Below the pieces are notes generated by a model. The model was given only the letters and a program-made list of their open reading frames with translations. It had not been told where the DNA came from and ran no database searches. From Blastococcus mobilis (GTDB lineage: Bacteria > Actinomycetota > Actinomycetes > Mycobacteriales > Geodermatophilaceae), in assembly GCF_900188025.1 (NCBI RefSeq), contig NZ_FZNO01000011.1, positions 102,535-166,534 of the forward strand: a stretch of 64,000 nucleotides of DNA, written 5' to 3'. The position numbers and the translations under genes are program-made. This document shows, in pieces, positions 1 to 64,000 of the stretch. Numbering within the stretch: the first letter of the stretch is position 1; every line of letters starts with the position of its first letter.

Positions 1-620
1 GCGCGGTGGACACGCTCGTCGCGATCCACCGGGTCCCGGTCGAGTCGCTGTCCGGCTGGGAGGCGCCCCGGTCCATCGACACGGAGCTCGCCTTCTGGGA
101 CGACGTGCTGCGGTCCGCCGACGACGCCGACTGGCTCGCGGCAGGCCGGGACCTGCGGGCGCACCTGGCCGACGCCGCACCGGCCGGCCCGCGGACGGGC
201 CTGTTCCACGGGGACTACCAGACCAACAACGTCCTCTTCGACGAGCGCGCGCAGGTGGCCGCGGTGGTCGACTGGGAGATCGCGGGCCTCGGACCCCAGT
301 GGCTCGACCTCGGGTGGCTGATGATGATGTGCGACCCGGCGTGCTGGCACCCGAGCTACCGGGGACGGATGCGCGTCGTGGCGCGGCCGCGGGACCTGCT
401 GCGCCGGTACGAGGCCACGTCCGGCGCTCGGGTGGACCAGCCCCGCTGGTACCAGGCGCTCGCGTGCTACCGCTTCGGCGCGATCGCCGCCTTCAACTAC
501 CGCCTGCACCGGACGGGCCGGCGGGTCGACGAGTTGTACGCCGCCATGGCGCCCTCGGTCGGCGCCCTGTTCGAGCGGGGCGTGCACCTGCTGCGCGAGC
601 CCGACGGCCAGGTGGACTGA
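1..620 (+). CDS. APH/ACAD10-like phosphotransferase, C-terminal part (5' end outside window)
   Basis: The open frame runs in from the left edge, so only about the last 205 residues are seen. It carries the aminoglycoside-phosphotransferase-fold catalytic loop HGDYQTNNVLF (about 65 residues in) and the metal-binding VVDWEIAGLG that follows. In actinobacterial fatty-acid and steroid clusters such proteins are usually the ACAD10/11-like kinases of hydroxyacyl-CoA metabolism rather than resistance enzymes. That fits the neighbours here, F420-type oxidoreductase and MaoC genes on the same strand. The substrate cannot be told from sequence. The N-terminal lobe with the ATP-binding lysine is missing only because of the window edge. 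Confidence 0.8.
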   Translation, partial: AVDTLVAIHRVPVESLSGWEAPRSIDTELAFWDDVLRSADDADWLAAGRDLRAHLADAAPAGPRTGLFHGDYQTNNVLFDERAQVAAVVDWEIAGLGPQWLDLGWLMMMCDPACWHPSYRGRMRVVARPRDLLRRYEATSGARVDQPRWYQALACYRFGAIAAFNYRLHRTGRRVDELYAAMAPSVGALFERGVHLLREPDGQVD

Positions 621-715
621 CCGGTGAGCCGCCGGTCGGACGTCCCCCGTCGACGGGGGCCAATCCTTCGGATCCGGAGCCCGCGGGCCCCGGTCCCTCA
701 CGCCTCGGAGGGCAG

Positions 716-1696
716 ATGAAGGTCGACCTCAATCTCGTCACGGCGACGCTGGCCGAGATGCCGGAGCGCGTCGAGCAGGCGCGGTCGGCCGGCTACGACG
801 GGCTCTTCGTCGCCGAGACGCGCCAGGATCCGTTCCCCGCCCTGGCCGTCGCGGGCAGCCGGGCGGACGACATCGATCTGGGCAGCTCGATCGCGCTCGC
901 GTTCACGCGCAGCCCGATGACGACGGCGGTCACCGCGTGGGAGCTCCAGCGCGCCAACGGACGGTTCATCCTGGGATTGGGCAGTCAGGTCCGCAAGCAC
1001 GTCGAGCGCCGCTTCTCGTGCGCCTACGACCCCCCGCTGCCTCGGCTCCGCGAGTACGTCGCCGCGGTGCGCCACATCTGGGAGGCCTTCCAGGGCGCGC
1101 ACCCGCTGGACTTCCACGGCGAGTTCTACGAGCTGGACTTCCTGCCCGAGGCCGTCAACCCGGGGCCGATCGAGCACCCGCAGCCCAAGATCTACCTGGC
1201 CTCCCTCGGGCCGGGCATGTACCGGACGGCGGGGGCCGTGGCCGACGGCGCGTTCGTGCATCCCCTGCACACGGTGAACTACCTCAAGGACGTGGCCGAA
1301 CCCGCGGTCGCCGAGGGGCTGGCGACGCAGGGCAGGGAGCGGGACGACTTCGCGCTGTCGGTCACCGTCTTCACGGTGGTGGGGTCCGGCGAACCGGCTG
1401 ATCGCATGCGTGAGACGGTGCGCGGCCAACTGGCCTTCTACAGCTCGACACCCACGTACCGGCGCGTGCTGGAGCACGCGGGTTGGGAGAGGGTCGGGGA
1501 GCGGCTCCAGGGCCTGGTCAAGGCCGGTCGGCATGCCGAGATGCCGGCCGAGGTGCCCGACGACATGCTGGACGACTTCTGCATCGTCGCCGGGACGTGG
1601 CCGGAGGCGGCAGAGATCGCCCGCGCCCGGTACGCGGGTGTCGCGGATCGCATCTCGTTCTACAACCCTCCGGCGCCGGGGAAGGCCCTCACGTGA
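716..1696 (+). CDS. LLM-class F420-dependent oxidoreductase (TIGR03617-like)
   Basis: A 326-residue TIM-barrel flavin/F420-dependent oxidoreductase of the luciferase-like monooxygenase class. The start MKVDLNLVTATLAEMPERVE and the segment RFILGLGSQVRKHVERRF match the actinobacterial subfamily typed by MSMEG_2256. The ATG at 716 is chosen because GGAGGG lies 5 bases upstream and the family begins here; the frame is open further upstream but the extra protein is low-complexity Pro/Arg translation of the previous gene. The stop overlaps the GTG of the next gene (GTGA), indicating translational coupling to a MaoC-type hydratase. Likely role is hydride transfer on a cyclic or acyl substrate; the true substrate is unknown. 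Confidence 0.85.
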   Translation: MKVDLNLVTATLAEMPERVEQARSAGYDGLFVAETRQDPFPALAVAGSRADDIDLGSSIALAFTRSPMTTAVTAWELQRANGRFILGLGSQVRKHVERRFSCAYDPPLPRLREYVAAVRHIWEAFQGAHPLDFHGEFYELDFLPEAVNPGPIEHPQPKIYLASLGPGMYRTAGAVADGAFVHPLHTVNYLKDVAEPAVAEGLATQGRERDDFALSVTVFTVVGSGEPADRMRETVRGQLAFYSSTPTYRRVLEHAGWERVGERLQGLVKAGRHAEMPAEVPDDMLDDFCIVAGTWPEAAEIARARYAGVADRISFYNPPAPGKALT

Positions 1697-2177
1697 GCGG
1701 CGATCGGACTGCGGCCCCGGCCGGCCGCCCGCGGGACCTCTACGGGGAGGACCTCGAGGTGGGGGTCGATCTCCCGACGGGTGCGTACATCATGACCGCG
1801 GAGGAGATCGTCGAGTTCGCCAGCGCATGGGACCCGCAGTTCTTCCACGTCGACGCGGACGCCGCGGCAGACGGCTACTTCGGCGAGCTCATCGCGAGCG
1901 GGGTCCACACGCTGGCCGTCTTCCAGCGGCTCGCCGTCGATGCGCACTTCGCGCGCTGGAACATCATCGCGGGCCGGCGCATCCACGACCTGCGCTTTCT
2001 CGTGCCCTCCGCGCCGGAGACCGGCTGACCGGCCGTCTCGTCGTCGACTCCATCGAGCGGGACGGCCGCGGACGGGCCGCCCTGCAGATCCGCGGCGAGC
2101 TGACCAACCAGCACGGTCAGGCGGTGATGGGGCTGACCATGGACTCGCTCATCCTCACGAGGCCCGGGACGTCCTAG
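1693..2177 (+). pseudogene. MaoC-like (R)-hydratase, interrupted by a one-base frameshift
   Basis: The GTG at 1693 overlaps the previous stop. The first frame gives a MaoC/hot-dog hydratase with DLEVGVDLPTGAYIMTAEEI and the helix region FASAWDPQFFHVD (usual catalytic D-x4-H neighbourhood), up to LRFLVPS at about 2010, then runs to a TGA at 2026-2028. The rest of the domain, DRLTGRLVVDSIERDGRGRA onward to LILTRPGTS, continues in the next frame to 2177. Adding one C in the run near 2008-2014 restores LVPSRAGDRL, very close to the family consensus. So the gene is either broken by a one-base deletion or carries a sequencing error. Total length about 161 residues is normal for the family. Confidence 0.75.
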
Positions 2178-2243
2178 CCGGAGCCGGGCCACCGCCTCCG
2201 CCGAACGCGGCCCGCCGGGCTCTCGCGCACCCCAGGCAAAAAC

Positions 2244-2257
2244 TGATACACATGTCA
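2244..2257. promoter_or_regulatory. Operator site 1 (TGATACACATGTCA)
   Basis: Imperfect palindrome, one of five copies of TGAYRC-N3-YGTCA in this island. It lies about 40 bases upstream of the metallo-hydrolase start at 2299, in the only gap before that gene. The preceding A-rich bases (CAAAAAC) are also shared with sites 3 and 5. Probably the binding site of a TetR-type repressor (inference). Confidence 0.6.
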
Positions 2258-2298
2258 GCATGACTCCGGTGGTGGCCTCGGGCCTCGGTGCGTGACCC

Positions 2299-3330
2299 GT
2301 GACGGGACGCACCGGCAGGGACGGATGGGCGGACGAGGGCGTCTTCGAGGTGGCCTCCGGGGTGCACCGGATCCCGCTTCCGCTGCCCAGTGACGGACTG
2401 CGCGCGGTCAACGTCTACGTCGTCGCGGGGGACGACGGGCCCGTGCTGATCGACTCGGGCTGGGCGATCGCCGCCGCCCGCGAGCAACTCGGGAACGGCC
2501 TGCGCGAGCTCGGCTACGAGCTGCCGGACGTCCGCCGGTTCCTGGTCACCCACGCCCACCGCGACCACTACGAGCAGGCGGTGCACCTCCGCCGGGAGTT
2601 CGGCGCGTCGGTCAGCCTGGGTGCCGGTGAGCAGCCGTCGCTGGAGCTGCTCCAGCGCGCGGACGGCCACCCCTTCGACCCGCAGCTGCGGCTGCTCACC
2701 GCCCTGGGCGCCGCATCGCTCGCCGAGACCATCGCCGCCCAGGTGGTCGACGTGGGGGCCGACCCCGAGGACTGGCAGTCGCCGGACACCTGGCTCCAGG
2801 ACGGCGACATCGCGATCGCAGGGGACCGCGCGCTGACGGTCGTCCCGACGCCCGGCCACACCACGGGTCACGTCGTCTTCCACGACCGGGCGGACGCGCT
2901 GCTGTTCACCGGTGACCACGTCCTCCCCACCATCACCCCGTCGGTGGGCTTCGAACCGGTGCTGTCCCCGACCGCGCTGAGCGACTTCCTGGGGTCCCTG
3001 GCCCGGGTCCGTCAGTTGCCGGACGCCCTCCTGCTCCCGGCGCACGGGCCGGTGTCGCCGAGCGTCCACGCGCGGGTCGACGAGCTGCTCGAGCACCACG
3101 ACGTCCGGCTGGCGCAGACGCTCGGGTACGTCGGGGCCGGTGCCGACACCGGCCTCGACGTCGCGAGCTCCCTCCGGTGGACCCGTCACGAGCGCCGGCT
3201 GGACGAGCTGAACCCGTTCAACCAGCTGCTCGCCCTGGCGGAGACCGCTGCCCACCTCGACCTGCTCGTCGCACAGGGCCGCGTGACCTGCGCGATCGAG
3301 GACGGCGTCCGCCACTACCAGGCGGCGTGA
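2299..3330 (+). CDS. MBL-fold metallo-hydrolase
   Basis: A 343-residue metallo-beta-lactamase-fold hydrolase of the glyoxalase II / acyl-thioesterase-like branch. It shows THAHRDHYEQ (HxHxDH metal ligands, about residue 85), PTPGHTTGH (about 195), FTGDH (about 213) and LLPAHGP (about 250), so both zinc/iron sites look complete. The C-terminal third (about 260-343) is the extra helical domain seen in LACTB2-like members. The GTG at 2299 is used because it opens the conserved domain; the ribosome site is weak. It starts an operon with the SDR at 3403, controlled by operator site 1. A thioester or lactone-type substrate within the CoA pathway is plausible but unproven. Confidence 0.85.
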   Translation: MTGRTGRDGWADEGVFEVASGVHRIPLPLPSDGLRAVNVYVVAGDDGPVLIDSGWAIAAAREQLGNGLRELGYELPDVRRFLVTHAHRDHYEQAVHLRREFGASVSLGAGEQPSLELLQRADGHPFDPQLRLLTALGAASLAETIAAQVVDVGADPEDWQSPDTWLQDGDIAIAGDRALTVVPTPGHTTGHVVFHDRADALLFTGDHVLPTITPSVGFEPVLSPTALSDFLGSLARVRQLPDALLLPAHGPVSPSVHARVDELLEHHDVRLAQTLGYVGAGADTGLDVASSLRWTRHERRLDELNPFNQLLALAETAAHLDLLVAQGRVTCAIEDGVRHYQAA

Positions 3331-3402
3331 CGACTCCTCCTCGGTGGAGCACGGCCGCACCACACACGTCACCGCCCGGTGGCTTCTCGGAAGGGGCACC
3401 GC

Positions 3403-4191
3403 ATGTCGGATCTGTTGGACCTCAAGGGGCGGGTGGCCATGGTCACCGGCGCCGGTCAAGGCGTCGGCAGGCAGGTCGCGCTCGACCTCGCCGCCCACAA
3501 CGCCGGCGTCGTCGTCGTCAACGACTTCTTCCCTGATCGGGCGGCGGCCGTCGCCGAGGAGATCAGGGAGGCCGGGACCAAGGCCGTCCCGGTCGCGTTC
3601 GACGTGACCGACCACGACGCGGTGCAGGCGGGCATCGCCGCGGCGGCCGCGGAGGCCGGCTCCGTCGACATCCTGGTCAACAACGCCGGCAACGCCGGGC
3701 CCGAGCACTCGATCTCCGATGCCCGGCCGTTCTGGGAGACCGGACCCGAGGAATGGGCCCCGTGGATCGGCTCCAACTTCTTCGGTGTCCTCAACTGCGC
3801 CCGAGCGGTGGTCCCCGACATGGTGTCCCGGGGATACGGGCGGATCGTCACGGTCATCTCCGACGCGGGCCGCGTCGGCGAGCCGAATCTCGTCGTCTAC
3901 TCCGGCGCAAAGGCCGGTGCGGCCGGCTTCACGCGGGGGCTGGCCAAGGCCGTCGGGCGGCACGGGATCACGGCCAACGGCATCGCCCTCTCGGCGATGC
4001 GCACCCCAGCCAGCGAGCCGCTGCTCGGCGACCCGGAGATGGTGCGCAAGATGCTGCGCAACTACGTGGTCAAACGGCTCGGCGAGCCCTCGGACGCCTC
4101 CGCGATGGCGCTGTTCCTCGCCTCCGACGCGGCGTCGTGGATCACCGGTCAGACGTACCCGGTCAACGGTGGGTACGCCTTCGCGCAGTGA
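3403..4191 (+). CDS. SDR-family oxidoreductase
   Basis: A classical short-chain dehydrogenase/reductase of 262 residues. The NAD(P) glycine motif VTGAGQGVGR is near residue 15, NNAG near 92, and the catalytic YxxxK appears as YSGAKAG near 166. The ATG at 3403 has a GGAAGGGG ribosome site at a good distance; an in-frame upstream start is less likely. It follows the metallo-hydrolase by about 70 bases in the same direction and probably shares its promoter. It is expected to oxidise a secondary hydroxyl, often a 3-hydroxyacyl-CoA, but the substrate is not readable from sequence. Confidence 0.85.
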   Translation: MSDLLDLKGRVAMVTGAGQGVGRQVALDLAAHNAGVVVVNDFFPDRAAAVAEEIREAGTKAVPVAFDVTDHDAVQAGIAAAAAEAGSVDILVNNAGNAGPEHSISDARPFWETGPEEWAPWIGSNFFGVLNCARAVVPDMVSRGYGRIVTVISDAGRVGEPNLVVYSGAKAGAAGFTRGLAKAVGRHGITANGIALSAMRTPASEPLLGDPEMVRKMLRNYVVKRLGEPSDASAMALFLASDAASWITGQTYPVNGGYAFAQ

Positions 4192-4222
4192 GGGTCCCGG
4201 TCCTTCCTGTCGCCCGGGGGCG

Positions 4223-4894
4223 CTAGTCCGCCAGGGCTCCGGCAGGACCGGCCGGGACCCCGTTGGACAGGTACCCCACCGCGCGGCCCCACACGGTCAC
4301 GATGTTGTCGACCATGACGTCCTGCGGCCACGTGCGGCCCCTCAGGAACCGTGCGGTGCAGGCCTCGTCCACCATGCCGGCGAGGAGCTCGGCCACGATC
4401 TCCGGCTCCATGCCGTCCATCCGGGCGTGGGCCCCCGAGCTCTCGATCCCGCGCTGGATCTTGTGGACGAACTGCCGTCGGTAGTCGTCACGGAGCCGGG
4501 TGAAGCGCGGATTGGACGCCGACATCTGATCGAGCAGCAGCCACAGGTCCACGTTCTCGGCGAAGCCGGACACGTACCGGGCGACGGTGGCGTGGACGCT
4601 CTCGAGGGGGGTATCGCGCCGCCAGACGCTGCGCGACTGCTCCTTGAGATCGGCCCACATGTTCTCGAGCAGGGTCGAGTAGATGTCTTCCTTGTTGTCG
4701 AAGTAGAGGTAGAACGTGCCGTGCGCGCGGCCCGCGGCGCGAGCGATCTGGGCGACGGTCGCGCGCGCGTAGCCGTGCTCGCTGAGGACCGCCCGCGCGG
4801 CCGCCAGCAGCGCCCGCCTGGTCGCCTCCGTGCGTCGCTGCTGGCCCGTCGGCGGTGGCCGCTCCGTCAGGCTCGCGCCTGGCCGAGATGTCAT
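4223..4894 (-). CDS. TetR/AcrR-family transcriptional regulator
   Basis: 223 residues. The N-terminal helix-turn-helix is canonical: TEATRRALLAAARAVLSEHG, then ATVAQIARAAGRAHGTFYLYF near residues 20-65. The C-terminal ligand/dimer domain (EIVAELLAGMVDEACTARFL) resembles fatty-acid/acyl-CoA-responsive members. The start at 4894 is preferred over an upstream in-frame start because the domain begins soon after and GAGG lies upstream. It is divergent from the LLM gene at 4994 and convergent with the SDR. It is the only transcription factor in the island, so it is the best candidate to bind the five TGAYRC-N3-YGTCA sites (inference). No good copy of that site lies in its own promoter region. Confidence 0.88.
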   Translation of the reverse strand: MTSRPGASLTERPPPTGQQRRTEATRRALLAAARAVLSEHGYARATVAQIARAAGRAHGTFYLYFDNKEDIYSTLLENMWADLKEQSRSVWRRDTPLESVHATVARYVSGFAENVDLWLLLDQMSASNPRFTRLRDDYRRQFVHKIQRGIESSGAHARMDGMEPEIVAELLAGMVDEACTARFLRGRTWPQDVMVDNIVTVWGRAVGYLSNGVPAGPAGALAD

Positions 4895-4993
4895 CGCGTT
4901 CCCAATCCTCGTGAAACCTGAGCTGTTTCGCTCGCGGTCACGTCCCATCCCGGCGGGGCCGCCCCCACCCACCAACGATGACAGAGGTTACTG

Positions 4994-6022
4994 ATGTTGC
5001 AGAGTCCAGCGCGGGCCGGCATCACCCTCGGGGTGCAGAACGGCCTCCGGGTGGAGCACCTTCCCGAGGTCGCCAGGCAGGCGGAGGCCCTCGGGTACAC
5101 CGAGCTCTGGAGCGAGGAGGCCGGGGGCGGCGATGCGGTGACGGGCCTCGCCGCGGCCGCGGTGACCACGCGCTCGGTGGGCCTCGGCACCGGGATCATC
5201 CCCGTGTTCGGGCGGGCGCCGGCGGTCGTCGCCATGGAGGCGGCGAGCCTCCAACTGCTCTCCGGCGGGCGGTTCCGGCTCGGTCTCGGTGCGTCCACGC
5301 CCACGATCGCCACCTCCTGGCGCGGTGAGGCCTACGAGCGTCCGCTCGAGCGGCTCGTCGAGTACGTGGACGTCGTCCGGCGGCTGTTGGCGGGCGAGAA
5401 GGTGACCCACCACGGGCAAGTCCACCTCGACGGGTACCGACTGCAGCTGCCCGCCCCGCTGCCCCCGGTGCCACCGGTGTACCTGGCGGCGCTGGGGGAG
5501 CGGGCGCTCACCCTCGCCGGCCGGCATGCCGACGGCGTGATCCTCGGGAACATGACGCCGCGGGGCGTGGCCCAGAGCGTGGAGACGGTGCGCAACGCGG
5601 CCGCCGACAGCGGTCGGACACCGGAGGCCGTCGACATCATCGGCCGGGTCACCGTGCTCGTCGAGGAGGATCTCGACCTCGCCCGCGCGACGGTGGGCCG
5701 CATCGCCGGGTTCTACCTCAGCACCGACGTCTACCGCCGGTCGCTCACCCGGCAGGGGTTCGGCGCCGAGGTGGACCGCTTCGCGGCGACGTGGGACGGC
5801 GGCGAGCGGGCCGCGGCGGTGGAGCAGCTGAGCGACGAGATCCTCAACGCCTTCGCCGTGTTCGGGGACGAGCAGACGGTCACGCGCGGGATCGCCCGGT
5901 TCCGGGAGGCGGGGCTGCAGGCGCCCATCCTCTACCCGATCGTCCAGGGCGCGACGCCCGCCGACGGGGACGGTGCCGTGGAACGGCTGGTCGCGGTAGC
6001 CTCCCGGCTCCGTGCCTCGTGA
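4994..6022 (+). CDS. LLM-class flavin/F420-dependent oxidoreductase
   Basis: A 342-residue luciferase-like oxidoreductase, second of this class in the window and only distantly similar to the one at 716. Diagnostic segments are ARQAEALGYTELWSEE (about 28-43), VGLGTGIIPVFGR (about 61-73) and LLSGGRFRLGLGAS (about 87-100), which line the cofactor site in F420-dependent members. The ATG at 4994 follows an AGAGG ribosome site. It is transcribed away from the TetR gene and stands about 120 bases before the transporter operon, which has its own operator. The substrate is unknown; F420H2- or flavin-dependent ring or enoyl reduction would suit the pathway. Confidence 0.85.
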   Translation: MLQSPARAGITLGVQNGLRVEHLPEVARQAEALGYTELWSEEAGGGDAVTGLAAAAVTTRSVGLGTGIIPVFGRAPAVVAMEAASLQLLSGGRFRLGLGASTPTIATSWRGEAYERPLERLVEYVDVVRRLLAGEKVTHHGQVHLDGYRLQLPAPLPPVPPVYLAALGERALTLAGRHADGVILGNMTPRGVAQSVETVRNAAADSGRTPEAVDIIGRVTVLVEEDLDLARATVGRIAGFYLSTDVYRRSLTRQGFGAEVDRFAATWDGGERAAAVEQLSDEILNAFAVFGDEQTVTRGIARFREAGLQAPILYPIVQGATPADGDGAVERLVAVASRLRAS

Positions 6023-6074
6023 CGTGGCGAGGGTTACGAGATGGCCTCGTTTCGAGCCGACGGACCCAAACTCT

Positions 6075-6088
6075 TGACACGCATGTCA
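6075..6088. promoter_or_regulatory. Operator site 2 (TGACACGCATGTCA)
   Basis: The most symmetric copy: TGACA-N4-TGTCA is a perfect inverted repeat. Its left half also contains TTGACA (6074-6079), a consensus -35 hexamer, so a repressor bound here would occlude RNA polymerase. It lies about 50 bases upstream of the livG-type gene that opens the transporter operon. Confidence 0.65.
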
Positions 6089-6139
6089 GTTGTGCCAGAG
6101 CCTCCTGTGAGCCACCTCACCCGACAGGGGGATCGCTTC

Positions 6140-6955
6140 GTGCAGCCAGCCACCGCGAGCCAGCCGATCGCCGCCGACCGCCCACCGCCGCCCGCCCTGA
6201 GTGCCGAGGGGCTCTCGCTCTCCTTCGGCGGTGTGAAGGCCCTGCAGGACGTCACGATGGAGCTCCGGAAGAGCGAGCTGCTCGCCGTCATCGGGCCGAA
6301 CGGAGCGGGGAAGACCTCCCTGCTGAACTGCCTCACCGGGTTCTACCGGCCTCAGCAGGGCCGGGTCGTCCTCGACGGCGCGAAGGTGATCTCCGGCCTG
6401 CCGACGCACAAGATCGCGCGGCTGGGCGTGAGCCGGACGTTCCAGGGGACGCACCTGTTCACCGGCATGACGGTCCTGGACAACATCATGATCGGCCGCT
6501 ACGCCCACATGCGGACGAACCTGGCGCAGGCGTTCCTCTACGTGCCGTGGACGCGCCGCGAGGAGGTGCAGCACCGCGAGTTCGTCGAGGACATCATCGA
6601 CTTCCTCGAGATCACCACGGTGCGCAAGCGGGTTGTCGGTGAGCTGGGCTACGGCCTGCGGAAGCGGGTGGACCTCGCCCGGGCACTCGCGATGGAGCCC
6701 TCGGTCCTCCTGATGGACGAGCCGATGGCCGGCATGAACCTCGAGGAGAAGGAAGACCTCGCCCGGTTCATCCTCGACGTCCGCGAGGCACGCGGCATCC
6801 CCATCGTCATCGTCGAGCACGACATGGCCGTGGTCATGGACATCGCCGACCGGATCGTCGTCCTCGACTTCGGCCGCAAGATCAGCGAGGGCACTCCTGC
6901 CGAGGTCAGCGGCGACCCGGTCGTCATCAAGGCCTACCTCGGGGAGGCGCATTGA
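6140..6955 (+). CDS. Branched-chain-type ABC transporter ATP-binding protein (LivG-like)
   Basis: A 271-residue ATPase subunit. Walker A is GPNGAGKTS (about residue 52), the LivG-typical insertion follows GVSRTFQGTHLFTGMTVLDN, the signature is GELGYGLRKRVDLARAL, Walker B is VLLMDEPMAGM and the switch histidine is in VIVEHDM. The GTG at 6140 follows AGGGGG at 9 bases and is downstream of operator site 2; an upstream in-frame start at 6041 would place the operator inside the gene and is rejected. It is the first gene of a tight operon with the acyl-CoA synthetase and the other Liv-type subunits. LivG pairs with the LivF-like protein at 12224 as the ATPase pair. Confidence 0.92.
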   Translation: MQPATASQPIAADRPPPPALSAEGLSLSFGGVKALQDVTMELRKSELLAVIGPNGAGKTSLLNCLTGFYRPQQGRVVLDGAKVISGLPTHKIARLGVSRTFQGTHLFTGMTVLDNIMIGRYAHMRTNLAQAFLYVPWTRREEVQHREFVEDIIDFLEITTVRKRVVGELGYGLRKRVDLARALAMEPSVLLMDEPMAGMNLEEKEDLARFILDVREARGIPIVIVEHDMAVVMDIADRIVVLDFGRKISEGTPAEVSGDPVVIKAYLGEAH

Positions 6956-8952
6956 ACGCGCACGGCTCGACCGCGACGGCCACCGCCGCCGAGACCGGGA
7001 CCGAGGCCGCGGTCCGCACCCTGCCGCAGATCCTGCTCGAGCAGGCGCGCCGCCGGCCGACGGAGGTCGCGCAGCGCGAGAAGGACTTCGGGCTGTGGCG
7101 TCCCTACACCTGGTCGGAGGTCGTGTCCCAGGTCCGGAATCTCGCCCTGGGCCTCCGGGAACTGGGGCTCCGGCGGGGCGAGACCGTCGGGATCATCGGC
7201 GAGAACGAGGTCGAGCACTTCTGGACCGAGTACGCGGTCCAGGCCCTCGGCGGCAAGGTCGTCTCGATGTACCCCGACCTCACGTCGGAGGAAGCCAAGT
7301 TCCTGCTCGAGGACTCCGAGGCCGTCGTCGTGGTCGCGGAGGACCAGGAGCAGGTGGACAAGATCCTCGAGATCCTCGACGAGCTGCCGGCGGTCCGCGC
7401 GGTCGTCTACTGGGACGACCGCGGCATGTGGGCCTACCGCGACGCGCGGCTGCGGACCCTCCAGCAGGTCCAGGCCGCGGGGGAGAAGGTGCACGAGGCG
7501 CAGCCCGAGCTCTTCGAGAGCATCGTCGGCGAGGGCGACCCCGGCGACGTCGCCGTCCTCAGCTACACGTCGGGCACCACCGGCCGCCCCAAGGGCGTCG
7601 TGACCACCCACCGGATGCTCCTGGACAACGCGTACCGGGTGCTCGACGCCATCCCGCTCAAGCCTGGGAGCGAGTACCTCAGCTACATCTCCCCGGCGTG
7701 GGCGACCGAGCAGATCTTCGGCGTCACGATGGGGCTGGTCGTTCCCTTCGTCCTCAACTTCCCCGAGGAGCCGGAGACCGTCCGGGAGAACATCCGCGAG
7801 CTGGCCGTTGACGCGCTCGTCTTCAGCCCTCGGCAGTGGGAGAGCCTCGCCGCCTCCGTGCAGGGGAAGATGGCCGAGGCCGGCCGGGTGCGCCGGGCGA
7901 TCTACGGATGGGGTCTGAAGGCCGGGCACACCTACAAGGTCGCCCGCCTCGAAGGCCGGCAGCCGGGTGTGTTGGCGCGGCTGAACCACGCGCTCGCCCA
8001 CCGGGTCGTGCTCCGTCCCGTCCTGGACCAGCTGGGCCTGATCAAGGCCCGCTTCGCCGTCTCCGGCGGCTCCTCCATGGCGCCGGACGTCTTCCGCTTC
8101 TTCCACGCCCTGGGCGTCCCCCTGCGCAACATCTACGGCACCAGCGAGATGGGGCTGTTCACCCTGCACCAGGGCGACACCTACAACGTGGAGACGGTCG
8201 GCCACTGGATGAAGACGCGGCCCGCCATCGGGCCGCCGCTGGAGTCGCGCATCAGCGAGGAGGGCGAGCTCCAGGTGCGCGGCGGCGCAGGCTTCTCCGG
8301 CTACTACAACCAGCCGGAGAAGAGCGCGGCGAAGTACACGCCGGACGGCTGGTTCCAGACCGGCGACGCGGTCACCGTCACCGACGACGGCGAACTGGTC
8401 TTCCTCGAGCGGCTGGAGGACATGCGCCGGCTGGCCACCGGCGTGCCGTTCCCGCCCCAGTTCATCGAGATCCGGCTCCGCTTCAGTCCCTACATCCGGG
8501 ACGTGATGGTGCTCGGTGACGAGACCCGCGACTTCGTGGCGGCGCTGGTCAACATCGACGGCGAGATGATCGGCAACTGGGCCGAGGAGCGGGGGATCGG
8601 CTACACGACCTTCCAGGACCTCTCCCAGAAGCCCCAGGTCCGGGAGCTGATCCGCCGCGAGATCGACCGGATCAGCGAACTGCTGCCCGAGGGCAGTCGA
8701 GTACGGCGCTTCATCAACCTGCCCAAGGAACTCGACGCCGACGAGGGCGAGCTGACCCGCACCCGCAAGCTCCGCCGCGACTTCCTGGAGGTCCGCTACA
8801 AGGACCTCATCGAAGGCATCTACGACGGGAGCTCCACCGTCGACGTCGAGATCCCCATCACCTACCAAGACGGGCGCAAGGGCGTGCTCCGCGCGAAGAC
8901 CGTCGCTACCGACGTCGACCAGCCCGTTCCGGGCGGAGAGGAGGTCCGGTGA
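6952..8952 (+). CDS. Long-chain-type acyl-CoA synthetase (AMP-forming)
   Basis: A 666-residue ANL-superfamily ligase. The phosphate loop SYTSGTTGRPKGVVTTH is near residue 203 and the A5 motif IYGTSEMG near 394; the region DGWFQTGDAV (about 463) carries the ribose-binding Asp. Its length and the N-terminal QREKDFGLWRPYTWSEV resemble FadD15-like very-long-chain synthetases. The start is TTG, overlapping the livG stop (ATTGA), and the stop overlaps livH (GTGA). A ligase nested between transporter subunits implies the imported acid is trapped as a CoA or adenylate at once. Substrate range cannot be read; a bulky or alicyclic acid is plausible. Confidence 0.88.
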   Translation: MNAHGSTATATAAETGTEAAVRTLPQILLEQARRRPTEVAQREKDFGLWRPYTWSEVVSQVRNLALGLRELGLRRGETVGIIGENEVEHFWTEYAVQALGGKVVSMYPDLTSEEAKFLLEDSEAVVVVAEDQEQVDKILEILDELPAVRAVVYWDDRGMWAYRDARLRTLQQVQAAGEKVHEAQPELFESIVGEGDPGDVAVLSYTSGTTGRPKGVVTTHRMLLDNAYRVLDAIPLKPGSEYLSYISPAWATEQIFGVTMGLVVPFVLNFPEEPETVRENIRELAVDALVFSPRQWESLAASVQGKMAEAGRVRRAIYGWGLKAGHTYKVARLEGRQPGVLARLNHALAHRVVLRPVLDQLGLIKARFAVSGGSSMAPDVFRFFHALGVPLRNIYGTSEMGLFTLHQGDTYNVETVGHWMKTRPAIGPPLESRISEEGELQVRGGAGFSGYYNQPEKSAAKYTPDGWFQTGDAVTVTDDGELVFLERLEDMRRLATGVPFPPQFIEIRLRFSPYIRDVMVLGDETRDFVAALVNIDGEMIGNWAEERGIGYTTFQDLSQKPQVRELIRREIDRISELLPEGSRVRRFINLPKELDADEGELTRTRKLRRDFLEVRYKDLIEGIYDGSSTVDVEIPITYQDGRKGVLRAKTVATDVDQPVPGGEEVR

Positions 8953-9833
8953 TCCAGCTCATCGAGTACGCGCTGAACGGGGCGCTGCTAGGCCTGTTGT
9001 ACGCGCTCATCGCCATGGGCTTCGTGGTGATCTACCGAGCATCGAAGGTCTTCAACTTCGCCCAGGGCGAGCTGGTGGTGGTCGGCGCCTTCCTCGTCTG
9101 GTTCTTCACCCTCGACCTCGGCCTGCCGCTCTACGTGGGCCTGGCGCTGGCGCTCGCGGGCGCGGCGATCTTCGGGCTCGTCATCGAGCCCCTGCTGTTC
9201 CGGCGCCTGGTGGGGCAGTCCACCTTCGCGATGGTCATGGTGACGATCGGCCTGCTGATCCTGCTGCGCGGGCTGGTCCTCGTGATCTTCGGGCCGTCGG
9301 TCCGTCCCTTCCCGGCACTCATCTCCACGAGCCCGGTGAACATCGGGGACATCACGCTCAACCGGGGCCTGCTCTTCGGCGGGATCTTCACGATCGTGCT
9401 CGCGATCGGCGTCTCCCTGTACTTCTCGCGGACCCGGCCCGGACTGCGCATGACGGTGGTCGCGGAGGACCACCAGATCGCCCAGTCCATGGGCATCTCC
9501 GTCCGGCGGTCCATCGCCTACGCCTGGGCCATGGGCATGGTGCTCTCGACGTTGGCCGCCGTGTTCTACCTGAACGGCAAATCGGTCACCTTCCTGGTCT
9601 CCGAGATCGGTTTCGCGGCGCTCCCCGTGGCGCTGCTGGCCGGCCTGGAGTCGGTGGGTGGCCTTATCCCGGCCGGGATCATCGTCGGGGTGGCCCAGGG
9701 GCTCGCCGCCGGCTACATCGACCCGCTCATCGGCGGGAGTTTCTCGGCCGTCTTCCCGTACCTCGTCATGGTGACCATTCTTTTCCTCCGGCCGTCGGGT
9801 CTCTTCGGCTGGCGGATCGTCGAGAGGGTGTAG
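8949..9833 (+). CDS. Branched-chain-type ABC transporter permease (LivH-like)
   Basis: A 294-residue membrane protein with about eight hydrophobic segments. YALNGALLGLLYALIAMGF at the N-terminus and the conserved KVFNFAQGELVVVGAF are the LivH hallmarks, as is ALPVALLAGLESVGG (about 224-238) before the C-terminal helices. The GTG overlaps the synthetase stop. It forms the translocation channel with the LivM-like protein that starts at the very next base after its stop. Confidence 0.92.
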   Translation: MIQLIEYALNGALLGLLYALIAMGFVVIYRASKVFNFAQGELVVVGAFLVWFFTLDLGLPLYVGLALALAGAAIFGLVIEPLLFRRLVGQSTFAMVMVTIGLLILLRGLVLVIFGPSVRPFPALISTSPVNIGDITLNRGLLFGGIFTIVLAIGVSLYFSRTRPGLRMTVVAEDHQIAQSMGISVRRSIAYAWAMGMVLSTLAAVFYLNGKSVTFLVSEIGFAALPVALLAGLESVGGLIPAGIIVGVAQGLAAGYIDPLIGGSFSAVFPYLVMVTILFLRPSGLFGWRIVERV

Positions 9834-10892
9834 ATGTCCATGCAGCCGGCGGGCGTCTTCGCCCAGAGCTACGTGCGGGACATGGCGATATTCCGCACCT
9901 GGAAGCAGGGACTCGCCCTGGGCATCTTCCTGCTGGCACTGCTCCTCGTCCCCGCAGTGCTCGGTGCCCGCTACGTCGCCATCGCCAACATCATGCTGAT
10001 CACCGCGGTCGTGGTCCTCGGACTGCAGATCACGACCGGCTTCGCGGGGCAGGTGAACCTGGGTCAGGCGGCATTCATGGGAATGGGTGCCTACACGGCC
10101 GGGGCGTTGTCCTCCGGGCAGCAGTGGCCGTTCCTGGTCACGGTCCCGATCGCGGGCATCGTGGCGGCCCTGTTCGGCGCCATCTTCGGACTGGCGGCCG
10201 TCCGGATCCGCGGCTTCTACCTCGCGTTGACGACCATCGCCGCGCAGTTCATCTTCGTGTTCGCCGTCCTGAACCTGCCCACGTCCTGGACCGGCGGGGC
10301 GCAGGGCCTGCGCGTCGAGACGGCGTCGATCTTCGGCTTCGTGTTCAACACCGACAACCGCATGTACTACCTGATCCTCGCGATCACGGCGATCATGACG
10401 ATCGGGGCCTACGGGATCGTGCGGAGCCGGCACGGGCGCGCCTTCGTCGCCGTCCGGGACGACGACCTGGCGGCCGGCTTCACCGGCGTGAACGTGGTGG
10501 GCACGAAGGCGACGGCGTTCTTCGTCGGAGCGTTCTACGCCGGCGTCGGTGGTGCGCTCTGGGCCTACTACATCCGGTTCGTCTCCGCCGACCAGTTCAC
10601 CTTGTTCAACTCGGTCTACTACATGGGAATGGTCATCGTCGGCGGCCTGGGTTCCATCGCGGGCGCATTCGTGGGCGTGTTCCTGATCCGCGCCGCCCAG
10701 GAGATCCTCACCGCCGTCGGCCCCTCGATCGCCGACGTGTTCCCGGCGCTCGGCAGCAGCGTCGTCTTCGCCAGCGTGAACATCGTCCTGGGCGCGGCGA
10801 TCGCACTGATGCTCATCCTCGAACCCCGCGGCGTGATGCACCGCTACAACGTCCTCAAACGCGCCTACCGATTGTGGCCCTATCCGCATTAG
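9834..10892 (+). CDS. Branched-chain-type ABC transporter permease (LivM-like)
   Basis: A 352-residue permease. The family signature TGFAGQVNLGQAAFMGMGAY (about residues 65-84) and the later KATAFFVGAFYAGVGGALWA and MGMVIVGGLGSIAGAFVG place it in the LivM group. About nine hydrophobic segments. It starts directly after the LivH stop with no spacer, so the two permeases are probably translated as a pair. It is followed by a 66-base gap and the binding protein. Confidence 0.92.
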   Translation: MSMQPAGVFAQSYVRDMAIFRTWKQGLALGIFLLALLLVPAVLGARYVAIANIMLITAVVVLGLQITTGFAGQVNLGQAAFMGMGAYTAGALSSGQQWPFLVTVPIAGIVAALFGAIFGLAAVRIRGFYLALTTIAAQFIFVFAVLNLPTSWTGGAQGLRVETASIFGFVFNTDNRMYYLILAITAIMTIGAYGIVRSRHGRAFVAVRDDDLAAGFTGVNVVGTKATAFFVGAFYAGVGGALWAYYIRFVSADQFTLFNSVYYMGMVIVGGLGSIAGAFVGVFLIRAAQEILTAVGPSIADVFPALGSSVVFASVNIVLGAAIALMLILEPRGVMHRYNVLKRAYRLWPYPH

Positions 10893-10958
10893 CCGGGCCC
10901 ACCTGTCCGTCGCTCCTCCGATCCGCATCCTGGCTACCTCCTAGAGATGGAGAAAGAA

Positions 10959-12230
10959 ATGGCGAGCAAGAGAAACGGCCGTGTCCTCGCGGCCTCCGTG
11001 GCGGCGGCAACCCTGCTCACCGCCTGCGGCGGCGACGACGAGGGCGGTGGCGGCGGTGGCGGCGGCGAGGGGGCGTCGGGGGGCGCGACCTACAACCAGG
11101 CGTGGCTGGTCGACTTCTCCGGGCCGTACGCCGACGTCTACGACGAACTGCAGGCGGCCCGCGAGGCGACCAACGAGTGGTGGAACGACCAGGTGGGCAG
11201 CGAGATCGGCGTCCAGCTGTCGGGCGAGGTGTACGACCACCGCTACGACGCCGCCCAGGTCGCGAGCCTCTGGCCGGGCATCCTCTCCGAGATCCAGCCG
11301 ATCATGGCGATGGGCGTCGGCGGTCCCGACGTCGCCGCCCTCCAGCAGCGGCTGCCCAGCGACAAGGTGCCGATGCTGATGAACACGGCCGGCTACGGCT
11401 ACGCCTGGGAGCCCGACCAGTGGGTGTTCAACCCACGGGCCACCTACGTCCACGAGGCCGCCGGTTTCGTCGACTGGTTCAAGGAGGCCCAGAAGATCGA
11501 CGGGCCGGTGAAGGTCGCCATGATCTCCTCCGAGGCGTCCCCCGCCTACGTGGACATGGTCGACGGCATCGAGGGCTTCGCGGAGGCCAACCCGGACGTG
11601 GCCGAGGTGGTCGCGGTCGAGTTCGCCGAGGTGCAGCCGGCCGACCTGAGCAGCCAGGTGCGCCGGATCGTGGGCGCCGAGGCGGACGTGATCCTCATCC
11701 AGACCAACACCACGCAGGCCGTCGTCACCATGCAGGCCCTCGAGTCGCTCAACCAGGACATCCCGATCATGTTGAGCTCGCACAACAGCCTGCAGGCCAC
11801 GGCCGACGCCGCCGGTGGGCTGGAGAAGCTCGAGGGCGACTTCGAGTCGTTCGGCTTCGTCGTCCCCGCCGAGGAAGAGGGCGAGGCGTACGAGTTCTAC
11901 AAGATGCTGACCGAGGACTACGGCCTCGAGGCGGAGTGGACGGTGCCGACGGTCCAGGGCATCGCGCACCAGCTGTACGCCAACCGGGTCGTCGAGCAGG
12001 CGGTCGAGATGGTGGGTGCCGAGAACCTCACCGGCCAGGCCATCTACGACGCGATCCTCGAGGTCCAGCTGACCTCCGAGGACCTGTTCGGGTTCCTGCC
12101 CGACCTCGACTGGACGCCGGAGGCGCCGTTCCCGACCAGCGGGCTCACCACCAGCATCGGGACGGTGGCCGACGGCACGTACGCGCGCGCCGAGCTCAAC
12201 CACGAGATCCCGGAGCTCGAGAAGTGGTAG
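10959..12230 (+). CDS. ABC transporter substrate-binding lipoprotein (LivK/periplasmic-binding-protein type 1)
   Basis: A 423-residue binding protein. The signal peptide ends in a lipobox LLTAC (about residues 17-21), followed by an acidic/glycine-rich linker, so it is anchored outside the membrane. The mature part has the type I bilobed fold (QAWLVDFSGPYADVYDELQA near 45). The ATG at 10959 sits 6 bases after GGAGAAAG and is preferred to the in-frame ATG at 10947. Its stop is within the start region of the next gene. The ligand is not known; amide/branched-chain binding proteins of this fold in actinobacterial and alpha-proteobacterial catabolic clusters often take aromatic or alicyclic acids. 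Confidence 0.9.
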   Translation: MASKRNGRVLAASVAAATLLTACGGDDEGGGGGGGGEGASGGATYNQAWLVDFSGPYADVYDELQAAREATNEWWNDQVGSEIGVQLSGEVYDHRYDAAQVASLWPGILSEIQPIMAMGVGGPDVAALQQRLPSDKVPMLMNTAGYGYAWEPDQWVFNPRATYVHEAAGFVDWFKEAQKIDGPVKVAMISSEASPAYVDMVDGIEGFAEANPDVAEVVAVEFAEVQPADLSSQVRRIVGAEADVILIQTNTTQAVVTMQALESLNQDIPIMLSSHNSLQATADAAGGLEKLEGDFESFGFVVPAEEEGEAYEFYKMLTEDYGLEAEWTVPTVQGIAHQLYANRVVEQAVEMVGAENLTGQAIYDAILEVQLTSEDLFGFLPDLDWTPEAPFPTSGLTTSIGTVADGTYARAELNHEIPELEKW

Positions 12231-13114
12231 CAGGTCCCGCGGCACGGTCCGGGGGTGCCCTCGCCGAGGGCGCCCCCGGGTCGGCCCCGTCCACGGCTGA
12301 CCAGGGCGGCCCCGGCGGGTCGCCGCTCCTCGAGCTCAGCAACGTCGAGGTGACCTACAGCGGGGTCATCCTGGTCCTCAAGGGCATCAACATCACGGTG
12401 CCCCAGCGGGGCTGCGTGGCGCTCCTGGGCCCCAACGGCGCCGGCAAGAGCACCACCCTCAAGGCGGTCTCGGGCGTGCTCAAGACCGAGGAGGGCCTCG
12501 TCAGCGCCGGCCAGGTGCGCTTCGCCGGCGAGCGGATCGACACGCTGGCGGCCGAGCGGACCGTCCGCAAGGGCATCCTGCACGTGATGGAGGGCCGCAA
12601 GGTCCTCGAGCACATGACGGTCGAGCAGAACCTCGTGGCCGGTGGGCACCTGCAGCGGAGCAAGGACGCCAAGGAGTCGCTCGAGCTGACCTACGAGTAC
12701 TTCCCGCGGCTGGCCGACCTGCGCGGCCGGACGTCCGGTTACCTCTCCGGCGGCGAGCAGCAGATGCTCGTCATCGGCCGCGCGCTCATGGCCAGGCCGA
12801 AGCTCATGATGATCGACGAGCCGTCCCTCGGCCTGGCGCCGCTCATGGTCGAGGAGATCTTCTCGATCCTGCACCGGCTCCGGCAGGAGGACCTGGCGCT
12901 GGTGATCGTGGAGCAGAACACCGCCGCGGCTCTGGCGCTGGCCGACTACGGGTACGTCCTGGACAACGGCCGCATCGTGCTGGACGGCACGGCCGAGAGC
13001 CTGCGGTCCAACGAGGACATCCGCGAGTTCTACCTGGGCCTCGGCGCCACGGGGGAGCGCAAGAGCTTCCGCGACATCAAGCACTACCGCCGCCGGAAGC
13101 GGTGGCTGGGGTGA
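12224..13114 (+). CDS. Branched-chain-type ABC transporter ATP-binding protein (LivF-like)
   Basis: A 296-residue ATPase. Walker A is GPNGAGKST (about 67), the signature is SGYLSGGEQQMLVIGRAL, Walker B is LMMIDEPSLGL and the H-loop position reads LVIVEQN, as normal for LivF (Gln in place of His). It has an unusual N-terminal extension of about 35 Gly/Ala/Pro-rich residues before the domain. The GTG at 12224 overlaps the binding-protein stop and has GGAG 8 bases upstream. The stop overlaps the GTG of the selenoprotein-like gene (GTGA). It completes a full ABC importer from 6140 to 13114. Confidence 0.9.
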   Translation: MVAGPAARSGGALAEGAPGSAPSTADQGGPGGSPLLELSNVEVTYSGVILVLKGINITVPQRGCVALLGPNGAGKSTTLKAVSGVLKTEEGLVSAGQVRFAGERIDTLAAERTVRKGILHVMEGRKVLEHMTVEQNLVAGGHLQRSKDAKESLELTYEYFPRLADLRGRTSGYLSGGEQQMLVIGRALMARPKLMMIDEPSLGLAPLMVEEIFSILHRLRQEDLALVIVEQNTAAALALADYGYVLDNGRIVLDGTAESLRSNEDIREFYLGLGATGERKSFRDIKHYRRRKRWLG

Positions 13115-14033
13115 GCCGCGACGGCGGGGCCGGCGGCGACCGGGATCCGATCGACTACATCGCCCGCACGCGGGACACGTACACCAAGCTGGGCTACCAG
13201 CCCTATGCGTGGGTGCACAGCGACGAGGACCCGCCCATGGCGGAGCTTTCGAAGCCGCTGTCGGAGTGCCGGCTCGGCCTCGCCTCCTCTGGTGGCGTGT
13301 ACCGCGTCGGTCAGGTGGCCTTCCACTAAAGGACGACACGTCCTTCCGGGCGATCGACACGTCGGTGCCGACCTCGGAGCTCCGGGTCACGCACTTCGCG
13401 TACGACACGACGGATGCGCGCCGCGATCCCAACTGCGTCCTGCCGCTGGACCCGCTGCGGGACCTCGTGTCGGAGGGGCGGATCGGAGCGCTCGCGCCCA
13501 CCGCGTTCGGTTGCATGGGCGGCGTCTACTCCGCGCGCCGGGTGCGGGAGCAGCTCGCTCCCGAGCTCGCCCGGCACATGCTGGCGGAGGGGATCGACGC
13601 CGCCCTGCTGGTGCCCGTCTAGCCGGTGTGCCATCAGTCAGTTGGACTGATCGCGCGTCATCTGGAGGCCGCGGGCCTCCCCACGGTCACGCTGTCGAGC
13701 GCGCGGACGATCACCGCCGCCGTCCGTCCGCCGCGGAGCGTGTTCGTGGACTTCCCCCTCGGCCACACGGCGGGACCGCCCGGCGACCCCGCCGCGCAGG
13801 CGGCCGTCGTGAGTGCGGCGCTGGACTGCCTGGAGACGGCCGCGAAGCCGGGGACGATCGTCGATCTCGACCTGACCTGGCCCGGTGGTCCGGGCTGGAA
13901 GCGCGAGGACGCCGGCGAGACCCGGAAGCCCCGCGACGACACACCGCAGTACCAGCACGACGACGACCGGGTGGCCGCCGAGGCTGCGCACCGGGCCGGA
14001 CGCTGCCGCGCCTGCATCGGCATCGACGGCTGA
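13111..14033 (+). CDS. GrdB-like (glycine/betaine/sarcosine reductase B family) selenoprotein; in-frame TAG at the Sec site, plus one frameshift
   Basis: Three open segments together form one protein of about 307 residues. Segment 1 (13111-13326) has DPIDYIARTRDTYTKLGYQP and SGGVYRVGQVAFH, the family N-terminus. After a one-base loss near 13327-13330 the frame continues KDDTSFRAID to ALLVPV. There an in-frame TAG (13620-13622) is followed, in the same frame, by PVCHQSVGLIARHLEAAGLP to a TGA at 14031. In relatives this spot is U or C in a U/C-P-V-C redox motif. A long hairpin starts right after the TAG (see 13625-13659). UAG-encoded selenocysteine has been reported for Geodermatophilus and Blastococcus (Mukai et al. 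2016), so the TAG is probably Sec. The start overlaps the livF stop, making it the last gene of the importer operon. No GrdA/GrdC partner is present, so the reaction is unknown. A C-terminal CRAC could be a second redox pair. The alternative is a pseudogene with two lesions, which the preserved hairpin and downstream frame argue against. Confidence 0.8.
13625..13659 (+). ncRNA. Putative bacterial SECIS hairpin after the UAG codon
   Basis: Directly after the TAG, bases 13625-13639 pair with 13645-13659 in a 15-step helix with one C-C mismatch (13632/13652) and three G-U pairs. The top seven pairs are perfect (ATCAGTC with GACTGAT), closed by a five-base AGTTG loop. The loop begins 17 bases after the codon, within the spacing known for bacterial SECIS elements, and contains an unpaired GU as SelB-binding loops do. 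The codons here (CAT CAG TCA GTT GGA) are unusually poor in third-position G/C, suggesting RNA structure constrains them. Confidence 0.72.
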
Positions 14034-14095
14034 CCCCGCGGACGCCCCCGGGGAGGCGCGGGGCTATTGACTGCCCGGTCGCGCGTCGGCAAAAC

Positions 14096-14109
14096 TGATA
14101 CGAACGTCA
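14096..14109. promoter_or_regulatory. Operator site 3 (TGATACGAACGTCA)
   Basis: Third copy of TGAYRC-N3-YGTCA, preceded by CAAAAC as at site 1. It lies 41 bases upstream of the acyl-CoA dehydrogenase start at 14151 and separates the transporter operon from the 14151-20744 operon. Confidence 0.6.
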
Positions 14110-14150
14110 GAAGCGCTGTTTCCGCAGACCTCACGAATGGTCAGGTGAGC

Positions 14151-15296
14151 ATGGACGCCACGTCGTACGAGAGCTTCAGGACCGGCCTGTTCGAGGCGAT
14201 CTGGCGGGATCTCGACCCGCTCGAGGAAGAGATCGAGAACACCGAGAGCCTGCCGTACGACCGGCTGATGCCGCTGCTGCGCGGGATGCGGGCGTTCGGG
14301 CTGACCATCCCGGAGGAGTACGGCGGCGTCGGGCTGTCGATGTCGCAGTACCTGCCGGTGCTCGGCGAGTTCGCGAAGGTCCAGGGCGGCATCCGCGTCG
14401 TCGTCCACGTCCACAACTCCATGGCGCACGCCCTCTGGGAACTGGGCAACGAGGAGCAGCGGAAGGCGGTCCTCCCCGGCTGCGTCGACGGCACGAACTC
14501 GGTGGCCTTCGCCCTGACCGAGCCCGACCACGGCAGCGGGGCGGACCTCGGCACGACGATCGTGCGCGACGGCGACGACTACGTGATCAACGGCCGCAAG
14601 TGGCTGATCACCAACTCCGACTTCGCCACCCACTTCATCGTGTTCGGCAAGACCGACCCCACCGGCGGCGAGGAGGCGGTCAGCGCCGTCCTCGTGGAGC
14701 GGGACACCCCGGGATTCACCATCGAGGCGCTGCCGGAGACCATGGGCTGCAAGGGCGGGCAGCACGGTCTGCTGACCTTCGTCGACGTCCGCGTGCCGGT
14801 GGCCAACCTCCTCGGCGAGGAGGGGCGGGGCCTGGCGCAGATGGAGCAGGCGCTGGAGATCAGCCGGGTCTTCATCGCGGCCACGTCGCTGGGCACCGCC
14901 GAGCGGTCGCTGGAGCTCGCGCTGCAGCACGCGAAGGAACGGGTGACCTTCGGCAAGCCCCTCGCCGCCCGGCAGGGCATCCAGCGCTACCTGGCCGAGA
15001 TGGCCACGGACGTCTACGCGCTCCGGAACATGATCAGCGACGCCGCCGAGAAGTGGGACCGGGGGCTGCGCATCCCCGCCGAGGCATCGATGTGCAAGCT
15101 GTTCGGTCTCGAGGCCGTGGGGCGGGTGACCGACCGGGCTCTCCTGGTGTTCGGGGGCATCGGCTACACCCGCAAGCACCCGATCGAACGGCTGTACCGC
15201 GACGCGCGGCTGAACTGGCTGGAGGAGGGGCCGCCCACCATCCAGTACATGGTCGCCGCGGGCGCGCTGCTGAACGGTTACGAATGGGACCGGTGA
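14151..15296 (+). CDS. Acyl-CoA dehydrogenase
   Basis: A 381-residue FAD-dependent acyl-CoA dehydrogenase of normal length. FALTEPDHGSGADLGT is the FAD/substrate-binding motif (about 124-139), HAKERVTFGKPLAARQGIQ follows near 260, and the C-terminal NWLEEGPPTIQ keeps Glu at the usual catalytic-base position. This differs from the other two ACADs in the window, which carry Asp. The ATG at 14151 follows AGGTGAGC; the frame is open upstream but operator site 3 lies there. It leads a six-gene operon whose genes overlap or nearly touch. Likely role is alpha,beta-dehydrogenation of a CoA thioester. Confidence 0.9.
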   Translation: MDATSYESFRTGLFEAIWRDLDPLEEEIENTESLPYDRLMPLLRGMRAFGLTIPEEYGGVGLSMSQYLPVLGEFAKVQGGIRVVVHVHNSMAHALWELGNEEQRKAVLPGCVDGTNSVAFALTEPDHGSGADLGTTIVRDGDDYVINGRKWLITNSDFATHFIVFGKTDPTGGEEAVSAVLVERDTPGFTIEALPETMGCKGGQHGLLTFVDVRVPVANLLGEEGRGLAQMEQALEISRVFIAATSLGTAERSLELALQHAKERVTFGKPLAARQGIQRYLAEMATDVYALRNMISDAAEKWDRGLRIPAEASMCKLFGLEAVGRVTDRALLVFGGIGYTRKHPIERLYRDARLNWLEEGPPTIQYMVAAGALLNGYEWDR

Positions 15297-16051
15297 CGGG
15301 CTCGTGCGCCGGCAAGGTGGTGCTCGTCGTGGGCGGCACCCGGGGGATCGGGCGCGCCTGCTGCCTGGACCTCGCCCGCGCCGGCGCGACGGTCGTGGTG
15401 TCGGGCCGTTCGGAGAAGAATGCCGAGGAGGTCGCCCAGGCGGTCCGTGACCTCGGCGCCGAGGCGAGCGCGGCCATCCACGACGTCAGTGACGTCGACG
15501 CGACCACGGCGGTGGTCGACGACGTGCACCGGCAGTACGGGCGGATCGACGGGCTGGTGGCCAACGCCGGCATGAACCCGTACTTCATCCGCGCGGAGAA
15601 GCTGACCCCCGAGGAGTGGGACGATTCCATGGCGGTCAACCTCCGGGGCCTGTTCTTCGCGATCCAGGCCGTCGGCAGGCACATGCTGGCGGCGGGCCGC
15701 GGGTCGATCGTCACCATGTCGTCGGTCACCGCGCAGCGCGGGGTCCTGCGCGGTCTGCCGTACGTGGCCGCGAAGGGTGGCCTCGATGCCATGACGCGCA
15801 CGCTCGCCGTCGAGTGGGCCGACCGTGGGGTGCGCGTCAACGGTGTGGCCCCGGGCTACATCGAGACGGACCTGACCGAGGGCGTGCGGCAGAACGACAG
15901 CCTCCGGGACATGGTCCTGCGCAAGGTGCCCGCCGCCCGGTTCGGCGCGGCGGACGAGGTGGCCGCGCTGGCCACCTTCCTGGTCTCCGACGCGGCCGCG
16001 TACATGACCGGCCAGGTCGTCACCGTGGACGGCGGCTACGCCGTCTCCTAG
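15293..16051 (+). CDS. SDR-family oxidoreductase (FabG/3-hydroxyacyl-CoA dehydrogenase type)
   Basis: 252 residues. VGGTRGIGRACCLDLARAGA is the cofactor motif near residue 10; NAGMNPYF near 85, SSVTAQRG near 137 and the catalytic YVAAKGG near 151 complete a classical SDR. The end reads TGQVVTVDGGYAVS, typical of FabG-like enzymes. The GTG at 15293 overlaps the ACAD stop (GTGA). In the operon it would follow ACAD and a hydratase in oxidising a 3-hydroxy-acyl-CoA, before the thiolase next door. Confidence 0.87.
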   Translation: MTGSCAGKVVLVVGGTRGIGRACCLDLARAGATVVVSGRSEKNAEEVAQAVRDLGAEASAAIHDVSDVDATTAVVDDVHRQYGRIDGLVANAGMNPYFIRAEKLTPEEWDDSMAVNLRGLFFAIQAVGRHMLAAGRGSIVTMSSVTAQRGVLRGLPYVAAKGGLDAMTRTLAVEWADRGVRVNGVAPGYIETDLTEGVRQNDSLRDMVLRKVPAARFGAADEVAALATFLVSDAAAYMTGQVVTVDGGYAVS

Positions 16052-16075
16052 CAGCACCGGATGAGGGAGCGCACC

Positions 16076-17281
16076 ATGAGAGACGTCTTCGTCGGCGGCG
16101 TGGGCATGACCGCCTTCGGCAAGTTCCCCGACCGCACGGTGGGGGCGCTCGCGACCGACGCGACCACCGGCGCACTCCAGGACGCGGGCCTCGGCGTCCC
16201 CGACGTCGAGACGGTCTTCTACGCGAACGCGACGGCCGGGCTGATGACCGGTCAGGAGATGGTCCGCGGCCAGATCGCCCTGCGCGAGACGGGGCTGCTC
16301 GGCAAGCCGATCGTCAACGTGGAGAACGCCTGCGCGTCCGCGTCGACGGCGGCCAACCTGGCGTGGCTGTCCGTCGCGTCCGGGCAGGTCGACATCGCCC
16401 TCGCCGTGGGCGCCGAGAAACTGTCGCACCCCGACAAGACCCGGGCGTTCACCGCGCTGGCCGCGGCGGTCGACCAGGAGCGGCTGGACGAGCTGAAGGC
16501 CGCGCTCTACAACGAGCAGGCCGATCCCGCCGCGACGGGTGACCGGTCGTTCTTCATGGACGTGTACGCCGACATGGCGCAGAAGTACATGGCGCGCAGC
16601 GGTGCGACGGCCGAGGACTTCGCCGCCGTGGCGGTCAAGAGCCACCGGCACGCCGCGCTCAACCCCCGGGCGCAGTACCGCAACCAGGTGACCGTGGAGG
16701 AGGTGCTCGGGAGCCGCCGGATCAGCGGTCCGCTCACCCTGCTCATGTGCTCGCCCATCGGTGACGGGGCGGCGGCGATCGTGTTCTGCTCCGAGGAGGT
16801 GGCGTCCCGGCTGGAGACGCCCAAGGTGCGCGTCCGCGCGTCGTCGCTGGTGTCCGGCCGCGAGGGCCACTCGTCCGAGACGGCCGCCGAGCGCGCCGCC
16901 CAGCGAGCCTACGAGGTGGCCGGCCTCGGGCCGGAGGACGTCGACGTCGCGGAGGTCCACGACGCGGCCGCCCCGGCGGAGCTGATTATCTACGAGGAGC
17001 TCGGGCTGTGCGCGCCCGGCGAGGGGCCGAAGCTGCTGGCCTCCGGTGACACGGCGCTCGGCGGCCGGATCCCGGTCAACACCAGCGGCGGGCTGATCAG
17101 CAAGGGGCACCCGGTCGGCGCCACGGGCCTCGCGCAGCTCGTCGAGCTCACCGAGCAGCTCCGCGGGACCCTGGGGGAGCGGCAGGTCGAGGGCGCGCGG
17201 GTCGCCATCGCCGAGAACGGCGGCGGCTACCTGGGGCCCGACCCGGCCGCGGTGTGCGTGACGATCCTGTCCCGGGACTGA
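16076..17281 (+). CDS. Thiolase-superfamily protein (SCP-x/lipid-transfer type acetyl-CoA acetyltransferase)
   Basis: 401 residues. The nucleophile cysteine lies in VENACASASTAAN (about residue 86) and the C-terminal histidine motif is SKGHPVGATGL (about 340). The second cysteine of degradative thiolases is replaced: the C-terminus reads NGGGYLG, as in SCP-x-type thiolases. The ATG at 16076 is preferred because GAGGGAG lies 6 bases upstream; an in-frame ATG at 16061 has no ribosome site. It is about one quarter identical by eye in its motifs to the thiolase at 20783. It likely cleaves a 3-ketoacyl-CoA. Confidence 0.85.
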   Translation: MRDVFVGGVGMTAFGKFPDRTVGALATDATTGALQDAGLGVPDVETVFYANATAGLMTGQEMVRGQIALRETGLLGKPIVNVENACASASTAANLAWLSVASGQVDIALAVGAEKLSHPDKTRAFTALAAAVDQERLDELKAALYNEQADPAATGDRSFFMDVYADMAQKYMARSGATAEDFAAVAVKSHRHAALNPRAQYRNQVTVEEVLGSRRISGPLTLLMCSPIGDGAAAIVFCSEEVASRLETPKVRVRASSLVSGREGHSSETAAERAAQRAYEVAGLGPEDVDVAEVHDAAAPAELIIYEELGLCAPGEGPKLLASGDTALGGRIPVNTSGGLISKGHPVGATGLAQLVELTEQLRGTLGERQVEGARVAIAENGGGYLGPDPAAVCVTILSRD

Positions 17282-18906
17282 TGGGCGCCGGCGGGCCCGC
17301 GGTGGGAGCGCCGCGGCCGGTTCCCAGCGTCACGGTGGCCGACCTCCTGCGGCGGAGCTACGAGCAGTTCTCGGCCCGCTCCGCCGTCGTCCAGGACGAC
17401 CGGGTGGTCACGTACGGGGAGCTGGGCGCGCGCGCCCTGCGGGTCGCGGCCGCGCTGCGCGCCCACGGGCTCGTCCACGGTGACCGGGTCGTGCTGCTGA
17501 CCTCGAACCGCGCCGAGTTCTTCGAGGTCGAGCACGCGGCCTTCCGGGGCGGGTTCGTCCGGCTGGCGCTGAGCCCCCGGCTGCACCCCAAGGAGGTCGC
17601 GCACATCCTGCGCGACGCGGGGGCGCGTGCCCTGTTCGTCGACCCGGAGTGGGCGGCCCGGATCGGCGACGTCCTGGCCGGCTGTCCCGACGTCACCCTG
17701 GCGGTCGGGTTCGGGGAGCCGCCCCCGGACGCGCCCCTGCACCTGTCCTACGGCGAGCTCCTCGCCCGGTCACCGGATGCCGAGCCGGTGCCCTGGCTGG
17801 TGGAGCCGGAGGACATCGCCGCGCTGCTGTACACGTCGGGCACCACCGGCCTGCCGAAGGGCGCCGCGCTCAGCCACCGCAACTGGGCGGCCATGATGCG
17901 CAACTGCCTGGTGGAGATGCCCCCGCTCGACGAGTCGGACCTGCTGCTGCACGTCGCGCCGCTGAGCCACTTCTCCGGGTACACCGCCAGCCCCTGCTTC
18001 GTGCGGGGAGCGGGGAACCTGGTGCTGCCCCGGTTCGACCCGCGGGAGACGCTCCAGGCGCTGCGCGACCACCCGGTCACGATCCTCCCCATGGTCCCCA
18101 CCATGATCAACATGGTGACCGCCGCGGCGGAGGACGAGGGCGCCGAGGTCCGGACGTCGCTGCGGGCGGTCATCTACGGCGGCGCCGCCATCGCCCCCGA
18201 CCGGCTCCGCCGGGCGACGCGCGTCTTCGGGGACGTGTTCCTCCAGTTCTACGGGCTGTCCGAGACGCCCATGCCGCTGACCTCGCTGTCCCGGGCGGCG
18301 CACGTGTTCGACCCGGCCGGACCGGTGCCCGAGCGGCTGGCCTCGGCCGGCCGGGTCAACCCCTTCGTCGAGCTGCGGCTGGTGGGGGACGACGGCGCGG
18401 ACTCGCCGCCGGGCGAGGTGGGGGAGATCGTCGTCCGCGGGGACACCGTCATGCGCGGCTACTGGGACAAGCCCGACGAGACCGCGCAGATGATCGACGG
18501 AGAGGGCTGGGCCGCCACCGGTGACCTGGGGCGGATGGACGCCGAGGGCTACCTCTACGTCGTCGACCGCAAGAAGGACATGATCGTCACCGGCGGCTAC
18601 AACGTCTACCCGACCGAGGTCGAGAACGCGATCTCCACGCTGCCCGGCGTCGCCGAGGTGGCCGTCGTCGGTGCCCCGGACGAGCGCTTCGGCGAGTGCA
18701 TCGTGGCGGTCGTCGCCCCGCGCCCCGGCCACACGGTCACCGACCGGGACGTCGTCGGTGTCTGCACCGACCAGCTCGCCGACTACAAGAAGCCCCGCAG
18801 GGTCCTGTTCGTGGACGAACTGCCCAAGACGGGCTCGGGGAAGATCCAGCGCAAGCGAATCCGGGAGCCGCTGTGGGCGGCGGAGACACGACGGGTGGGC
18901 GGTTGA
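17281..18906 (+). CDS. AMP-dependent acyl-CoA ligase
   Basis: A 541-residue ANL ligase. The phosphate loop is LLYTSGTTGLPKGAALSH (about 182-199), the A5 motif QFYGLSETPMPLT near 322, the ribose motif GWAATGDLG near 411, the hinge DRKKDMIVTGGYNVYP near 430 and the catalytic Lys in PKTGSGKIQRK near 518. All key residues appear intact. It starts at TGATG, sharing a base with the thiolase stop, and is followed by a GTG two bases after its own stop. It is one of four CoA ligases in the island, which points to several acids or stages of activation. Confidence 0.9.
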   Translation: MGAGGPAVGAPRPVPSVTVADLLRRSYEQFSARSAVVQDDRVVTYGELGARALRVAAALRAHGLVHGDRVVLLTSNRAEFFEVEHAAFRGGFVRLALSPRLHPKEVAHILRDAGARALFVDPEWAARIGDVLAGCPDVTLAVGFGEPPPDAPLHLSYGELLARSPDAEPVPWLVEPEDIAALLYTSGTTGLPKGAALSHRNWAAMMRNCLVEMPPLDESDLLLHVAPLSHFSGYTASPCFVRGAGNLVLPRFDPRETLQALRDHPVTILPMVPTMINMVTAAAEDEGAEVRTSLRAVIYGGAAIAPDRLRRATRVFGDVFLQFYGLSETPMPLTSLSRAAHVFDPAGPVPERLASAGRVNPFVELRLVGDDGADSPPGEVGEIVVRGDTVMRGYWDKPDETAQMIDGEGWAATGDLGRMDAEGYLYVVDRKKDMIVTGGYNVYPTEVENAISTLPGVAEVAVVGAPDERFGECIVAVVAPRPGHTVTDRDVVGVCTDQLADYKKPRRVLFVDELPKTGSGKIQRKRIREPLWAAETRRVGG

Positions 18907-18907
18907 C

Positions 18908-20092
18908 GTGACGGGCACGGACACGGGCGGGCGTGGTCCCCTCAGCGGGATCGTCGTCCTGAGCCTCGCGGAGCAGTACCCCGGGCCCTACGCCACGTTG
19001 CTCATGGCGGACATGGGCGCCGACGTGATCCTCGTCGAGCGCCCCGCAGGGGGAGATCCGGCCCGGCAGTTCCCGGCGTTCCACGAGGCGCTGAACCGCA
19101 ACAAGCGGTCGGTGACGCTCGACCTGAAGTCGTCCGAGGGGCGGGAGGCCCTGGTGCGGCTCGCGCGCACCGCCGACGTGCTGCTCGAGGGGTACCGGCC
19201 GGGGACGATGGGCCGGCTCGGACTCGGCCCGGACGTGCTGCACGAGGCGAACCCACGGCTGGTGATCGCCTCCATCAGCGGGTTCGGGCAGGACGGCCCC
19301 TACCGCGACCGGCCCGCGCACGACCTGTCGTACCTGGCGACCGCCGGCATGCTCCACGAGTACGTGTCGGGGGACCGCACCGGGCCGGTCGGCCAGCTCG
19401 CCATCGGCGACCTGGCGAGCGCCATGTTCGCCACGGTGGGGGTCCTCGCGGCGCTGCTGCAGCGCGCCACCACCGGCTCGGGCGCCCACGTCGACGTGTC
19501 CATGACCGACGGCCTGGTCTCCTGGATGAGCACCCAGCTGGTCCCCGTGCTCAACGGCGAGCCGCTGGCCGGCATCGAGCACGAACCGGGGTACGGCCTC
19601 TACCGCACCTCCGACGGCCTGATCACCCTGAGCGTCGCCCACGAGGACTGGTTCTGGCGGCCGCTGTGCGACGTGCTCGGGATGCAGGACGTGGCCGCCC
19701 TCACCGGGCCGGAGCGGATCGCCCGCGAGGACGAGCTGCGGGAGCGGATCGGCACGGAGCTGGCCACGCGGACCCGCGACGAGTGGGTGGCGGTGCTGGA
19801 CGCGGCCGGGGTGCCGGTCGGGCCAGTGCACACCCTCGAGGAGGTCGGCGACGACCCGCACGTGCGGGCACGGGGGCTGCTGGTCGACATCCCGGCCGAC
19901 GGCGTCCGACCGCGGCGCCAGCACGTCCGCCAGCCGTTGCTGTTCGACGGGGTGGCCCCGGCGCCGACGCGGCACGTCCCGGCTCTCGGGGAGCACACCG
20001 AGGAGGTGCTGGCCGCCGTCGCCGAGGAGGTCGCCGGCGCGCACGGGCCGGGCACGCCGGACGGTGCCCTCCGACCGGTGGCGGGGAGCTGA
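18908..20092 (+). CDS. CaiB/BaiF-type (family III) CoA-transferase
   Basis: 394 residues. The N-terminus GIVVLSLAEQYPGPYATLLMADMGADVILVE is the family III fold entry; NRNKRSVTLDLK and GYRPGTMGRLGLGPDVL follow, and VDVSMTDGLVSWM holds the conserved Asp region. The C-terminus has the expected interlocking-dimer segment. The GTG at 18908 is two bases after the ligase stop. Such enzymes move CoA between an intermediate and a free acid without ATP, so it would recycle CoA inside the pathway. Donor and acceptor are unknown. Confidence 0.87.
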   Translation: MTGTDTGGRGPLSGIVVLSLAEQYPGPYATLLMADMGADVILVERPAGGDPARQFPAFHEALNRNKRSVTLDLKSSEGREALVRLARTADVLLEGYRPGTMGRLGLGPDVLHEANPRLVIASISGFGQDGPYRDRPAHDLSYLATAGMLHEYVSGDRTGPVGQLAIGDLASAMFATVGVLAALLQRATTGSGAHVDVSMTDGLVSWMSTQLVPVLNGEPLAGIEHEPGYGLYRTSDGLITLSVAHEDWFWRPLCDVLGMQDVAALTGPERIAREDELRERIGTELATRTRDEWVAVLDAAGVPVGPVHTLEEVGDDPHVRARGLLVDIPADGVRPRRQHVRQPLLFDGVAPAPTRHVPALGEHTEEVLAAVAEEVAGAHGPGTPDGALRPVAGS

Positions 20093-20096
20093 CGGC

Positions 20097-20744
20097 ATGG
20101 AGCTCTACGAGGTCATGCGGACCGCCCGGACCGCCCGGTCCTTCGATCCGCGTCCCGTCCCCGACGAGGTGCTGCACCGCATGCTCGACAACGCGCGGTT
20201 CGCCCCCAGCGGCGGCAACCGGCAGGGCTGGCGCGTCGTCGTCGTCCGGGACCAGGAGCGCAGGACCGCGCTGAAGGACCTGTACATGGGGCCGTGGCGG
20301 GCCTACAGCGGCAAGGCGCGGGCGCTCGCGGGCAACCCGGACGCCGACGCCCTCTACGACCGTGCCGACCGGTTCGCCGAACGCCTCGACCGGGCGCCGG
20401 TGCACGTCCTGGTCTTCGTGCGGCTCAACGCCCTCGCCATCGCCGACGCGGACCTGGACCGGCCGAGCATCGTCGGCGGCGGCTCGATCTACCCGTTCGT
20501 GCAGAACTTCCTGCTCGCCTGCCGCGAGGAGGGCCTGGGGGCCTCGCTGACCACGATCCTGTGCATGGTGGAGCCGGAGGTGCTCGCCATGCTCGGGGCC
20601 CCGGAGGGCCTGGCGCTGGCCGGGTTCATCGCCGTCGGCTACCCCCCGCCCGGGTTCACCGGCAAGCCGCTGAAGCGGAACCCGGTCGAGGACTTCGCCT
20701 TCTCGGAGACGTTCGCCGAGCCCTTCGTCGTCCCCGCCTCGTAG
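20097..20744 (+). CDS. Nitroreductase-family FMN oxidoreductase
   Basis: A 215-residue protein of the nitroreductase fold. MRTARTARSFDPRPVPDEVL and DNARFAPSGGNRQGWRVVVV (about 5-50) are the FMN-binding N-terminus, and QNFLLACREEGLGASLTT is the conserved middle helix. The ATG at 20097 follows GGGGAG at 7 bases. It is the last gene of the 14151-20744 operon and ends at a strong hairpin. Relatives reduce quinones, enones or nitro groups; the function within this pathway is not readable. Confidence 0.87.
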   Translation: MELYEVMRTARTARSFDPRPVPDEVLHRMLDNARFAPSGGNRQGWRVVVVRDQERRTALKDLYMGPWRAYSGKARALAGNPDADALYDRADRFAERLDRAPVHVLVFVRLNALAIADADLDRPSIVGGGSIYPFVQNFLLACREEGLGASLTTILCMVEPEVLAMLGAPEGLALAGFIAVGYPPPGFTGKPLKRNPVEDFAFSETFAEPFVVPAS

Positions 20745-20750
20745 CGGAGA

Positions 20751-20776
20751 GCCGGCCGGCTGGGGCCGGCCGGCTC
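20751..20776. terminator. Bidirectional hairpin between convergent operons
   Basis: AGCCGGCCGG (20751-20760) pairs perfectly with CCGGCCGGCT (20767-20776) across a six-base loop. It fills the 38-base gap between the nitroreductase stop and the stop of the opposing thiolase gene. No U-tract follows on either side, as is common in high-GC actinobacteria. Confidence 0.6.
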
Positions 20777-20782
20777 CTCGCG

Positions 20783-21928
20783 CTACACGGTGAGGATGTG
20801 GACGCTCGCCGCCCCGGCGTCGAGCCCGGTCGCGGCGCCGCCGAGCATCTGCGCCAGGCCGACCCGGGCGCCGGGCACCTGCCGGTCGCCGGCGCGGCCG
20901 CGGAGCTGATCGGTGAGCTCGCAGATGATCCGGACCCCGGAGGCGGCCAGCGGGTGGCCCAGGGAGAGCAGCCCGCCGCTGGGGTTGACCGGGATGCGGC
21001 CACCCAGGGACGTCGCGCCGGAGCGCAGCAGGCCCACCGACTCGCCGCGCGGGCACAGCCCCAGGTCCTCGTAGTGCACGAGCTCCTCGGTGGCGAAGGC
21101 GTCGTGCAGCTCGACCACGTCCACGTCCTCCGGACCGATGCCCGCCTGCTCGTACGCGGCGGCAGCGGCCTGGACGCCGAGCGGCATCGTCGTGAGGTCG
21201 GCCCGCTTGAAGTCGTAGTCGCCGGAGATCAGCGACGACCCGGTGATCCGGACCGGCTTCTCGGTGTACTTGCGGGCGAAGTCCGCGGATGCGAGTACCA
21301 CGGCAGCGGCGCCGTCCGTGTTCGGGCAGCACTGCAGGAGGGTGATGGGGTCCGCGATCATCCGCGAGCCCAGCACCTCCTCGACGGTGAACCGCTTGCG
21401 GTACTGCGCCTTGGGGTTGAGCGCGCCGAACTCGTGCGCCTTCACCGAGACCTGCGCGAAGTCCTCCTCCTTGGCCCCGTGGGTCTCCATGAGCCGCTTG
21501 GCCTGCAGGGCGAACAGCACCGGCATCGACAGGCCCATCTGGCCGTCCAGGTCGTACCTGTCCGGCGGGATGAGCTTGCCGGCGACCGGGCTGGTGGTCA
21601 TCGACTCCACCCCGATGGCGATGCCGACGTCGACGTAGCCGGCGGCGATGTCCTTGTACAGGCTGCGGACGGCGGTGGACCCGCCGGCGCAGGCGTTCTC
21701 GACATTGACCATCTCGATCCCGGTGACCCCGAGATCCTTGAGGATGGTCTGGCTGGTGATCATGGCCTCGTACACGCGGGAGGAGAACGCCGCCTGCAGG
21801 TCACCCGGGTCGATGCCGGCATCGGCGATGGCGGTGCGGGCAGCGGCGCCGCCCATCTCCGCGATGCCGCGCTCCGGGAACTTGCCGAACTCGCTCTGGC
21901 CCACGCCGAGGACGACGACGTCATGCAT
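20783..21928 (-). CDS. Thiolase-superfamily protein paired with DUF35 (Ltp-like)
   Basis: 381 residues. The nucleophile region is VNVENACAGGSTAVRSL (about 80-96) and the C-terminal motif is LSLGHPLAASGVRI (about 318). The usual degradative second cysteine is missing (QMLGGAATG). It is the last gene of the minus-strand operon, 13 bases after a DUF35/OB-fold protein. In steroid side-chain degradation thiolase-like Ltp2 needs its DUF35 partner ChsH2 and works as a retro-aldolase, so this pair may be either a thiolase or an aldolase (inference from family). Confidence 0.85.
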   Translation of the reverse strand: MHDVVVLGVGQSEFGKFPERGIAEMGGAAARTAIADAGIDPGDLQAAFSSRVYEAMITSQTILKDLGVTGIEMVNVENACAGGSTAVRSLYKDIAAGYVDVGIAIGVESMTTSPVAGKLIPPDRYDLDGQMGLSMPVLFALQAKRLMETHGAKEEDFAQVSVKAHEFGALNPKAQYRKRFTVEEVLGSRMIADPITLLQCCPNTDGAAAVVLASADFARKYTEKPVRITGSSLISGDYDFKRADLTTMPLGVQAAAAAYEQAGIGPEDVDVVELHDAFATEELVHYEDLGLCPRGESVGLLRSGATSLGGRIPVNPSGGLLSLGHPLAASGVRIICELTDQLRGRAGDRQVPGARVGLAQMLGGAATGLDAGAASVHILTV

Positions 21929-21941
21929 GGTGGAACCCCTC

Positions 21942-22343
21942 TCAGGCCGGGACGAAGCGGTAGGCGAGCACGTCGGCGTCGTCCTCCCGCCACAGCGGGG
22001 CGATCTCGAGCTCCATGGGCATCCCCGACCGGAACGGCTTGTCCTCGACCGGCCGCAGCTGGGTGAAGATGCGCACGCCCCCGGGCAGCACCACGAACCC
22101 GACGGCGTGCCCGGGCGGGAAGTGCCGGTTGGGCATGTGGACGGTCGTCGCGCACAGGAGCTCCGCCTCGCCGCCCAGTTCGACCGTCTCGAGCTCCCGG
22201 CCCCGGCAGTCGAGGCACATGTCGGGGGCCGGGAACGAGACGCGACCGCAGCGCGTGCAGCGGCCCGCGAGCAGGGCCGGCCCGTCGGGGCCCTCCCGGA
22301 AGAGGCCCTCGCGGAACGGGGTGGAGGTGGTGGACGTGGTCAT
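21942..22343 (-). CDS. DUF35 OB-fold / zinc-ribbon protein, thiolase partner
   Basis: 133 residues. The rubredoxin-like zinc ribbon uses CTRC (about 29-32) and CLDC (about 43-46), then an OB-fold domain with VGFVVLPGGVRIFTQL. These proteins lack own catalysis and bind thiolase-like enzymes, as ChsH2 does for Ltp2. It lies between the SDR and the thiolase with short gaps (22 and 13 bases), supporting a complex with the 20783-21928 product. Confidence 0.87.
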   Translation of the reverse strand: MTTSTTSTPFREGLFREGPDGPALLAGRCTRCGRVSFPAPDMCLDCRGRELETVELGGEAELLCATTVHMPNRHFPPGHAVGFVVLPGGVRIFTQLRPVEDKPFRSGMPMELEIAPLWREDDADVLAYRFVPA

Positions 22344-22365
22344 GGCCGCTCTTCTCGGGAGGGGA

Positions 22366-23133
22366 TCACGACGGGCTGAGGATCATGCCGCCGTCGAGGC
22401 GGATGGTCCGGCCGTTGTGCATGGGGTTGCGCACGATCTCCTCGACGAGCATGGCGAACTCGTCGGGGTGGCCCATGCGCTTCGGGAAGAGGGACTGGGC
22501 GATCAGGCCCTCCTTTACCGAGGGCGGGACCTGTGCGTACATGGGTGTGTCGAAGGCGCCCGGGGCGATGGTCATGACGCGGATGCCGTGCGCCGCCAGC
22601 TCCCTGCTGAGCGGCAACGTCATACCGACCAGGGCCGCCTTGGAGGCGCTGTAGGAGACCTGGCCGATCTGCCCCTCCCACGCGGCACCGGACGACACGT
22701 TGATGATGACGCCGCGCTCGCCGTCCTCCTGCGGCTCGTTCTCCGCCATCCCCGGAACGGCGGCCCGCATCACGTGCACCGGGCCGTAGAGGTTGACCTT
22801 GATCCCCTTGTCGAAGGTCTCCAGCGGGATCGGGCCCTTGCGGCTGAGCAGCTTCGCCGGAGCGGCGATGGCCGCGGCGTTGACCACGATCCGGATCTCG
22901 CCGATCTCCCGGGCGTCGGCCAGGACGGCCTCGACCTCCTCGGGGTCGGTGATGTCGGTCCGGGCGAACCGGTAGCGGTCGCCCAGTTCCGCGGTGAGGT
23001 CCTTGCCCCGCTCGGCGTTCACGTCCAGGGCGACGACCGCCCGGGCGCCGCGGTCGAGCAGGCGACGGGCGGTCGCCTCCCCGAGCCCCGACGCGCCACC
23101 GGTCACGACGGCGACCGAGTCCTCGATCCTCAC
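22366..23133 (-). CDS. SDR-family 3-hydroxyacyl-CoA dehydrogenase (HSD10-like)
   Basis: 255 residues. [20 protein letters not shown] is the NAD motif; the long insertion [20 protein letters not shown] precedes the catalytic [12 protein letters not shown] (about 167-171). The [13 protein letters not shown] and [19 protein letters not shown] segments match type-2 (HSD10/BadH-like) 3-hydroxyacyl-CoA dehydrogenases. The start is ATG. It belongs to the eight-gene minus-strand operon, between CoA ligase and DUF35. Oxidation of a 3-hydroxy CoA thioester, possibly with a ring, is likely. Confidence 0.87.
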
Positions 23134-23185
23134 GGCTGTCTCCTTCCGGTGCGGGGCCGGCCGGCCCCGCGGGTCCAGGGCGTGG

Positions 23186-24811
23186 TCACGGCGAGCTGCC
23201 GGGCGGCCGCGGGGCGGCCGTGCCGCCGGTCGGCGCGACCTGCGGGACGTCGAGGGCGCGCAGCTTCTTCTTGTCGATCTTCCCGACCAGCGTCATCGGG
23301 AGGGCGTCGAGGACGACGACGTCCTTCGGCGTCTGGTGCGCGCCCTTGGCGCGCTTCACCAGGTCCTTGAGCTCCTCGCCGTCGAGTTCGGCCCCCGGCC
23401 GGGGGACGACGTACGCCGTGACGGCCTCGCCCCACTTCGGGTCTGGCCGCCCGACCACCGCCACCGAGGCCACGTCGAGGTGACCGCTCAGGACGTTCTC
23501 GATCTCCTTGGGGAAGACGTTGAAGCCACCGGTGATGATCATGTCCTTCTTGCGGTCGACGATGTGGAGGAAGCCCTCCTCGTCGCGGATGCCGATGTCG
23601 CCGGTGTGCAGCCACCCGTCGCGCAGGGTCTCGGCGGTCAGGTCGGGCAGCTTCCAGTAGCCGGACATCACCGCCTGCGAGCGGACGCAGATCTCGCCGG
23701 GGGTCCCGGGCGGCACCTCGCGGTCGGACTCGTCGAGGACGGCGACCTTCGTGCCCAGCGCCGGCCGCCCGCAGGAGGTGAGCAGCTCCGGCCGGTCGAC
23801 CGGGTCGTGCTCCTCCCGCAGCAGGCTGGTCGTGATCCCGGCGCACTCGGTCTGCCCGTACAGCTGCACCAGCTTCCGGCCGAACCGCTCCAGCGCCTCG
23901 GAGAGGCGGCCCGGCGCGATCGGCGCGGCGCCGTAGAGCATCACCTCGAGCGAGCTGAGGTCGTGCTCGCCGGGCGCGGTGTGGTCCAGGAGCGCGTAGA
24001 TCATGGTGGGCACCACGAGCGTGACGTTGACCCGTTCCTGCTCGATGGTCCGGAGGAAGGACGCCGGTTCGAAGCCCTGCAGCAGGACGACGGTGCCGCC
24101 GCGGGCCAGCGTCGGGAACAGCGGCATCACACCGGCGTGGGTGATCGGGGGCGCCACCAGGTACCGGGGGTGGGTGGGCAGCTGCCATGCCGACAGCCCC
24201 GCGCGGGCGAGCTCCACCATGGCGCGCTGGGGGAGCATGACGCCTTTCGGCCGGCCGGTCGTCCCGCCGGTGTACTGCAGCCACGCGATGTCCTCCGGGC
24301 CCGCCGGCCCGGGCTCCAGCGGCCTCGGTTCGTGGCGCGACATGGCCGCGGAGAGGTCCTCGCCCACCTCGGACTCGCCGAAAACGAGGAGGTGCCGGAC
24401 GGTGCTGGCCCGCTCCAGGATCTGCCGGCCGGCCGCGGCGAAGTGCGGGTGGACGACGAGGACCTCGATCTCGGCGTCGTCGCAGATCCACACGTGGTCG
24501 TCGACCGAACCCAGGGGATGCAGCCCGGTGTACCGCCCGCCGAGCAGGTACGTGGCGGCCTGGGTGAGCCACACCTCGGGCAGGTTGACGCTCAGCGCAC
24601 CGACCGCCCCGCCGTGCCCGATCCCGAGCTCCGCGAGGACCTGCTGGATCCGGCTCATGGACGCCGCGCCCTCGGCGAACGTCATCCGCCGGTCGCCGAG
24701 GACGAACGCCTCCCGCTCGGGGAACCGCTGGAAGGCCTCGACGATCGCCGCGCTGTAGACCGCGCCGCCGGTGTAGAGGTCGGATCGGCCGTCCGCGGGG
24801 GAGGTGACCAT
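23186..24811 (-). CDS. AMP-dependent acyl-CoA ligase
   Basis: A 541-residue ANL ligase: LQYTGGTTGRPKGVMLPQ (phosphate loop, about 174), LVQLYGQTECAGITT near 311, GWLHTGDIGIRDEEG near 403, DRKKDMIITGGFNVFP near 423 and the catalytic Lys in PMTLVGKIDKKKLR near 515. The start ATG at 24811 overlaps the stop of the upstream enoyl-CoA hydratase; a longer upstream frame is only that gene read in a wrong frame. It is the second of two full-length ligases in mirror-image operons around 20.76 kb. Confidence 0.9.
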   Translation of the reverse strand: MVTSPADGRSDLYTGGAVYSAAIVEAFQRFPEREAFVLGDRRMTFAEGAASMSRIQQVLAELGIGHGGAVGALSVNLPEVWLTQAATYLLGGRYTGLHPLGSVDDHVWICDDAEIEVLVVHPHFAAAGRQILERASTVRHLLVFGESEVGEDLSAAMSRHEPRPLEPGPAGPEDIAWLQYTGGTTGRPKGVMLPQRAMVELARAGLSAWQLPTHPRYLVAPPITHAGVMPLFPTLARGGTVVLLQGFEPASFLRTIEQERVNVTLVVPTMIYALLDHTAPGEHDLSSLEVMLYGAAPIAPGRLSEALERFGRKLVQLYGQTECAGITTSLLREEHDPVDRPELLTSCGRPALGTKVAVLDESDREVPPGTPGEICVRSQAVMSGYWKLPDLTAETLRDGWLHTGDIGIRDEEGFLHIVDRKKDMIITGGFNVFPKEIENVLSGHLDVASVAVVGRPDPKWGEAVTAYVVPRPGAELDGEELKDLVKRAKGAHQTPKDVVVLDALPMTLVGKIDKKKLRALDVPQVAPTGGTAAPRPPGSSP

Positions 24812-25572
24812 CAGCGCGGGCCTCCCGCCAGGAAGGCGCGGACGCGCTCGGCGACGGCCGGGGCCGCGGCCAGCGACGTGAGCGACCGGATCTCCTCGGA
24901 GAGGTGCGGCTCCAGGGCGTTGGTCGAGTCGATCAGCGCGCGGCTGGCGACGGCGGCCTCTCGCGGGGCCCTCCCCAGCGAGGCGGCGAGCGCCCTCGCC
25001 GCCTCGAGCACCGTGCCCTCCGGTGCGATCTCGTCCACCAGGCCCCACGCCAGGGCCCGGTCGACGTCGATGCCGGCCGGGTCCAGCAGCAGCCGCAGTG
25101 CCCGCGACCGGCCGACGGTGCGGGGGAGGAAGTACGACGTCGCCGTGTCCGGTGACAGCCCGAGCGCCGCGAAGCCTCCGACGAACCGCACGCCGGGCGC
25201 GCTGATGCGCACGTCGCAGCTGAGCGCGAGACCGAGACCGGCACCCGCCACCGTGCCGTTCACCGCGGCGACGACCGGCGGGCCGGCGTGCAGGACGCGC
25301 ACGGCCTCGGCCGCCGCGTGCGCCGTCTCCGACAGCGTCTCCAGCACGAGGGTGTCGCCGTCGACGAAGCTGCCCAGGTCACCGCCGCCGCAGAACAGCC
25401 GCCCCTCGCCGGTGAGCACGATCGCCCGCGCGGAGCCGACGGAGCGCAGGGTCTCGGCCAGCGCCTCGCAGGTCGCGGTGTCGACCGCGTTGGCGGGCGG
25501 GTGGTCGAGCCGGACGACGGCGACCTCGTCGGTGCCGACCTCGGCGTGGACGAGGCCGGCCACGGCGGTCAT
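24811..25572 (-). CDS. Enoyl-CoA hydratase/isomerase
   Basis: A 253-residue crotonase-fold protein. The oxyanion-hole segments are GRLFCGGGDLGSF (about 60) and VNGTVAGAGLGLALSCDVRI (about 101). The catalytic Glu pair of canonical hydratases is not clear: the segment FVGGFAALGLSPDTATSY has no Glu at the first position, so it may be an isomerase or hydrolase. The ATG at 25572 overlaps the stop of the PaaK-like gene, and its stop overlaps the ligase start, so it is translationally coupled on both sides. Confidence 0.85.
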   Translation of the reverse strand: MTAVAGLVHAEVGTDEVAVVRLDHPPANAVDTATCEALAETLRSVGSARAIVLTGEGRLFCGGGDLGSFVDGDTLVLETLSETAHAAAEAVRVLHAGPPVVAAVNGTVAGAGLGLALSCDVRISAPGVRFVGGFAALGLSPDTATSYFLPRTVGRSRALRLLLDPAGIDVDRALAWGLVDEIAPEGTVLEAARALAASLGRAPREAAVASRALIDSTNALEPHLSEEIRSLTSLAAAPAVAERVRAFLAGGPR

Positions 25573-26777
25573 GGCTGCCGCCGGTCGACCACGAGGGGCT
25601 CGTCGGCCGGGATGGCGCCCGGCGCCTCGCAGCGGACCTCGTCGGGACGCATCCGCGACAGCGCGAGGAAGGCCTGCGACGCCTGCTCGACCAGTCCGGG
25701 CGCCGCCTCTTGGGTCTCGAGCCGGAGCAGGACGTGGTCCCGCGAGCCGTTCCGGGTCACGACGACCTGGGCCCGGTCGACCCCCGCGAGCCGCAGCCCG
25801 GTCTCCTCCGCCTGGCGCGGGTAGATGAAGATCTCCTTCGCCTTGACCGCCTGGCCGACGCGTCCCTGCAGGGGTGCCAGCCGCATGGCGGGGTCGCCGC
25901 AGGAGCACGGCGGCAGCGCGTAGGAGACGTCGCCGGTGCCGAAGCGGACGAGTGGGTACGCGCGGTTCGACGTGGTCACCACCACCTCGCCGCGCTCGCC
26001 GTCGGGCAGCGGCTCGCCGCTGGTCGGGTCGCAGACCTGGACGACCAGGTTGTCCCCGACGTGGTAGCCCTCCTGCGCCGCGCACTCGTAGCCGATGAGG
26101 CCGACGTCTCCGGTCGCGTAGGCCGACGACGTCGTCAGGCCGTACTGCTGCTCCAGCCGCTTGCGCTTGGCCATCCAGTCGCCGAACTCGCCACCGAGGA
26201 AGGCCAGGCGCACCTTCCACTCGTCGGGCAGCCGGTGTCCCCGTCCCGTCAGCGTCTCGGCCAGGGTGATGAAGAACTGGGTGCTGCCCAGGACGACGGT
26301 CACCCCGAGCTTCAGGATGAGCTCGGCCTGCGTCTCGCTGTTGCCGACGCCGCCGGGGACGACCGTGGCGCCCACGTCGAGGAGCGCCTCGTCCATGACC
26401 AGCCCGGCTGGCACCAGGTGGTAGGACCACGTGTTCAGCACGATGTCACCGGGGCCGACGCCCGCCGCCCGGAAGGCCCGCTGGAAGCCCAACCCGAGCT
26501 CGTCGGGGCCCTGCGGGTCGAACAGGGGACCGGGGGAGACGAAGACGTGGCGGAGCTCCGCCGGGGGCACGGCGAGGAACCCGCCGAACGGCGGATCGGC
26601 GTGCTGCAGCTCGAGCAGCCGGTCCTTGGTGGTGACCGGGATGCGGACCAGGTCGTCGGTGGTGCGGATGTCCTCCGGCGCGACGGGCACCTGATCCATG
26701 AGCCGCCGTACCGCCGGCGCGTTGTCGTAGGCGTGCCGGAGCTGGGCGGGCAGCCACTCCGGCAGACCGGCGGTCAT
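25569..26777 (-). CDS. Phenylacetate-CoA ligase-like protein (PaaK family)
   Basis: 402 residues. The PaaK-like fold is seen in RHAYDNAPAVRRLMDQ, IPVTTKDRLLELQ, TSSAYATGDVGLIGYEC (about 210-226), RGEVVVTTSNRAYPLVRF and RFGTGDVS (about 285), then the C-terminal PLQGRVGQAVKAKEIFIYPR. It also has a CSCG cluster near 295. PaaK-type ligases activate aryl- or alicyclic acids. The P-loop Ser/Thr/Gly stretch is not standard (HVFVSPGPLFD replaces it), so activity or substrate may differ. It overlaps the ACAD upstream by four bases. Confidence 0.8.
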   Translation of the reverse strand: MTAGLPEWLPAQLRHAYDNAPAVRRLMDQVPVAPEDIRTTDDLVRIPVTTKDRLLELQHADPPFGGFLAVPPAELRHVFVSPGPLFDPQGPDELGLGFQRAFRAAGVGPGDIVLNTWSYHLVPAGLVMDEALLDVGATVVPGGVGNSETQAELILKLGVTVVLGSTQFFITLAETLTGRGHRLPDEWKVRLAFLGGEFGDWMAKRKRLEQQYGLTTSSAYATGDVGLIGYECAAQEGYHVGDNLVVQVCDPTSGEPLPDGERGEVVVTTSNRAYPLVRFGTGDVSYALPPCSCGDPAMRLAPLQGRVGQAVKAKEIFIYPRQAEETGLRLAGVDRAQVVVTRNGSRDHVLLRLETQEAAPGLVEQASQAFLALSRMRPDEVRCEAPGAIPADEPLVVDRRQP

Positions 26778-27949
26778 GCCGTCGCCTTGGGGGCGCCGTA
26801 GGGAAGGTACTCGCGGCCGAACATCTCTCGGGCGACGATCATCTTCTGGATCTGCGGGGTGCCGTCGCCGATCTCCAGGCCGCTCACGTCGCGGAGCATC
26901 TGCTGGAGGGGGAGGTCCTCGGAGTACGCGACGTGGCCGTGCAGCACGATGCAGTCGTGGATGGCCCGTACCGCCGTCTGCGGGCCCCACCACTTGATCA
27001 TCGCGGCCTCCTTGGTGTGCGGTCGTCCGGCCATGCGCAGGGCCAGCGCGTGGTAGGACAGCCACTTCACGCCCTCGAGGTAGGTGGCGTGCTCGGCGAG
27101 GGGGAAGGACACCCCCTGAAACCGGCCGATGGGCTGCCCGAACGCCGTGCGCTGCTTGGCGTAGGCCACGGTCATGTCGATGGCGGCCTGGGCGCTGCCG
27201 TAGCAGATGAGCCCGAGCAGCGATCGGGTGTAGTCGAACTCGCCCATGACCATCTGGAAGCCGCGACCGATCTCGCCCATCACGTTCTCGTCGGGGACGA
27301 AGACGTCCTCGAAGGCCACGGCGGCGCGCCCGATGGGCTTGAAGCCGATGTCGTTGAGGGCGTGGCGGCTGATCCCGGGCGTGTCCAGGGGGACGAAGAA
27401 CGCGGTGACGGAGCGGGTTCCGCCGTCCGGGGACGTCTTGGCGAACACGACCAGGCCGTGCGCGTGGGCGGCGAGGCTCGACGACGTCTTCTCGCCGTTG
27501 AGCAGCCAGCCGCCCTCCACCTTGGCCGCCCGCATGTGCATGGCCTGCGCGTCGGACCCGCTCTCCGGCTCGGTCAGCGCCAGGCCGGTGAGCAGCTCGC
27601 CGCTGATCACCCCTGGCAGCCACTTCTCACGCAGCCCCGGCTGGAGGTTCTTCTCCAGCATCCCGCCGGCCACCGAGGCGTTGAACACGGTGAACGCGGC
27701 GTTGTAGTCGGCGGCGGCCGTCTCCTCGCAGGCGATCCCGACGGTGATGAGGTCGGCGCCCTGGCCGCCGTTCTCCTCCGAGACGCCCAGGCCGAGCAAC
27801 CCGTGCCGGCCCAGCTCTCGGTAGGTGTCCCAGAAGAAGTCCGAGGACGTGGCCCGTGCCATGTACCCCGGGGCCAGCTGGCTCTGGCTGAAGCTCCGGA
27901 CGGAGGCCCGGAAGTCCTCGTGCTCGTCGGTGAACAGGAAGTTCGACAC
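26774..27949 (-). CDS. Acyl-CoA dehydrogenase with Asp at the catalytic-base position
   Basis: 391 residues. LTGLALTEPESGSDAQAMHM (about 120-139) is the FAD motif; AKQRTAFGQPIGRFQGVSF and IHDCIVLHGHVAYSEDLPLQ follow. The C-terminal motif reads LEIGDGTPQIQK: Asp takes the place of the usual Glu before the Gly. Asp at this place is known for cyclohexanecarboxyl-CoA and cyclohexenecarboxyl-CoA dehydrogenases. The neighbours (PaaK-like ligase, crotonases, BadH-like SDR) agree with alicyclic-acid breakdown. The start ATG is 26 bases after the hydratase stop. The substrate assignment is inference. Confidence 0.88.
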   Translation of the reverse strand: MSNFLFTDEHEDFRASVRSFSQSQLAPGYMARATSSDFFWDTYRELGRHGLLGLGVSEENGGQGADLITVGIACEETAAADYNAAFTVFNASVAGGMLEKNLQPGLREKWLPGVISGELLTGLALTEPESGSDAQAMHMRAAKVEGGWLLNGEKTSSSLAAHAHGLVVFAKTSPDGGTRSVTAFFVPLDTPGISRHALNDIGFKPIGRAAVAFEDVFVPDENVMGEIGRGFQMVMGEFDYTRSLLGLICYGSAQAAIDMTVAYAKQRTAFGQPIGRFQGVSFPLAEHATYLEGVKWLSYHALALRMAGRPHTKEAAMIKWWGPQTAVRAIHDCIVLHGHVAYSEDLPLQQMLRDVSGLEIGDGTPQIQKMIVAREMFGREYLPYGAPKATA

Positions 27950-27975
27950 GTCTACCTCTCGGCGGGGGGGTGTGG

Positions 27976-28797
27976 TCAGCGGCCGGAGAACTGCGGCGAG
28001 CGCTTCTCCTCGAAGGCCCGGAGTCCCTCGGTCATGTCCTCGGAGTGCTGGTGGAGTGCGGAGGCGAGCAGTTCCAGTCGCAGGCCGGTGTCCACCGGCT
28101 GTTCGAGCCCGTCGTTGACCAGGTGCTTGGCGCGGCGCATGGCCAGGGGGCTGCGGGTGGCGAGCTTGTCGGTCAGCACGGTGACGGCCTGGTCGAGTTC
28201 ACCGTCGGGCACCACGGTGTTGATCAGCCCGGCCCAGGTGGGGTCGGTCGCCGGCAGGAAGTCACCGGTGAAGATGAGTTGCTTGGCGCGGTTGACGCCG
28301 ATCTTGCGGGGCAGCCGGATGGACGCCCCGCCGCCGGGCAGCAGCCCGTAGTTGGCGTGCGCGTCGCCGAGCTGCGCGCCCGCCGCGGCGACGACGATGT
28401 CGCAGCAGAGCACGGTCTCGAGCCCACCTGCCAGTGCCAGCCCGTTGACCGCGGCGATGACCGGCTTGGGGAACGACTCGATGCGGCTGAGCAGGACGCC
28501 GACCCGTTCGAGGAAGCGGTTCTGCTCGTCGCCGGAGCCGTTCCCGGCCCGGCGGACGAACTTCAGGTCCGCACCGGCGCAGAACGCCCGGCCCGTCCCC
28601 GTCAGGACGACGCAGCGGATGGCCGTGTCGGACTCGGCGCGGTCGAGACCCTGCTCGAGGCCGGCGACGACGTCCGGGTTGAGGGAGTTCAGCGCGTCGG
28701 GCCGGTTGATGCGGAGCCACGCCGCGGCCCCGCGCTGCTCGACGACCACCGCCCCCGTTCCGGCGCCCGCCTGGTCCAGTGCCACGCCTTCAGTCAC
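27976..28797 (-). CDS. Enoyl-CoA hydratase (crotonase family)
   Basis: 273 residues. GRAFCAGADLKFV (about 66-78) and VNGLALAGGLETVLCCDIVV (about 109-128) form the CoA and oxyanion-hole loops, and DAHANYGLLPGGGASIRLPR keeps the second loop, with Glu in GGLE near 118. The GTG at 28797 has GGAGG five bases upstream and is preferred over an upstream in-frame GTG. It heads the eight-gene minus-strand operon (28797 to 20783) just behind operator site 4. It resembles BadK-type cyclohexenecarboxyl-CoA hydratases in setting, not demonstrably in sequence. Confidence 0.87.
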   Translation of the reverse strand: MTEGVALDQAGAGTGAVVVEQRGAAAWLRINRPDALNSLNPDVVAGLEQGLDRAESDTAIRCVVLTGTGRAFCAGADLKFVRRAGNGSGDEQNRFLERVGVLLSRIESFPKPVIAAVNGLALAGGLETVLCCDIVVAAAGAQLGDAHANYGLLPGGGASIRLPRKIGVNRAKQLIFTGDFLPATDPTWAGLINTVVPDGELDQAVTVLTDKLATRSPLAMRRAKHLVNDGLEQPVDTGLRLELLASALHQHSEDMTEGLRAFEEKRSPQFSGR

Positions 28798-28822
28798 GGA
28801 TCCTCCGCCCACGCCGGAATAC

Positions 28823-28836
28823 TGATACCGGTGTCA
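28823..28836. promoter_or_regulatory. Operator site 4 (TGATACCGGTGTCA)
   Basis: Near-perfect palindrome (one mismatch), 25 bases upstream of the start of the eight-gene minus-strand operon and in the gap between it and the ACAD at 28905. Fourth copy of the shared site. Confidence 0.62.
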
Positions 28837-28904
28837 TCTTTACTCGCTCCGGGTCGGCAAGTCGAGAGCGGGACGCGCCCCGATGTGCGTCCGACCGGCG
28901 CGGC

Positions 28905-30062
28905 TCAACTCGTCCGCGCCCGTCGGACCAGGTCGCGGCCGATCAGCAGGCGCTGCACGTTCTGCGCCCCGTCCGCCATCGTCAGGAACTGCGCGCCGGC
29001 CAGGATCCGGGGCAGGCCGCGGTCGGTGCGGATGCCGCGGGCCCCCATGACGCGGGCGCACACGACGGCGGCGTCCACCGCGGCGTCGGTGGCGAACCGC
29101 TTGGCGTGGGCCGCCGCCAGGGCGCCCTCCCGCGTGCCCACGAGCTCGGCGGCATGCCGGTACATCAGCCTGCTGGCGTGGGCGTTCGTCTCGACGTCGG
29201 CGAGGGGGAAGAGGTTGCCCTGCAGCTCCAGGAGGCCGGATCCGAACAGCCGCCGGCCCGCGGCGTCCGGCAGGGCCGCCCGGAGGGCGGCCGTGCACAG
29301 CCCGGTCGCCCCCGAGGCGACGTGCACGCGCGCCATGTCGAGGGTGGCCATCACCGCGGCGAAGCCCTGCCCGGGCAGGGCGAGGACGCGGCCCTCGTCC
29401 AGGTGGACGTCGTCGAAGACGACGTCGGCGACCGGCATGAACGACGCCGAGGACTTCTCGTACACCGGGCCGACGGTGACGCCGGAATCGTCGGCCTGGA
29501 CCAGCACCACCATCATGTCGTCGGTGCCGGTGGTCGCGTCCCCGCTGCGGCAGAGGACGACGTAGACGTCGGCCTGGCCGGCGAAGGTGGCCCACGCCTT
29601 CGTGCCCGACAACCGCCACCCGCTGCCGTCGCGGACCGCGCGGGTCGTCATCTGCCCCGCGACGTCCGAGCCGCCGCTCTCCTCCGTGATCAGGATGCCG
29701 GCCAGCGCCCGCCCCGCGGCGAGCTCCTCGATCCAGGCCTCCGCCGACGAGCCGGGGGAGGCCAGTGAGACGGCGCGGGTGGCGAAGTTGTGCACGGACA
29801 GGCACAGCGCGTAGAAGCCGTCGGCCTGGCTCAGGACTTCGAAGATCGGGGCGACGTCGGCGCACGACAGGTCCTGGCCGCCGTACCTGCGCGGGACGTA
29901 GTAGCCGGCCAGGCCGAGCTCGCCGGCGGCCCGGAGGGCGTCCCGGGGGAAGACGTCGGACCGGTGCCACGCGTCGGCCGCTGGCAGCACGGTGTCCCGC
30001 GCGTGCACGCGGGCCGCCTCGACGATCGGGGTCTCGGTGAGGGTGGGTGCGGCAGTCGGCAT
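28905..30062 (-). CDS. Acyl-CoA dehydrogenase, Asp at the catalytic-base position
   Basis: 385 residues. ITEESGGSDVAGQMTTRAV (about 125-143) is the FAD/substrate motif, with DGFYALCLSVHNFATRAVSL before it. The C-terminal motif reads MADGAQNVQRLLIGRDLV; by alignment with YEGTSQIQR the catalytic base is Asp, as in the 26774 protein. The ATG at 30062 follows GGAAGGTGA; the upstream open frame is not used because operator site 5 lies there. It is a single-gene unit under its own operator, upstream of the minus-strand operon. Together the two Asp-type dehydrogenases may carry out successive ring dehydrogenations. Confidence 0.87.
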   Translation of the reverse strand: MPTAAPTLTETPIVEAARVHARDTVLPAADAWHRSDVFPRDALRAAGELGLAGYYVPRRYGGQDLSCADVAPIFEVLSQADGFYALCLSVHNFATRAVSLASPGSSAEAWIEELAAGRALAGILITEESGGSDVAGQMTTRAVRDGSGWRLSGTKAWATFAGQADVYVVLCRSGDATTGTDDMMVVLVQADDSGVTVGPVYEKSSASFMPVADVVFDDVHLDEGRVLALPGQGFAAVMATLDMARVHVASGATGLCTAALRAALPDAAGRRLFGSGLLELQGNLFPLADVETNAHASRLMYRHAAELVGTREGALAAAHAKRFATDAAVDAAVVCARVMGARGIRTDRGLPRILAGAQFLTMADGAQNVQRLLIGRDLVRRARTS

Positions 30063-30127
30063 GGACGTCACCTTCCGGAGGTCGGACGTGCGGCGCCCGG
30101 ACGGTTTCCGGCGCCGGCCGGACAAAC

Positions 30128-30141
30128 TGATGCCTGTGTCA
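30128..30141. promoter_or_regulatory. Operator site 5 (TGATGCCTGTGTCA)
   Basis: Fifth copy, 65 bases upstream of the start of the ACAD gene at 30062, preceded by CAAAC as in sites 1 and 3. It is the least symmetric copy. It lies in the divergent gap shared with the HIT gene. Confidence 0.55.
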
Positions 30142-30234
30142 TCTTTGTCGACGGGGGCGCCCACGTCGAGTGCCGACGCTCCGGGGGAGAGGTGGGCCGG
30201 GCGGTTGCCCACGCCCGCCGGACGGAGGGGTGGC

Positions 30235-30240
30235 TAGGGT
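30235..30240 (+). promoter_or_regulatory. -10 element TAGGGT, leaderless start of the HIT gene
   Basis: TAGGGT fits TANNNT and ends 7 bases before the GTG at 30248, so transcription could begin at the start codon itself. No ribosome site is seen before this GTG. A -35 match is poor. Confidence 0.4.
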
Positions 30241-30247
30241 CGGCCGG

Positions 30248-30607
30248 GTGAGTGAGTGCCTCTTCTGCCGCCTGGGCTCCGGGGAGATCCCGGCGGACGT
30301 CGTGTGGGAGACCGATCGCGTCCTCGCGTTCCGCGACATCGACCCCCAGGCCCCGGTGCACGTGCTCGTCATCCCGCGGGAGCACCACGCCACGCTGGGT
30401 GCGCTGGCGACAAGCGATCCCGGACTGCTCGGCGACGTCATGGCCGGTGCGCACGCCGTGGCCCGCCAGGAGGGCCTCGTCGGGGCCGACGGTGCGGAGC
30501 CGGGCTGGCGGTTGGTGGTCAACACCGGCCCCGCCGGCGGTCAGGTCGTCCACCACGTGCACCTGCACGTGCTCGGCGGTCGGTGGATGAGCTGGCCGCC
30601 CGGCTGA
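30248..30607 (+). CDS. HIT-family nucleotide hydrolase/transferase
   Basis: 119 residues, typical for HIT proteins. The histidine triad is HHVHLHVLGG (about 100-109), preceded by VNTGPAGGQVVHHV. The N-terminal CLFC near residue 4 plus the later His is the zinc-binding form. The family hydrolyses AMP-lysine/AMP-acyl phosphoramidates or dinucleotides. It marks the transition from the catabolic island to core genes; in related actinobacteria HIT genes often sit near phoH. The start at 30248 is probably leaderless. Confidence 0.9.
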   Translation: MSECLFCRLGSGEIPADVVWETDRVLAFRDIDPQAPVHVLVIPREHHATLGALATSDPGLLGDVMAGAHAVARQEGLVGADGAEPGWRLVVNTGPAGGQVVHHVHLHVLGGRWMSWPPG

Positions 30608-30666
30608 GCGCCCGGCCACGGTGGTCACGGTGGCCGCCGGGTGGTGTGGGTGACAGGCTCGCGGGC

Positions 30667-31485
30667 ATGAGCGATACCGCACCGGTCCGGATCGAGCCGG
30701 ACGGCGACCTCGCCGTCGTCGTCCTGGACAACCCGCCGCTGAACCTGTTCGACCAGTCCGTCTTCGACGCGCTGGAGGCGGTGGCCGGCGAGCTGGTCGG
30801 GCTCACCGACCCGGCGAACCCCGACCGGGCGCGCGCGGTGCTCGTCGAGGCCCGGGGCAAGGTGGTCTCGGGTGGGGTGGACGTGACCTTCTTCCGCGAC
30901 ATCGCCGAGGGGCCCGAGCCGGAGCAGCGGGGGGCCGAGCTCTGGGCGCGGCTGCTGGAGGTCGCGCACACGTTCGAGGACCTCCCCGTCCCGACCGTCT
31001 TCGCCGCCCACGGGCTCACGCTCACCGCGGCGTTCGAGCTCTCGCTGGCCTGCGACATCCTCCTGGCCGCCGAGAAGGCCAGCTTCGGGCTGGTCGAGAT
31101 CGTCGTCGGACTCACGCCGTCGATGGGCGGGCCGCAACGGCTGGCGGAGCGGGCCGGACCGGCGCGGGCCCGGGAACTGATCTTCACCGGCGAGCGCTAC
31201 CCGGCCGCCGTCCTGGAGCGCTGGAACGTGGTCAACAGGGTGCTTCCGGACGAGGGCTTCGCCGCCGCCGCCCGCGAGTACGCCCACCGGGTCGCCGCCG
31301 GGCCCACCGTTGCGCATGCGGCCACCAAGCAACTGGTGGCCGCGACCGTCCGCGACGGTGCCCGCGCGGCCGACGCCCTGGTGCCGACGGTCTCGGGCGC
31401 GCTGTTCGCCACCGACGACCTCCGCGGCGCAGTCGCGTCGTTCCTCACCGACGGACCGGGGAAGGCGACCTACGCCGGACGGTGA
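30667..31485 (+). CDS. Enoyl-CoA hydratase/isomerase-family protein
   Basis: 272 residues of crotonase fold: VVVLDNPPLNLFDQSVFDAL at the start, GKVVSGGVDVTFF (about 62-74) and FAAHGLTLTAAFELSLACDI (about 113-132) for the oxyanion loop, and ASFGLVEIVVGLTPSMGGPQ (about 139-158) with Glu at the second catalytic position. The normal G-A-G-A-D is altered to SGGVD. The ATG at 30667 opens the conserved domain. No operator copy precedes it, so it may be outside the island regulon. The substrate is unknown. Confidence 0.85.
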   Translation: MSDTAPVRIEPDGDLAVVVLDNPPLNLFDQSVFDALEAVAGELVGLTDPANPDRARAVLVEARGKVVSGGVDVTFFRDIAEGPEPEQRGAELWARLLEVAHTFEDLPVPTVFAAHGLTLTAAFELSLACDILLAAEKASFGLVEIVVGLTPSMGGPQRLAERAGPARARELIFTGERYPAAVLERWNVVNRVLPDEGFAAAAREYAHRVAAGPTVAHAATKQLVAATVRDGARAADALVPTVSGALFATDDLRGAVASFLTDGPGKATYAGR

Positions 31486-31550
31486 CCGACCGCACCCGGG
31501 AGGAGGTACGAGCTGGGGGAGAAGCAGGGATTCGGGGGTGCCGACGCGGG

Positions 31551-31556
31551 TAGACT
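31551..31556 (+). promoter_or_regulatory. Candidate -10 element (TAGACT) before phoH
   Basis: TAGACT lies 45 bases upstream of the TTG at 31602, in the only free space before the core operon phoH-ybeY-corC. The -35 region is not clear. Confidence 0.35.
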
Positions 31557-31601
31557 CGACCGGTCCGCTTCTCACTCTCAGGAAGGCAGGGTCGAGGGTT
31601 C

Positions 31602-33824
31602 TTGCCCGACACCTCCCCAGGCGTTCCCGCGCCGGGTGCCCACACGTCTCGTGAGGCCTCCGCGCAGGCCGCCGCCGCGGACGTCGCCCGAGTCGGTTCG
31701 CCCGCTCCGTCAGCCCGGTCGGCGCCACCGCCGGTCCGGACCACCATCACCGTTCCCGACTCGGTCTCGATGGTCGCCCTCCTCGGGTCGGCCGACGAGC
31801 TGCTCCGCCTGATCGAGGCCGAGGTCGACGCCGACGTGCACGTGCGCGGCAACGAGATCGCCGTGACCGGGCAGCCCGCCGACAACGCGTTCGCCGTCAG
31901 CGTCTTCGACGAGCTCATCGCCCTGCTCGGCACCGGCCAGGCGCTGCGGCCGGACTCCGTCCGCCGGGTCATCGGCATGCTCCGCAGCGGCGGCTCCGAG
32001 CGTCCGGCCGACGTCCTCAGCCTGGACATCATCAGCCGTCGCGGCCGCACGATCCGGCCCAAGACGCTGAACCAGAAGCGTTACGTCGACGCGATCGACG
32101 CGCACACGATCGTCTTCGGCATCGGCCCGGCCGGCACCGGCAAGACCTACCTCGCGATGGCGAAGGCCGTGCAGGCGCTCCAGACCAAGCAGGTCAACCG
32201 GATCATCCTCACCCGGCCGGCGGTCGAGGCCGGCGAGCGGCTGGGCTACCTGCCCGGCACGCTCTCGGAGAAGATCGACCCCTACCTGCGGCCGCTGTAC
32301 GACGCACTGCACGACATGGTCGACCCCGAGTCGATCCCGCGGCTCATGGCGTCGGGCACGATCGAGGTGGCGCCGCTGGCCTACATGCGCGGGCGCGCGC
32401 AGCCGTACTCCGCGCCGGTGCTCACCCCCAACGGCTTCATGCCGATCGGCACCGTGCAGGTCGGCGAGCTGGTCATCGGGTCCGACGGCACGCCTACTCC
32501 CGTGCTCGGCGTGTACCCGCAGGGCAGGAAGCAGGTCTATCGCGTCACCACGCAGGACGGCGCATCGACCTTGGCCTGCGGGGAGCACCTCTGGACTGTG
32601 ACCACGCCCGAGGACCGTCGCCGCGGGACGACGCGCACACTGGAGACGCAGGAGATGATCGGCCGCCTGCGGAGGGCTCATGCGCACCGGTACGAGCTCC
32701 CGCTGGTCGACGCGGTCCAGTTCGAGCCGCAGGAGGTGCCGCTCGATCCCTACGCACTCGGACTCCTGCTCGGCGACGGTTGTCTGACGACGTCGACGAC
32801 CCCGTCGTTCGCGACCGCCGATCCTGAACTGGCCGTCGCCCTCGAGTCCGCCCTCGACGGCATCGCCGTGCAGCACAAGGCCGGGCCCGATTACGTGCTT
32901 CGTCACGTGGATGGCGGGCGTGGTGGCCTGCGTGTCGCGAACCCGGTCACCGAGGCGATCCGTGAACTGGGACTGGCGGGTACGCGGTCGGAGACCAAGT
33001 TCGTGCCCTGGGTTTACACGCACAATTCGCCGGAGGTTCGCATCGCGCTGTTGCAGGGCCTGCTCGACAGCGACGGGGGACCGGTGTCCCAGCATGGACG
33101 GCGGTGCCGGGTGCAGTACGCGACGACGTCGGCGCGCCTACGTGATGACGTGACGTTCCTGGTGCGATCCCTCGGCGGGGTGGTCTACACCCGCACGCGA
33201 GCGGCTGCGGGCCGCCGTCCCGGTCGCGTTCTCGGGCGGCCCGTCCACCACCGGAACGATGCCCATGTGCTCGACCTCCGCCTGCCCGCCGGCCTGCAGC
33301 CGTTCCGCCTCGAGCGGAAGCGCAGGGCTTACGACGCTGCCGGTGGCGGTCGACCGATGCGCTTCATCGACCGCATCGAGCCGGTCGGGGAGCAGGAGAC
33401 CATCTGCATCGAGGTTGCCGCTCAAGATTCCCTCTACGTGACCGACGACTTCCTGGTCACGCACAACACGCTCAACGACGCGTTCGTGATCCTCGACGAG
33501 GCGCAGAACACCACCGCCGAGCAGATGAAGATGTTCCTCACCCGGCTCGGCTTCGGGTCCAAGATCGTGGTCACCGGCGACGTGACCCAGGTGGACCTGC
33601 CCGGTGGCGCGCAGAGCGGGCTGAAGATCGTCCGCGAGATCCTCGACGGGATCGACGACGTGCACTTCGCCAACCTGACCAGCTCCGATGTCGTCCGGCA
33701 CCGCCTGGTCGGCAACATCGTCGACGCGTACGAGCGCTGGGATGCCACCCGGCAGCCCCCAGCGGCCCGACCGGGTGCCGGCGCACCGGTCCGGACGTCC
33801 CGACCGCGCCGTCAAGGGAGTTGA
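31602..33824 (+). CDS. phoH: PhoH-family ATPase with an in-frame intein
   Basis: The 740-residue product is an RNA/nucleotide-binding PhoH ATPase (about 383 residues when spliced) interrupted by a 357-residue intein at residues 266-622. The N-extein has the PhoH domain with Walker A GPAGTGKT near 175 and ends [11 protein letters not shown]. The C-extein resumes [16 protein letters not shown], which is Walker B, so the unspliced protein cannot hydrolyse ATP. The start is taken at TTG 31602, with GAGGG just upstream; there is no ATG or GTG in this frame before the domain. Its stop region overlaps the ybeY start region. PhoH-YbeY-CorC is the conserved actinobacterial order. PhoH is linked to RNA quality control together with YbeY (family knowledge). 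Confidence 0.93.
32397..33467 (+). other. Class 3-type intein with LAGLIDADG homing endonuclease in PhoH
   Basis: The inserted segment starts with Ala ([14 protein letters not shown]), not Cys or Ser, and ends THN followed by Thr+1. Block B reads GEHLW (Trp at intein position 66), block F reads TICIEV (Cys at 337) and block G YVTDD (Thr at 349). Ala-1 together with this W-C-T triplet is the mark of class 3 inteins, which start splicing from the block F cysteine. The centre has LGLLLGDG and [11 protein letters not shown], the paired LAGLIDADG motifs. It interrupts the essential motif between MRGR and TLND. The endonuclease looks intact, so it may still home. Confidence 0.87.
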
Positions 33825-33829
33825 CCGGC

Positions 33830-34333
33830 GTGCCCGTCGAGGTGGCCAACGAGTCCGAGATCGCGGTCGACGAGGCCGAACTGGCCGGTGTCTGCCGGTT
33901 CGTGCTCGGGGAGATGCAGGTCAATCCGCTCGCCGAGCTGTCGGTGCTGTGCGTCGACGTCGAGTACATGAGCAGCCTGCACGAGCGCTGGATGGGGGAG
34001 AAGGGGCCGACCGACGTCCTGGCCTTCCCCATGGACGAGTTGGACACCGCCCGTCCCGACGACCCCGAGCCCGGCCCGGCGCTGCTCGGTGACGTCGTCC
34101 TGTGCCCGGCGGTGGCCGTCCGCCAGGCGCGGGCCGCCGGCCACTCGATGGACGACGAGCTGATCCTGCTCGCCACGCACGGCGTGCTGCACCTGCTCGG
34201 GTACGACCACATGGAGCCCGACGAGGAGAAGGAGATGTTCGGTCTCCAGCAGAAGCTCATCGAGGGCTGGCGTGCCGCGCCGAGGGAGCCGGTGACCGGG
34301 GCCGCGGCCCGCGGGGAGTCGGGCACCCGATGA
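33830..34333 (+). CDS. ybeY: Endoribonuclease YbeY (rRNA maturation factor)
   Basis: 167 residues. The zinc motif [11 protein letters not shown] (about 113-123) is the diagnostic H-x3-H-x5-H, and [10 protein letters not shown] precedes it. YbeY matures 16S rRNA 3' ends and degrades defective ribosomes. GTG 33830 is chosen, with AAGGGAG 9 bases upstream; TTG 33821 would leave no gap to the ribosome site. The C-terminus has about 25 extra residues after the domain. Its stop overlaps the corC ATG. Confidence 0.95.
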
Positions 34334-35688
34334 ACTCCGGGGCGATCACCTTGCTGGTGGTCGCGATCTGCCTCGTCGCGCTCGCCGGGCTGTTCGCGGC
34401 CATGGACGCGGCGCTGCAGCGGGTCTCCAAGGCGCGGGTCGAGGAGCTGCGCCGGGACGGGGTCCAGCGCGCCGGTGCGCTGGAGGAGGTGACCGTCGAG
34501 CGGGCGCGGCACGTGGCCCTCCTGCTGCTGTTGCGGGTCGTGTGCGAGATGGTCGCGGCGGTGCTGGTCACGGTCGTCCTCTACGACCTCTGGGGCGGCG
34601 GCTGGCAGACCTTCCTGACCGCCGCCGGGGTGATGACCGTGGTGAGCTACGTGCTCGTCGGCGTCGGCCCGCGCACGCTCGGCCGCCAGCACGCCTACGG
34701 GGTGGCGCTGGCCACCGCCGGCGTCGTCCGGCTGCTCGGGCGGGTGCTCGGCCCGGTGGCGACGCTGCTGATCCTGATCGGCAACATGATCACCCCCGGC
34801 CGCGGCTTCCGTGACGGCCCGTTCTCCTCCGAGGTGGAGCTCCGCGAACTGGTCGACATGGCCGAGGAGCGCGGCGTCGTGGAGTCCGGCGAGCGCAACA
34901 TGATCCACTCGGTCTTCGAGCTGGGCGACACGATCGCCCGCGAGGTCATGGTTCCCCGGACCGACGTCGTCTGGATAGAGCGCACCAAGACCGTGCGGCA
35001 GGCCCTGGCCCTCGCCCTGCGCAGCGGGTTCAGTCGTATCCCGGTCATCGGCGAGAACGTCGACGACGTCGTCGGGGTCGTCTACCTCAAGGACCTGGTC
35101 CGCCGGTCGCAGGGCAACAACGACTCCCGTGGCGGCCCCAAGGTCGAGGAGCTGATGCGGCCGCCGACGTTCGTGCCGGAGTCCAAGCCCGTCGATGAGC
35201 TGCTGCGGGACATGCAGGCCGCCCGCATCCACATCGCGGTCGTGGTCGACGAGTACGGCGGTTTCGCCGGGCTGGTCACCATCGAGGACATCCTCGAGGA
35301 GATCGTCGGTGAGATCGCCGACGAGCACGACGCCTTCCAGCGGCCGCCGGTGGAGGAACTGCCCGACGGATCGGCGCGGGTCACCGCGCGGCTGTCGGTC
35401 GACGATCTCGCCGAGCTGTTCGACGTCGAACTGCCCGAGGACGACGACGTGGAGACCGTCGGGGGTCTGCTCGCCCGCGAGCTGGGGCGGGTGCCGATCG
35501 AGGGCGCCTCTGCCGAGGTCGGCGGGCTGCGGCTGGTCGCCGAGAGCACCGGGGGACGGCGCAACCGGATCGACACGCTGCTGGTCTGCCGCGTGGAGGA
35601 GGCGTCGGAGGACGAGGGCGAGGAGCTGCGCGCACCGTCGGGGCGGGGGGCCACCCGCTGGGAGGAGCCGGCCCCCGTGGAAGGCTGA
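34330..35688 (+). CDS. CorC/HlyC-type transporter-associated CBS protein
   Basis: 452 residues. The N-terminal DUF21 domain has about four membrane helices (residues 3-150). Two CBS domains follow, around 205-330, with [12 protein letters not shown] and the segment [20 protein letters not shown]; the C-terminal CorC_HlyC domain is around 340-430, ending in a charged tail. Family members support Mg/Co efflux. The ATG at 34330 overlaps the ybeY stop (ATGA). In mycobacteria the same place holds Rv2366c-type proteins. Confidence 0.92.
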
Positions 35689-35703
35689 CGCTCCGTGCCC
35701 GCC

Positions 35704-36042
35704 ATGGATGTGCCCGACCTGCAGCCCGAGGACGCCAAGCTCGTCATCCTCGCCCGTTCCGCCCGTGGCCGGACCGGCGCGCCGGAGGGTGCGGCCGTCC
35801 GCGACACCGACGGGCGCACCTACCTCGCCGCGACGGTGTCCCTGCCCTCGCTGAAGCTGTCGGCGCTGCAGGCTGCGGTCGCCGCCGCCGTCTCCAGCGG
35901 CGTGGAGGGCCTGGAGGCGGCCGCGATCGTCTCGGCAGCCGACGCCGTGGAGACCGACGGGCTGTCCGCCGTGCGCGACCTCACGCCGTCCGCGCCCGTG
36001 CACCTCGCCGGCCCCGACGGGGCGCTGCGCACCACCGTCTGA
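35704..36042 (+). CDS. Cytidine-deaminase-like fold protein, probably non-catalytic
   Basis: 112 residues. The order between corC and era is that of the short deaminase-like protein of mycobacteria (Rv2365c type). The fold is suggested by GAAVRDTDGRTYLAATVSLP and AALQAAVAAAV-like helices. The zinc ligands of active deaminases (HAE and PCxxC) are absent, so catalysis is unlikely. ATG 35704 is preferred to the in-frame GTG at 35695. Role unknown. Confidence 0.7.
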   Translation: MDVPDLQPEDAKLVILARSARGRTGAPEGAAVRDTDGRTYLAATVSLPSLKLSALQAAVAAAVSSGVEGLEAAAIVSAADAVETDGLSAVRDLTPSAPVHLAGPDGALRTTV

Positions 36043-36191
36043 GCTCGCTCCTCGGCGCCTTGCGGCTGTTGTTCCAGCATTGCGGCCGCAGTAGCGCCGG
36101 CAATCCGGGAACGACGTCCGCAATGGGGCCATGCGGCACACCCGTCACCCGGACCTGAGGTCACGTCGGACCCCGGTGGGAGACTGGACCC

Positions 36192-37109
36192 GTGAGCAGC
36201 CCCGAGCAGACGCCGCACCGCAGCGGCTTCGCCGCCCTGGTCGGCCGCCCCAACGCCGGGAAGACCACGCTGACCAACGCGCTGGTCGGCGAGAAGGTCG
36301 GCATCGTCAGCAACCGCCCGCAGACCACGCGGCACGCCATCCGCGGGGTGGTGCACCGGCCGGGCGGGCAGATCGTCCTCGTCGACACCCCCGGCCTGCA
36401 CAAGCCCAAGAGCCTGCTGGGCAAGCGGCTCAACGACGTCGTCCGCGACACCCTGTCCGACGTCGACGTCATCCTGTTCTGCGTCCCGGCCGACCAGCCC
36501 GTGGGCACCGGTGACGCGTTCATCGCCCGCCAGCTGCGCGAGGTGAAGGCGCCGGTCGTCGTCGTCGTCACCAAGACCGATGCCGCCTCGAAGAAGCAGG
36601 TCGCCGAGCAGCTGATGGCCGCCAGCCAGCTGGTCGAGGCCGCCGAGGTGGTGCCGGTCAGCGCGGTGAACGGTGACCAGGTGGAGCTGCTCGAGGACCT
36701 CCTGGTCGGGCTGCTGCCCGAGGGGCCGCCGCTGTACCCGGAGGAGCAGACCACCGACGAGGACACCGAGCGCCAGATCGCCGAGCTGATCCGCGAGGCG
36801 GCGCTGGAGAAGGTCCGCCAGGAGGTGCCGTACTCCCTCGCCGTCACCGTGGAGGAGATGAGCCGTCGTCCCGACCCGAAGCGCCCGGACGGCGAACTGG
36901 TCGAGGTGCACGCCCTGCTGCACGTCGAGCGGCCGAGCCAGAAGCCGATGCTGCTGGGCAGGGGCGGGTCGATCATCAAGCAGATCGGCACCGAGGCCCG
37001 GACAGGGATGGAGACCCTGCTCGGGGCACGGGTCCACCTGGAGCTGCACGTCACCGTGCTCGGGGAGTGGCAGGACGACCCGAAGAAGCTGAACCGGCTG
37101 GGCTACTGA
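36192..37109 (+). CDS. era: GTPase Era
   Basis: 305 residues. G1 is GRPNAGKTT near 18, G3 [10 protein letters not shown] near 65, G4 TKTD near 127; the KH domain is in the C-terminal third, with [15 protein letters not shown]. Era binds the 3' end of 16S rRNA and assembles the small subunit, working in the same process as YbeY just upstream. The GTG at 36192 is preceded by a GAGACT-like element 6 bases away and may be leaderless. It touches recO at its stop. Confidence 0.96.
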
Positions 37110-37855
37110 TGGCCCATACGCCGAAGGCGCTGTACCGGGACGAGGGGATCGTGCTGCGCACCCAGAAGCTGGGGGAGGCCGACCGGATCGTCACGGTGCT
37201 GACCCGCCGGCACGGCAAGGTGCGCGCGGTGGCCAAGGGGGTGCGGCGGACCAAGAGCAAGTTCGGCTCGCGGCTGGAGCCCTTCAGCCACGTCGACCTG
37301 CAGCTCTACACCGGCCGCAACCTCGACATCGTCAGCCAGGCGGAGTCCATCCGCTCCTACGGCAACGACGTCGTCGACGACTATCCGGCCTACACCGCCG
37401 GGACCGCCGTCCTGGAGACCGCCGACCGGCTCACCTCGGAGGAGAAGGAGCCCTCGCTCCGGCTGTTCCTGCTGGTCGTCGGGGCACTCCGGTCGCTGGC
37501 CGACCGCACCCATCCGGCCGGTCTGGTCCTGGACGCGTTCCTGCTGCGGGCGATGTCGGTCGCGGGGTGGGAGCCGGCGCTGACCGACTGCGCGCGCTGC
37601 GCCGAGCCCGGCCCGCACCGGCACTTCTCCATCCCGGCCGGAGGGATGGTCTGCCCCGCCTGCCGGCCCACCGGCTCGGCGATGCCGAACCCGGTGACCA
37701 TCGAGCTGATGGACGCGCTGCTGACCGGTGACTGGGACCGGGCCGAGGCCTCGCAGGGCACCAACCGGCGGGAGGGCAGCGGCCTGGTCGCGGCCCTGCT
37801 GCAGTGGCACCTGGAGCGCGGCCTGCGTTCCCTCGCACTGGTGGACCGTTCGTGA
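37109..37855 (+). CDS. recO: DNA repair protein RecO
   Basis: 248 residues. The OB-fold N-terminus [20 protein letters not shown] and [20 protein letters not shown] are diagnostic, and the zinc cluster uses CARC and CPAC near 160-190. It loads RecA at gaps with RecR. The ATG shares its first base with the era stop; the stop overlaps the uppS GTG. Confidence 0.94.
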
Positions 37856-38616
37856 ACCGCGAGGTCAAGGCGCCCGATCCGCATCCCTCGGGCGCCCGCC
37901 CGCCGCAGATCCCGGCGGACAAGGTGCCGCGGCACGTCGCGATCGTCATGGACGGCAACGGCCGCTGGGCCAAGCAGCGCGACCTGCCCCGGACGGCGGG
38001 GCACGAGGCGGGGGAGTCCTCGCTGTTCGACTGCGTCGAGGGCGCCATCGAGCTGGGCATCACGGCGATCAGCGCCTACGCGTTCTCCACCGAGAACTGG
38101 CGGCGCAGCCCGGAGGAGGTCCGCTTCCTCATGGGCTTCAACCGCGACGTCATCCGCCGGCGGCGCGACGAGATGCACGAGCTCGGGGTGCGGGTGCGCT
38201 GGGCAGGCCGTCGTCCCCGGTTGTGGCGCAGCGTCATCAAGGAGCTCGAGGTCGCGGAGGAGCTGACCCGCGACAACGACGTCCTCACCCTCACCATGTG
38301 CGTGAACTACGGCGGGCGGGCCGAGATCGCCGACGCCGCCGCGGCCATCGGCCGCGAGGTGGCGGCCGGCCGGCTCAACCCCGACAAGATCGACGAGTCG
38401 ACGATCGCCCGGTACCTCGACGAGCCGGACATGCCCGACGTCGACCTGTTCGTGCGCAGCTCGGGGGAGAACCGCACCAGCAACTTCCTGCTGTGGCAGT
38501 CGGCCTACGCCGAGTTCGTCTTCCTCGACACGCTCTGGCCGGACTTCGACCGGCGGCACCTGTGGGCCGCCTGCGAGGAGTACGCGTCCCGGCAGCGGCG
38601 GTTCGGCAGCGCCTGA
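37852..38616 (+). CDS. uppS: Isoprenyl (decaprenyl/undecaprenyl) diphosphate synthase
   Basis: 254 residues of the cis-prenyltransferase family. The catalytic Asp is in [13 protein letters not shown] (about 29-41), [12 protein letters not shown] follows, and [20 protein letters not shown] holds the C-terminal substrate site. It makes the lipid carrier for cell-wall sugars. The GTG overlaps the recO stop (GTGA). In actinobacteria the order era-recO-uppS is stable. Confidence 0.95.
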
Positions 38617-38691
38617 GCCGCAGCCACGGTGCCGTCACCCGTTCACGCTGCTGGTCCACGTGCGGGAGGACCTGACGGTCCGCGACGTCCG

Positions 38692-38705
38692 CTGAGCCGG
38701 CTCAG
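38692..38705. terminator. Small palindrome at the uppS/fur convergence
   Basis: CTGAGCCGGCTCAG is a perfect 14-base palindrome that overlaps the fur stop codon (38702-38704) between the convergent uppS and fur genes. It could form a short hairpin in both directions. No U-tract. Confidence 0.35.
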
Positions 38706-39127
38706 GCGGACGTGCGCTCCGACGGTGCGTCCGCCTGGGGCGTTCCGGCGTTCCGGCATGCGGCGCAGGTGCCGAAGATCTCGAGCGTGTGGCTGACGTC
38801 GGCGAAGCCGTGATCGCCGGCGATCCGGTCGGCCCACTGCTCCACCGCCGGACCGGCCACCTCCACGGTCAGTCCGCAGCCACGGCAGACCAGGTGGTGG
38901 TGGTGCTGGGGGCTGCACCGCCGGTAGAGCGCCTCGCCCGTGTCCGTGCGGATGGAGTCGAGCTCGCCGTCGTCGGCGAGGGACTGCACCGCCCGGTAGA
39001 CGGTGGACAAGCCGACCGGGTCGCCGCCCTCCCGCAGCCGGGCATGCACCTCCTGGGCGCTGTGGAAGCCGTCGAGGTCCTGGAAGACCGCTCGGACGGC
39101 GGCGCGCTGTCGGGTGGTGCGGGCCAT
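38702..39127 (-). CDS. Fur-family regulator (Zur/FurB-like)
   Basis: 141 residues. The winged helix FHSAQEVHARLREGGDPVGLSTVYR is present (about 22-46), then the metal site HHHHLVCRGCG (about 80-90) and a second CxxC in CAAC near 124. The place after uppS and before glyS is that of furB/zur in mycobacteria, hence zinc uptake control is likely. The ATG at 39127 has little ribosome site; upstream ATGs exist in frame. It ends against uppS. Confidence 0.9.
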   Translation of the reverse strand: MARTTRQRAAVRAVFQDLDGFHSAQEVHARLREGGDPVGLSTVYRAVQSLADDGELDSIRTDTGEALYRRCSPQHHHHLVCRGCGLTVEVAGPAVEQWADRIAGDHGFADVSHTLEIFGTCAACRNAGTPQADAPSERTSA

Positions 39128-39191
39128 GACGCCATGGTGACAGGCGGGCATGGCATCGTCTGCGGCCGCAGACCACGGACGGGAGAGCACG

Positions 39192-39497
39192 ATGTTCGCA
39201 GTGACGCGGCTACGGGCGACAGGTGAGGACGGCGAGACCCTCGCCGCCGTGGTCGCCCCGCTGCTGGCGGCCATGGCGGCGCGCCCCGGCTTCCGGGACG
39301 GCGAACTGGGCCGGTCGGCGGACGACCCCCGGCTCTGGGCCCTGGTGACCCGCTGGGACGGCGTCGGCTCCTACCGCAGGGCGCTGTCGGCCGCCGAGGT
39401 GAAGAGCACCGGCGCCCCGGTCTGGGTGTACGCCCTCGACGAACCCGGGGTGTACCTGCCGGCCGATGAGCTGGGGAATCCGCGCGGCGAAGCGTGA
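39192..39497 (+). CDS. Small antibiotic-biosynthesis-monooxygenase (ABM)-like dimeric alpha/beta-barrel protein
   Basis: 101 residues, with MFAVTRLRATGEDGETLAA, a GFRDGELGRSADDPRLWALV strand pair and WDGVGSYRRALSA helix that fit the ferredoxin-like ABM fold. The ATG at 39192 has GGGAGAG just upstream. It is divergent from the fur gene with about 65 bases between them, so both may share one regulatory region. Cofactor-independent oxygenase or heme-handling roles are known in the family; the function here is open. Confidence 0.65.
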   Translation: MFAVTRLRATGEDGETLAAVVAPLLAAMAARPGFRDGELGRSADDPRLWALVTRWDGVGSYRRALSAAEVKSTGAPVWVYALDEPGVYLPADELGNPRGEA

Positions 39498-39572
39498 TCG
39501 AGCGCCCGTGGGCACGGTCCGGCTCGGGCCGAGCCGGTCACGAGCCCGGCCGACGACGACGGAGGAACCGCG

Positions 39573-40007
39573 ATGACCGAGCCAGCGCCCGACGAGCCGG
39601 CCGGAAAGGCGCCGTCGGCGTCGGTCGACCCCACCCTCAAGGTGGCCCGGCCACCGGTTCCGGGTCGGGCGGTACGGGCGGACGTCGCGGCAGGGCGCCT
39701 CGCCGCGCCCCCCGTCCACCACGACGAACCGACCGTGACGCTCACCGGCCAGGCTCCGGCGGCGCCCCACCGCACCCTGGAGTTCGGCGTTCCCGCGCCG
39801 GTCGAGGTCACGGTCGCGCCGCGTCGGAAGCCCAGGCGCAGGTACCGCACCTGGCCGTGGATCGTCGCGGTAGTGCTGGCGCTGGTCGTCCTGGGCACCA
39901 TACTGCTGGTCATGCTCCTGCGCGGGGGCACCATCGACGGCAACACCGACCTGATCGGCTCCGACCGCGACCCTGCGTCCGCGACGGCGCCACCCTTGGT
40001 TGCCTGA
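39573..40007 (+). CDS. Single-pass membrane protein of unknown function
   Basis: 144 residues. A Pro/Ala-rich N-terminal part of about 90 residues that is likely cytoplasmic, a basic stretch RRKPRRRYR, one helix [20 protein letters not shown] (about 98-118), and a short extracellular tail. The ATG follows GGAGGAAC. No recognisable domain. It is conserved-looking in length and position upstream of glyS. Confidence 0.65.
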
Positions 40008-40113
40008 CTCGCGACCCACCCGGTCCAGCCGGCAGGCCGCGCACCCGGGACGGCGGACCGGCCAACTACCGTGGGCGGGTCAACCGCCGACCGCCAGCCG
40101 GATGGAGCCCCCT

Positions 40114-41535
<1,422 letters not shown>

Positions 41536-41560
41536 GACGGGTTCGCGCAGGGGCTTGGCC

Positions 41561-41626
41561 GACTGAGGAGTTGTGGTCGCCGACACGGCGGGACACGCCG
41601 GTGGCGACGACCACAACTCCTCACTC
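41561..41626. repeat. Large inverted repeat between glyS and dusB
   Basis: TGAGGAGTTGTGGTCG (41564-41579) is perfectly complementary to CGACCACAACTCCTCA (41608-41623), 16 bases each; with one mismatch it extends four more. The 28-base loop holds a second hairpin (CGGCG/CGCCG). The sequence between arms is not coding. It may act as a terminator for glyS or be a repeated extragenic palindrome. Confidence 0.7.
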
Positions 41627-41658
41627 GGGCGGACGGCGTGGGCCCGGACCTCGCCGCC

Positions 41659-41664
41659 TACCCT
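41659..41664 (+). promoter_or_regulatory. -10 element TACCCT, leaderless start of dusB
   Basis: TACCCT fits TANNNT and ends 7 bases before the GTG at 41672, the same arrangement as at the HIT gene. No ribosome site is visible. Confidence 0.42.
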
Positions 41665-41671
41665 GGGTGGC

Positions 41672-42832
41672 GTGACCAGCGCGCTCGAGCCGACGACGGC
41701 GCCGCTGCCGCCGCTCAAGCTCGGTGCCCTCGCGGTCGACCCCGCCGTGGTGCTCGCGCCGATGGCCGGCATCACCAACCCGGCCTTCCGCACGCTGTGC
41801 CGCGAGTTCGGGGCGGGGCTCTACGTCTGCGAGATGATCACCACGCGCGCGCTGGTCGAGCGCAACGAGAAGACCCTGCGGATGGTGCGGGCGACCGCCG
41901 ACGAGAAGGACGCGTTCTCCGTCCAGCTCTACGGGGTCGACCCGGCCACCGTCGGTCGAGCGGTCGAGATGCTCGTCGACGAGGGCGTCGCCGGCACCCG
42001 TCCGGCGCACATCGACCTGAACTTCGGCTGCCCGGTGCCCAAGGTGACCCGCAAGGGCGGGGGATCGGCACTGCCCTGGCGGCGGGTGCTCTTCCGAGAC
42101 ATCGTGCGGTCGGCCGTCCGCGCTGCCAAGGACGTCCCGGTCACCGTCAAGACCCGTATCGGCATCGACGCCGACCACGTCACCTACCTCGACGCCGGCC
42201 GGACGGCGCAGGACGAGGGCGCCGCCGCGATCACCCTGCACGGGCGCACCGCCGACCAGCTCTACAGCGGCACCGCCGACTGGTCCTCCATCGCCCGCCT
42301 GGTCGAGGCCGTCGACATCCCCGTGCTCGGCAACGGCGACATCTGGGAGGCCGACGACGCCCTGCGCATGGTCGCCGAGACCGGCTGCGCGGGCGTCGTC
42401 ATCGGGCGGGGCTGCCTCGGCCGGCCCTGGCTGTTCGGTGACCTCGCCGCCGCCTTCGGAGGGGCGCCGCGCCGCGCGCTCCCGACCATGGCCGAGGTCG
42501 CGGCGATCATGCATCGCCACGCCACCCTGCTGTCGGAGGAACAGGGCGAGCTGCACGGCTGCACCGACTTCCGCAAGCACGTCGCCTGGTACCTCAAGGG
42601 CTTCTCCGTGGGTTCCGACGTCCGCCGGGCGCTGGCGATGGTGAGCGGCCTCGACGAGCTGGCCGAGCTGCTGGCCGGCATCCCCGACCAGCCCTACCCG
42701 GCCGCCGTCCTCGGTGCCCCGCGTGGGCGGACCAGCACCCCGCGGCCGGTCGCCCTGCCCGAGGGCTGGCTGGCCGACCGCGACGACCCTCGGCCGCCGG
42801 CCGGGGCTGAGCTCGAGGTGAGTGGCGGATGA
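41672..42832 (+). CDS. dusB: tRNA-dihydrouridine synthase B
   Basis: 386 residues. The FMN TIM-barrel motifs are APMAGITNPAFRTLCREFG (about 31-49), DLNFGCPVPKVTRKGGGSAL (about 111-130) with the catalytic Cys, ITLHGRTADQLYSG near 192 and VLGNGDIWEA near 217. It reduces uridines in the tRNA D-loop. The C-terminal helix domain is present, with a Pro-rich extension. GTG at 41672 is probably leaderless. Its stop overlaps the next ATG. Confidence 0.94.
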   Translation: MTSALEPTTAPLPPLKLGALAVDPAVVLAPMAGITNPAFRTLCREFGAGLYVCEMITTRALVERNEKTLRMVRATADEKDAFSVQLYGVDPATVGRAVEMLVDEGVAGTRPAHIDLNFGCPVPKVTRKGGGSALPWRRVLFRDIVRSAVRAAKDVPVTVKTRIGIDADHVTYLDAGRTAQDEGAAAITLHGRTADQLYSGTADWSSIARLVEAVDIPVLGNGDIWEADDALRMVAETGCAGVVIGRGCLGRPWLFGDLAAAFGGAPRRALPTMAEVAAIMHRHATLLSEEQGELHGCTDFRKHVAWYLKGFSVGSDVRRALAMVSGLDELAELLAGIPDQPYPAAVLGAPRGRTSTPRPVALPEGWLADRDDPRPPAGAELEVSGG

Positions 42833-43272
42833 GCAGCACCCAGGGCCCCTATCTGTACGACGACGGCCCGGCTCCGCTGCACACCGGCACGCCGCGTCGC
42901 GCCAACGGCCTTCTCCTCTGGATCTTCGGGGGCACGGCCGCCTTCGCCGTCCTCATGGTGGTGCTGACCCTCGTCCTGAAGGGGACGGGCGAGGAGCAGG
43001 CCCAGGAGGTCACCGGCGTCTTCCTGGCCGCGCTCGCCCAGGACGACACGGAGACCGCCCACCAGCTCCTCTGCCAGGACGAGCGCATCCGGCTCTCACC
43101 CGAGGAGGTCGCCGGTGCCTACCTCGGCGAGGGTGCCGGAGACGTCGGCACCACTCGTGAGGTCGACGGCGAGCGGCGCGTCACCGTCGAGTGGTCGGAC
43201 GGGGCGACCAGCGAGCTGGCCGTCATCGGCGAGGACGGTCCCCGGATCTGCGGGGTCACCCAGGCCCGGTAG
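42829..43272 (+). CDS. Single-pass membrane protein, secreted domain of unknown function
   Basis: 147 residues. One helix LLLWIFGGTAAFAVLMVVLT at about 28-48, then an extracellular NTF2/DUF4878-like part with FLAALAQDDTETAHQLLCQD and a second Cys near the end (RICGVT), which could form a disulfide. The ATG overlaps the dusB stop (ATGA). Conserved neighbours give no function. Confidence 0.65.
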   Translation: MSSTQGPYLYDDGPAPLHTGTPRRANGLLLWIFGGTAAFAVLMVVLTLVLKGTGEEQAQEVTGVFLAALAQDDTETAHQLLCQDERIRLSPEEVAGAYLGEGAGDVGTTREVDGERRVTVEWSDGATSELAVIGEDGPRICGVTQAR

Positions 43273-43309
43273 ACGCCGAATCGCGCCGCCCCGCCCCCTG
43301 CGTCAAGAT

Positions 43310-43383
43310 CCTCCCAGTCGCCGGTCGGCATGGCACGACCATGCGCCGCAGTTGGCTGGGAGGGGAGACCGGACGCGTCCGGT
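43310..43383 (+). ncRNA. Candidate structured leader upstream of ppdK
   Basis: CCTCCCAG (43310-43317) pairs with CTGGGAGG (43356-43363) and encloses a hairpin GGCATGG (43327-43333)/CCATGC (43339-43344). A perfect 16-base palindrome ACCGGACGCGTCCGGT (43368-43383) follows at once. The set lies in the 166-base gap before ppdK, about 55 bases upstream of its start. It matches no riboswitch class I can name with confidence. Confidence 0.4.
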
Positions 43384-43438
43384 GCGGCACCATCTCGGCT
43401 AAGCGGGGGACCGGCTCCCGAACGCGGAGGTGTCAACG

Positions 43439-46147
43439 GTGACCAGCGCTTCGTCCACCAAGTGGATCTACGACTTCAGCGAGGGCAACAAGGACCAGAA
43501 GGATCTGCTGGGCGGCAAGGGCGCCAACCTGGCGGAGATGACCAATCTGGGGCTGCCCGTCCCGCCCGGCTTCACCATCACCACCGACGCCTGCCGCTAC
43601 TACCTGGAGCACGGCGACACCCCGCCCGAGCTCGACCAGCAGGTCATCGAGCACCTGACCGCGCTCGAGAAGGCCATGGGCAAGACGCTGGGCGACCCGG
43701 ACGACCCGCTGCTGGTGTCCGTGCGCTCGGGCGCGGCGGCGTCCATGCCCGGGATGATGGAGACCGTTCTCAACGTCGGGCTCAACGACGAGTCGGTCCA
43801 GGGGCTGGCGCGGCAGTCGGGCAGCGAGCGGTTCGCCTGGGATTCCTACCGCCGGCTGATCCAGATGTTCGGCAAGACCGTGCTGGACATCGATGGCGAG
43901 CTGTTCGAGCACGCCCTCGACGAAGTCAAGCGCGAGCAGGGCACGGACCTCGACCTCGACCTGGACGCCGAGCACCTGAAGGACGTCGTCGCGCGGTTCA
44001 AGGCGATCGTGCGGGACGAGACCGGCCAGGACTTCCCGCAGGACCCGCGCGCGCAGATGGACATGGCGATCAACGCCGTCTTCGACTCGTGGAACTCCGA
44101 CCGGGCGATCATCTACCGCCGCCGGGAGCGGATCCCGAGCGACGCCGGCACCGCGGTCAACGTCTGCTCGATGGTCTTCGGCAACCTCGGCTCCGACTCC
44201 GGGACCGGCGTCGCCTTCACCCGTGACCCCGGCAGTGGCGCGCAGGGCGTCTATGGCGACTACCTGCAGAACGCCCAGGGGGAGGACGTCGTCGCCGGCA
44301 TCCGCAACACCGTGCCACTGGCCGACCTCGAGAACATCGACAAGCACGCCTACGACGAGCTGATGACGACGATGTCGCGTCTGGAGTCGCACTACCGCGA
44401 CCTCTGCGACATCGAGTTCACCATCGAGCGCAACAAGCTGTGGATGCTCCAGACCCGCGTCGGCAAGCGCACCGCCGCGGCGGCCTTCGTCATCGCCACC
44501 CAGCTGGTCGACGAGGGCCTGATCGACATGGACGAGGCCGTGCGCCGGGTGACCGGGGACCAGCTGGCACAGCTCATGTTCCCGCGGTTCGTCTCGGGCG
44601 GGGACGCCAAGCAGCTCACCCAGGGCATGAACGCCTCCCCGGGCGCGGCCGTGGGCAAGGCGGTCTTCTCCTCCGAGGTCGCCGTCCAGTGGGCGGACCG
44701 CGGGGAGAAGGTCGTGCTGGTCCGCCGGGAGACCAACCCCGACGACCTCTCCGGCATGATCGCGGCCGAGGGCGTGCTCACCAGCCGCGGCGGCAAGACC
44801 TCGCACGCGGCCGTCGTCGCCCGTGGCATGGGCAAGACCTGCGTCTGCGGTGCCGAGGAGCTGCAGGTCGACACCAAGGCCAAGAAGTTCACCGCGCCCG
44901 ACGGCACCGAGGTCAACGAGGGCGACGTCATCTCCATCGACGGGTCGACCGGCCGGGTCTGGCTCGGCGAGGTCCCGGTGGAGCCCTCGTCGGTGGTCCG
45001 CTACTTCGAGGGCGAGATCGATCCCGAGTCCGACGAGGCCGACGACCTGGTGCGCAGCGTGCACCGCATCCTGGCCCACGCCGACGAGCAGCGGCGCCTC
45101 GACGTCCGTACCAACGCCGACACTCCCGAGGACTCCGCCCGGGCCCGGCGCTTCGGCGCCCGGGGCATCGGCCTCTGCCGGACCGAGCACATGTTCCTGG
45201 GCGACCGCCGGCAGCTGGTGGAGAAGCTGATCCTGGCCGACGGCGACGAGGAGCGGCAGGCTGCCCTCGACGCCCTTGAGCCGCTGCAGAGGCAGGACTT
45301 CCTGGAGATCTTCGAGGCGATGGACGGGCTGCCGGTGACCGTGCGACTGCTCGACCCGCCGCTGCACGAGTTCCTGCCCGACCTCACCGAGCTGTCGGTC
45401 CGCGTCGCGCTCGCCGAGGAGCGCGGCGAGCCCGACGAGGGGAACCTGCGGCTGCTCGCAGCCGTGCGGGGCATGCACGAGTCGAATCCCATGCTGGGGC
45501 TGCGCGGCGTGCGGCTGGGCCTGGTCGTCCCGGGGCTGTTCGCGATGCAGGTGCGGGCGATCGCCGAGGCCGCCTGCGAGCGGCGCAGGGCCGGCGGCGA
45601 CCCGCGGCCGGAGATCATGATCCCGCTGGTCGGGGCCGTGCAGGAGCTCGAGGCGATCCGCGAGGAGTCGGAGAAGGTGCTCCGCGAGGTGTGCGAGCGC
45701 GCCGACGTGGCGATCGACGCGCTGATCGGCACCATGATCGAGGTACCCCGGGCGGCGCTGACGGCGGGGGAGATAGCCGGGTCGGCGGAGTTCTTCTCCT
45801 TCGGCACCAACGACCTCACGCAGATGACCTGGGGCTTCTCCCGGGACGACGTCGAGGCGGCGTTCTTCCACCAGTACCTGGACAAGGGGATCTTCGGCGT
45901 CTCGCCGTTCGAGTCGCTGGACCGCGAGGGCGTGGGGACGCTCGTGGAGCTCGCCGTCGAGGCCGGCCGCGCGGCGCGTCCTGACCTCAAGCTGGGCATC
46001 TGCGGCGAGCACGGCGGCGACCCGGACTCTGTCCACTTCTTCCACGAGGTCGGGCTGGACTACGTGTCCTGCTCGCCGTTCCGGGTGCCGGTGGCCCGGC
46101 TGGAGGCCGGCCGCGCTGCGCTGGGTGGCGCTCGCGCCGGCTCGTGA
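43439..46147 (+). CDS. ppdK: Pyruvate, phosphate dikinase
   Basis: 902 residues. The ATP-grasp N-terminal domain has GGKGANLAEMTNLGLPVP near 25 and SVRSGAAASMPGMMETVLN near 98. The phosphohistidine domain carries the catalytic His in TSRGGKTSHAAVVARGMGK near 455. The C-terminal PEP barrel has GTNDLTQMTWGFSRDD and LGICGEHGG near 860. It interconverts pyruvate + ATP + Pi and PEP + AMP + PPi. GTG 43439 has GGAGG 8 bases upstream; an in-frame GTG at 43430 is too close to that site. A structured leader precedes it. Confidence 0.95.
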   Translation: MTSASSTKWIYDFSEGNKDQKDLLGGKGANLAEMTNLGLPVPPGFTITTDACRYYLEHGDTPPELDQQVIEHLTALEKAMGKTLGDPDDPLLVSVRSGAAASMPGMMETVLNVGLNDESVQGLARQSGSERFAWDSYRRLIQMFGKTVLDIDGELFEHALDEVKREQGTDLDLDLDAEHLKDVVARFKAIVRDETGQDFPQDPRAQMDMAINAVFDSWNSDRAIIYRRRERIPSDAGTAVNVCSMVFGNLGSDSGTGVAFTRDPGSGAQGVYGDYLQNAQGEDVVAGIRNTVPLADLENIDKHAYDELMTTMSRLESHYRDLCDIEFTIERNKLWMLQTRVGKRTAAAAFVIATQLVDEGLIDMDEAVRRVTGDQLAQLMFPRFVSGGDAKQLTQGMNASPGAAVGKAVFSSEVAVQWADRGEKVVLVRRETNPDDLSGMIAAEGVLTSRGGKTSHAAVVARGMGKTCVCGAEELQVDTKAKKFTAPDGTEVNEGDVISIDGSTGRVWLGEVPVEPSSVVRYFEGEIDPESDEADDLVRSVHRILAHADEQRRLDVRTNADTPEDSARARRFGARGIGLCRTEHMFLGDRRQLVEKLILADGDEERQAALDALEPLQRQDFLEIFEAMDGLPVTVRLLDPPLHEFLPDLTELSVRVALAEERGEPDEGNLRLLAAVRGMHESNPMLGLRGVRLGLVVPGLFAMQVRAIAEAACERRRAGGDPRPEIMIPLVGAVQELEAIREESEKVLREVCERADVAIDALIGTMIEVPRAALTAGEIAGSAEFFSFGTNDLTQMTWGFSRDDVEAAFFHQYLDKGIFGVSPFESLDREGVGTLVELAVEAGRAARPDLKLGICGEHGGDPDSVHFFHEVGLDYVSCSPFRVPVARLEAGRAALGGARAGS

Positions 46148-46314
46148 CAGGGGGCCCCAGAAGGACCCGTCCCCCTCGCCGCTCGTCCGCTCGCGCCGAG
46201 CCTCGGGACGGGGCCGTCGACCTCGCACGCTCGGGGCGGTGCCCTGGACGGGGCCGAACGCACCACTGCCCCCAGGGGTCTCGTCTCGTCAGCTGCGCGT
46301 GGTACCCATGACCC

Positions 46315-46944
46315 GTGGGGGTGCGCATCGGGAACCTGTTGAACCGGGTCGCCGGCGCCGCCGTCCTCGCGTTCGTCCTGCTGGTGGCCTCGACGGGACT
46401 GGCCATCTGGTGGAACGCCCGGCAGGACTCGCGGCCTGCCTCCGACGCGATCGTCGTGCTGGGCTCTGCCCAGTACAACGGCGTCCCGTCCTCGATCTTC
46501 GAGGCCCGGCTGGAGCACGCGATCACCCTGTACGAGGACGGCGTGGCCCCGGTGATCGTGACCGTGGGCGGTCGGGCGGCAGGCGACGCGTTCACCGAGG
46601 CGGAGGCCGGCCGCGAGTACCTGGCGAGCTCCGGGGTGCCGGCCGGCGCCCTGCTGGCCGTGCCCGAGGGCGTGGACACCCTGGAGAGCATGCGGGCGGT
46701 GTCCGCGGCCTTCGGTGAGCGCGGCTGGCACCACGCCGTCGTGGTCACCGACCCGTGGCACGCCCTGCGTGCCGAGCGGATGGCCGAGGACGCCGGCATC
46801 GAGGCGGAGAGCTCGCCGACCCGGCAGGGCCCGGCCGTGCAGACCCGCGGCACCCAGCTCCGCTACATCCTGCGGGAGACTGCTGCCTATCTGCTGTACC
46901 GCGCGACCGGCGAGAGCGTCGCCGGGGCACCCGGGATCGGCTGA
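46315..46944 (+). CDS. YdcF/ElyC/SanA-type DUF218 membrane-anchored protein
   Basis: 209 residues. An N-terminal helix VAGAAVLAFVLLVASTGLAI (about 13-32) anchors the DUF218 domain: DAIVVLGSAQYNGVPSSIF, VIVTVGGRAAGDAFTEAE, and LESMRAVSAAF with VVTDPWHALRAERM. The family is linked to envelope homeostasis and envelope barrier (SanA, ElyC). GTG at 46315 lies 6 bases after a TACCCA -10-like element. It is followed after 15 bases by dnaG. Confidence 0.85.
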   Translation: MGVRIGNLLNRVAGAAVLAFVLLVASTGLAIWWNARQDSRPASDAIVVLGSAQYNGVPSSIFEARLEHAITLYEDGVAPVIVTVGGRAAGDAFTEAEAGREYLASSGVPAGALLAVPEGVDTLESMRAVSAAFGERGWHHAVVVTDPWHALRAERMAEDAGIEAESSPTRQGPAVQTRGTQLRYILRETAAYLLYRATGESVAGAPGIG

Positions 46945-46959
46945 GGAGGAGGATCACCC

Positions 46960-48849
46960 ATGGCCGGGCGGGGACGCATCCGGGCCGCGGACATCGCGCT
47001 GGTCCGTGAGCGGTCCAAGATCGACGAGATCGTCGGTGAGCACCTGCAGCTGAAGCGTGCCGGCGGCGGCAGCCTCAAGGGGCTCTGTCCATTCCACGAC
47101 GAGAAGTCACCGTCGTTCCAGGTCACCCCGTCGCGCGGACTCTGGCACTGCTTCGGGTGCGGGATGGGCGGTGATGTCATCAGCTTCGTGCAGCAGATCG
47201 ACCACCTCTCCTTTTCCGAGGCGGTCGAGCTGCTGGCCGGGCGGGCGAACGTCGAGCTGCGCTACGAGGACGACAGCGGCCGGGCCACCGGCGCCCCCGA
47301 CCGCGCCAACGTCGGCCAGCGCGCCCGGCTGGTCGCGGCCAACACCGCGGCCGCGGCGTTCTACGTCGAGCAGCTCGGGACGCCGGACGCCGCGCCCGCG
47401 CGTCAGTTCCTCGCCGAGCGGGGCTTCGACCGCCAGGTGGCCCTGGACTTCGGCTGCGGATTCGCCCCGGGCGGGTGGGACGCGCTGACCCGTCACCTGC
47501 GGGGCAAGGGCTTCTCTCAGGCCGAGCTGGTGACGGCGGGGCTGGCCAAGGAGTCCTCCCGCGGCACGCTCATCGACCGCTTCCACCGGCGGCTGATCTG
47601 GCCGATCCGCGACATCACCGGCGACGTCATCGGCTTCGGCGCCCGCAAGCTGATGGACGACGACCCGGGACCGAAGTACCTCAACACCCCGGAGACGCCG
47701 CTCTACAAGAAGAGCACCGTGCTCTACGGGATCGAGCGGGCCAAGCGGGACATCGCCAAGCGGCACCAGGCGGTCGTGGTCGAGGGCTACACCGACGTGA
47801 TGGCCTGCCACCTGGCCGGCGTGACCACGGCGGTCGCCTCGTGTGGCACGGCCTTCGGCGGGGAGCACATCAGCGTGCTGCGCCGGCTGCTGATGGACCA
47901 GGACGAGTTCCGCGGCGAGGTCGTCTACACCTTCGACGGCGACGCCGCGGGCCAGGCGGCGGCGATGAAGACCTTTGCCGAGGACCAGCGCTTTGTGGGG
48001 CAGACGTTCGTTGCCGTCGAGCCCAACGGCAACGACCCTTGTGAGCTCCGCCAGGAGCACGGCGACGCCGCGGTCCGCGATCTCATCGCCCGGCGAACGC
48101 CGCTGATCGAGTTCGTGCTGAAGACGACGCTGGCCGGCTACGACCTCGACACCGTCGAGGGCCGCGTCGCCGCGCTGGAGAAGACCGCCCCGCTGCTGGC
48201 CCAGATCAAGGACCACGCGCTGCGCCCGGCCTACGCCCGCCGGCTCGCCGGGCTGCTCGGCCTGCCCGACGAGTCCGACGTCATGGATCGGCTCCGGCGG
48301 CTGACCGGTGGCGACGGCGATGCCGGGCGCGGCAAGCCCCGGGCACGCGCTCCGCAGAAGAGCCCGGACGACGTGGCGGTCGAGGTGGAGCGAGAGGCGG
48401 TCAAGGCGGCGCTGCAGTGCCCCGAGATCGCCGGCCCGTCCTTCGACAGCGTCACCCCCGCGGAGTACACGCACCCGGACTACGCCGCCGTTGCCGCGGC
48501 GATCGCCGCGGCCGGGGGAGCCGCGGCGGCGACCACGACCGGGGCGGCGTGGATCGAGGCGGTCGCGCAGCACTGCGACCGGGAGAGTGCGCGGGCGCAG
48601 CTCACTGCTCTGGCCGTCGAGCCCCTGCTGGCGGTCGGGGAGAACGACGTCACCTACATCAACGCGCTGATGGCTCGGCTCCAGGAGATGTCCGCCGTCC
48701 GGCGGATCACCGCCCTCAAGGGACGGCTGCAGCGGATGAACCCGGTCGAGGCGGCCGACGACTACATGAAGGCGTTCAAGCAGCTGATGGATCTCGAACA
48801 GCTGGCGATCTCGCTGCGCAAACGGGCGACGGGCGGACTGACGCCGTGA
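46960..48849 (+). CDS. dnaG: DNA primase DnaG
   Basis: 629 residues. The CHC2 zinc finger is CPFHDEKSPSFQV plus WHCFGCG (about 43-67). The TOPRIM core shows VVEGYTDVMACH near 270 and FDGDAAGQAA near 325. The helicase-binding C-terminal domain occupies about 490-625. It makes primers for replication. The ATG follows GGAGGAGG. In actinobacteria it ends next to a small hypothetical gene, as here (overlap GTGA). Confidence 0.96.
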   Translation: MAGRGRIRAADIALVRERSKIDEIVGEHLQLKRAGGGSLKGLCPFHDEKSPSFQVTPSRGLWHCFGCGMGGDVISFVQQIDHLSFSEAVELLAGRANVELRYEDDSGRATGAPDRANVGQRARLVAANTAAAAFYVEQLGTPDAAPARQFLAERGFDRQVALDFGCGFAPGGWDALTRHLRGKGFSQAELVTAGLAKESSRGTLIDRFHRRLIWPIRDITGDVIGFGARKLMDDDPGPKYLNTPETPLYKKSTVLYGIERAKRDIAKRHQAVVVEGYTDVMACHLAGVTTAVASCGTAFGGEHISVLRRLLMDQDEFRGEVVYTFDGDAAGQAAAMKTFAEDQRFVGQTFVAVEPNGNDPCELRQEHGDAAVRDLIARRTPLIEFVLKTTLAGYDLDTVEGRVAALEKTAPLLAQIKDHALRPAYARRLAGLLGLPDESDVMDRLRRLTGGDGDAGRGKPRARAPQKSPDDVAVEVEREAVKAALQCPEIAGPSFDSVTPAEYTHPDYAAVAAAIAAAGGAAAATTTGAAWIEAVAQHCDRESARAQLTALAVEPLLAVGENDVTYINALMARLQEMSAVRRITALKGRLQRMNPVEAADDYMKAFKQLMDLEQLAISLRKRATGGLTP

Positions 48850-49421
48850 ACCTCCTGGACCACGTGAAGCGGCGGTTCGCACGGCCGCCGGAGCCGGTGC
48901 GGGTCGCCGTCCTGGCATCGACCGATCCGGACGAGCGGGTGCTGGCCTGGGGCACGCTCGCCCGCGACGAGGGGTGGTTGGTCGCCACCTCTCGCGGGCT
49001 GCGGAGGGTGCCGGCGGAGATCCCGTCCGTCGCCGATGCCGAAGTGCTGCCCTGGCACGAGGTCGCCGAGGCTCGCTGGTCGGCCACCAAGGACGGTGGG
49101 GGCTCCTTCCGGGTGACCGCTCTCCGGGAGGTCGAGCCCGGGGTGCAGGCCAGGCAGCCCGAGCAGCGCCATGTGCTCATCGACGCCGGTGACCTACCGG
49201 CCGTCGTACGTCGCCGGGTGAATCAGACCGTGGTGGCCAGTCAGCGGTCGCCGCTGCCCGGTGGGGGAGGGGTGCTGCTCGTCGCGCGCCGGGTCCCCGG
49301 GCAGGCCGTGCGGGAGTGGACCGTCGTCTTCGACGACGACGAGCGGCGCACCGACCCCGTGGCCCGCGAGGCGGCGCGGCAGAAGCTCGCCGATCTGGTC
49401 GCCGCCGACCAGCCGGACTGA
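48846..49421 (+). CDS. Conserved hypothetical protein downstream of dnaG
   Basis: 191 residues, soluble, no membrane segment. VRVAVLASTDPDERVLAWGT, a central EVLPWHEVAEARWSATKDGG, and VVRRRVNQTVVASQRSPLP suggest a two-domain alpha/beta protein; it resembles small actinobacterial proteins found after dnaG. The GTG overlaps the dnaG stop. No function can be assigned. Confidence 0.75.
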   Translation: MNLLDHVKRRFARPPEPVRVAVLASTDPDERVLAWGTLARDEGWLVATSRGLRRVPAEIPSVADAEVLPWHEVAEARWSATKDGGGSFRVTALREVEPGVQARQPEQRHVLIDAGDLPAVVRRRVNQTVVASQRSPLPGGGGVLLVARRVPGQAVREWTVVFDDDERRTDPVAREAARQKLADLVAADQPD

Positions 49422-49435
49422 GCCTTTCGGCTCAG
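49418..49435. terminator. Convergent hairpin (CTGAGCC-TTTC-GGCTCAG)
   Basis: A perfect seven-base-pair hairpin overlapping the stop of the gene at 48846, in the 28-base gap before the opposing YtxH-like gene. Confidence 0.6.
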
Positions 49436-49449
49436 CCCCGGAACCCAGC

Positions 49450-49659
49450 TCAGTGCGGCGTCTCGCTGCCCATCCGGGCGCGGAGCGAGGACAGGGCGTC
49501 GTCGGCCTTGGCCTGGGCGACACCGGCGATGCTCTGCAGGCGCGGGTCGTCCTTGGCGTGCTCCCAGCCGCGGCGGATCTGCTCGTAGCGCTCGCGACCG
49601 GCCTTGGAGCCGAGCACGTAGCCGGCGCCGAATCCGGCGAGAAAGGACAGCTTGGCCAC
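49450..49659 (-). CDS. Small YtxH-like membrane-associated protein
   Basis: 69 residues: an N-terminal glycine-zipper helix AKLSFLAGFGAGYVLGSKAG (about 2-21), then charged helices with RYEQIRRGWEHAKDD. GTG 49659 is taken because GGAGG is 6 bases upstream; an in-frame ATG at 49671 lacks a site. Such proteins associate with the membrane; the role is unknown. Confidence 0.7.
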   Translation of the reverse strand: MAKLSFLAGFGAGYVLGSKAGRERYEQIRRGWEHAKDDPRLQSIAGVAQAKADDALSSLRARMGSETPH

Positions 49660-49796
49660 GAGAACCTCCACGTCGGTCGATCAGGGCGGGATCACGCTAC
49701 CTGTGTTGTGCGCAACGCGAGACGGTGGGCGAGCCGGGCGGAGAGCGGCTGCGCGTGTGCGGTAGTCTCGTCGGGCCAGCGGGTCGCACCCGCTCG

Positions 49797-49869
49797 TCCC
49801 CCGTAGCTCAATTGGCAGAGCATGCGACTGTTAATCGCAGGGTTATTGGTTCGAGTCCAATCGGGGGAG
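49797..49869 (+). tRNA. tRNA-Asn (anticodon GUU)
   Basis: A complete 73-nt cloverleaf: acceptor TCCCCCG/CGGGGGA, D-stem GCTC/GAGC, anticodon loop CTGTTAA with GTT, T-stem ATTGG/CCAAT. CCA is not encoded (the 3' end is followed by CAAAA). A tyrosine integrase starts 110 bases downstream, so its 3' half is a likely attachment site. Confidence 0.95.
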
Positions 49870-49876
49870 CAAAACA

Positions 49877-49914
49877 AGCCCCTGACCAGCGGAGACGCCG
49901 GTCAGGGGCTTTTT
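49877..49914 (+). terminator. Intrinsic terminator of tRNA-Asn
   Basis: AGCCCCTGACC (49877-49887) pairs perfectly with GGTCAGGGGCT (49900-49910), followed by TTTT. A classic rho-independent terminator eight bases after the tRNA. Confidence 0.85.
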
Positions 49915-49937
49915 GCTTGTCTTCGGCGGAGCGGTGA

Positions 49938-49956
49938 GGCACTCTAAAGGCACTCT
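49938..49956. repeat. Two 8-base direct repeats (GGCACTCT) before the integrase
   Basis: GGCACTCT at 49938-49945 and 49949-49956, spaced 11 bases, one helix turn, between the tRNA terminator and the integrase start. Possible arm-type integrase or excisionase sites. Confidence 0.3.
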
Positions 49957-49979
49957 TTACCGGATGCCGGAGGTGCCCC

Positions 49980-51224
49980 GTGGGACGTCCGCCGCTGCCG
50001 CTGGGCACCTCCGGCAAGGTGCTCTATTTCGCCCAGCCGGGCGGGCAGGTCAAGGCCCGGGTCAAGTTCCGCGACTACGACGGCCGGGTCCGGCTGGTGT
50101 CCAAGACCGGGGCATCCCGGGCCGCCGCCGAGCGGGCCCTCAAGGCCGAGCTGACCACCCGCCGCGCTCCGGGCGGCACCGCGGCGCTCACTTCGGGGTC
50201 GCGGATGACAGCTCTGGCCGACGCGTGGCTGGCGGCCGATCACGGCTGGTCGACCGGCACCGAGCGCACCTACCGCTCGGTGGTGAGGACGCAGGTGAAG
50301 CCGGCCTTCGGCCAGCTGTGCCTGCGCGAGGTCACCCCCGGCGTGGTGGGCCGGGCGCTGTCGGCGATCGCGAAGAACAGCGGCCCCGGCGCGGCCAAGA
50401 CGGCGCGGGCCTGCCTGTCGGGCATGTTCGCGCTGGCCGTTGCCGACGGCGCCGTCGCGGTCAACCCGGTCCGGGACGCGCCGTCGCGGCTGAACACGGC
50501 CACGAAGAAGGCCCCGCGGGCCCTCACCCGCAGCGAGACCGCCCGGCTGGTCGAGCTGTTCCACAGCAGTTCCCACGCGGCCGAGCTCGATCTTCCGGAC
50601 CTCGTCGACTGGATGCTGGCCACCGGCTGCCGGATCGGCGAGGCGCTGGCGCTGCGCTACGGCATCAACGGCGACGGCCGACCGCTGCTGGATGCGGGCG
50701 CCGGCACGTGGGAGGTCAACGCCACCGTGGTCCGCGTCCCCGGGGCGGGACTGACCATCCAGCCGCGGCCGAAGACCGCCGCGGGCTGGCGGGTGATCGC
50801 TTTGCCGGACTTCGCGGTGCGGATGCTCCAGCGACGGCGCGCCGCGGCCGGCGACACCGCGGGTGAGCTCGTGTTCGCCGCGCCGCTGGCCCGGGGCCTG
50901 CGCGATCCGGTGAACGTCTCCGGGCATCTGCGTCAGCTGCTGGACTCCTTCGACTGCGAACGGTGCGCGGGGACCGGCTATCAGCTCGCCCCCGGTGGCG
51001 GGACGGCAGGCGCTCGACAGCGGAATCGCTGTGCCGAGGGGCCGTGGTCCTGGGTCACCTCGCACACCTTCCGCAAGACCGTGGCCACACGGCTGGACGA
51101 GGCCGGGCTGGCCCCGCGGCAGGTTGCCGACCAGCTCGGGCACGCCAATCCCTCGATGACCCTCGACGTCTACTTCGGCCGTCAGGTCGTCAGCGCCGAC
51201 GTCGCTCGTGTGCTGGACCGCTGA
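49980..51224 (+). CDS. Tyrosine recombinase/integrase
   Basis: 414 residues. The N-terminal arm-binding part (about 1-65) precedes the SAM-like core-binding domain (about 70-170). The catalytic domain shows Arg in GCRIGEALALRYG (about 221), HTFRKTVATRLDE (about 361), LGHANPSMTLDVYFGR (about 386-401) with the nucleophile Tyr. A Cys-rich insert (CERC...NRC, about 325-350) lies before the H-x2-R box, unusual for the family. GTG 49980 follows CCGGAGG. The arrangement next to the 3' end of tRNA-Asn indicates integration there. Confidence 0.9.
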   Translation: MGRPPLPLGTSGKVLYFAQPGGQVKARVKFRDYDGRVRLVSKTGASRAAAERALKAELTTRRAPGGTAALTSGSRMTALADAWLAADHGWSTGTERTYRSVVRTQVKPAFGQLCLREVTPGVVGRALSAIAKNSGPGAAKTARACLSGMFALAVADGAVAVNPVRDAPSRLNTATKKAPRALTRSETARLVELFHSSSHAAELDLPDLVDWMLATGCRIGEALALRYGINGDGRPLLDAGAGTWEVNATVVRVPGAGLTIQPRPKTAAGWRVIALPDFAVRMLQRRRAAAGDTAGELVFAAPLARGLRDPVNVSGHLRQLLDSFDCERCAGTGYQLAPGGGTAGARQRNRCAEGPWSWVTSHTFRKTVATRLDEAGLAPRQVADQLGHANPSMTLDVYFGRQVVSADVARVLDR

Positions 51225-51296
51225 ACCGACCCGACAGCGATCTGGGGGTCCTTCGGTGCGGCGCCGACGAAACGCATATCTCATGCCGCTGCATCC

Positions 51297-54200
51297 TCAC
51301 CGTCCCATCCGCGGACCGCGGCCGGGACGGTGCCCCAGGGATGGCGGCGGTGGCGGCGGCACCGGGAGGGCCGGTTCCGGCGCTCCCGACGGCTTCGCGG
51401 CTGTGCGGCCTGCGACCCGCTCGGCGTCAGCGCGGGCGCGCCAGGCGCCGCGTTCCTGGGTGAGCCGGTCGGCGGGCCGGGCGAGCAGGGCCGGCTCGGC
51501 CTCGAGCGTCGCGATGCGCGCCCGGGCGTCGGTGAGCTCCTGGTGGGTGGCGGCGATGTCGCGCTCAAGGTCGGCGAGCCGGCCGGCGGGCTCCGGGGTC
51601 CAGGCCACGGGTCCGAAGCGGTCGAGCCGTTCGTCGCGCTGGCGGCGCGCCTCGGCCAGGGCGCGCCGGCCCCGTTCATGATCCTTGTGGGCCGTCTCGG
51701 CGGCGGCGCGCAGCTGGGCGTGTTCGGGGTGGGCCTGTTCGGCGGCGCGCCGGGCTGCCGCGTCGAACGCTCTCCACAGCGCGGGTCGGTCGTCGAACCA
51801 GCTGGCAACGCCCGCGAGGTCTTTCGTGTCGGTGGGCAGTCCCGGCAGGTGCTGGCGCCACCCGTGGGCCCAGTCGGTGAGCTGCTCGCCGGCCCGGGCG
51901 ACCGCGCCCTGCCGCAGCCGGAGCCGGCCGGGCCCGTGGAGCACGACCGTCGCGGCCGCGTGCGCGGCGTCGCGTTCGCCGTCCCAGCGACGCAGCAACG
52001 CGTCGCGGAGCCGGTCGGCCTCTGCGGCGATCACCGCCGCGCTGGTCTCGACCCGTCGCGCTGCCTGCGCCGCGGCGGTGGCCGCCTGCTCACCGGCGGC
52101 CTCCAGCCTGGCCAGTTCGCCGGCGTGCGGAGCCTCCTGCGTGACCAGCTCACGCAGGAGGTCGCGCTGGGGCCGACTGAAGGCGAGCCGGTCCAGGCAG
52201 CGCCGCTCGACGGTCCACGCGGCACGCAGTTCGGCCAGCACCTGCTCCAGCGGGCGGGGGAGGGCGTACCGGGAGGCCTCGTCACCGGCCAGCCTGGCGG
52301 CGTGGGCGGGGCCGAGGTCGGCGCGGTCGCGGGCGAAGACGCCGAGCCACTGCTCCCGCGCCTCGGCGGCATCGGTGCCGATGAGGTGGGCGGTGTTCGC
52401 GTGGCGGCCGCGGGTCATGCCGACGTAGGCCGACGCGGCGCCGGTGTGCTCGCCGACCACCAGGTGCGCCGTTCCGACGGTCTCGCCCTGGGCGCCGTGC
52501 GCGGTGGTGGCGTACGCGAGTTCCACGTGCTCGCTGACGTAGTCGGCGGGCAGCACCCGCTGTCCCGGACCGGCCGGGGTGACAGCGGGGGCGACGAGCA
52601 GGCCGCCCCGGCGGCCGACGGCGGCGACGACCCAGGTGTCCCGGTTGGCGACATCCAGGTCGCGGTCGTTGCGGCGGGTGGCGACCCGGTCGCCGGCACC
52701 GATCCGTTCCCCGGCCCGGGTCACCACCACGTGCCGGTCGTCTACCCGCCCGGCGGCCACCAGCCGGTCTCGGATGGCGGCGTTGAGCTCGGCGGCCTGC
52801 TCGCCGGTGTCCACGACCACCGCGACGCGGCCCCCCGCTGCGTCCGATGCTGCGGCGGTCGCGGCGAGCGCCTCCCGCAGCGCGGCGGCGTCGGGGTGCA
52901 GCCGGACCTGGCCGCGCGCGAGCAGCGCGCCGAAGACCGCGCCGGGGTCGTCCCCGGAGCGCATGGCCAGGGTCAGGTCCGCGTAGCCGGTGTCAGGTGT
53001 CGTGCGACCGGCGGCGTCGGTGCGCACGAAGCGGTGCACAGCGACCAGAGTCAGGTACGCCTGGGCGTTGACCTGTCCGACGGCGAGGTCGAGCACGCCG
53101 CCGCGGCCGACCGCGGGCAGCTGGTGGCGGTCGCCGAGCAACGCCACGCGTGCCTGACTCTGATCCGCCACCGTCAGCAGCGCCAGGGTGGTGACCTGGT
53201 CGGCCATCCCGGCCTCATCGACGACGAGGAGGTCTCCCGGTAGCAGCTGGGCTGCCGGGTCCGGGCCGCTGTAGGCGCGGCCGGTGGCCGGGTCGGGATC
53301 GCCGACGGCGAGGCGGGTCCAGCGGCCGTCGTCGTCCCAGCGCCAGCCGTGCTGGTGGGCCAGCCACGCCGCCGATCCCGCCGCCGCACCCACCTCGGCG
53401 GCGGCGACCCTGGCAGCCTTCAGCGTGGGGGTGACAACGACGAGACGGCGACCTGACAGGTCGAGCAGGTCGCGGGTGGCGGCGAGGGTGGTGGTCTTGC
53501 CGGCACCGGCTGCGCCCTCCACCACGACCAGCGGGCGGTCTCCGGCGAGCGCGGCGACCACCGCGGTCTGCCCGGCGTCCAGCCGCTCCGCGGTTCTCGT
53601 GGCGGCAGCCAGGAGTGTCGGGTCGGTGTGAGGGGCGCCAGCAGTGGCGCGGGCGGCGAAGCGAGTGGTCAGCTCGGCCTCGACGGAGAGCACCGGCGTG
53701 GAGGTCCAGGCCCGGATGTGCTCGGGCACGCCGTCGCGGTCCAGCAGCGGGACGCAACGCCTCATGGCGCGGGCGGTGAGGTCCTCGGCCAGCTCGAGGC
53801 GCACGGCAGGCTCGACCACGACTCCGGCGGCGGTGATCAGCCGCTCCACCTCGCCGCGCACGTCGGCGGGGTTCCACGCTGACCTTCCGGCGGCCAGCCG
53901 GGCCAGCGCGCGTTCCACCAGCTGGTCCCGGTGAAGGGTGCCCACCGGGGTGGGCGTCACCGGGACCGGCTTGCCCGGGGCGCGGAAGCCGAGGTGGTAC
54001 AGCTCGGTCCGCCACCGTTCGTCCAGGCTCGTCCCGGGCTGCGGGGTGACCTTGTCGGGGCGGTCCTCCGCCCAGGCCCGGTGGTGCCAGGCGCGGCGCA
54101 GAGCCGGGCCGGGGACTTCACCGGGGTGCGCCTGAGTCCATTCCCGTTCGTAGCGGTTCATGTTGCGTCCGATTTGCGCCGCACGGCCACTCATGGGGCC

Positions 54201-54902
54201 CACGTACTCGGTGAGCTGCTGTATCTCTCCGGTACTGCTCTTGGTGTAGCCGTTTGCCGCGAACGCCGCATTCAATTCCGGGTCGCAGGCCATCGCGGCG
54301 TGCCCCATTCCGTTGAGCGCGTTGATCACGTCGCGGACGCCGACGGTGTGTAGACCGCGCCATTTCCCGGCGGCGAACACCCGGGACAGGAACTGTAGGT
54401 GCAGATGCCGGTGCGGGTCGTTCGCGCGGGAGGTGTGGTGCCGAATCGTGGCCGCCTCCAGCACCTGAAGCGGCACCTGCACTTGCCCTCCGCGCGGGCC
54501 GACCCGGGTGGTGGCGTGTTCCGAGAGCCAGGCGATGATCTGCTCCGCGGCGCGGTCCTGCGCCGCGTCGTACGCCTTCGCGATGTCCGGGTGTAGTGCG
54601 GCCGCCAGCGACCAGGTCTTCGGGCCGTTGACGACCACCTCGACGAACCGGACCGCGTGGTCGTCGTGGCGCAGCCGGCCGCGCGGCTCCCCGGTGGCCG
54701 GGTCCCGGCCGGCCACCCACCCCTCGTACGTCTCGCCGGTCAGCGGCGCGAGCTCCACCACCCGACGGTCGGTGGCGGTGAAGCGGCGGGCCACGCCGGC
54801 CCCTTCGGTCAGGTAGTAGTCATCGGCCCGGCCCCGGTCGGCCTCCACGTAGTGCCGCGCGGCCGCCGGTGTGCCGGCGTAGACCTTGAGCCCGCCGTGC
54901 AC
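51297..54902 (-). CDS. MobF-family conjugative relaxase/helicase (TraA/TrwC-like)
   Basis: A 1,201-residue two-domain protein. The HUH relaxase domain (about 1-330) has the metal site PHRHLHLQF after ATIRHHTSRAND, near residue 155. The RecD2-like helicase follows: Walker A VVEGAAGAGKTTTL near 470, Walker B LLVVDEAGMAD near 560, VTTLALL and ELAYATTAHGAQGETV motif VI near 800. The C-terminal 350 residues are coiled-coil-like with a Pro-rich tail. It would nick oriT and unwind one strand during conjugation. The upstream non-coding stretch 54903-55288 is a natural place for oriT. No T4 coupling protein or FtsK-like TraB is seen in the window. Confidence 0.9.
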   Translation of the reverse strand: MHGGLKVYAGTPAAARHYVEADRGRADDYYLTEGAGVARRFTATDRRVVELAPLTGETYEGWVAGRDPATGEPRGRLRHDDHAVRFVEVVVNGPKTWSLAAALHPDIAKAYDAAQDRAAEQIIAWLSEHATTRVGPRGGQVQVPLQVLEAATIRHHTSRANDPHRHLHLQFLSRVFAAGKWRGLHTVGVRDVINALNGMGHAAMACDPELNAAFAANGYTKSSTGEIQQLTEYVGPMSGRAAQIGRNMNRYEREWTQAHPGEVPGPALRRAWHHRAWAEDRPDKVTPQPGTSLDERWRTELYHLGFRAPGKPVPVTPTPVGTLHRDQLVERALARLAAGRSAWNPADVRGEVERLITAAGVVVEPAVRLELAEDLTARAMRRCVPLLDRDGVPEHIRAWTSTPVLSVEAELTTRFAARATAGAPHTDPTLLAAATRTAERLDAGQTAVVAALAGDRPLVVVEGAAGAGKTTTLAATRDLLDLSGRRLVVVTPTLKAARVAAAEVGAAAGSAAWLAHQHGWRWDDDGRWTRLAVGDPDPATGRAYSGPDPAAQLLPGDLLVVDEAGMADQVTTLALLTVADQSQARVALLGDRHQLPAVGRGGVLDLAVGQVNAQAYLTLVAVHRFVRTDAAGRTTPDTGYADLTLAMRSGDDPGAVFGALLARGQVRLHPDAAALREALAATAAASDAAGGRVAVVVDTGEQAAELNAAIRDRLVAAGRVDDRHVVVTRAGERIGAGDRVATRRNDRDLDVANRDTWVVAAVGRRGGLLVAPAVTPAGPGQRVLPADYVSEHVELAYATTAHGAQGETVGTAHLVVGEHTGAASAYVGMTRGRHANTAHLIGTDAAEAREQWLGVFARDRADLGPAHAARLAGDEASRYALPRPLEQVLAELRAAWTVERRCLDRLAFSRPQRDLLRELVTQEAPHAGELARLEAAGEQAATAAAQAARRVETSAAVIAAEADRLRDALLRRWDGERDAAHAAATVVLHGPGRLRLRQGAVARAGEQLTDWAHGWRQHLPGLPTDTKDLAGVASWFDDRPALWRAFDAAARRAAEQAHPEHAQLRAAAETAHKDHERGRRALAEARRQRDERLDRFGPVAWTPEPAGRLADLERDIAATHQELTDARARIATLEAEPALLARPADRLTQERGAWRARADAERVAGRTAAKPSGAPEPALPVPPPPPPSLGHRPGRGPRMGR

Positions 54903-55288
54903 TTATCAACGCCACCCAACAATGACCAACACGTCACCCCTAGAAACGACGATGGGGTCCGCGAAGCGGAGCCCGATCTACCTCTATTGGTAGCACCCGT
55001 CCCGTTCTTGGGAAAGGGCTTCCGCGGGGTCCGAGTAGATCACTTTCCGGGATCGCGCGAAGTGTCGCGATTGAGTCGTTGGAATGTGCTTGATAATGGT
55101 TGGGTATTCGAGCCGGGGAAACGTTGAGCGGCTGCGGGCGCGCACGCTGATCGGGGCGCCAGGGCGCAGCGTGTCGACTCGCGGAGCGACGGATGATTAT
55201 GTGATTTGGGCTCGAGCACGCAGCGCCCGACGTCGCGCGTGGAGGGGCCTGGGTGTCGGGCCCGGCGCGAAGGTCGCCAGACTGGGGC
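54903..55288. other. Non-coding, lower-GC stretch between relaxase and HTH gene; candidate oriT
   Basis: It contains hairpins CTACC/GGTAG (54978-54993), ATCGCG/CGCGAT (55052-55071) and a TCCGC/GCGGA hairpin (about 54958-54970). No coding frame is convincing. It lies directly before the relaxase start, where MobF oriTs often lie. Promoters for both flanking genes must also be here. Confidence 0.35.
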
Positions 55289-56001
55289 ATGAGGCAAGGC
55301 GGTGGAGGAGAGCTGGAGCGGGTTCGGGCGCTGCGGCAGCGGGGGTTGTCTCCGAAGGAGATCGCCCGCGCGCTGGGGCTGCCGCCGTCGCGGGTCACGC
55401 GGCTGTCAGGGCGGTGGCAGCGGAGGAGACCACCGACCCGACCCGGAGTCCGGTGGTGGAGTGCTGGGTGAGTTCCGGCTGGAGCGCCGGGCTGACCGTC
55501 ACCGGTCACCCCGAATGGCTCGACGAGCCGGGGGACGACGACGCCTCCTCCGGGCTGGTCGGGGTGCTGGTGGCCCGAGAGGCCGGCCGGAGCCGGGTCA
55601 GCGTCTGTGCCTGGCTGGTCGACGTCTACTGCCTGGGGGTCAAGAACGATCTGGGCCCCACGGTGACCTATCGCGCCGACCTGCCCCAGATCGTCCACAG
55701 CTTCTTCGCCGTGTTCGGGAGGCGGCGGGTGCCGGCGCCGCTGGAGCTGGCGCAGCACCTGGTGCTCGGGGCCGTGGACTACGCCGGCAGCCTGGGCTTC
55801 GAACCCGCCGCGGAGGCCGACTTCGCCGACACCCGCGGCCACCTCGGCCCGTGGGAGGGGTCGAGCCCGATCCGGTTCGGCCGAGATGGCAAGCCGTTCT
55901 TCATCTCCGGCCCGAACGACAATCCGCCCCGCATCCTCAAGCAACTCGAGCGCTCGGTGGGTGGGGGCAACTTCGACTACATGATCGGCGTGCCGGAGTA
56001 G
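55289..56001 (+). pseudogene. HTH-containing actinobacterial protein, interrupted by a one-base frameshift
   Basis: The N-terminus MRQGGGGELERVRALRQRGL with SPKEIARALGLPPSRVTRL is a helix-turn-helix; it sits in one frame to about 55402. The rest, VRAVAAEETTDPTRSPVVEC, WVSSGWSAGLTVTGHPEWLD and VVYCLGVKNDLGP-like blocks to GNFDYMIGVPE, is in another frame and begins long before with random translation. Inserting one G at CTG-TCAGGGCG restores RLVRAVAAEE and one 237-residue protein. The full-length HTH protein is a recurring actinobacterial family of unknown function. Broken gene or sequencing error; the C-terminal domain is otherwise well kept. Confidence 0.75.
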
Positions 56002-56126
56002 CAGGGGCGCACCGGACACCCGCCATCAGGAGGTCGCGGCCGCCTCGGTCAAGGTCAGCAGGTACGGGACTCCCTAGCGGTGTGCTCGTCGGTCATGGCT
56101 GGACCACCCGGCCGAGCCGAGCAGGG

Positions 56127-56161
56127 TGGCCGAGCCGGGAGGGGACCTGCCGGCTCGGCCA
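56127..56161. repeat. Inverted repeat GGCCGAGCCG/CGGCTCGGCC
   Basis: An 11-base arm pair around a 13-base loop, 126 bases after the HTH pseudogene stop; the left arm is also repeated directly at about 56110. It is likely a terminator. The surrounding 56002-56387 is otherwise without a gene I can support. Confidence 0.5.
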
Positions 56162-56387
56162 TGGGCGCCGACCACGAGTGGTCGCCGCGCCTGCGTCCCA
56201 GCCTGGTGGCGCTTCCTCCGGGTCCTCTCCGGTCCCGCGCCAGCCAGTGTCCAGTTACCGGCGTTCGACAACCGCAGCAGAACAGGAGAAGCGCGGAAGG
56301 AAAACAGGAGGACTCCCGACAAGGACAGTCTGACTCCCACATCTCTGCCGCGGCTGCCCGCGGCGTCGGGTCGGCGACGATGGCGCC

Positions 56388-57425
56388 GTGCATGTGGACG
56401 AGCTGGACCGTGTTGACCGCGAGGTCAGGGAGGCGGCGGCTGGGCCGCCGGAGGCGTACGCGCGGGTGCTGGAGCGGGCGCTCGCGGCGTGCGACGCCGA
56501 CCCGGCCGCGGCGGAGTACCTCGACGTGCTGGAGCTGCACGACGAGCTCGCCGACGCCTACGACCGGCTGGGCCGGGTGGAGGACGCGCTGCGGCACGCG
56601 GACGTGCTGGTCGAACAGGGCTATCGGTGTGAGCCGGATCCGCGCTGCCGGCGGGCGGAGATCCTGACCCGCCACGGGCAGCTGCAGGAGGCGGCGGCGA
56701 TCTGGGACGAGGTCGCGCGCGACACGCCGGAGGACGTGTGGCTCTACAACAACGCCGGGCTGGAGTACGCGGCGATCGGGGAGCACGAGCTCGCGCTCGG
56801 CTGGCTGACGAAGGGACTCGAGCTGGCGGTGCGCACCGGGGACCCGGAGCGGCTGGTGGGTCAGCTGCGGCAACTGCGGGCGGAGAGCCTGGCCGTGCTG
56901 GGGCTGGAGCCGGACCGGCTGCAGTCCGTTGGGCCTCGGCCGGTGGCGCGCACGTCGGCGCGCCGCCCGGGACCCGCGAGGGCGCCGGCTGGGGGAACGC
57001 GCGGCCACGCCGGGCAGCCGCCAGTGGCCTGGGCGTGGCTGCCCGCCGACGAGTACGCGGACCTGGAACGGCGCTGGCCCGACATCGCCCACGGTCCGGC
57101 CGCGCGCGACGACGACGGTGGCGTCGTCGAGCATGCGACGTACTGCCGCCGGATGGAGGGTCGGCTGCGCCAGGCGCGGGAGGCCGGGATGACCGCGGTG
57201 CGCATCGCGCCGCTGCGGTGGGCGGAGTACCTGGCGTGGCGGGATGCGAACCGGGATGAGGATGGCGATCCGGCGCAGCTGCGCGCCCGGTACGCGGCCG
57301 ACCTCTGCCGCGACCCGACGAGGGTGATCGCCTGGCCGCCCGCTCGCAACGAGCGGTGCTGGTGCGGCTCGGGGCGCAAGTACAAGAAGTGCTGCGCCGC
57401 GCCCGGCCCGGCCGCGGCGCGGTGA
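56388..57425 (+). CDS. TPR-repeat protein with C-terminal SEC-C zinc motif
   Basis: 345 residues. Tetratricopeptide-like helices fill about 15-185 (AYDRLGRVEDALRHADVLVE, LYNNAGLEYAAIGEHELALG). A Pro/Arg-rich linker follows, then a second domain, and the C-terminus ends NERCWCGSGRKYKKCCA, the SEC-C zinc-binding motif first known from SecA. GTG at 56388. Its stop overlaps the next gene by GTGA, so the pair is coupled. Function unknown; TPR and SEC-C both suggest protein binding. Confidence 0.8.
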   Translation: MHVDELDRVDREVREAAAGPPEAYARVLERALAACDADPAAAEYLDVLELHDELADAYDRLGRVEDALRHADVLVEQGYRCEPDPRCRRAEILTRHGQLQEAAAIWDEVARDTPEDVWLYNNAGLEYAAIGEHELALGWLTKGLELAVRTGDPERLVGQLRQLRAESLAVLGLEPDRLQSVGPRPVARTSARRPGPARAPAGGTRGHAGQPPVAWAWLPADEYADLERRWPDIAHGPAARDDDGGVVEHATYCRRMEGRLRQAREAGMTAVRIAPLRWAEYLAWRDANRDEDGDPAQLRARYAADLCRDPTRVIAWPPARNERCWCGSGRKYKKCCAAPGPAAAR

Positions 57426-58513
57426 AGACCACCCGGCTGCGGGTGACCTTGGCCGAGGTAAGCCCGACGGTGCGGCGGGTGATCGACGTCCCGGCCGCGA
57501 TCACCCTGGACGAGCTGCACGACGTGCTGCAGGTCGCGCTCGGCTGGACCGACTCGCACCTGCACCAATACCGCACCAGCGCGGCCGTCTACTCGATCGC
57601 GAGCGACGACTGGGACGACGAGGGCGAGACCGACGAACGGGGCGTGCGGCTGTCCGCGCTGCCCCCACGGTTCACCTACCTCTACGACTTCGGCGACGGC
57701 TGGACCCACGACGTGCAGGTGCTCGGCTCCGGCGGCGACGTCGCCGGCTGTGTCGACGGTGAGGGCGCCTGCCCACCGGAGGACTGCGGCGGCCCGCCCG
57801 GCTACGCCGAGCTACTGACGGCGGTGACCGACCCTCGGCACCCGGAGCGCCAGGCGATGCGCGAGTGGGCCGGGGAACGGCTGCGCCCGTTCGACCAGCA
57901 GACGGCCGACCGGCGGGTGCGCGACGCCGTGGGCAGTGTGCCGGAGAGCGTCCGGCTGCTGCTCGGTCTGCTGGCCGACGGCGCCAAGCTGACCCCGGGC
58001 GGTCGGCTGCCGCGCGTGGTCGTGCGCGCCGTCCAGCAGCGGCGCCCGGACTGGTATCCGCTCGGCCGTCCGGCGTCGATCGAGGAGGACCTGCTGCCGC
58101 TGGCCGCGCTGCACGACGTCCTCCGCCACGTCGGCCTGCTGCGGCTGGCGGGCGGCGTGCTCCGCCCGACGAAGGCCGCCGGCGATGAGGTCGAGACCGT
58201 CCGCCGGCTGCGCACCTGGTTCCCGCCACGGGAATTCCACACGCTCGTCGCCGAACGGGCGATGGCTCTGGTCGCCGCACGCGGACCGCTGAAGGTGCCG
58301 GACCTGGCTGCCGAGGTCTTCGCAATGCTCGGTCAGGGCTGGCGCCGCGGGAACGACCCGATCACGGTCACCGACGTCCAACACGACCTGTACCGCCTGG
58401 CGCACCAGCTGGCGGCGGTGGACATGCTCGCGGCCATCTCGCCGGCGTGGACCGCGGGACCGTCGGCCCGCTCCCTGCTCCCCGGCGTGGCGCTTCTCGC
58501 CGACCTTGTCTGA
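57422..58513 (+). CDS. Plasmid pRiA4b ORF-3-family protein
   Basis: 363 residues. The N-terminal domain (about 1-150) reads LRVTLAEVSPTVRRVIDVPA, LHDVLQVALGWTDSHLHQY and FTYLYDFGDGWTHDVQV, with GACPPEDCGGPPGY, the standard pRiA4b ORF-3 block (PF07929). The remaining 200 residues are a helical region seen in larger members. The family occurs on plasmids and mobile DNA, function unknown. GTG start overlaps the SEC-C gene, a pairing worth noting. Confidence 0.85.
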   Translation: MKTTRLRVTLAEVSPTVRRVIDVPAAITLDELHDVLQVALGWTDSHLHQYRTSAAVYSIASDDWDDEGETDERGVRLSALPPRFTYLYDFGDGWTHDVQVLGSGGDVAGCVDGEGACPPEDCGGPPGYAELLTAVTDPRHPERQAMREWAGERLRPFDQQTADRRVRDAVGSVPESVRLLLGLLADGAKLTPGGRLPRVVVRAVQQRRPDWYPLGRPASIEEDLLPLAALHDVLRHVGLLRLAGGVLRPTKAAGDEVETVRRLRTWFPPREFHTLVAERAMALVAARGPLKVPDLAAEVFAMLGQGWRRGNDPITVTDVQHDLYRLAHQLAAVDMLAAISPAWTAGPSARSLLPGVALLADLV

Positions 58514-58536
58514 ATCGCGTCCTCCCTGATGGCTGC

Positions 58537-58914
58537 TCAGGGCTGCCGAGCATCAACCAGGTCCTTGATGATCTCGAAGTCGGCAAGGTTGTGCGTGAGG
58601 AGGGGAACCTTCTCTACGGTCGCGGTTGCCGCTATCGCGAGGTCGATCTGCCGACGCCGAGGGTTGCCGCCCCGTTGTGTGACCGCTGCCGCAAGCCGAC
58701 CCCACGCCCGCGCCACCTCGACGCTGATGGGGAGCGGGTCGAACGCCGCCTCGATCGCGGCCAAACGGTCCATGCGGCGGGCCCGCTCGTCGTCATCCTC
58801 AGCTACGAGAACACCGAAGTGCAGCTCGGTGATCGAAGCAACGCTGATCGCCGCCTCGACGTGGGCCGGCGCGTCCGCGCCGATGAGGACCGAGGTGTCG
58901 AGCACCGCCTTCAT
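58537..58914 (-). CDS. PIN-domain toxin (VapC-like)
   Basis: 125 residues. PIN acidic residues: VLDTSVLIGAD (Asp near 6), TELHFG (Glu near 30), and IDLAIAATA (Asp near 90) with the last acidic HNLADFEII near 110. These form the Mg-dependent RNase site, all present. It overlaps the antitoxin gene upstream by four bases (ATG within its end). The RNA target is not readable. Confidence 0.9.
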   Translation of the reverse strand: MKAVLDTSVLIGADAPAHVEAAISVASITELHFGVLVAEDDDERARRMDRLAAIEAAFDPLPISVEVARAWGRLAAAVTQRGGNPRRRQIDLAIAATATVEKVPLLTHNLADFEIIKDLVDARQP

Positions 58915-59159
58915 CGGCAGAACGGGTCGCTCAGCTCAGCGCCGAGCTGAGTCAGGTCGTCGTCCAGACACCGCGGCGGCGGCCCGTGCCAGATCCCGGC
59001 GAGCGCAGGACCGCTGACCCAACGGCGCCGGTGTGCCGGTCGTAGCTCTGCCACGGGGCGGCCGGCGACGGTCACGGTGAACGTCTCGCCGGCTTCCACG
59101 CGACGCAGCACATCGCCCACCTGGTTGCGAAGCTGCTTCTGCGGGATCGTGTCCACCAC
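58911..59159 (-). CDS. Phd/YefM-type antitoxin (VapB-like)
   Basis: 82 residues. The N-terminal DNA-binding part TIPQKQLRNQVGDVLRRVEA with GETFTVTVAGRPVAELRPA is the Phd/YefM fold. The C-terminal tail (about 50-82) would wrap the toxin. A GTAGCA/TGCTAC palindrome lies 7 bases upstream of the start and is the probable autoregulatory operator. Confidence 0.9.
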   Translation of the reverse strand: MVDTIPQKQLRNQVGDVLRRVEAGETFTVTVAGRPVAELRPAHRRRWVSGPALAGIWHGPPPRCLDDDLTQLGAELSDPFCR

Positions 59160-59165
59160 GCCATA

Positions 59166-59181
59166 GTAGCACTTCTGCTAC
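59166..59181. promoter_or_regulatory. VapBC operator (GTAGCA-CTTC-TGCTAC)
   Basis: A perfect inverted repeat of six bases with a four-base spacer immediately upstream of the antitoxin start. Such palindromes bind the VapBC complex. The rest of the gap to 59456 holds no gene I can support. Confidence 0.6.
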
Positions 59182-59456
59182 CCACGTTCGAGCGAGATCC
59201 GCTACCGCAGCGCAGCTGGGCACCCCAGACGGTCAAAAGGCAGTCGCTCGACTGGTCGGACCTCGGCCTCCCGCCGGAGCGGACAGGCCGCTCGTACGGG
59301 CCGCTTGTTCGAGGCGCCCGCTATGGTCGAGATCCAACTGACCGTGGTTGACGCGCTGTCCCAGAAGGCGGCTAATCCGAAAATTACTGGTGGATGGGCG
59401 GGCGGCAGCGTCCCGGAGCGCAGCCGGGATGGTCGTTGCGAGCGGGCGGGAGGAGA

Positions 59457-60713
59457 TCAGGCCGCGGGGTTGAGGGTCACGCTGTAGCCCAAGGACTGCA
59501 GTTCTCGGATGTGCTGGCGGACCTTGCGTTCGGGGTTGGTGCGGGAGGCGTAGTAGTCCGGGCCGAGGTCGACGAACTGGGCTTCGTCGTCGGAGAGCAG
59601 GGCCCAGATGATGACCAGGATCGAGCGGCCGACCGCGACGATCGCCCGCTTCTTGCCGCGGCGGCGGGCGATCCGCCGATACCGCTCGCCGAGGAAGGTG
59701 TCGGTGCGGGCGGCGCTGACTGCTGCCTCGCCGACCACCCGCGCCAGATAGCGGTTGCCCTTCCCCGTCCCCGCCTTGCCCTTCGGGCGACCGGCGGACT
59801 CACTCACCCCTGGCGCGAAGCGCGCCCACGAGGTCAGGTGCGCCGGCGTCGGAAAACGGCCCATGTCGGTGCCGATCTCGGCGAGGATCATCTGCGCGGC
59901 GACCGGCCCCAGCCCAGGAATGGCGTCCAGGCGGACCACGGCGGGCGCGAGCTCGCCGATCTGGGCGTCGATTCGGGCCTGCACGGTGGCGATGTCGGCG
60001 GTGACCGCGTCGACCCGCTGCAGCATCTGGGTCAGCAGGAAGGCGTGGTGGTCGGTGAACCGGCCGGTCAGCGCCTCGGTTAGCCGGGCGGTCTTGGACC
60101 GCAGGCTGCCCCGGGCCAGCGCGGCGAGCACGGCTGGGTCACGCTCGCCGGCGATGAGCGCGGCCATCATCGCCCGACCGGAGGCGCCGAACGGGTCGCT
60201 GACCACGACCGAGAGCTTGATCAGCGCATCCTCGAGCAGCTTCTCCACGCGCTGCTTCTCCGCGGTGCGCACGGCGAGCAGATCGACCCGGTAGCGGGTC
60301 AGGTCGCGCAGCTCCCGGATCGCCGGCGGCGGCACGAAGCTGGGCCGCAGCATCTGCCGCTCGGCGACCTTGCACAGCCACACCGCGTCCAGCCGGTCGG
60401 TCTTGGGCCGCCCGGGCAGGTGCTTGACGTCCTTGGCGTTGACCAGCCACGTCTCGAAGCGGTCCTCCAGCAGGTAGAACGGCGCCCGCCAGTAGTCGCT
60501 GGTCGCCTCCATCACCACCCGGGTCACTCCCAGGCCGGCCAGCCAGTCGCCCAGCCCCAGGAGCGCGGCGGTCATCGTGGAAACGGTGCGAATCTCCTGC
60601 ATCCGCTGCCCGCGCGGACCGGGCACCCGCGCGCAGCACACCACTTCGCCCTTGCTGACATCCAGCGCCGCGATCCGTTCGATGATCTCGGGCTCGTCGG
60701 TCTCGATCTGCAT
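59457..60713 (-). CDS. IS110-family transposase
   Basis: 418 residues. The RuvC-like DEDD domain has ALDVSKGEVV (Asp near 18), VVMEATSDYW (Glu near 64) and KTDRLDA (Asps near 103-106). The C-terminal Tnp_20 region shows LDAIPGLGPVAAQMILAEIG near 255 and the serine-containing SWARFAPGVSES. The ATG at 60713 follows GAGGAGG at 9 bases. The element has no terminal repeats in the family; the ends are not defined here. Relatives use a bridge RNA from the non-coding flank. Confidence 0.93.
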   Translation of the reverse strand: MQIETDEPEIIERIAALDVSKGEVVCCARVPGPRGQRMQEIRTVSTMTAALLGLGDWLAGLGVTRVVMEATSDYWRAPFYLLEDRFETWLVNAKDVKHLPGRPKTDRLDAVWLCKVAERQMLRPSFVPPPAIRELRDLTRYRVDLLAVRTAEKQRVEKLLEDALIKLSVVVSDPFGASGRAMMAALIAGERDPAVLAALARGSLRSKTARLTEALTGRFTDHHAFLLTQMLQRVDAVTADIATVQARIDAQIGELAPAVVRLDAIPGLGPVAAQMILAEIGTDMGRFPTPAHLTSWARFAPGVSESAGRPKGKAGTGKGNRYLARVVGEAAVSAARTDTFLGERYRRIARRRGKKRAIVAVGRSILVIIWALLSDDEAQFVDLGPDYYASRTNPERKVRQHIRELQSLGYSVTLNPAA

Positions 60714-61103
60714 CGCTGTCGCCTCCTCGGTCCAACCAGAGGCGGCCACCCGTAGGAGCTGCAGGGAACGGCGAATCTAATCCTCGTGCTCGAAGCACAC
60801 GCAACGGCCCATAGCACAGCTCCCGGCGCCCGACTTCAGAACGGCCTCGCGCGACCATGCCACCACGACGTCAACGGGCAGCCGCGCACCATTTTCAGCC
60901 CGGAACGGCGCTCCCCGACAGGGGACAAGCAGGACTTCAGAGACAGTTGCCGTCAAATGCAGCTATGACCTGGGTCCACGCCGATCTGTCCTGCGCGGCA
61001 TGCGAACTGCCGCCGTTCGTGCAGGCCGCTCGGAACCTGCTGTCCACGGCGGCGACGGCGCGGGATGCTGGCGTTGACGTCCCTCGCCCACGGGTGGTGC
61101 GTG
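60714..61103. other. Non-coding flank of the IS110 element
   Basis: About 390 bases with no supportable gene. In the IS110 group the region upstream of the transposase codes a bridge RNA; the part next to 60714 is the place to look. The far part (about 60960-61100) may already be host DNA. Confidence 0.3.
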
Positions 61104-61493
61104 ATGCCCGATCGACGCTCCGGCCGATTCCTCATGGCGGTCATCGATGGAGGTGGCACGCTTCCACCGGCCATGGGGCTGGCCGCTGAGCTGGTCCGGC
61201 GCGGTCACTCCGTCGAGGTCATCGCGGATCGCCCGATGGGTGTCGGGCCGGTGGACACTGCGCTTTCAGGCGGCCGTCCTCTGAGGAGCGTCATGAGGAG
61301 CAGGTGCCGGGGTCTGCGCGCCGCCGTTGATGGCGTCCCGCTGCCGCTGAGGGCGTCCCGCTGCCTCCCCAGCTTCCACCTGTCAGCGCCCTGGCGGTCC
61401 AGGCATGGCTGCCCGCCGACACGCCAGCCGAGTGGGCGTCATCCACCGAAGTCCCCCCGCCCCGCTAGGACACCTCGAGTGAGAAAAGGGTAA
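61104..61493 (+). pseudogene. Glycosyltransferase (GT-B, MGT-like) N-terminal remnant
   Basis: An ATG-started frame gives RFLMAVIDGGGTLPPAMGLA then AELVRRGHSVEVIADRP, the N-terminal Rossmann entry of UDP-sugar-dependent glycosyltransferases. After about 50 residues the similarity stops and the frame turns to Pro/Arg-rich translation. No C-terminal donor-binding domain follows. Likely a truncated gene left by rearrangement next to the IS110 element. Confidence 0.5.
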
Positions 61494-61505
61494 GGAGTGC
61501 GATCA

Positions 61506-61952
61506 GTGGACGGGTCCGCCGTCTTCCCACTACGCCCCGAGGAAACCTGGGACCTCCTGTTCGGTGATCGACTGCGGCACGTAGTGCAGTTCTCGCCGAC
61601 GGTCGCCGCTGTCGAGAACTATGAGATGCGCCCGGACGGGACACCCCGGTACACGATGGTCAACAAGCTCGGCCCCTTCCGGAAGCGGAGCATATCGGAC
61701 TACTTCATCTACGAACGCCCGGCTCGTTCCGCCAATCGGGTTCTCGGCCTCCCGTTGCGTGGTGCGTTGTACATGACGTTCGAACCCGTCTCGGGAGGAA
61801 CGCGCGTGAGCGCGCATTGGCAGGTGCACTCACGGCATCGGCTGGCCAGCATGCTGGGGCTCGTGATGCACCCGTTGTTGACCTGGTATCTCCAGCGCGA
61901 ACTGGACGCCTGGGCCAGAGGTGCGGGACGCGGGGATGAGAGGAGACCGTGA
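61506..61952 (+). CDS. SRPBCC/START-like ligand-binding protein
   Basis: 148 residues. The helix-grip fold is suggested by FPLRPEETWDLLFGDRLRHV, GPFRKRSISDYFIYERPARS and MTFEPVSGGTRVSAHWQVHS followed by a long C-terminal helix. GTG 61506 has AAGGAG at 8 bases; the in-frame GTG at 61497 is too close to it. These proteins bind lipids, polyketides or steroids. With the methyltransferase next door it looks like a small-molecule-modifying fragment. GC content is lower here than in the core region. Confidence 0.75.
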   Translation: MDGSAVFPLRPEETWDLLFGDRLRHVVQFSPTVAAVENYEMRPDGTPRYTMVNKLGPFRKRSISDYFIYERPARSANRVLGLPLRGALYMTFEPVSGGTRVSAHWQVHSRHRLASMLGLVMHPLLTWYLQRELDAWARGAGRGDERRP

Positions 61953-62056
61953 CTCGTTACATCCACACCCCCTGTCGACCGGAGGCGCTCCGGGCCTGCA
62001 GGGCGACGAACCTGCACGTCATCCCTTCTGCATTCACTGGATGAGGAGGAGTTTCC

Positions 62057-62839
62057 ATGGCCATCGACAACGACGTCTACAACCGGCACGCGGCCAACTG
62101 GTGGGACGAGGACGAGCCACTCAACTTGCTCCATGGCAGCGTCACGCCCGCGCGCTTCGGGTACTTCGTTGCCGTGCTACAGAGGCTCGGACGCGATCCG
62201 TCCGGACTTCGCGCTCTGGACATCGGCTGCGGGGGTGGCTTTCTGGCGGAGGAGTTCGCCCGGCTGGGATGTGGGGTGGTGGGCGTCGACCCCTCCGCGC
62301 CCTCGCTGGACACCGCTCGCCGCCACGCGGAAGGGTGTGGACTTGAGATCGACTATCGCGTCGGCTCCGGTGAGGATCTTCCGGTGCAGGACGAGGAGTT
62401 CGACTTCGCCTACTGCTGCGACGTCCTGGAACACGTTACCGATCTGAATCAGGTGATTCGCGAGACAGCTCGTGTTCTGAAGCCTGGCGGGATCTACTTT
62501 TTCGACACTGTGAACCGCACACTCCTCAGCAAGGTCCTGGCCATAAAGGTCATGCAGGAGTGGCGCATGACCCGTGCTTTCGACACTCCTGTGCACGAGT
62601 GGGACATGTTCATCAAGCCGGAGGAACTCGGCTCCACGATGGCTCACCACGGGCTGCGCCTGCACGAGACGGTGGGCCTGGGGCCACGGGCAAAGAACCC
62701 AGCGACCGTCCTCGGTTTCGTGCGGGCCAGGCGGGGACGGATGTCCTACGGGGAGTTGAGCCGCAGACTCGACTTCGGGCAGACGAGGAGCCTGTCAATG
62801 TCCTACATGGGCTACGCGACACGGGAAGACACCGCCTGA
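62057..62839 (+). CDS. Class I SAM-dependent methyltransferase (UbiG-like)
   Basis: 260 residues. Motif I is ALDIGCGGGFLAEEFARLG near 53, the acidic loop VGVDPSAPS near 77, YCCDVLEHVTDLNQVIRETA near 120 and LKPGGIYFFDTVNR near 144. The N-terminal YNRHAANWWDEDEPLNLLH resembles UbiG-type O-methyltransferases. Ribosome site GAGGAGGAG sits upstream of ATG 62057. Base use (third-position A/T in places) differs from the core genes and suggests transfer. Confidence 0.88.
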   Translation: MAIDNDVYNRHAANWWDEDEPLNLLHGSVTPARFGYFVAVLQRLGRDPSGLRALDIGCGGGFLAEEFARLGCGVVGVDPSAPSLDTARRHAEGCGLEIDYRVGSGEDLPVQDEEFDFAYCCDVLEHVTDLNQVIRETARVLKPGGIYFFDTVNRTLLSKVLAIKVMQEWRMTRAFDTPVHEWDMFIKPEELGSTMAHHGLRLHETVGLGPRAKNPATVLGFVRARRGRMSYGELSRRLDFGQTRSLSMSYMGYATREDTA

Positions 62840-63130
62840 GACTGAGGGTGAGACCAACGCCGGCGGCCAACGCCCACCTCGATAGAACCAGGAAGCAGTG
62901 ATTGCGCGCGTGTGGGGCTGAGCCCGGTCGGCGGCGTGGGCGGTCGACGTGGGCTGCGATCTCCACGGACGTCTCCTCGGGGGGAGATAGTCGGCCACCG
63001 CCTTCTTCCGCCCAGCCAGGCTCAGCCATGGTCGAGAGCCTGACTCATTCACCGCTGCAGATATCCCATAATGGGCCGCTCGGGGACACCGGCAGCAGTG
63101 TGGGTGCGCACATCCTCCGCAGGACAGTCC

Positions 63131-63520
63131 CTAGGCGGGCGGAGCAAAGAACTCGAGCGGAAGGCCATCCGGGTCCCGGAACGAGAGGCCGAAGCCGTAG
63201 CTGGCCTCCTCGATACCGCCGTGCCGGATCCCGAGCTCGTCGAGTCGGGCGGCCCACTGCGCCAGTTCGGCCCGGTCGGCGCATGCGAAGGAGAGGTGGT
63301 CGAGGCCCGGACGCCGCTCGTCGAACCGGACGTCGTCGAGGCCGTCCGGGAACTCGTGCAGGCCGACCAGCGTGTCGCCCAGCGACCATACGACGTGCCG
63401 GAACGGACCGGTGTCCTCGTCCAGGACTGGTTCAGCGCCGAACAGCTGCCGGTACCAGGGAACGCTCCGCTCGAGATCGGCGACCGTGAGCGCGACATGG
63501 GCGATGCGGGGAAATGACAT
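63131..63520 (-). CDS. VOC-family (glyoxalase/dioxygenase fold) protein
   Basis: 129 residues. Two beta-alpha-beta-beta-beta modules: HVALTVADLERSVPWYRQLF near 8-27 and LDHLSFACADRAELAQW near 73-89, ending SFRDPDGLPLEFF. The metal ligands of VOC enzymes are H8-like, H74-like and E125-like, all present. Start 63520 has GGAGGGG upstream. Possible lyase, epimerase or resistance protein. Confidence 0.88.
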   Translation of the reverse strand: MSFPRIAHVALTVADLERSVPWYRQLFGAEPVLDEDTGPFRHVVWSLGDTLVGLHEFPDGLDDVRFDERRPGLDHLSFACADRAELAQWAARLDELGIRHGGIEEASYGFGLSFRDPDGLPLEFFAPPA

Positions 63521-63905
63521 GGTGAAACCCCTCCAAGGTGGAACCCGTCGGCGAGGGTCGTCCTGCATCGTGTGCGGACCAGGCCGACGCGTCAAGGGCC
63601 GCGCCCGGCCGGACCCGGACCCTCCGCCGGGACCCGCTGCTCGACCGCAGACGGCCCTCTGGGTCCTCGGGTCGGGCCGTGCGACCGCCACAGCGAACAG
63701 GACCCACCGGCGGCATCGTGCGATTGCTCTGCTGGACGAGGGCTGACACCGCTCTGGCGGGAACCGCAGTGAGAGATCGGGGGTTGTGGAGGTCGCTGGA
63801 GCGTTCGGGACGACTGGACCTGCTGTGTGGCCGCTCTGTCTTCGCACGGGGTGACGCGGCCCGTTGACATTCTGGTATCGCGCTTCTGTCCCTTAAGTGG
63901 GCCGT
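63521..63905. other. Stretch with no supportable gene
   Basis: Small overlapping frames on both strands, all Arg/Pro/Gly-rich and without domain features. I see no RNA gene or clear repeat. It includes the promoter region of the VOC gene at its left end. Confidence 0.4.
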
Positions 63906-64000
63906 TTAGAGCTGCCGCCAGTAGGTGCGGTCGCGGCGTTCGGCGTGGCTGATCGTCATGGGCAGGCACGAGCGCCACGCTCGCGAAGGTGCTAACGCTC
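63906..64000 (-). CDS. Possible C-terminal end of a gene entering from the right
   Basis: An open frame from the right edge ends SHAERRDRTYWRQL and a TAA at 63906. Only about 31 residues, so coding is uncertain. The Arg/Tyr-rich end resembles nothing I can name with confidence. It could be chance. Confidence 0.2.
   Translation of the reverse strand, partial: ALAPSRAWRSCLPMTISHAERRDRTYWRQL

Follow-up and report, generated by a model that had tools for sequence, protein, structure and literature searches.

The in-frame TAG at position 13620 of a 64,000-nucleotide stretch of Blastococcus mobilis DNA (the window; G000:C65:102535-166534, from a genome in 88 contigs) is very probably a selenocysteine (Sec) codon in the gene of a PrdB/GrdB-like protein with a one-base N-terminal deletion, and, judging from the sequence, it would be read by tRNA-Sec(CUA) and SelB at a SECIS-like hairpin. 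The first-pass annotation had proposed UAG as selenocysteine here, and the same reading is now supported by the presence of tRNA-Sec(CUA) and of selA, selB and selD in the genome, by relatives with Cys or UGA at this site, by a covarying hairpin and by a formate dehydrogenase gene with an in-frame TAG.

The use of UAG as a Sec codon in Geodermatophilaceae is already published: the excerpt of PMC5330540 considered here gives, after Mukai et al. (2016, doi 10.1002/anie.201511657), the tRNA-Sec anticodon CUA in three genomes, names formate dehydrogenases and UGSC-motif selenoproteins, and adds AhpC of B. saxobsidens as a UAG selenoprotein. The genome resembles this system in having a tRNA-Sec(CUA), in-frame UAG at Sec sites and a UAG formate dehydrogenase, but the window protein is of the PrdB/GrdB type, which is not among the UAG examples (formate dehydrogenase, UGSC-motif proteins, AhpC) named in that excerpt.

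Reading frames of the gene

The features of the window on which the analysis rests are the following.

6041..13114, + strand: branched-chain-type ABC importer genes livG, livH, livM, livK and livF and an AMP-binding acyl-CoA ligase gene, upstream
13111..13326, + strand: N-terminal part of the PrdB/GrdB-like gene (frame 1, 72 codons; from translation and alignment to B. tunisiensis)
13327..13329, + strand: TAA closing frame 1, where one base present in intact relatives is missing
13329..13619, + strand: central protein part (frame 3; PrdB model match)
13620..13622, + strand: in-frame UAG, predicted Sec codon, the U of VPV-U-PVCHQS (from column comparison of 56 readable named loci)
13623..14030, + strand: C-terminal protein part downstream of the UAG (PrdB model match, dN/dS)
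13625..13659, + strand: SECIS-like hairpin, core 13628-13656, apical loop 13640-13644 (AGUUG) (folding, covariation, partial loss in Cys relatives)

As the first-pass annotation had stated, the frame is identical on the two sides of the TAG, with 13329-13619 and 13623-14030 open in one shared frame that ends at the gene stop, TGA 14031-14033. A single conserved protein spans the codon (the PrdB model matches residues 41-220 of the read-through product, E 1e-38, and PF07355 gives 41 bits), and TAG-CCG-GTG-TGC at 13620-13631 of the + strand puts the TAG at the start of the U/C-P-V-C motif. The continuous frame from 13111 that had been assumed is not borne out by the sequence as assembled: 13111-13326, which overlaps the livF stop, lies in frame 1 and ends at the TAA at 13327, and the part preceding the TAG lies in frame 3.

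TAG doubles as an ordinary stop nearby, as had also been pointed out: it ends livH, livM, livK and the SDR gene whose end is at 16051. Recoding is not proven by sequence that looks coding on either side of a TAG, since four TAGs of the window pass this test and three of them are ordinary gene ends. At 9831-9836 the livH TAG and the livM ATG abut in one frame with coding-like sequence on both sides, which mimics a recoded stop.

The one-base deletion and selection across the gene

In the alignment with B. tunisiensis the window copy is one base short at the 13327 junction, and it is the lack of this base that leaves 13111-13326 out of frame with the remainder. B. tunisiensis DSM 46838, which is of the same genus as the window and was taken as genome G038 (protein 100% identical), has a gene open from its start to the TAG; the junction is likewise intact in database proteins P0003 and P0005, making three relatives with the base. 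The deletion is the sole lesion seen and lies outside any homopolymer. Apart from the Sec codon, the window gene is thus interrupted by the TAA at 13327 that follows the deletion; translation from 13111 would end there, and for a full-length protein to be produced the deletion would have to be an error of the assembly. On this evidence the gene appears to be either freshly broken in the strain or misassembled. A real deletion would mean that the window strain has recently lost the gene.

In the comparison with B. tunisiensis, dN/dS comes to 0.06 in the N-terminal part (taken from 13153 onward), 0.12 in the middle part and 0.19 past the TAG. Twenty-four consecutive codons at 13593-13664, the TAG included, are identical in the two species, while 87 of the 268 other aligned codons differ (a count made without the broken codon and the 14 codons at the start); in 20,000 shuffles a run as good was found at the TAG in a fraction of 0.00145 and anywhere in 0.017. 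The value of 0.19 past the TAG together with the identical codons points to a post-TAG part that is translated and selected in this lineage.

The chances appear about even that the window copy is a fresh pseudogene with a real deletion, its UAG, hairpin and sel genes being intact relics or serving others such as the formate dehydrogenase. The UAG would then be a Sec codon in the relatives that is no longer reached here, and at the level of the family this is compatible with the best explanation. The deletion is a single, non-homopolymeric lesion in a gene that is intact in relatives; 12 adjacent window genes contain no internal stops, so that the assembly there is not riddled with indels; and close orthologues are found in just 2 of 112 family genomes, which makes losses unsurprising. 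What speaks against a pseudogene is that dN/dS is low both before and after the break and that 24 codons at the TAG are unchanged, with no trace of relaxed selection; this also fits an assembly error.

The Sec column in relatives

An alignment to Cys and UGA relatives had been proposed as a check on the Sec codon. A scan of named genomes yielded 57 loci, one of which is cut off before the Sec column; in the 56 readable ones the column holds TGA (51), TGC (3), TGT (1) and TAG (1, B. tunisiensis), that is, TGA in 51 of 56 and Cys codons in 4 of 56. The nearest named relative of the window gene is B. tunisiensis, a member of the window's own genus, and the guess that the DNA comes from Geodermatophilaceae was therefore right. 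Among the matches listed (120 of 927), 31 database proteins were aligned; 29 have Cys at the column and two have Thr. The two with Thr at the active column, P0004 and P0006 (alignment A3), are otherwise well conserved. In a tree of 64 proteins, four Blastococcus-type rows cluster at 97/100 and are placed, with weak values of 88/86, beside five TGA rows from Acidimicrobiia/Acidimicrobiales.

P0003 and P0005, of 172 residues each, terminate exactly before the Sec codon and were thus annotated as though it were a stop, just as it had been predicted that automatic annotation would split the gene. The source name of P0003 is Nocardiopsis eucommiae and the protein is 94% identical to that of B. tunisiensis; this record comes either from a misnamed or contaminated genome or from a recent transfer.

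That the UAG is an ordinary stop followed by a separate or dead frame is very improbable, even though other genes of the window do end at TAG: the family continues past the codon in all 56 readable named relatives and in the 31 aligned database proteins, the stretch downstream of the TAG is under purifying selection, and the gene has a covarying hairpin next to the codon and a tRNA-Sec(CUA) in the same genome. Programmed frameshifting at 13327, which would join the two frames and place two recoding events in one gene, could account for conserved protein in both frames flanking the junction; it is highly improbable, given that three relatives have no frame change at the junction and that a slippery heptamer is not evident there by eye.

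The SECIS-like hairpin

The consensus of bacterial SECIS elements is a stem-loop shortly past the codon with a G in its apical loop. Both are found here, the AGUUG loop beginning at the 18th base past the UAG; apical guanosines are also mentioned in a legend of PMC2398784. Three folded stretches at the hairpin gave z of -2.2, -2.5 and -3.4, the value of -2.5 belonging to the hairpin at 13625-13659 (-17.2 kcal/mol) and that of -3.4 to its core.

Covariation was counted over 11 pairs in 53 sequences (the window, B. tunisiensis and 51 TGA relatives), 51 of them distinct, and 84.8% of the cells pair. Cells changed on both sides number 38, compared with 16.4 +/- 2.6 in shuffles (none of 500 as high) and 0-12 in slid versions of the hairpin. 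None of the distinct rows breaks pair 18-28, for which 44 of the 51 have GC and 7 have AU; at the Gln/Leu wobble pair 44 rows have the codons CAG-CTG and 7 have CAA-TTG, a synonymous change in both codons. Two of the five measures of pairing do not rise above the shuffles: the number of pairs with a both-sided change (4 vs 3.5 for the shuffles; 283 of 500) and that of further pair types (7 vs 8.3). Of the 51 rows, 42 leave the outermost pair open. The four Cys relatives, placed in the tree as two pairs of close neighbors, all have three broken inner pairs, and in them the hairpin is partly lost. Compensatory pairing and partial loss in Cys relatives are thus both seen, the latter in four rows.

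Selenocysteine decoding machinery

The search of the genome for a tRNA-Sec with a CUA anticodon and for selA, selB and selD, also put forward by the first-pass annotation, found all four. The tRNA-Sec gene at G000:C65:81524-81615 matches RF01852 at 67 bits (cut-off 47) and has the anticodon loop CUCUAAA, in which ARAGORN reads cta under the label 'tRNA-Pyl'. It is adjoined by selD (C65:79811-80818, - strand; TIGR00476, 385 bits), selA (C65:81651-82961, with the start position of our choice; TIGR00474, 423 bits) and selB (C65:82958-84724; TIGR00475, 288 bits), each over its cut-off; this cluster lies 34.5 kb upstream of the TAG on the same contig. A formate dehydrogenase gene of the same genome has an in-frame TAG, ENQARI-TAG-HSATVPGLGASFGRGG, at what we take to be the usual Sec position of these enzymes. 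Apart from the ARAGORN label, nothing favors pyrrolysine as the meaning of the UAG, and the probability of this reading is next to nil, since the tRNA scores 67 bits with RF01852 and adjoins selA and selB, the best PylS match in this genome has just 22 bits vs the cut-off of 178 (1 of 14 control genomes is over it), and the TAG column is occupied by UGA or Cys codons in relatives.

For the UAG as a Sec codon, the following course of decoding can be proposed. SelA would charge tRNA-Sec(CUA) with Sec, and SelB would deliver the charged tRNA to a UAG only where the hairpin is present. With the action of SelB limited to hairpin sites, the TAGs of livH, livM and livK would go on serving as stops.

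Codons and anticodons across Geodermatophilaceae

The survey of the family covered 112 genomes, 96 of them of good quality, and found tRNA-Sec in 108, including all 96. The 110 tRNA-Sec genes read have the anticodon CUA in 102 cases and UCA in 8; UCA is the sole anticodon in seven genomes with a tRNA-Sec match (genera g5, g6 and g7) and belongs to an extra copy in G058. In G036, an incomplete genome, contigs C168 and C25 each hold a CUA tRNA-Sec gene, perhaps from a duplicated assembly.

Relatives of the window protein are present in 7 of the 112 genomes, and B. tunisiensis is the only one with a close orthologue of the window gene. They were found as ten rows, one of which, an out-of-frame part of the B. 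tunisiensis gene, was dropped, leaving nine genes. Seven of these have TAG (one each in G000, G038 and G028, two each in G043 and G104), and all five genomes have a CUA tRNA; the other two, in genus g5, have TGA and come from G066, with a UCA tRNA, and from G067, in which (the genome being 82% complete) tRNA-Sec was not found. Codon and anticodon agree wherever both are seen, TAG genes occurring with CUA and the TGA gene with UCA. One subfamily, grouped by eye, is mixed at the Sec column, with TAG in L023 (G043) and TGA in L020 and L021; the corresponding stretches of these three fold poorly in the same test as above. Two additional, distant GrdB-like subfamilies comprise L017 and L018 (G104, G028) and L019 and L022 (G043, G104). 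These four genes, at 39-46% identity to the window protein, have TAG at the Sec column and, as does the formate dehydrogenase gene, SECIS-like hairpins 3' of the TAG with GU in the loop. The loop has five bases with GU at positions 2-3 in L017, L018, L022 and the formate dehydrogenase gene (GGUCU in the latter); the predicted loop of L019 has seven bases.

The second tRNA-Sec of G058, with the anticodon UCA, is on contig C17 (L193:1173-1263, - strand) and is adjoined by an AhpD-like ORF (L193:1570-2157, + strand; PF02627, 28 bits). This ORF has an in-frame TGA (CFY-TGA-MESHAEFL), and a hairpin loop begins at the 18th base past it. The GC content of the locus is 0.61-0.68, compared with about 0.72 further along, and a transposase-like ORF, recognized by eye, lies alongside. 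G058 also has a tRNA-Sec(CUA), one SelB over the cut-off and a formate dehydrogenase-like match with one in-frame TAG. It is possible that two Sec codons are used in this one bacterium; alternatively, contig C17 may be contamination.

It can be proposed, tentatively and with somewhat less than even confidence, that UAG is a Sec codon private to the family and obligatory for incoming selenoprotein genes, and that G058 bypasses this by having a second, UCA tRNA-Sec next to a UGA-coded AhpD-like gene. The basis for a private codon is that PrdB/GrdB-like genes, in four subfamilies distinguished by eye, have UAG in every CUA-tRNA genome in which they were found, and that two of the subfamilies have kin in other lineages, where the codon is UGA. 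The bypass in G058 would mean that a single SelB serves two Sec codons in one cell.

Protein family and gene neighborhood

The read-through product scores 133 bits with the PrdB model TIGR04483 and the B. tunisiensis protein 163 bits, the latter over profile positions 17-230. The protein scores higher with PrdB than with GrdB models. It is similar in sequence to D-proline reductase PrdB and glycine reductase GrdB, but differs from PrdB and GrdB proper in reaching neither the PrdB cut-off (300) nor those of the GrdB models. With the Pfam family GRDB (PF07355) the window read-through and the B. tunisiensis protein reach 41.3 and 39.8 bits, over the gathering cut-off of 22. Neither GrdA (PF04723) nor PF09338, the family that presumably covers PrdA, the pyruvoyl partner, has a match in the genome, and the controls were equally silent (no control genome over the cut-off for GrdA, none for PF09338). 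A structure model of high confidence yielded no informative match.

Selenoproteins labeled PrdB, with a UxxC motif, were counted in ocean metagenomes, 42 of them in PMC1088965 and 235 in PMC2398784. The window protein is like these in its UxxC motif, its PF07355 match (the label used in PMC2398784), its Sec and Cys homologues and its occurrence outside clostridia; unlike these TGA genes, the window gene has TAG. The new role that the first-pass annotation had drawn from missing GrdA/C partners finds no support: PrdB models outscore those of GrdB, and PrdB selenoproteins had already been counted in these metagenomes.

In the window the gene follows an importer operon, as that annotation had stated, and genes of this operon precede it in B. 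tunisiensis too. The upstream order in the window is livG, acyl-CoA ligase, livH, livM, livK, livF (all assigned by Pfam except livF, a 96% match to B. tunisiensis with its function read from sequence), and in B. tunisiensis it is ligase, livH, livM, livK, livF, the available stretch beginning at the ligase. Among the 57 named loci, only that of B. tunisiensis has at least four importer-operon genes beside the gene; the remaining 56 have at most a single livG-like ATPase of the set. Downstream genes also differ: the window has an acyl-CoA dehydrogenase, an SDR (by eye) and a thiolase, and B. tunisiensis has two large ORFs that resemble, by eye, hydantoinase/oxoprolinase subunits. Since the importer link is confined to the window and, among the named loci, B. 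tunisiensis, and the downstream genes differ, we commit ourselves only to a putative selenol-dependent reductase of a small substrate. The selenol of U-P-V-C would perform a thiol-type reduction of this substrate, which, with low confidence, may be brought in by the adjacent importer.

Implications

Genes of this kind are a practical trap, as they are truncated in databases and a frameshift near a recoded codon is easily missed. The same gene with UGA outside the family and UAG inside it, and with the same hairpin next to the codon, offers a natural comparison of the two codons. If the reading of the UAG as selenocysteine is true, one more protein family would join the few natural UAG-coded selenoproteins, and the meaning of UAG would track the tRNA across a bacterial family.
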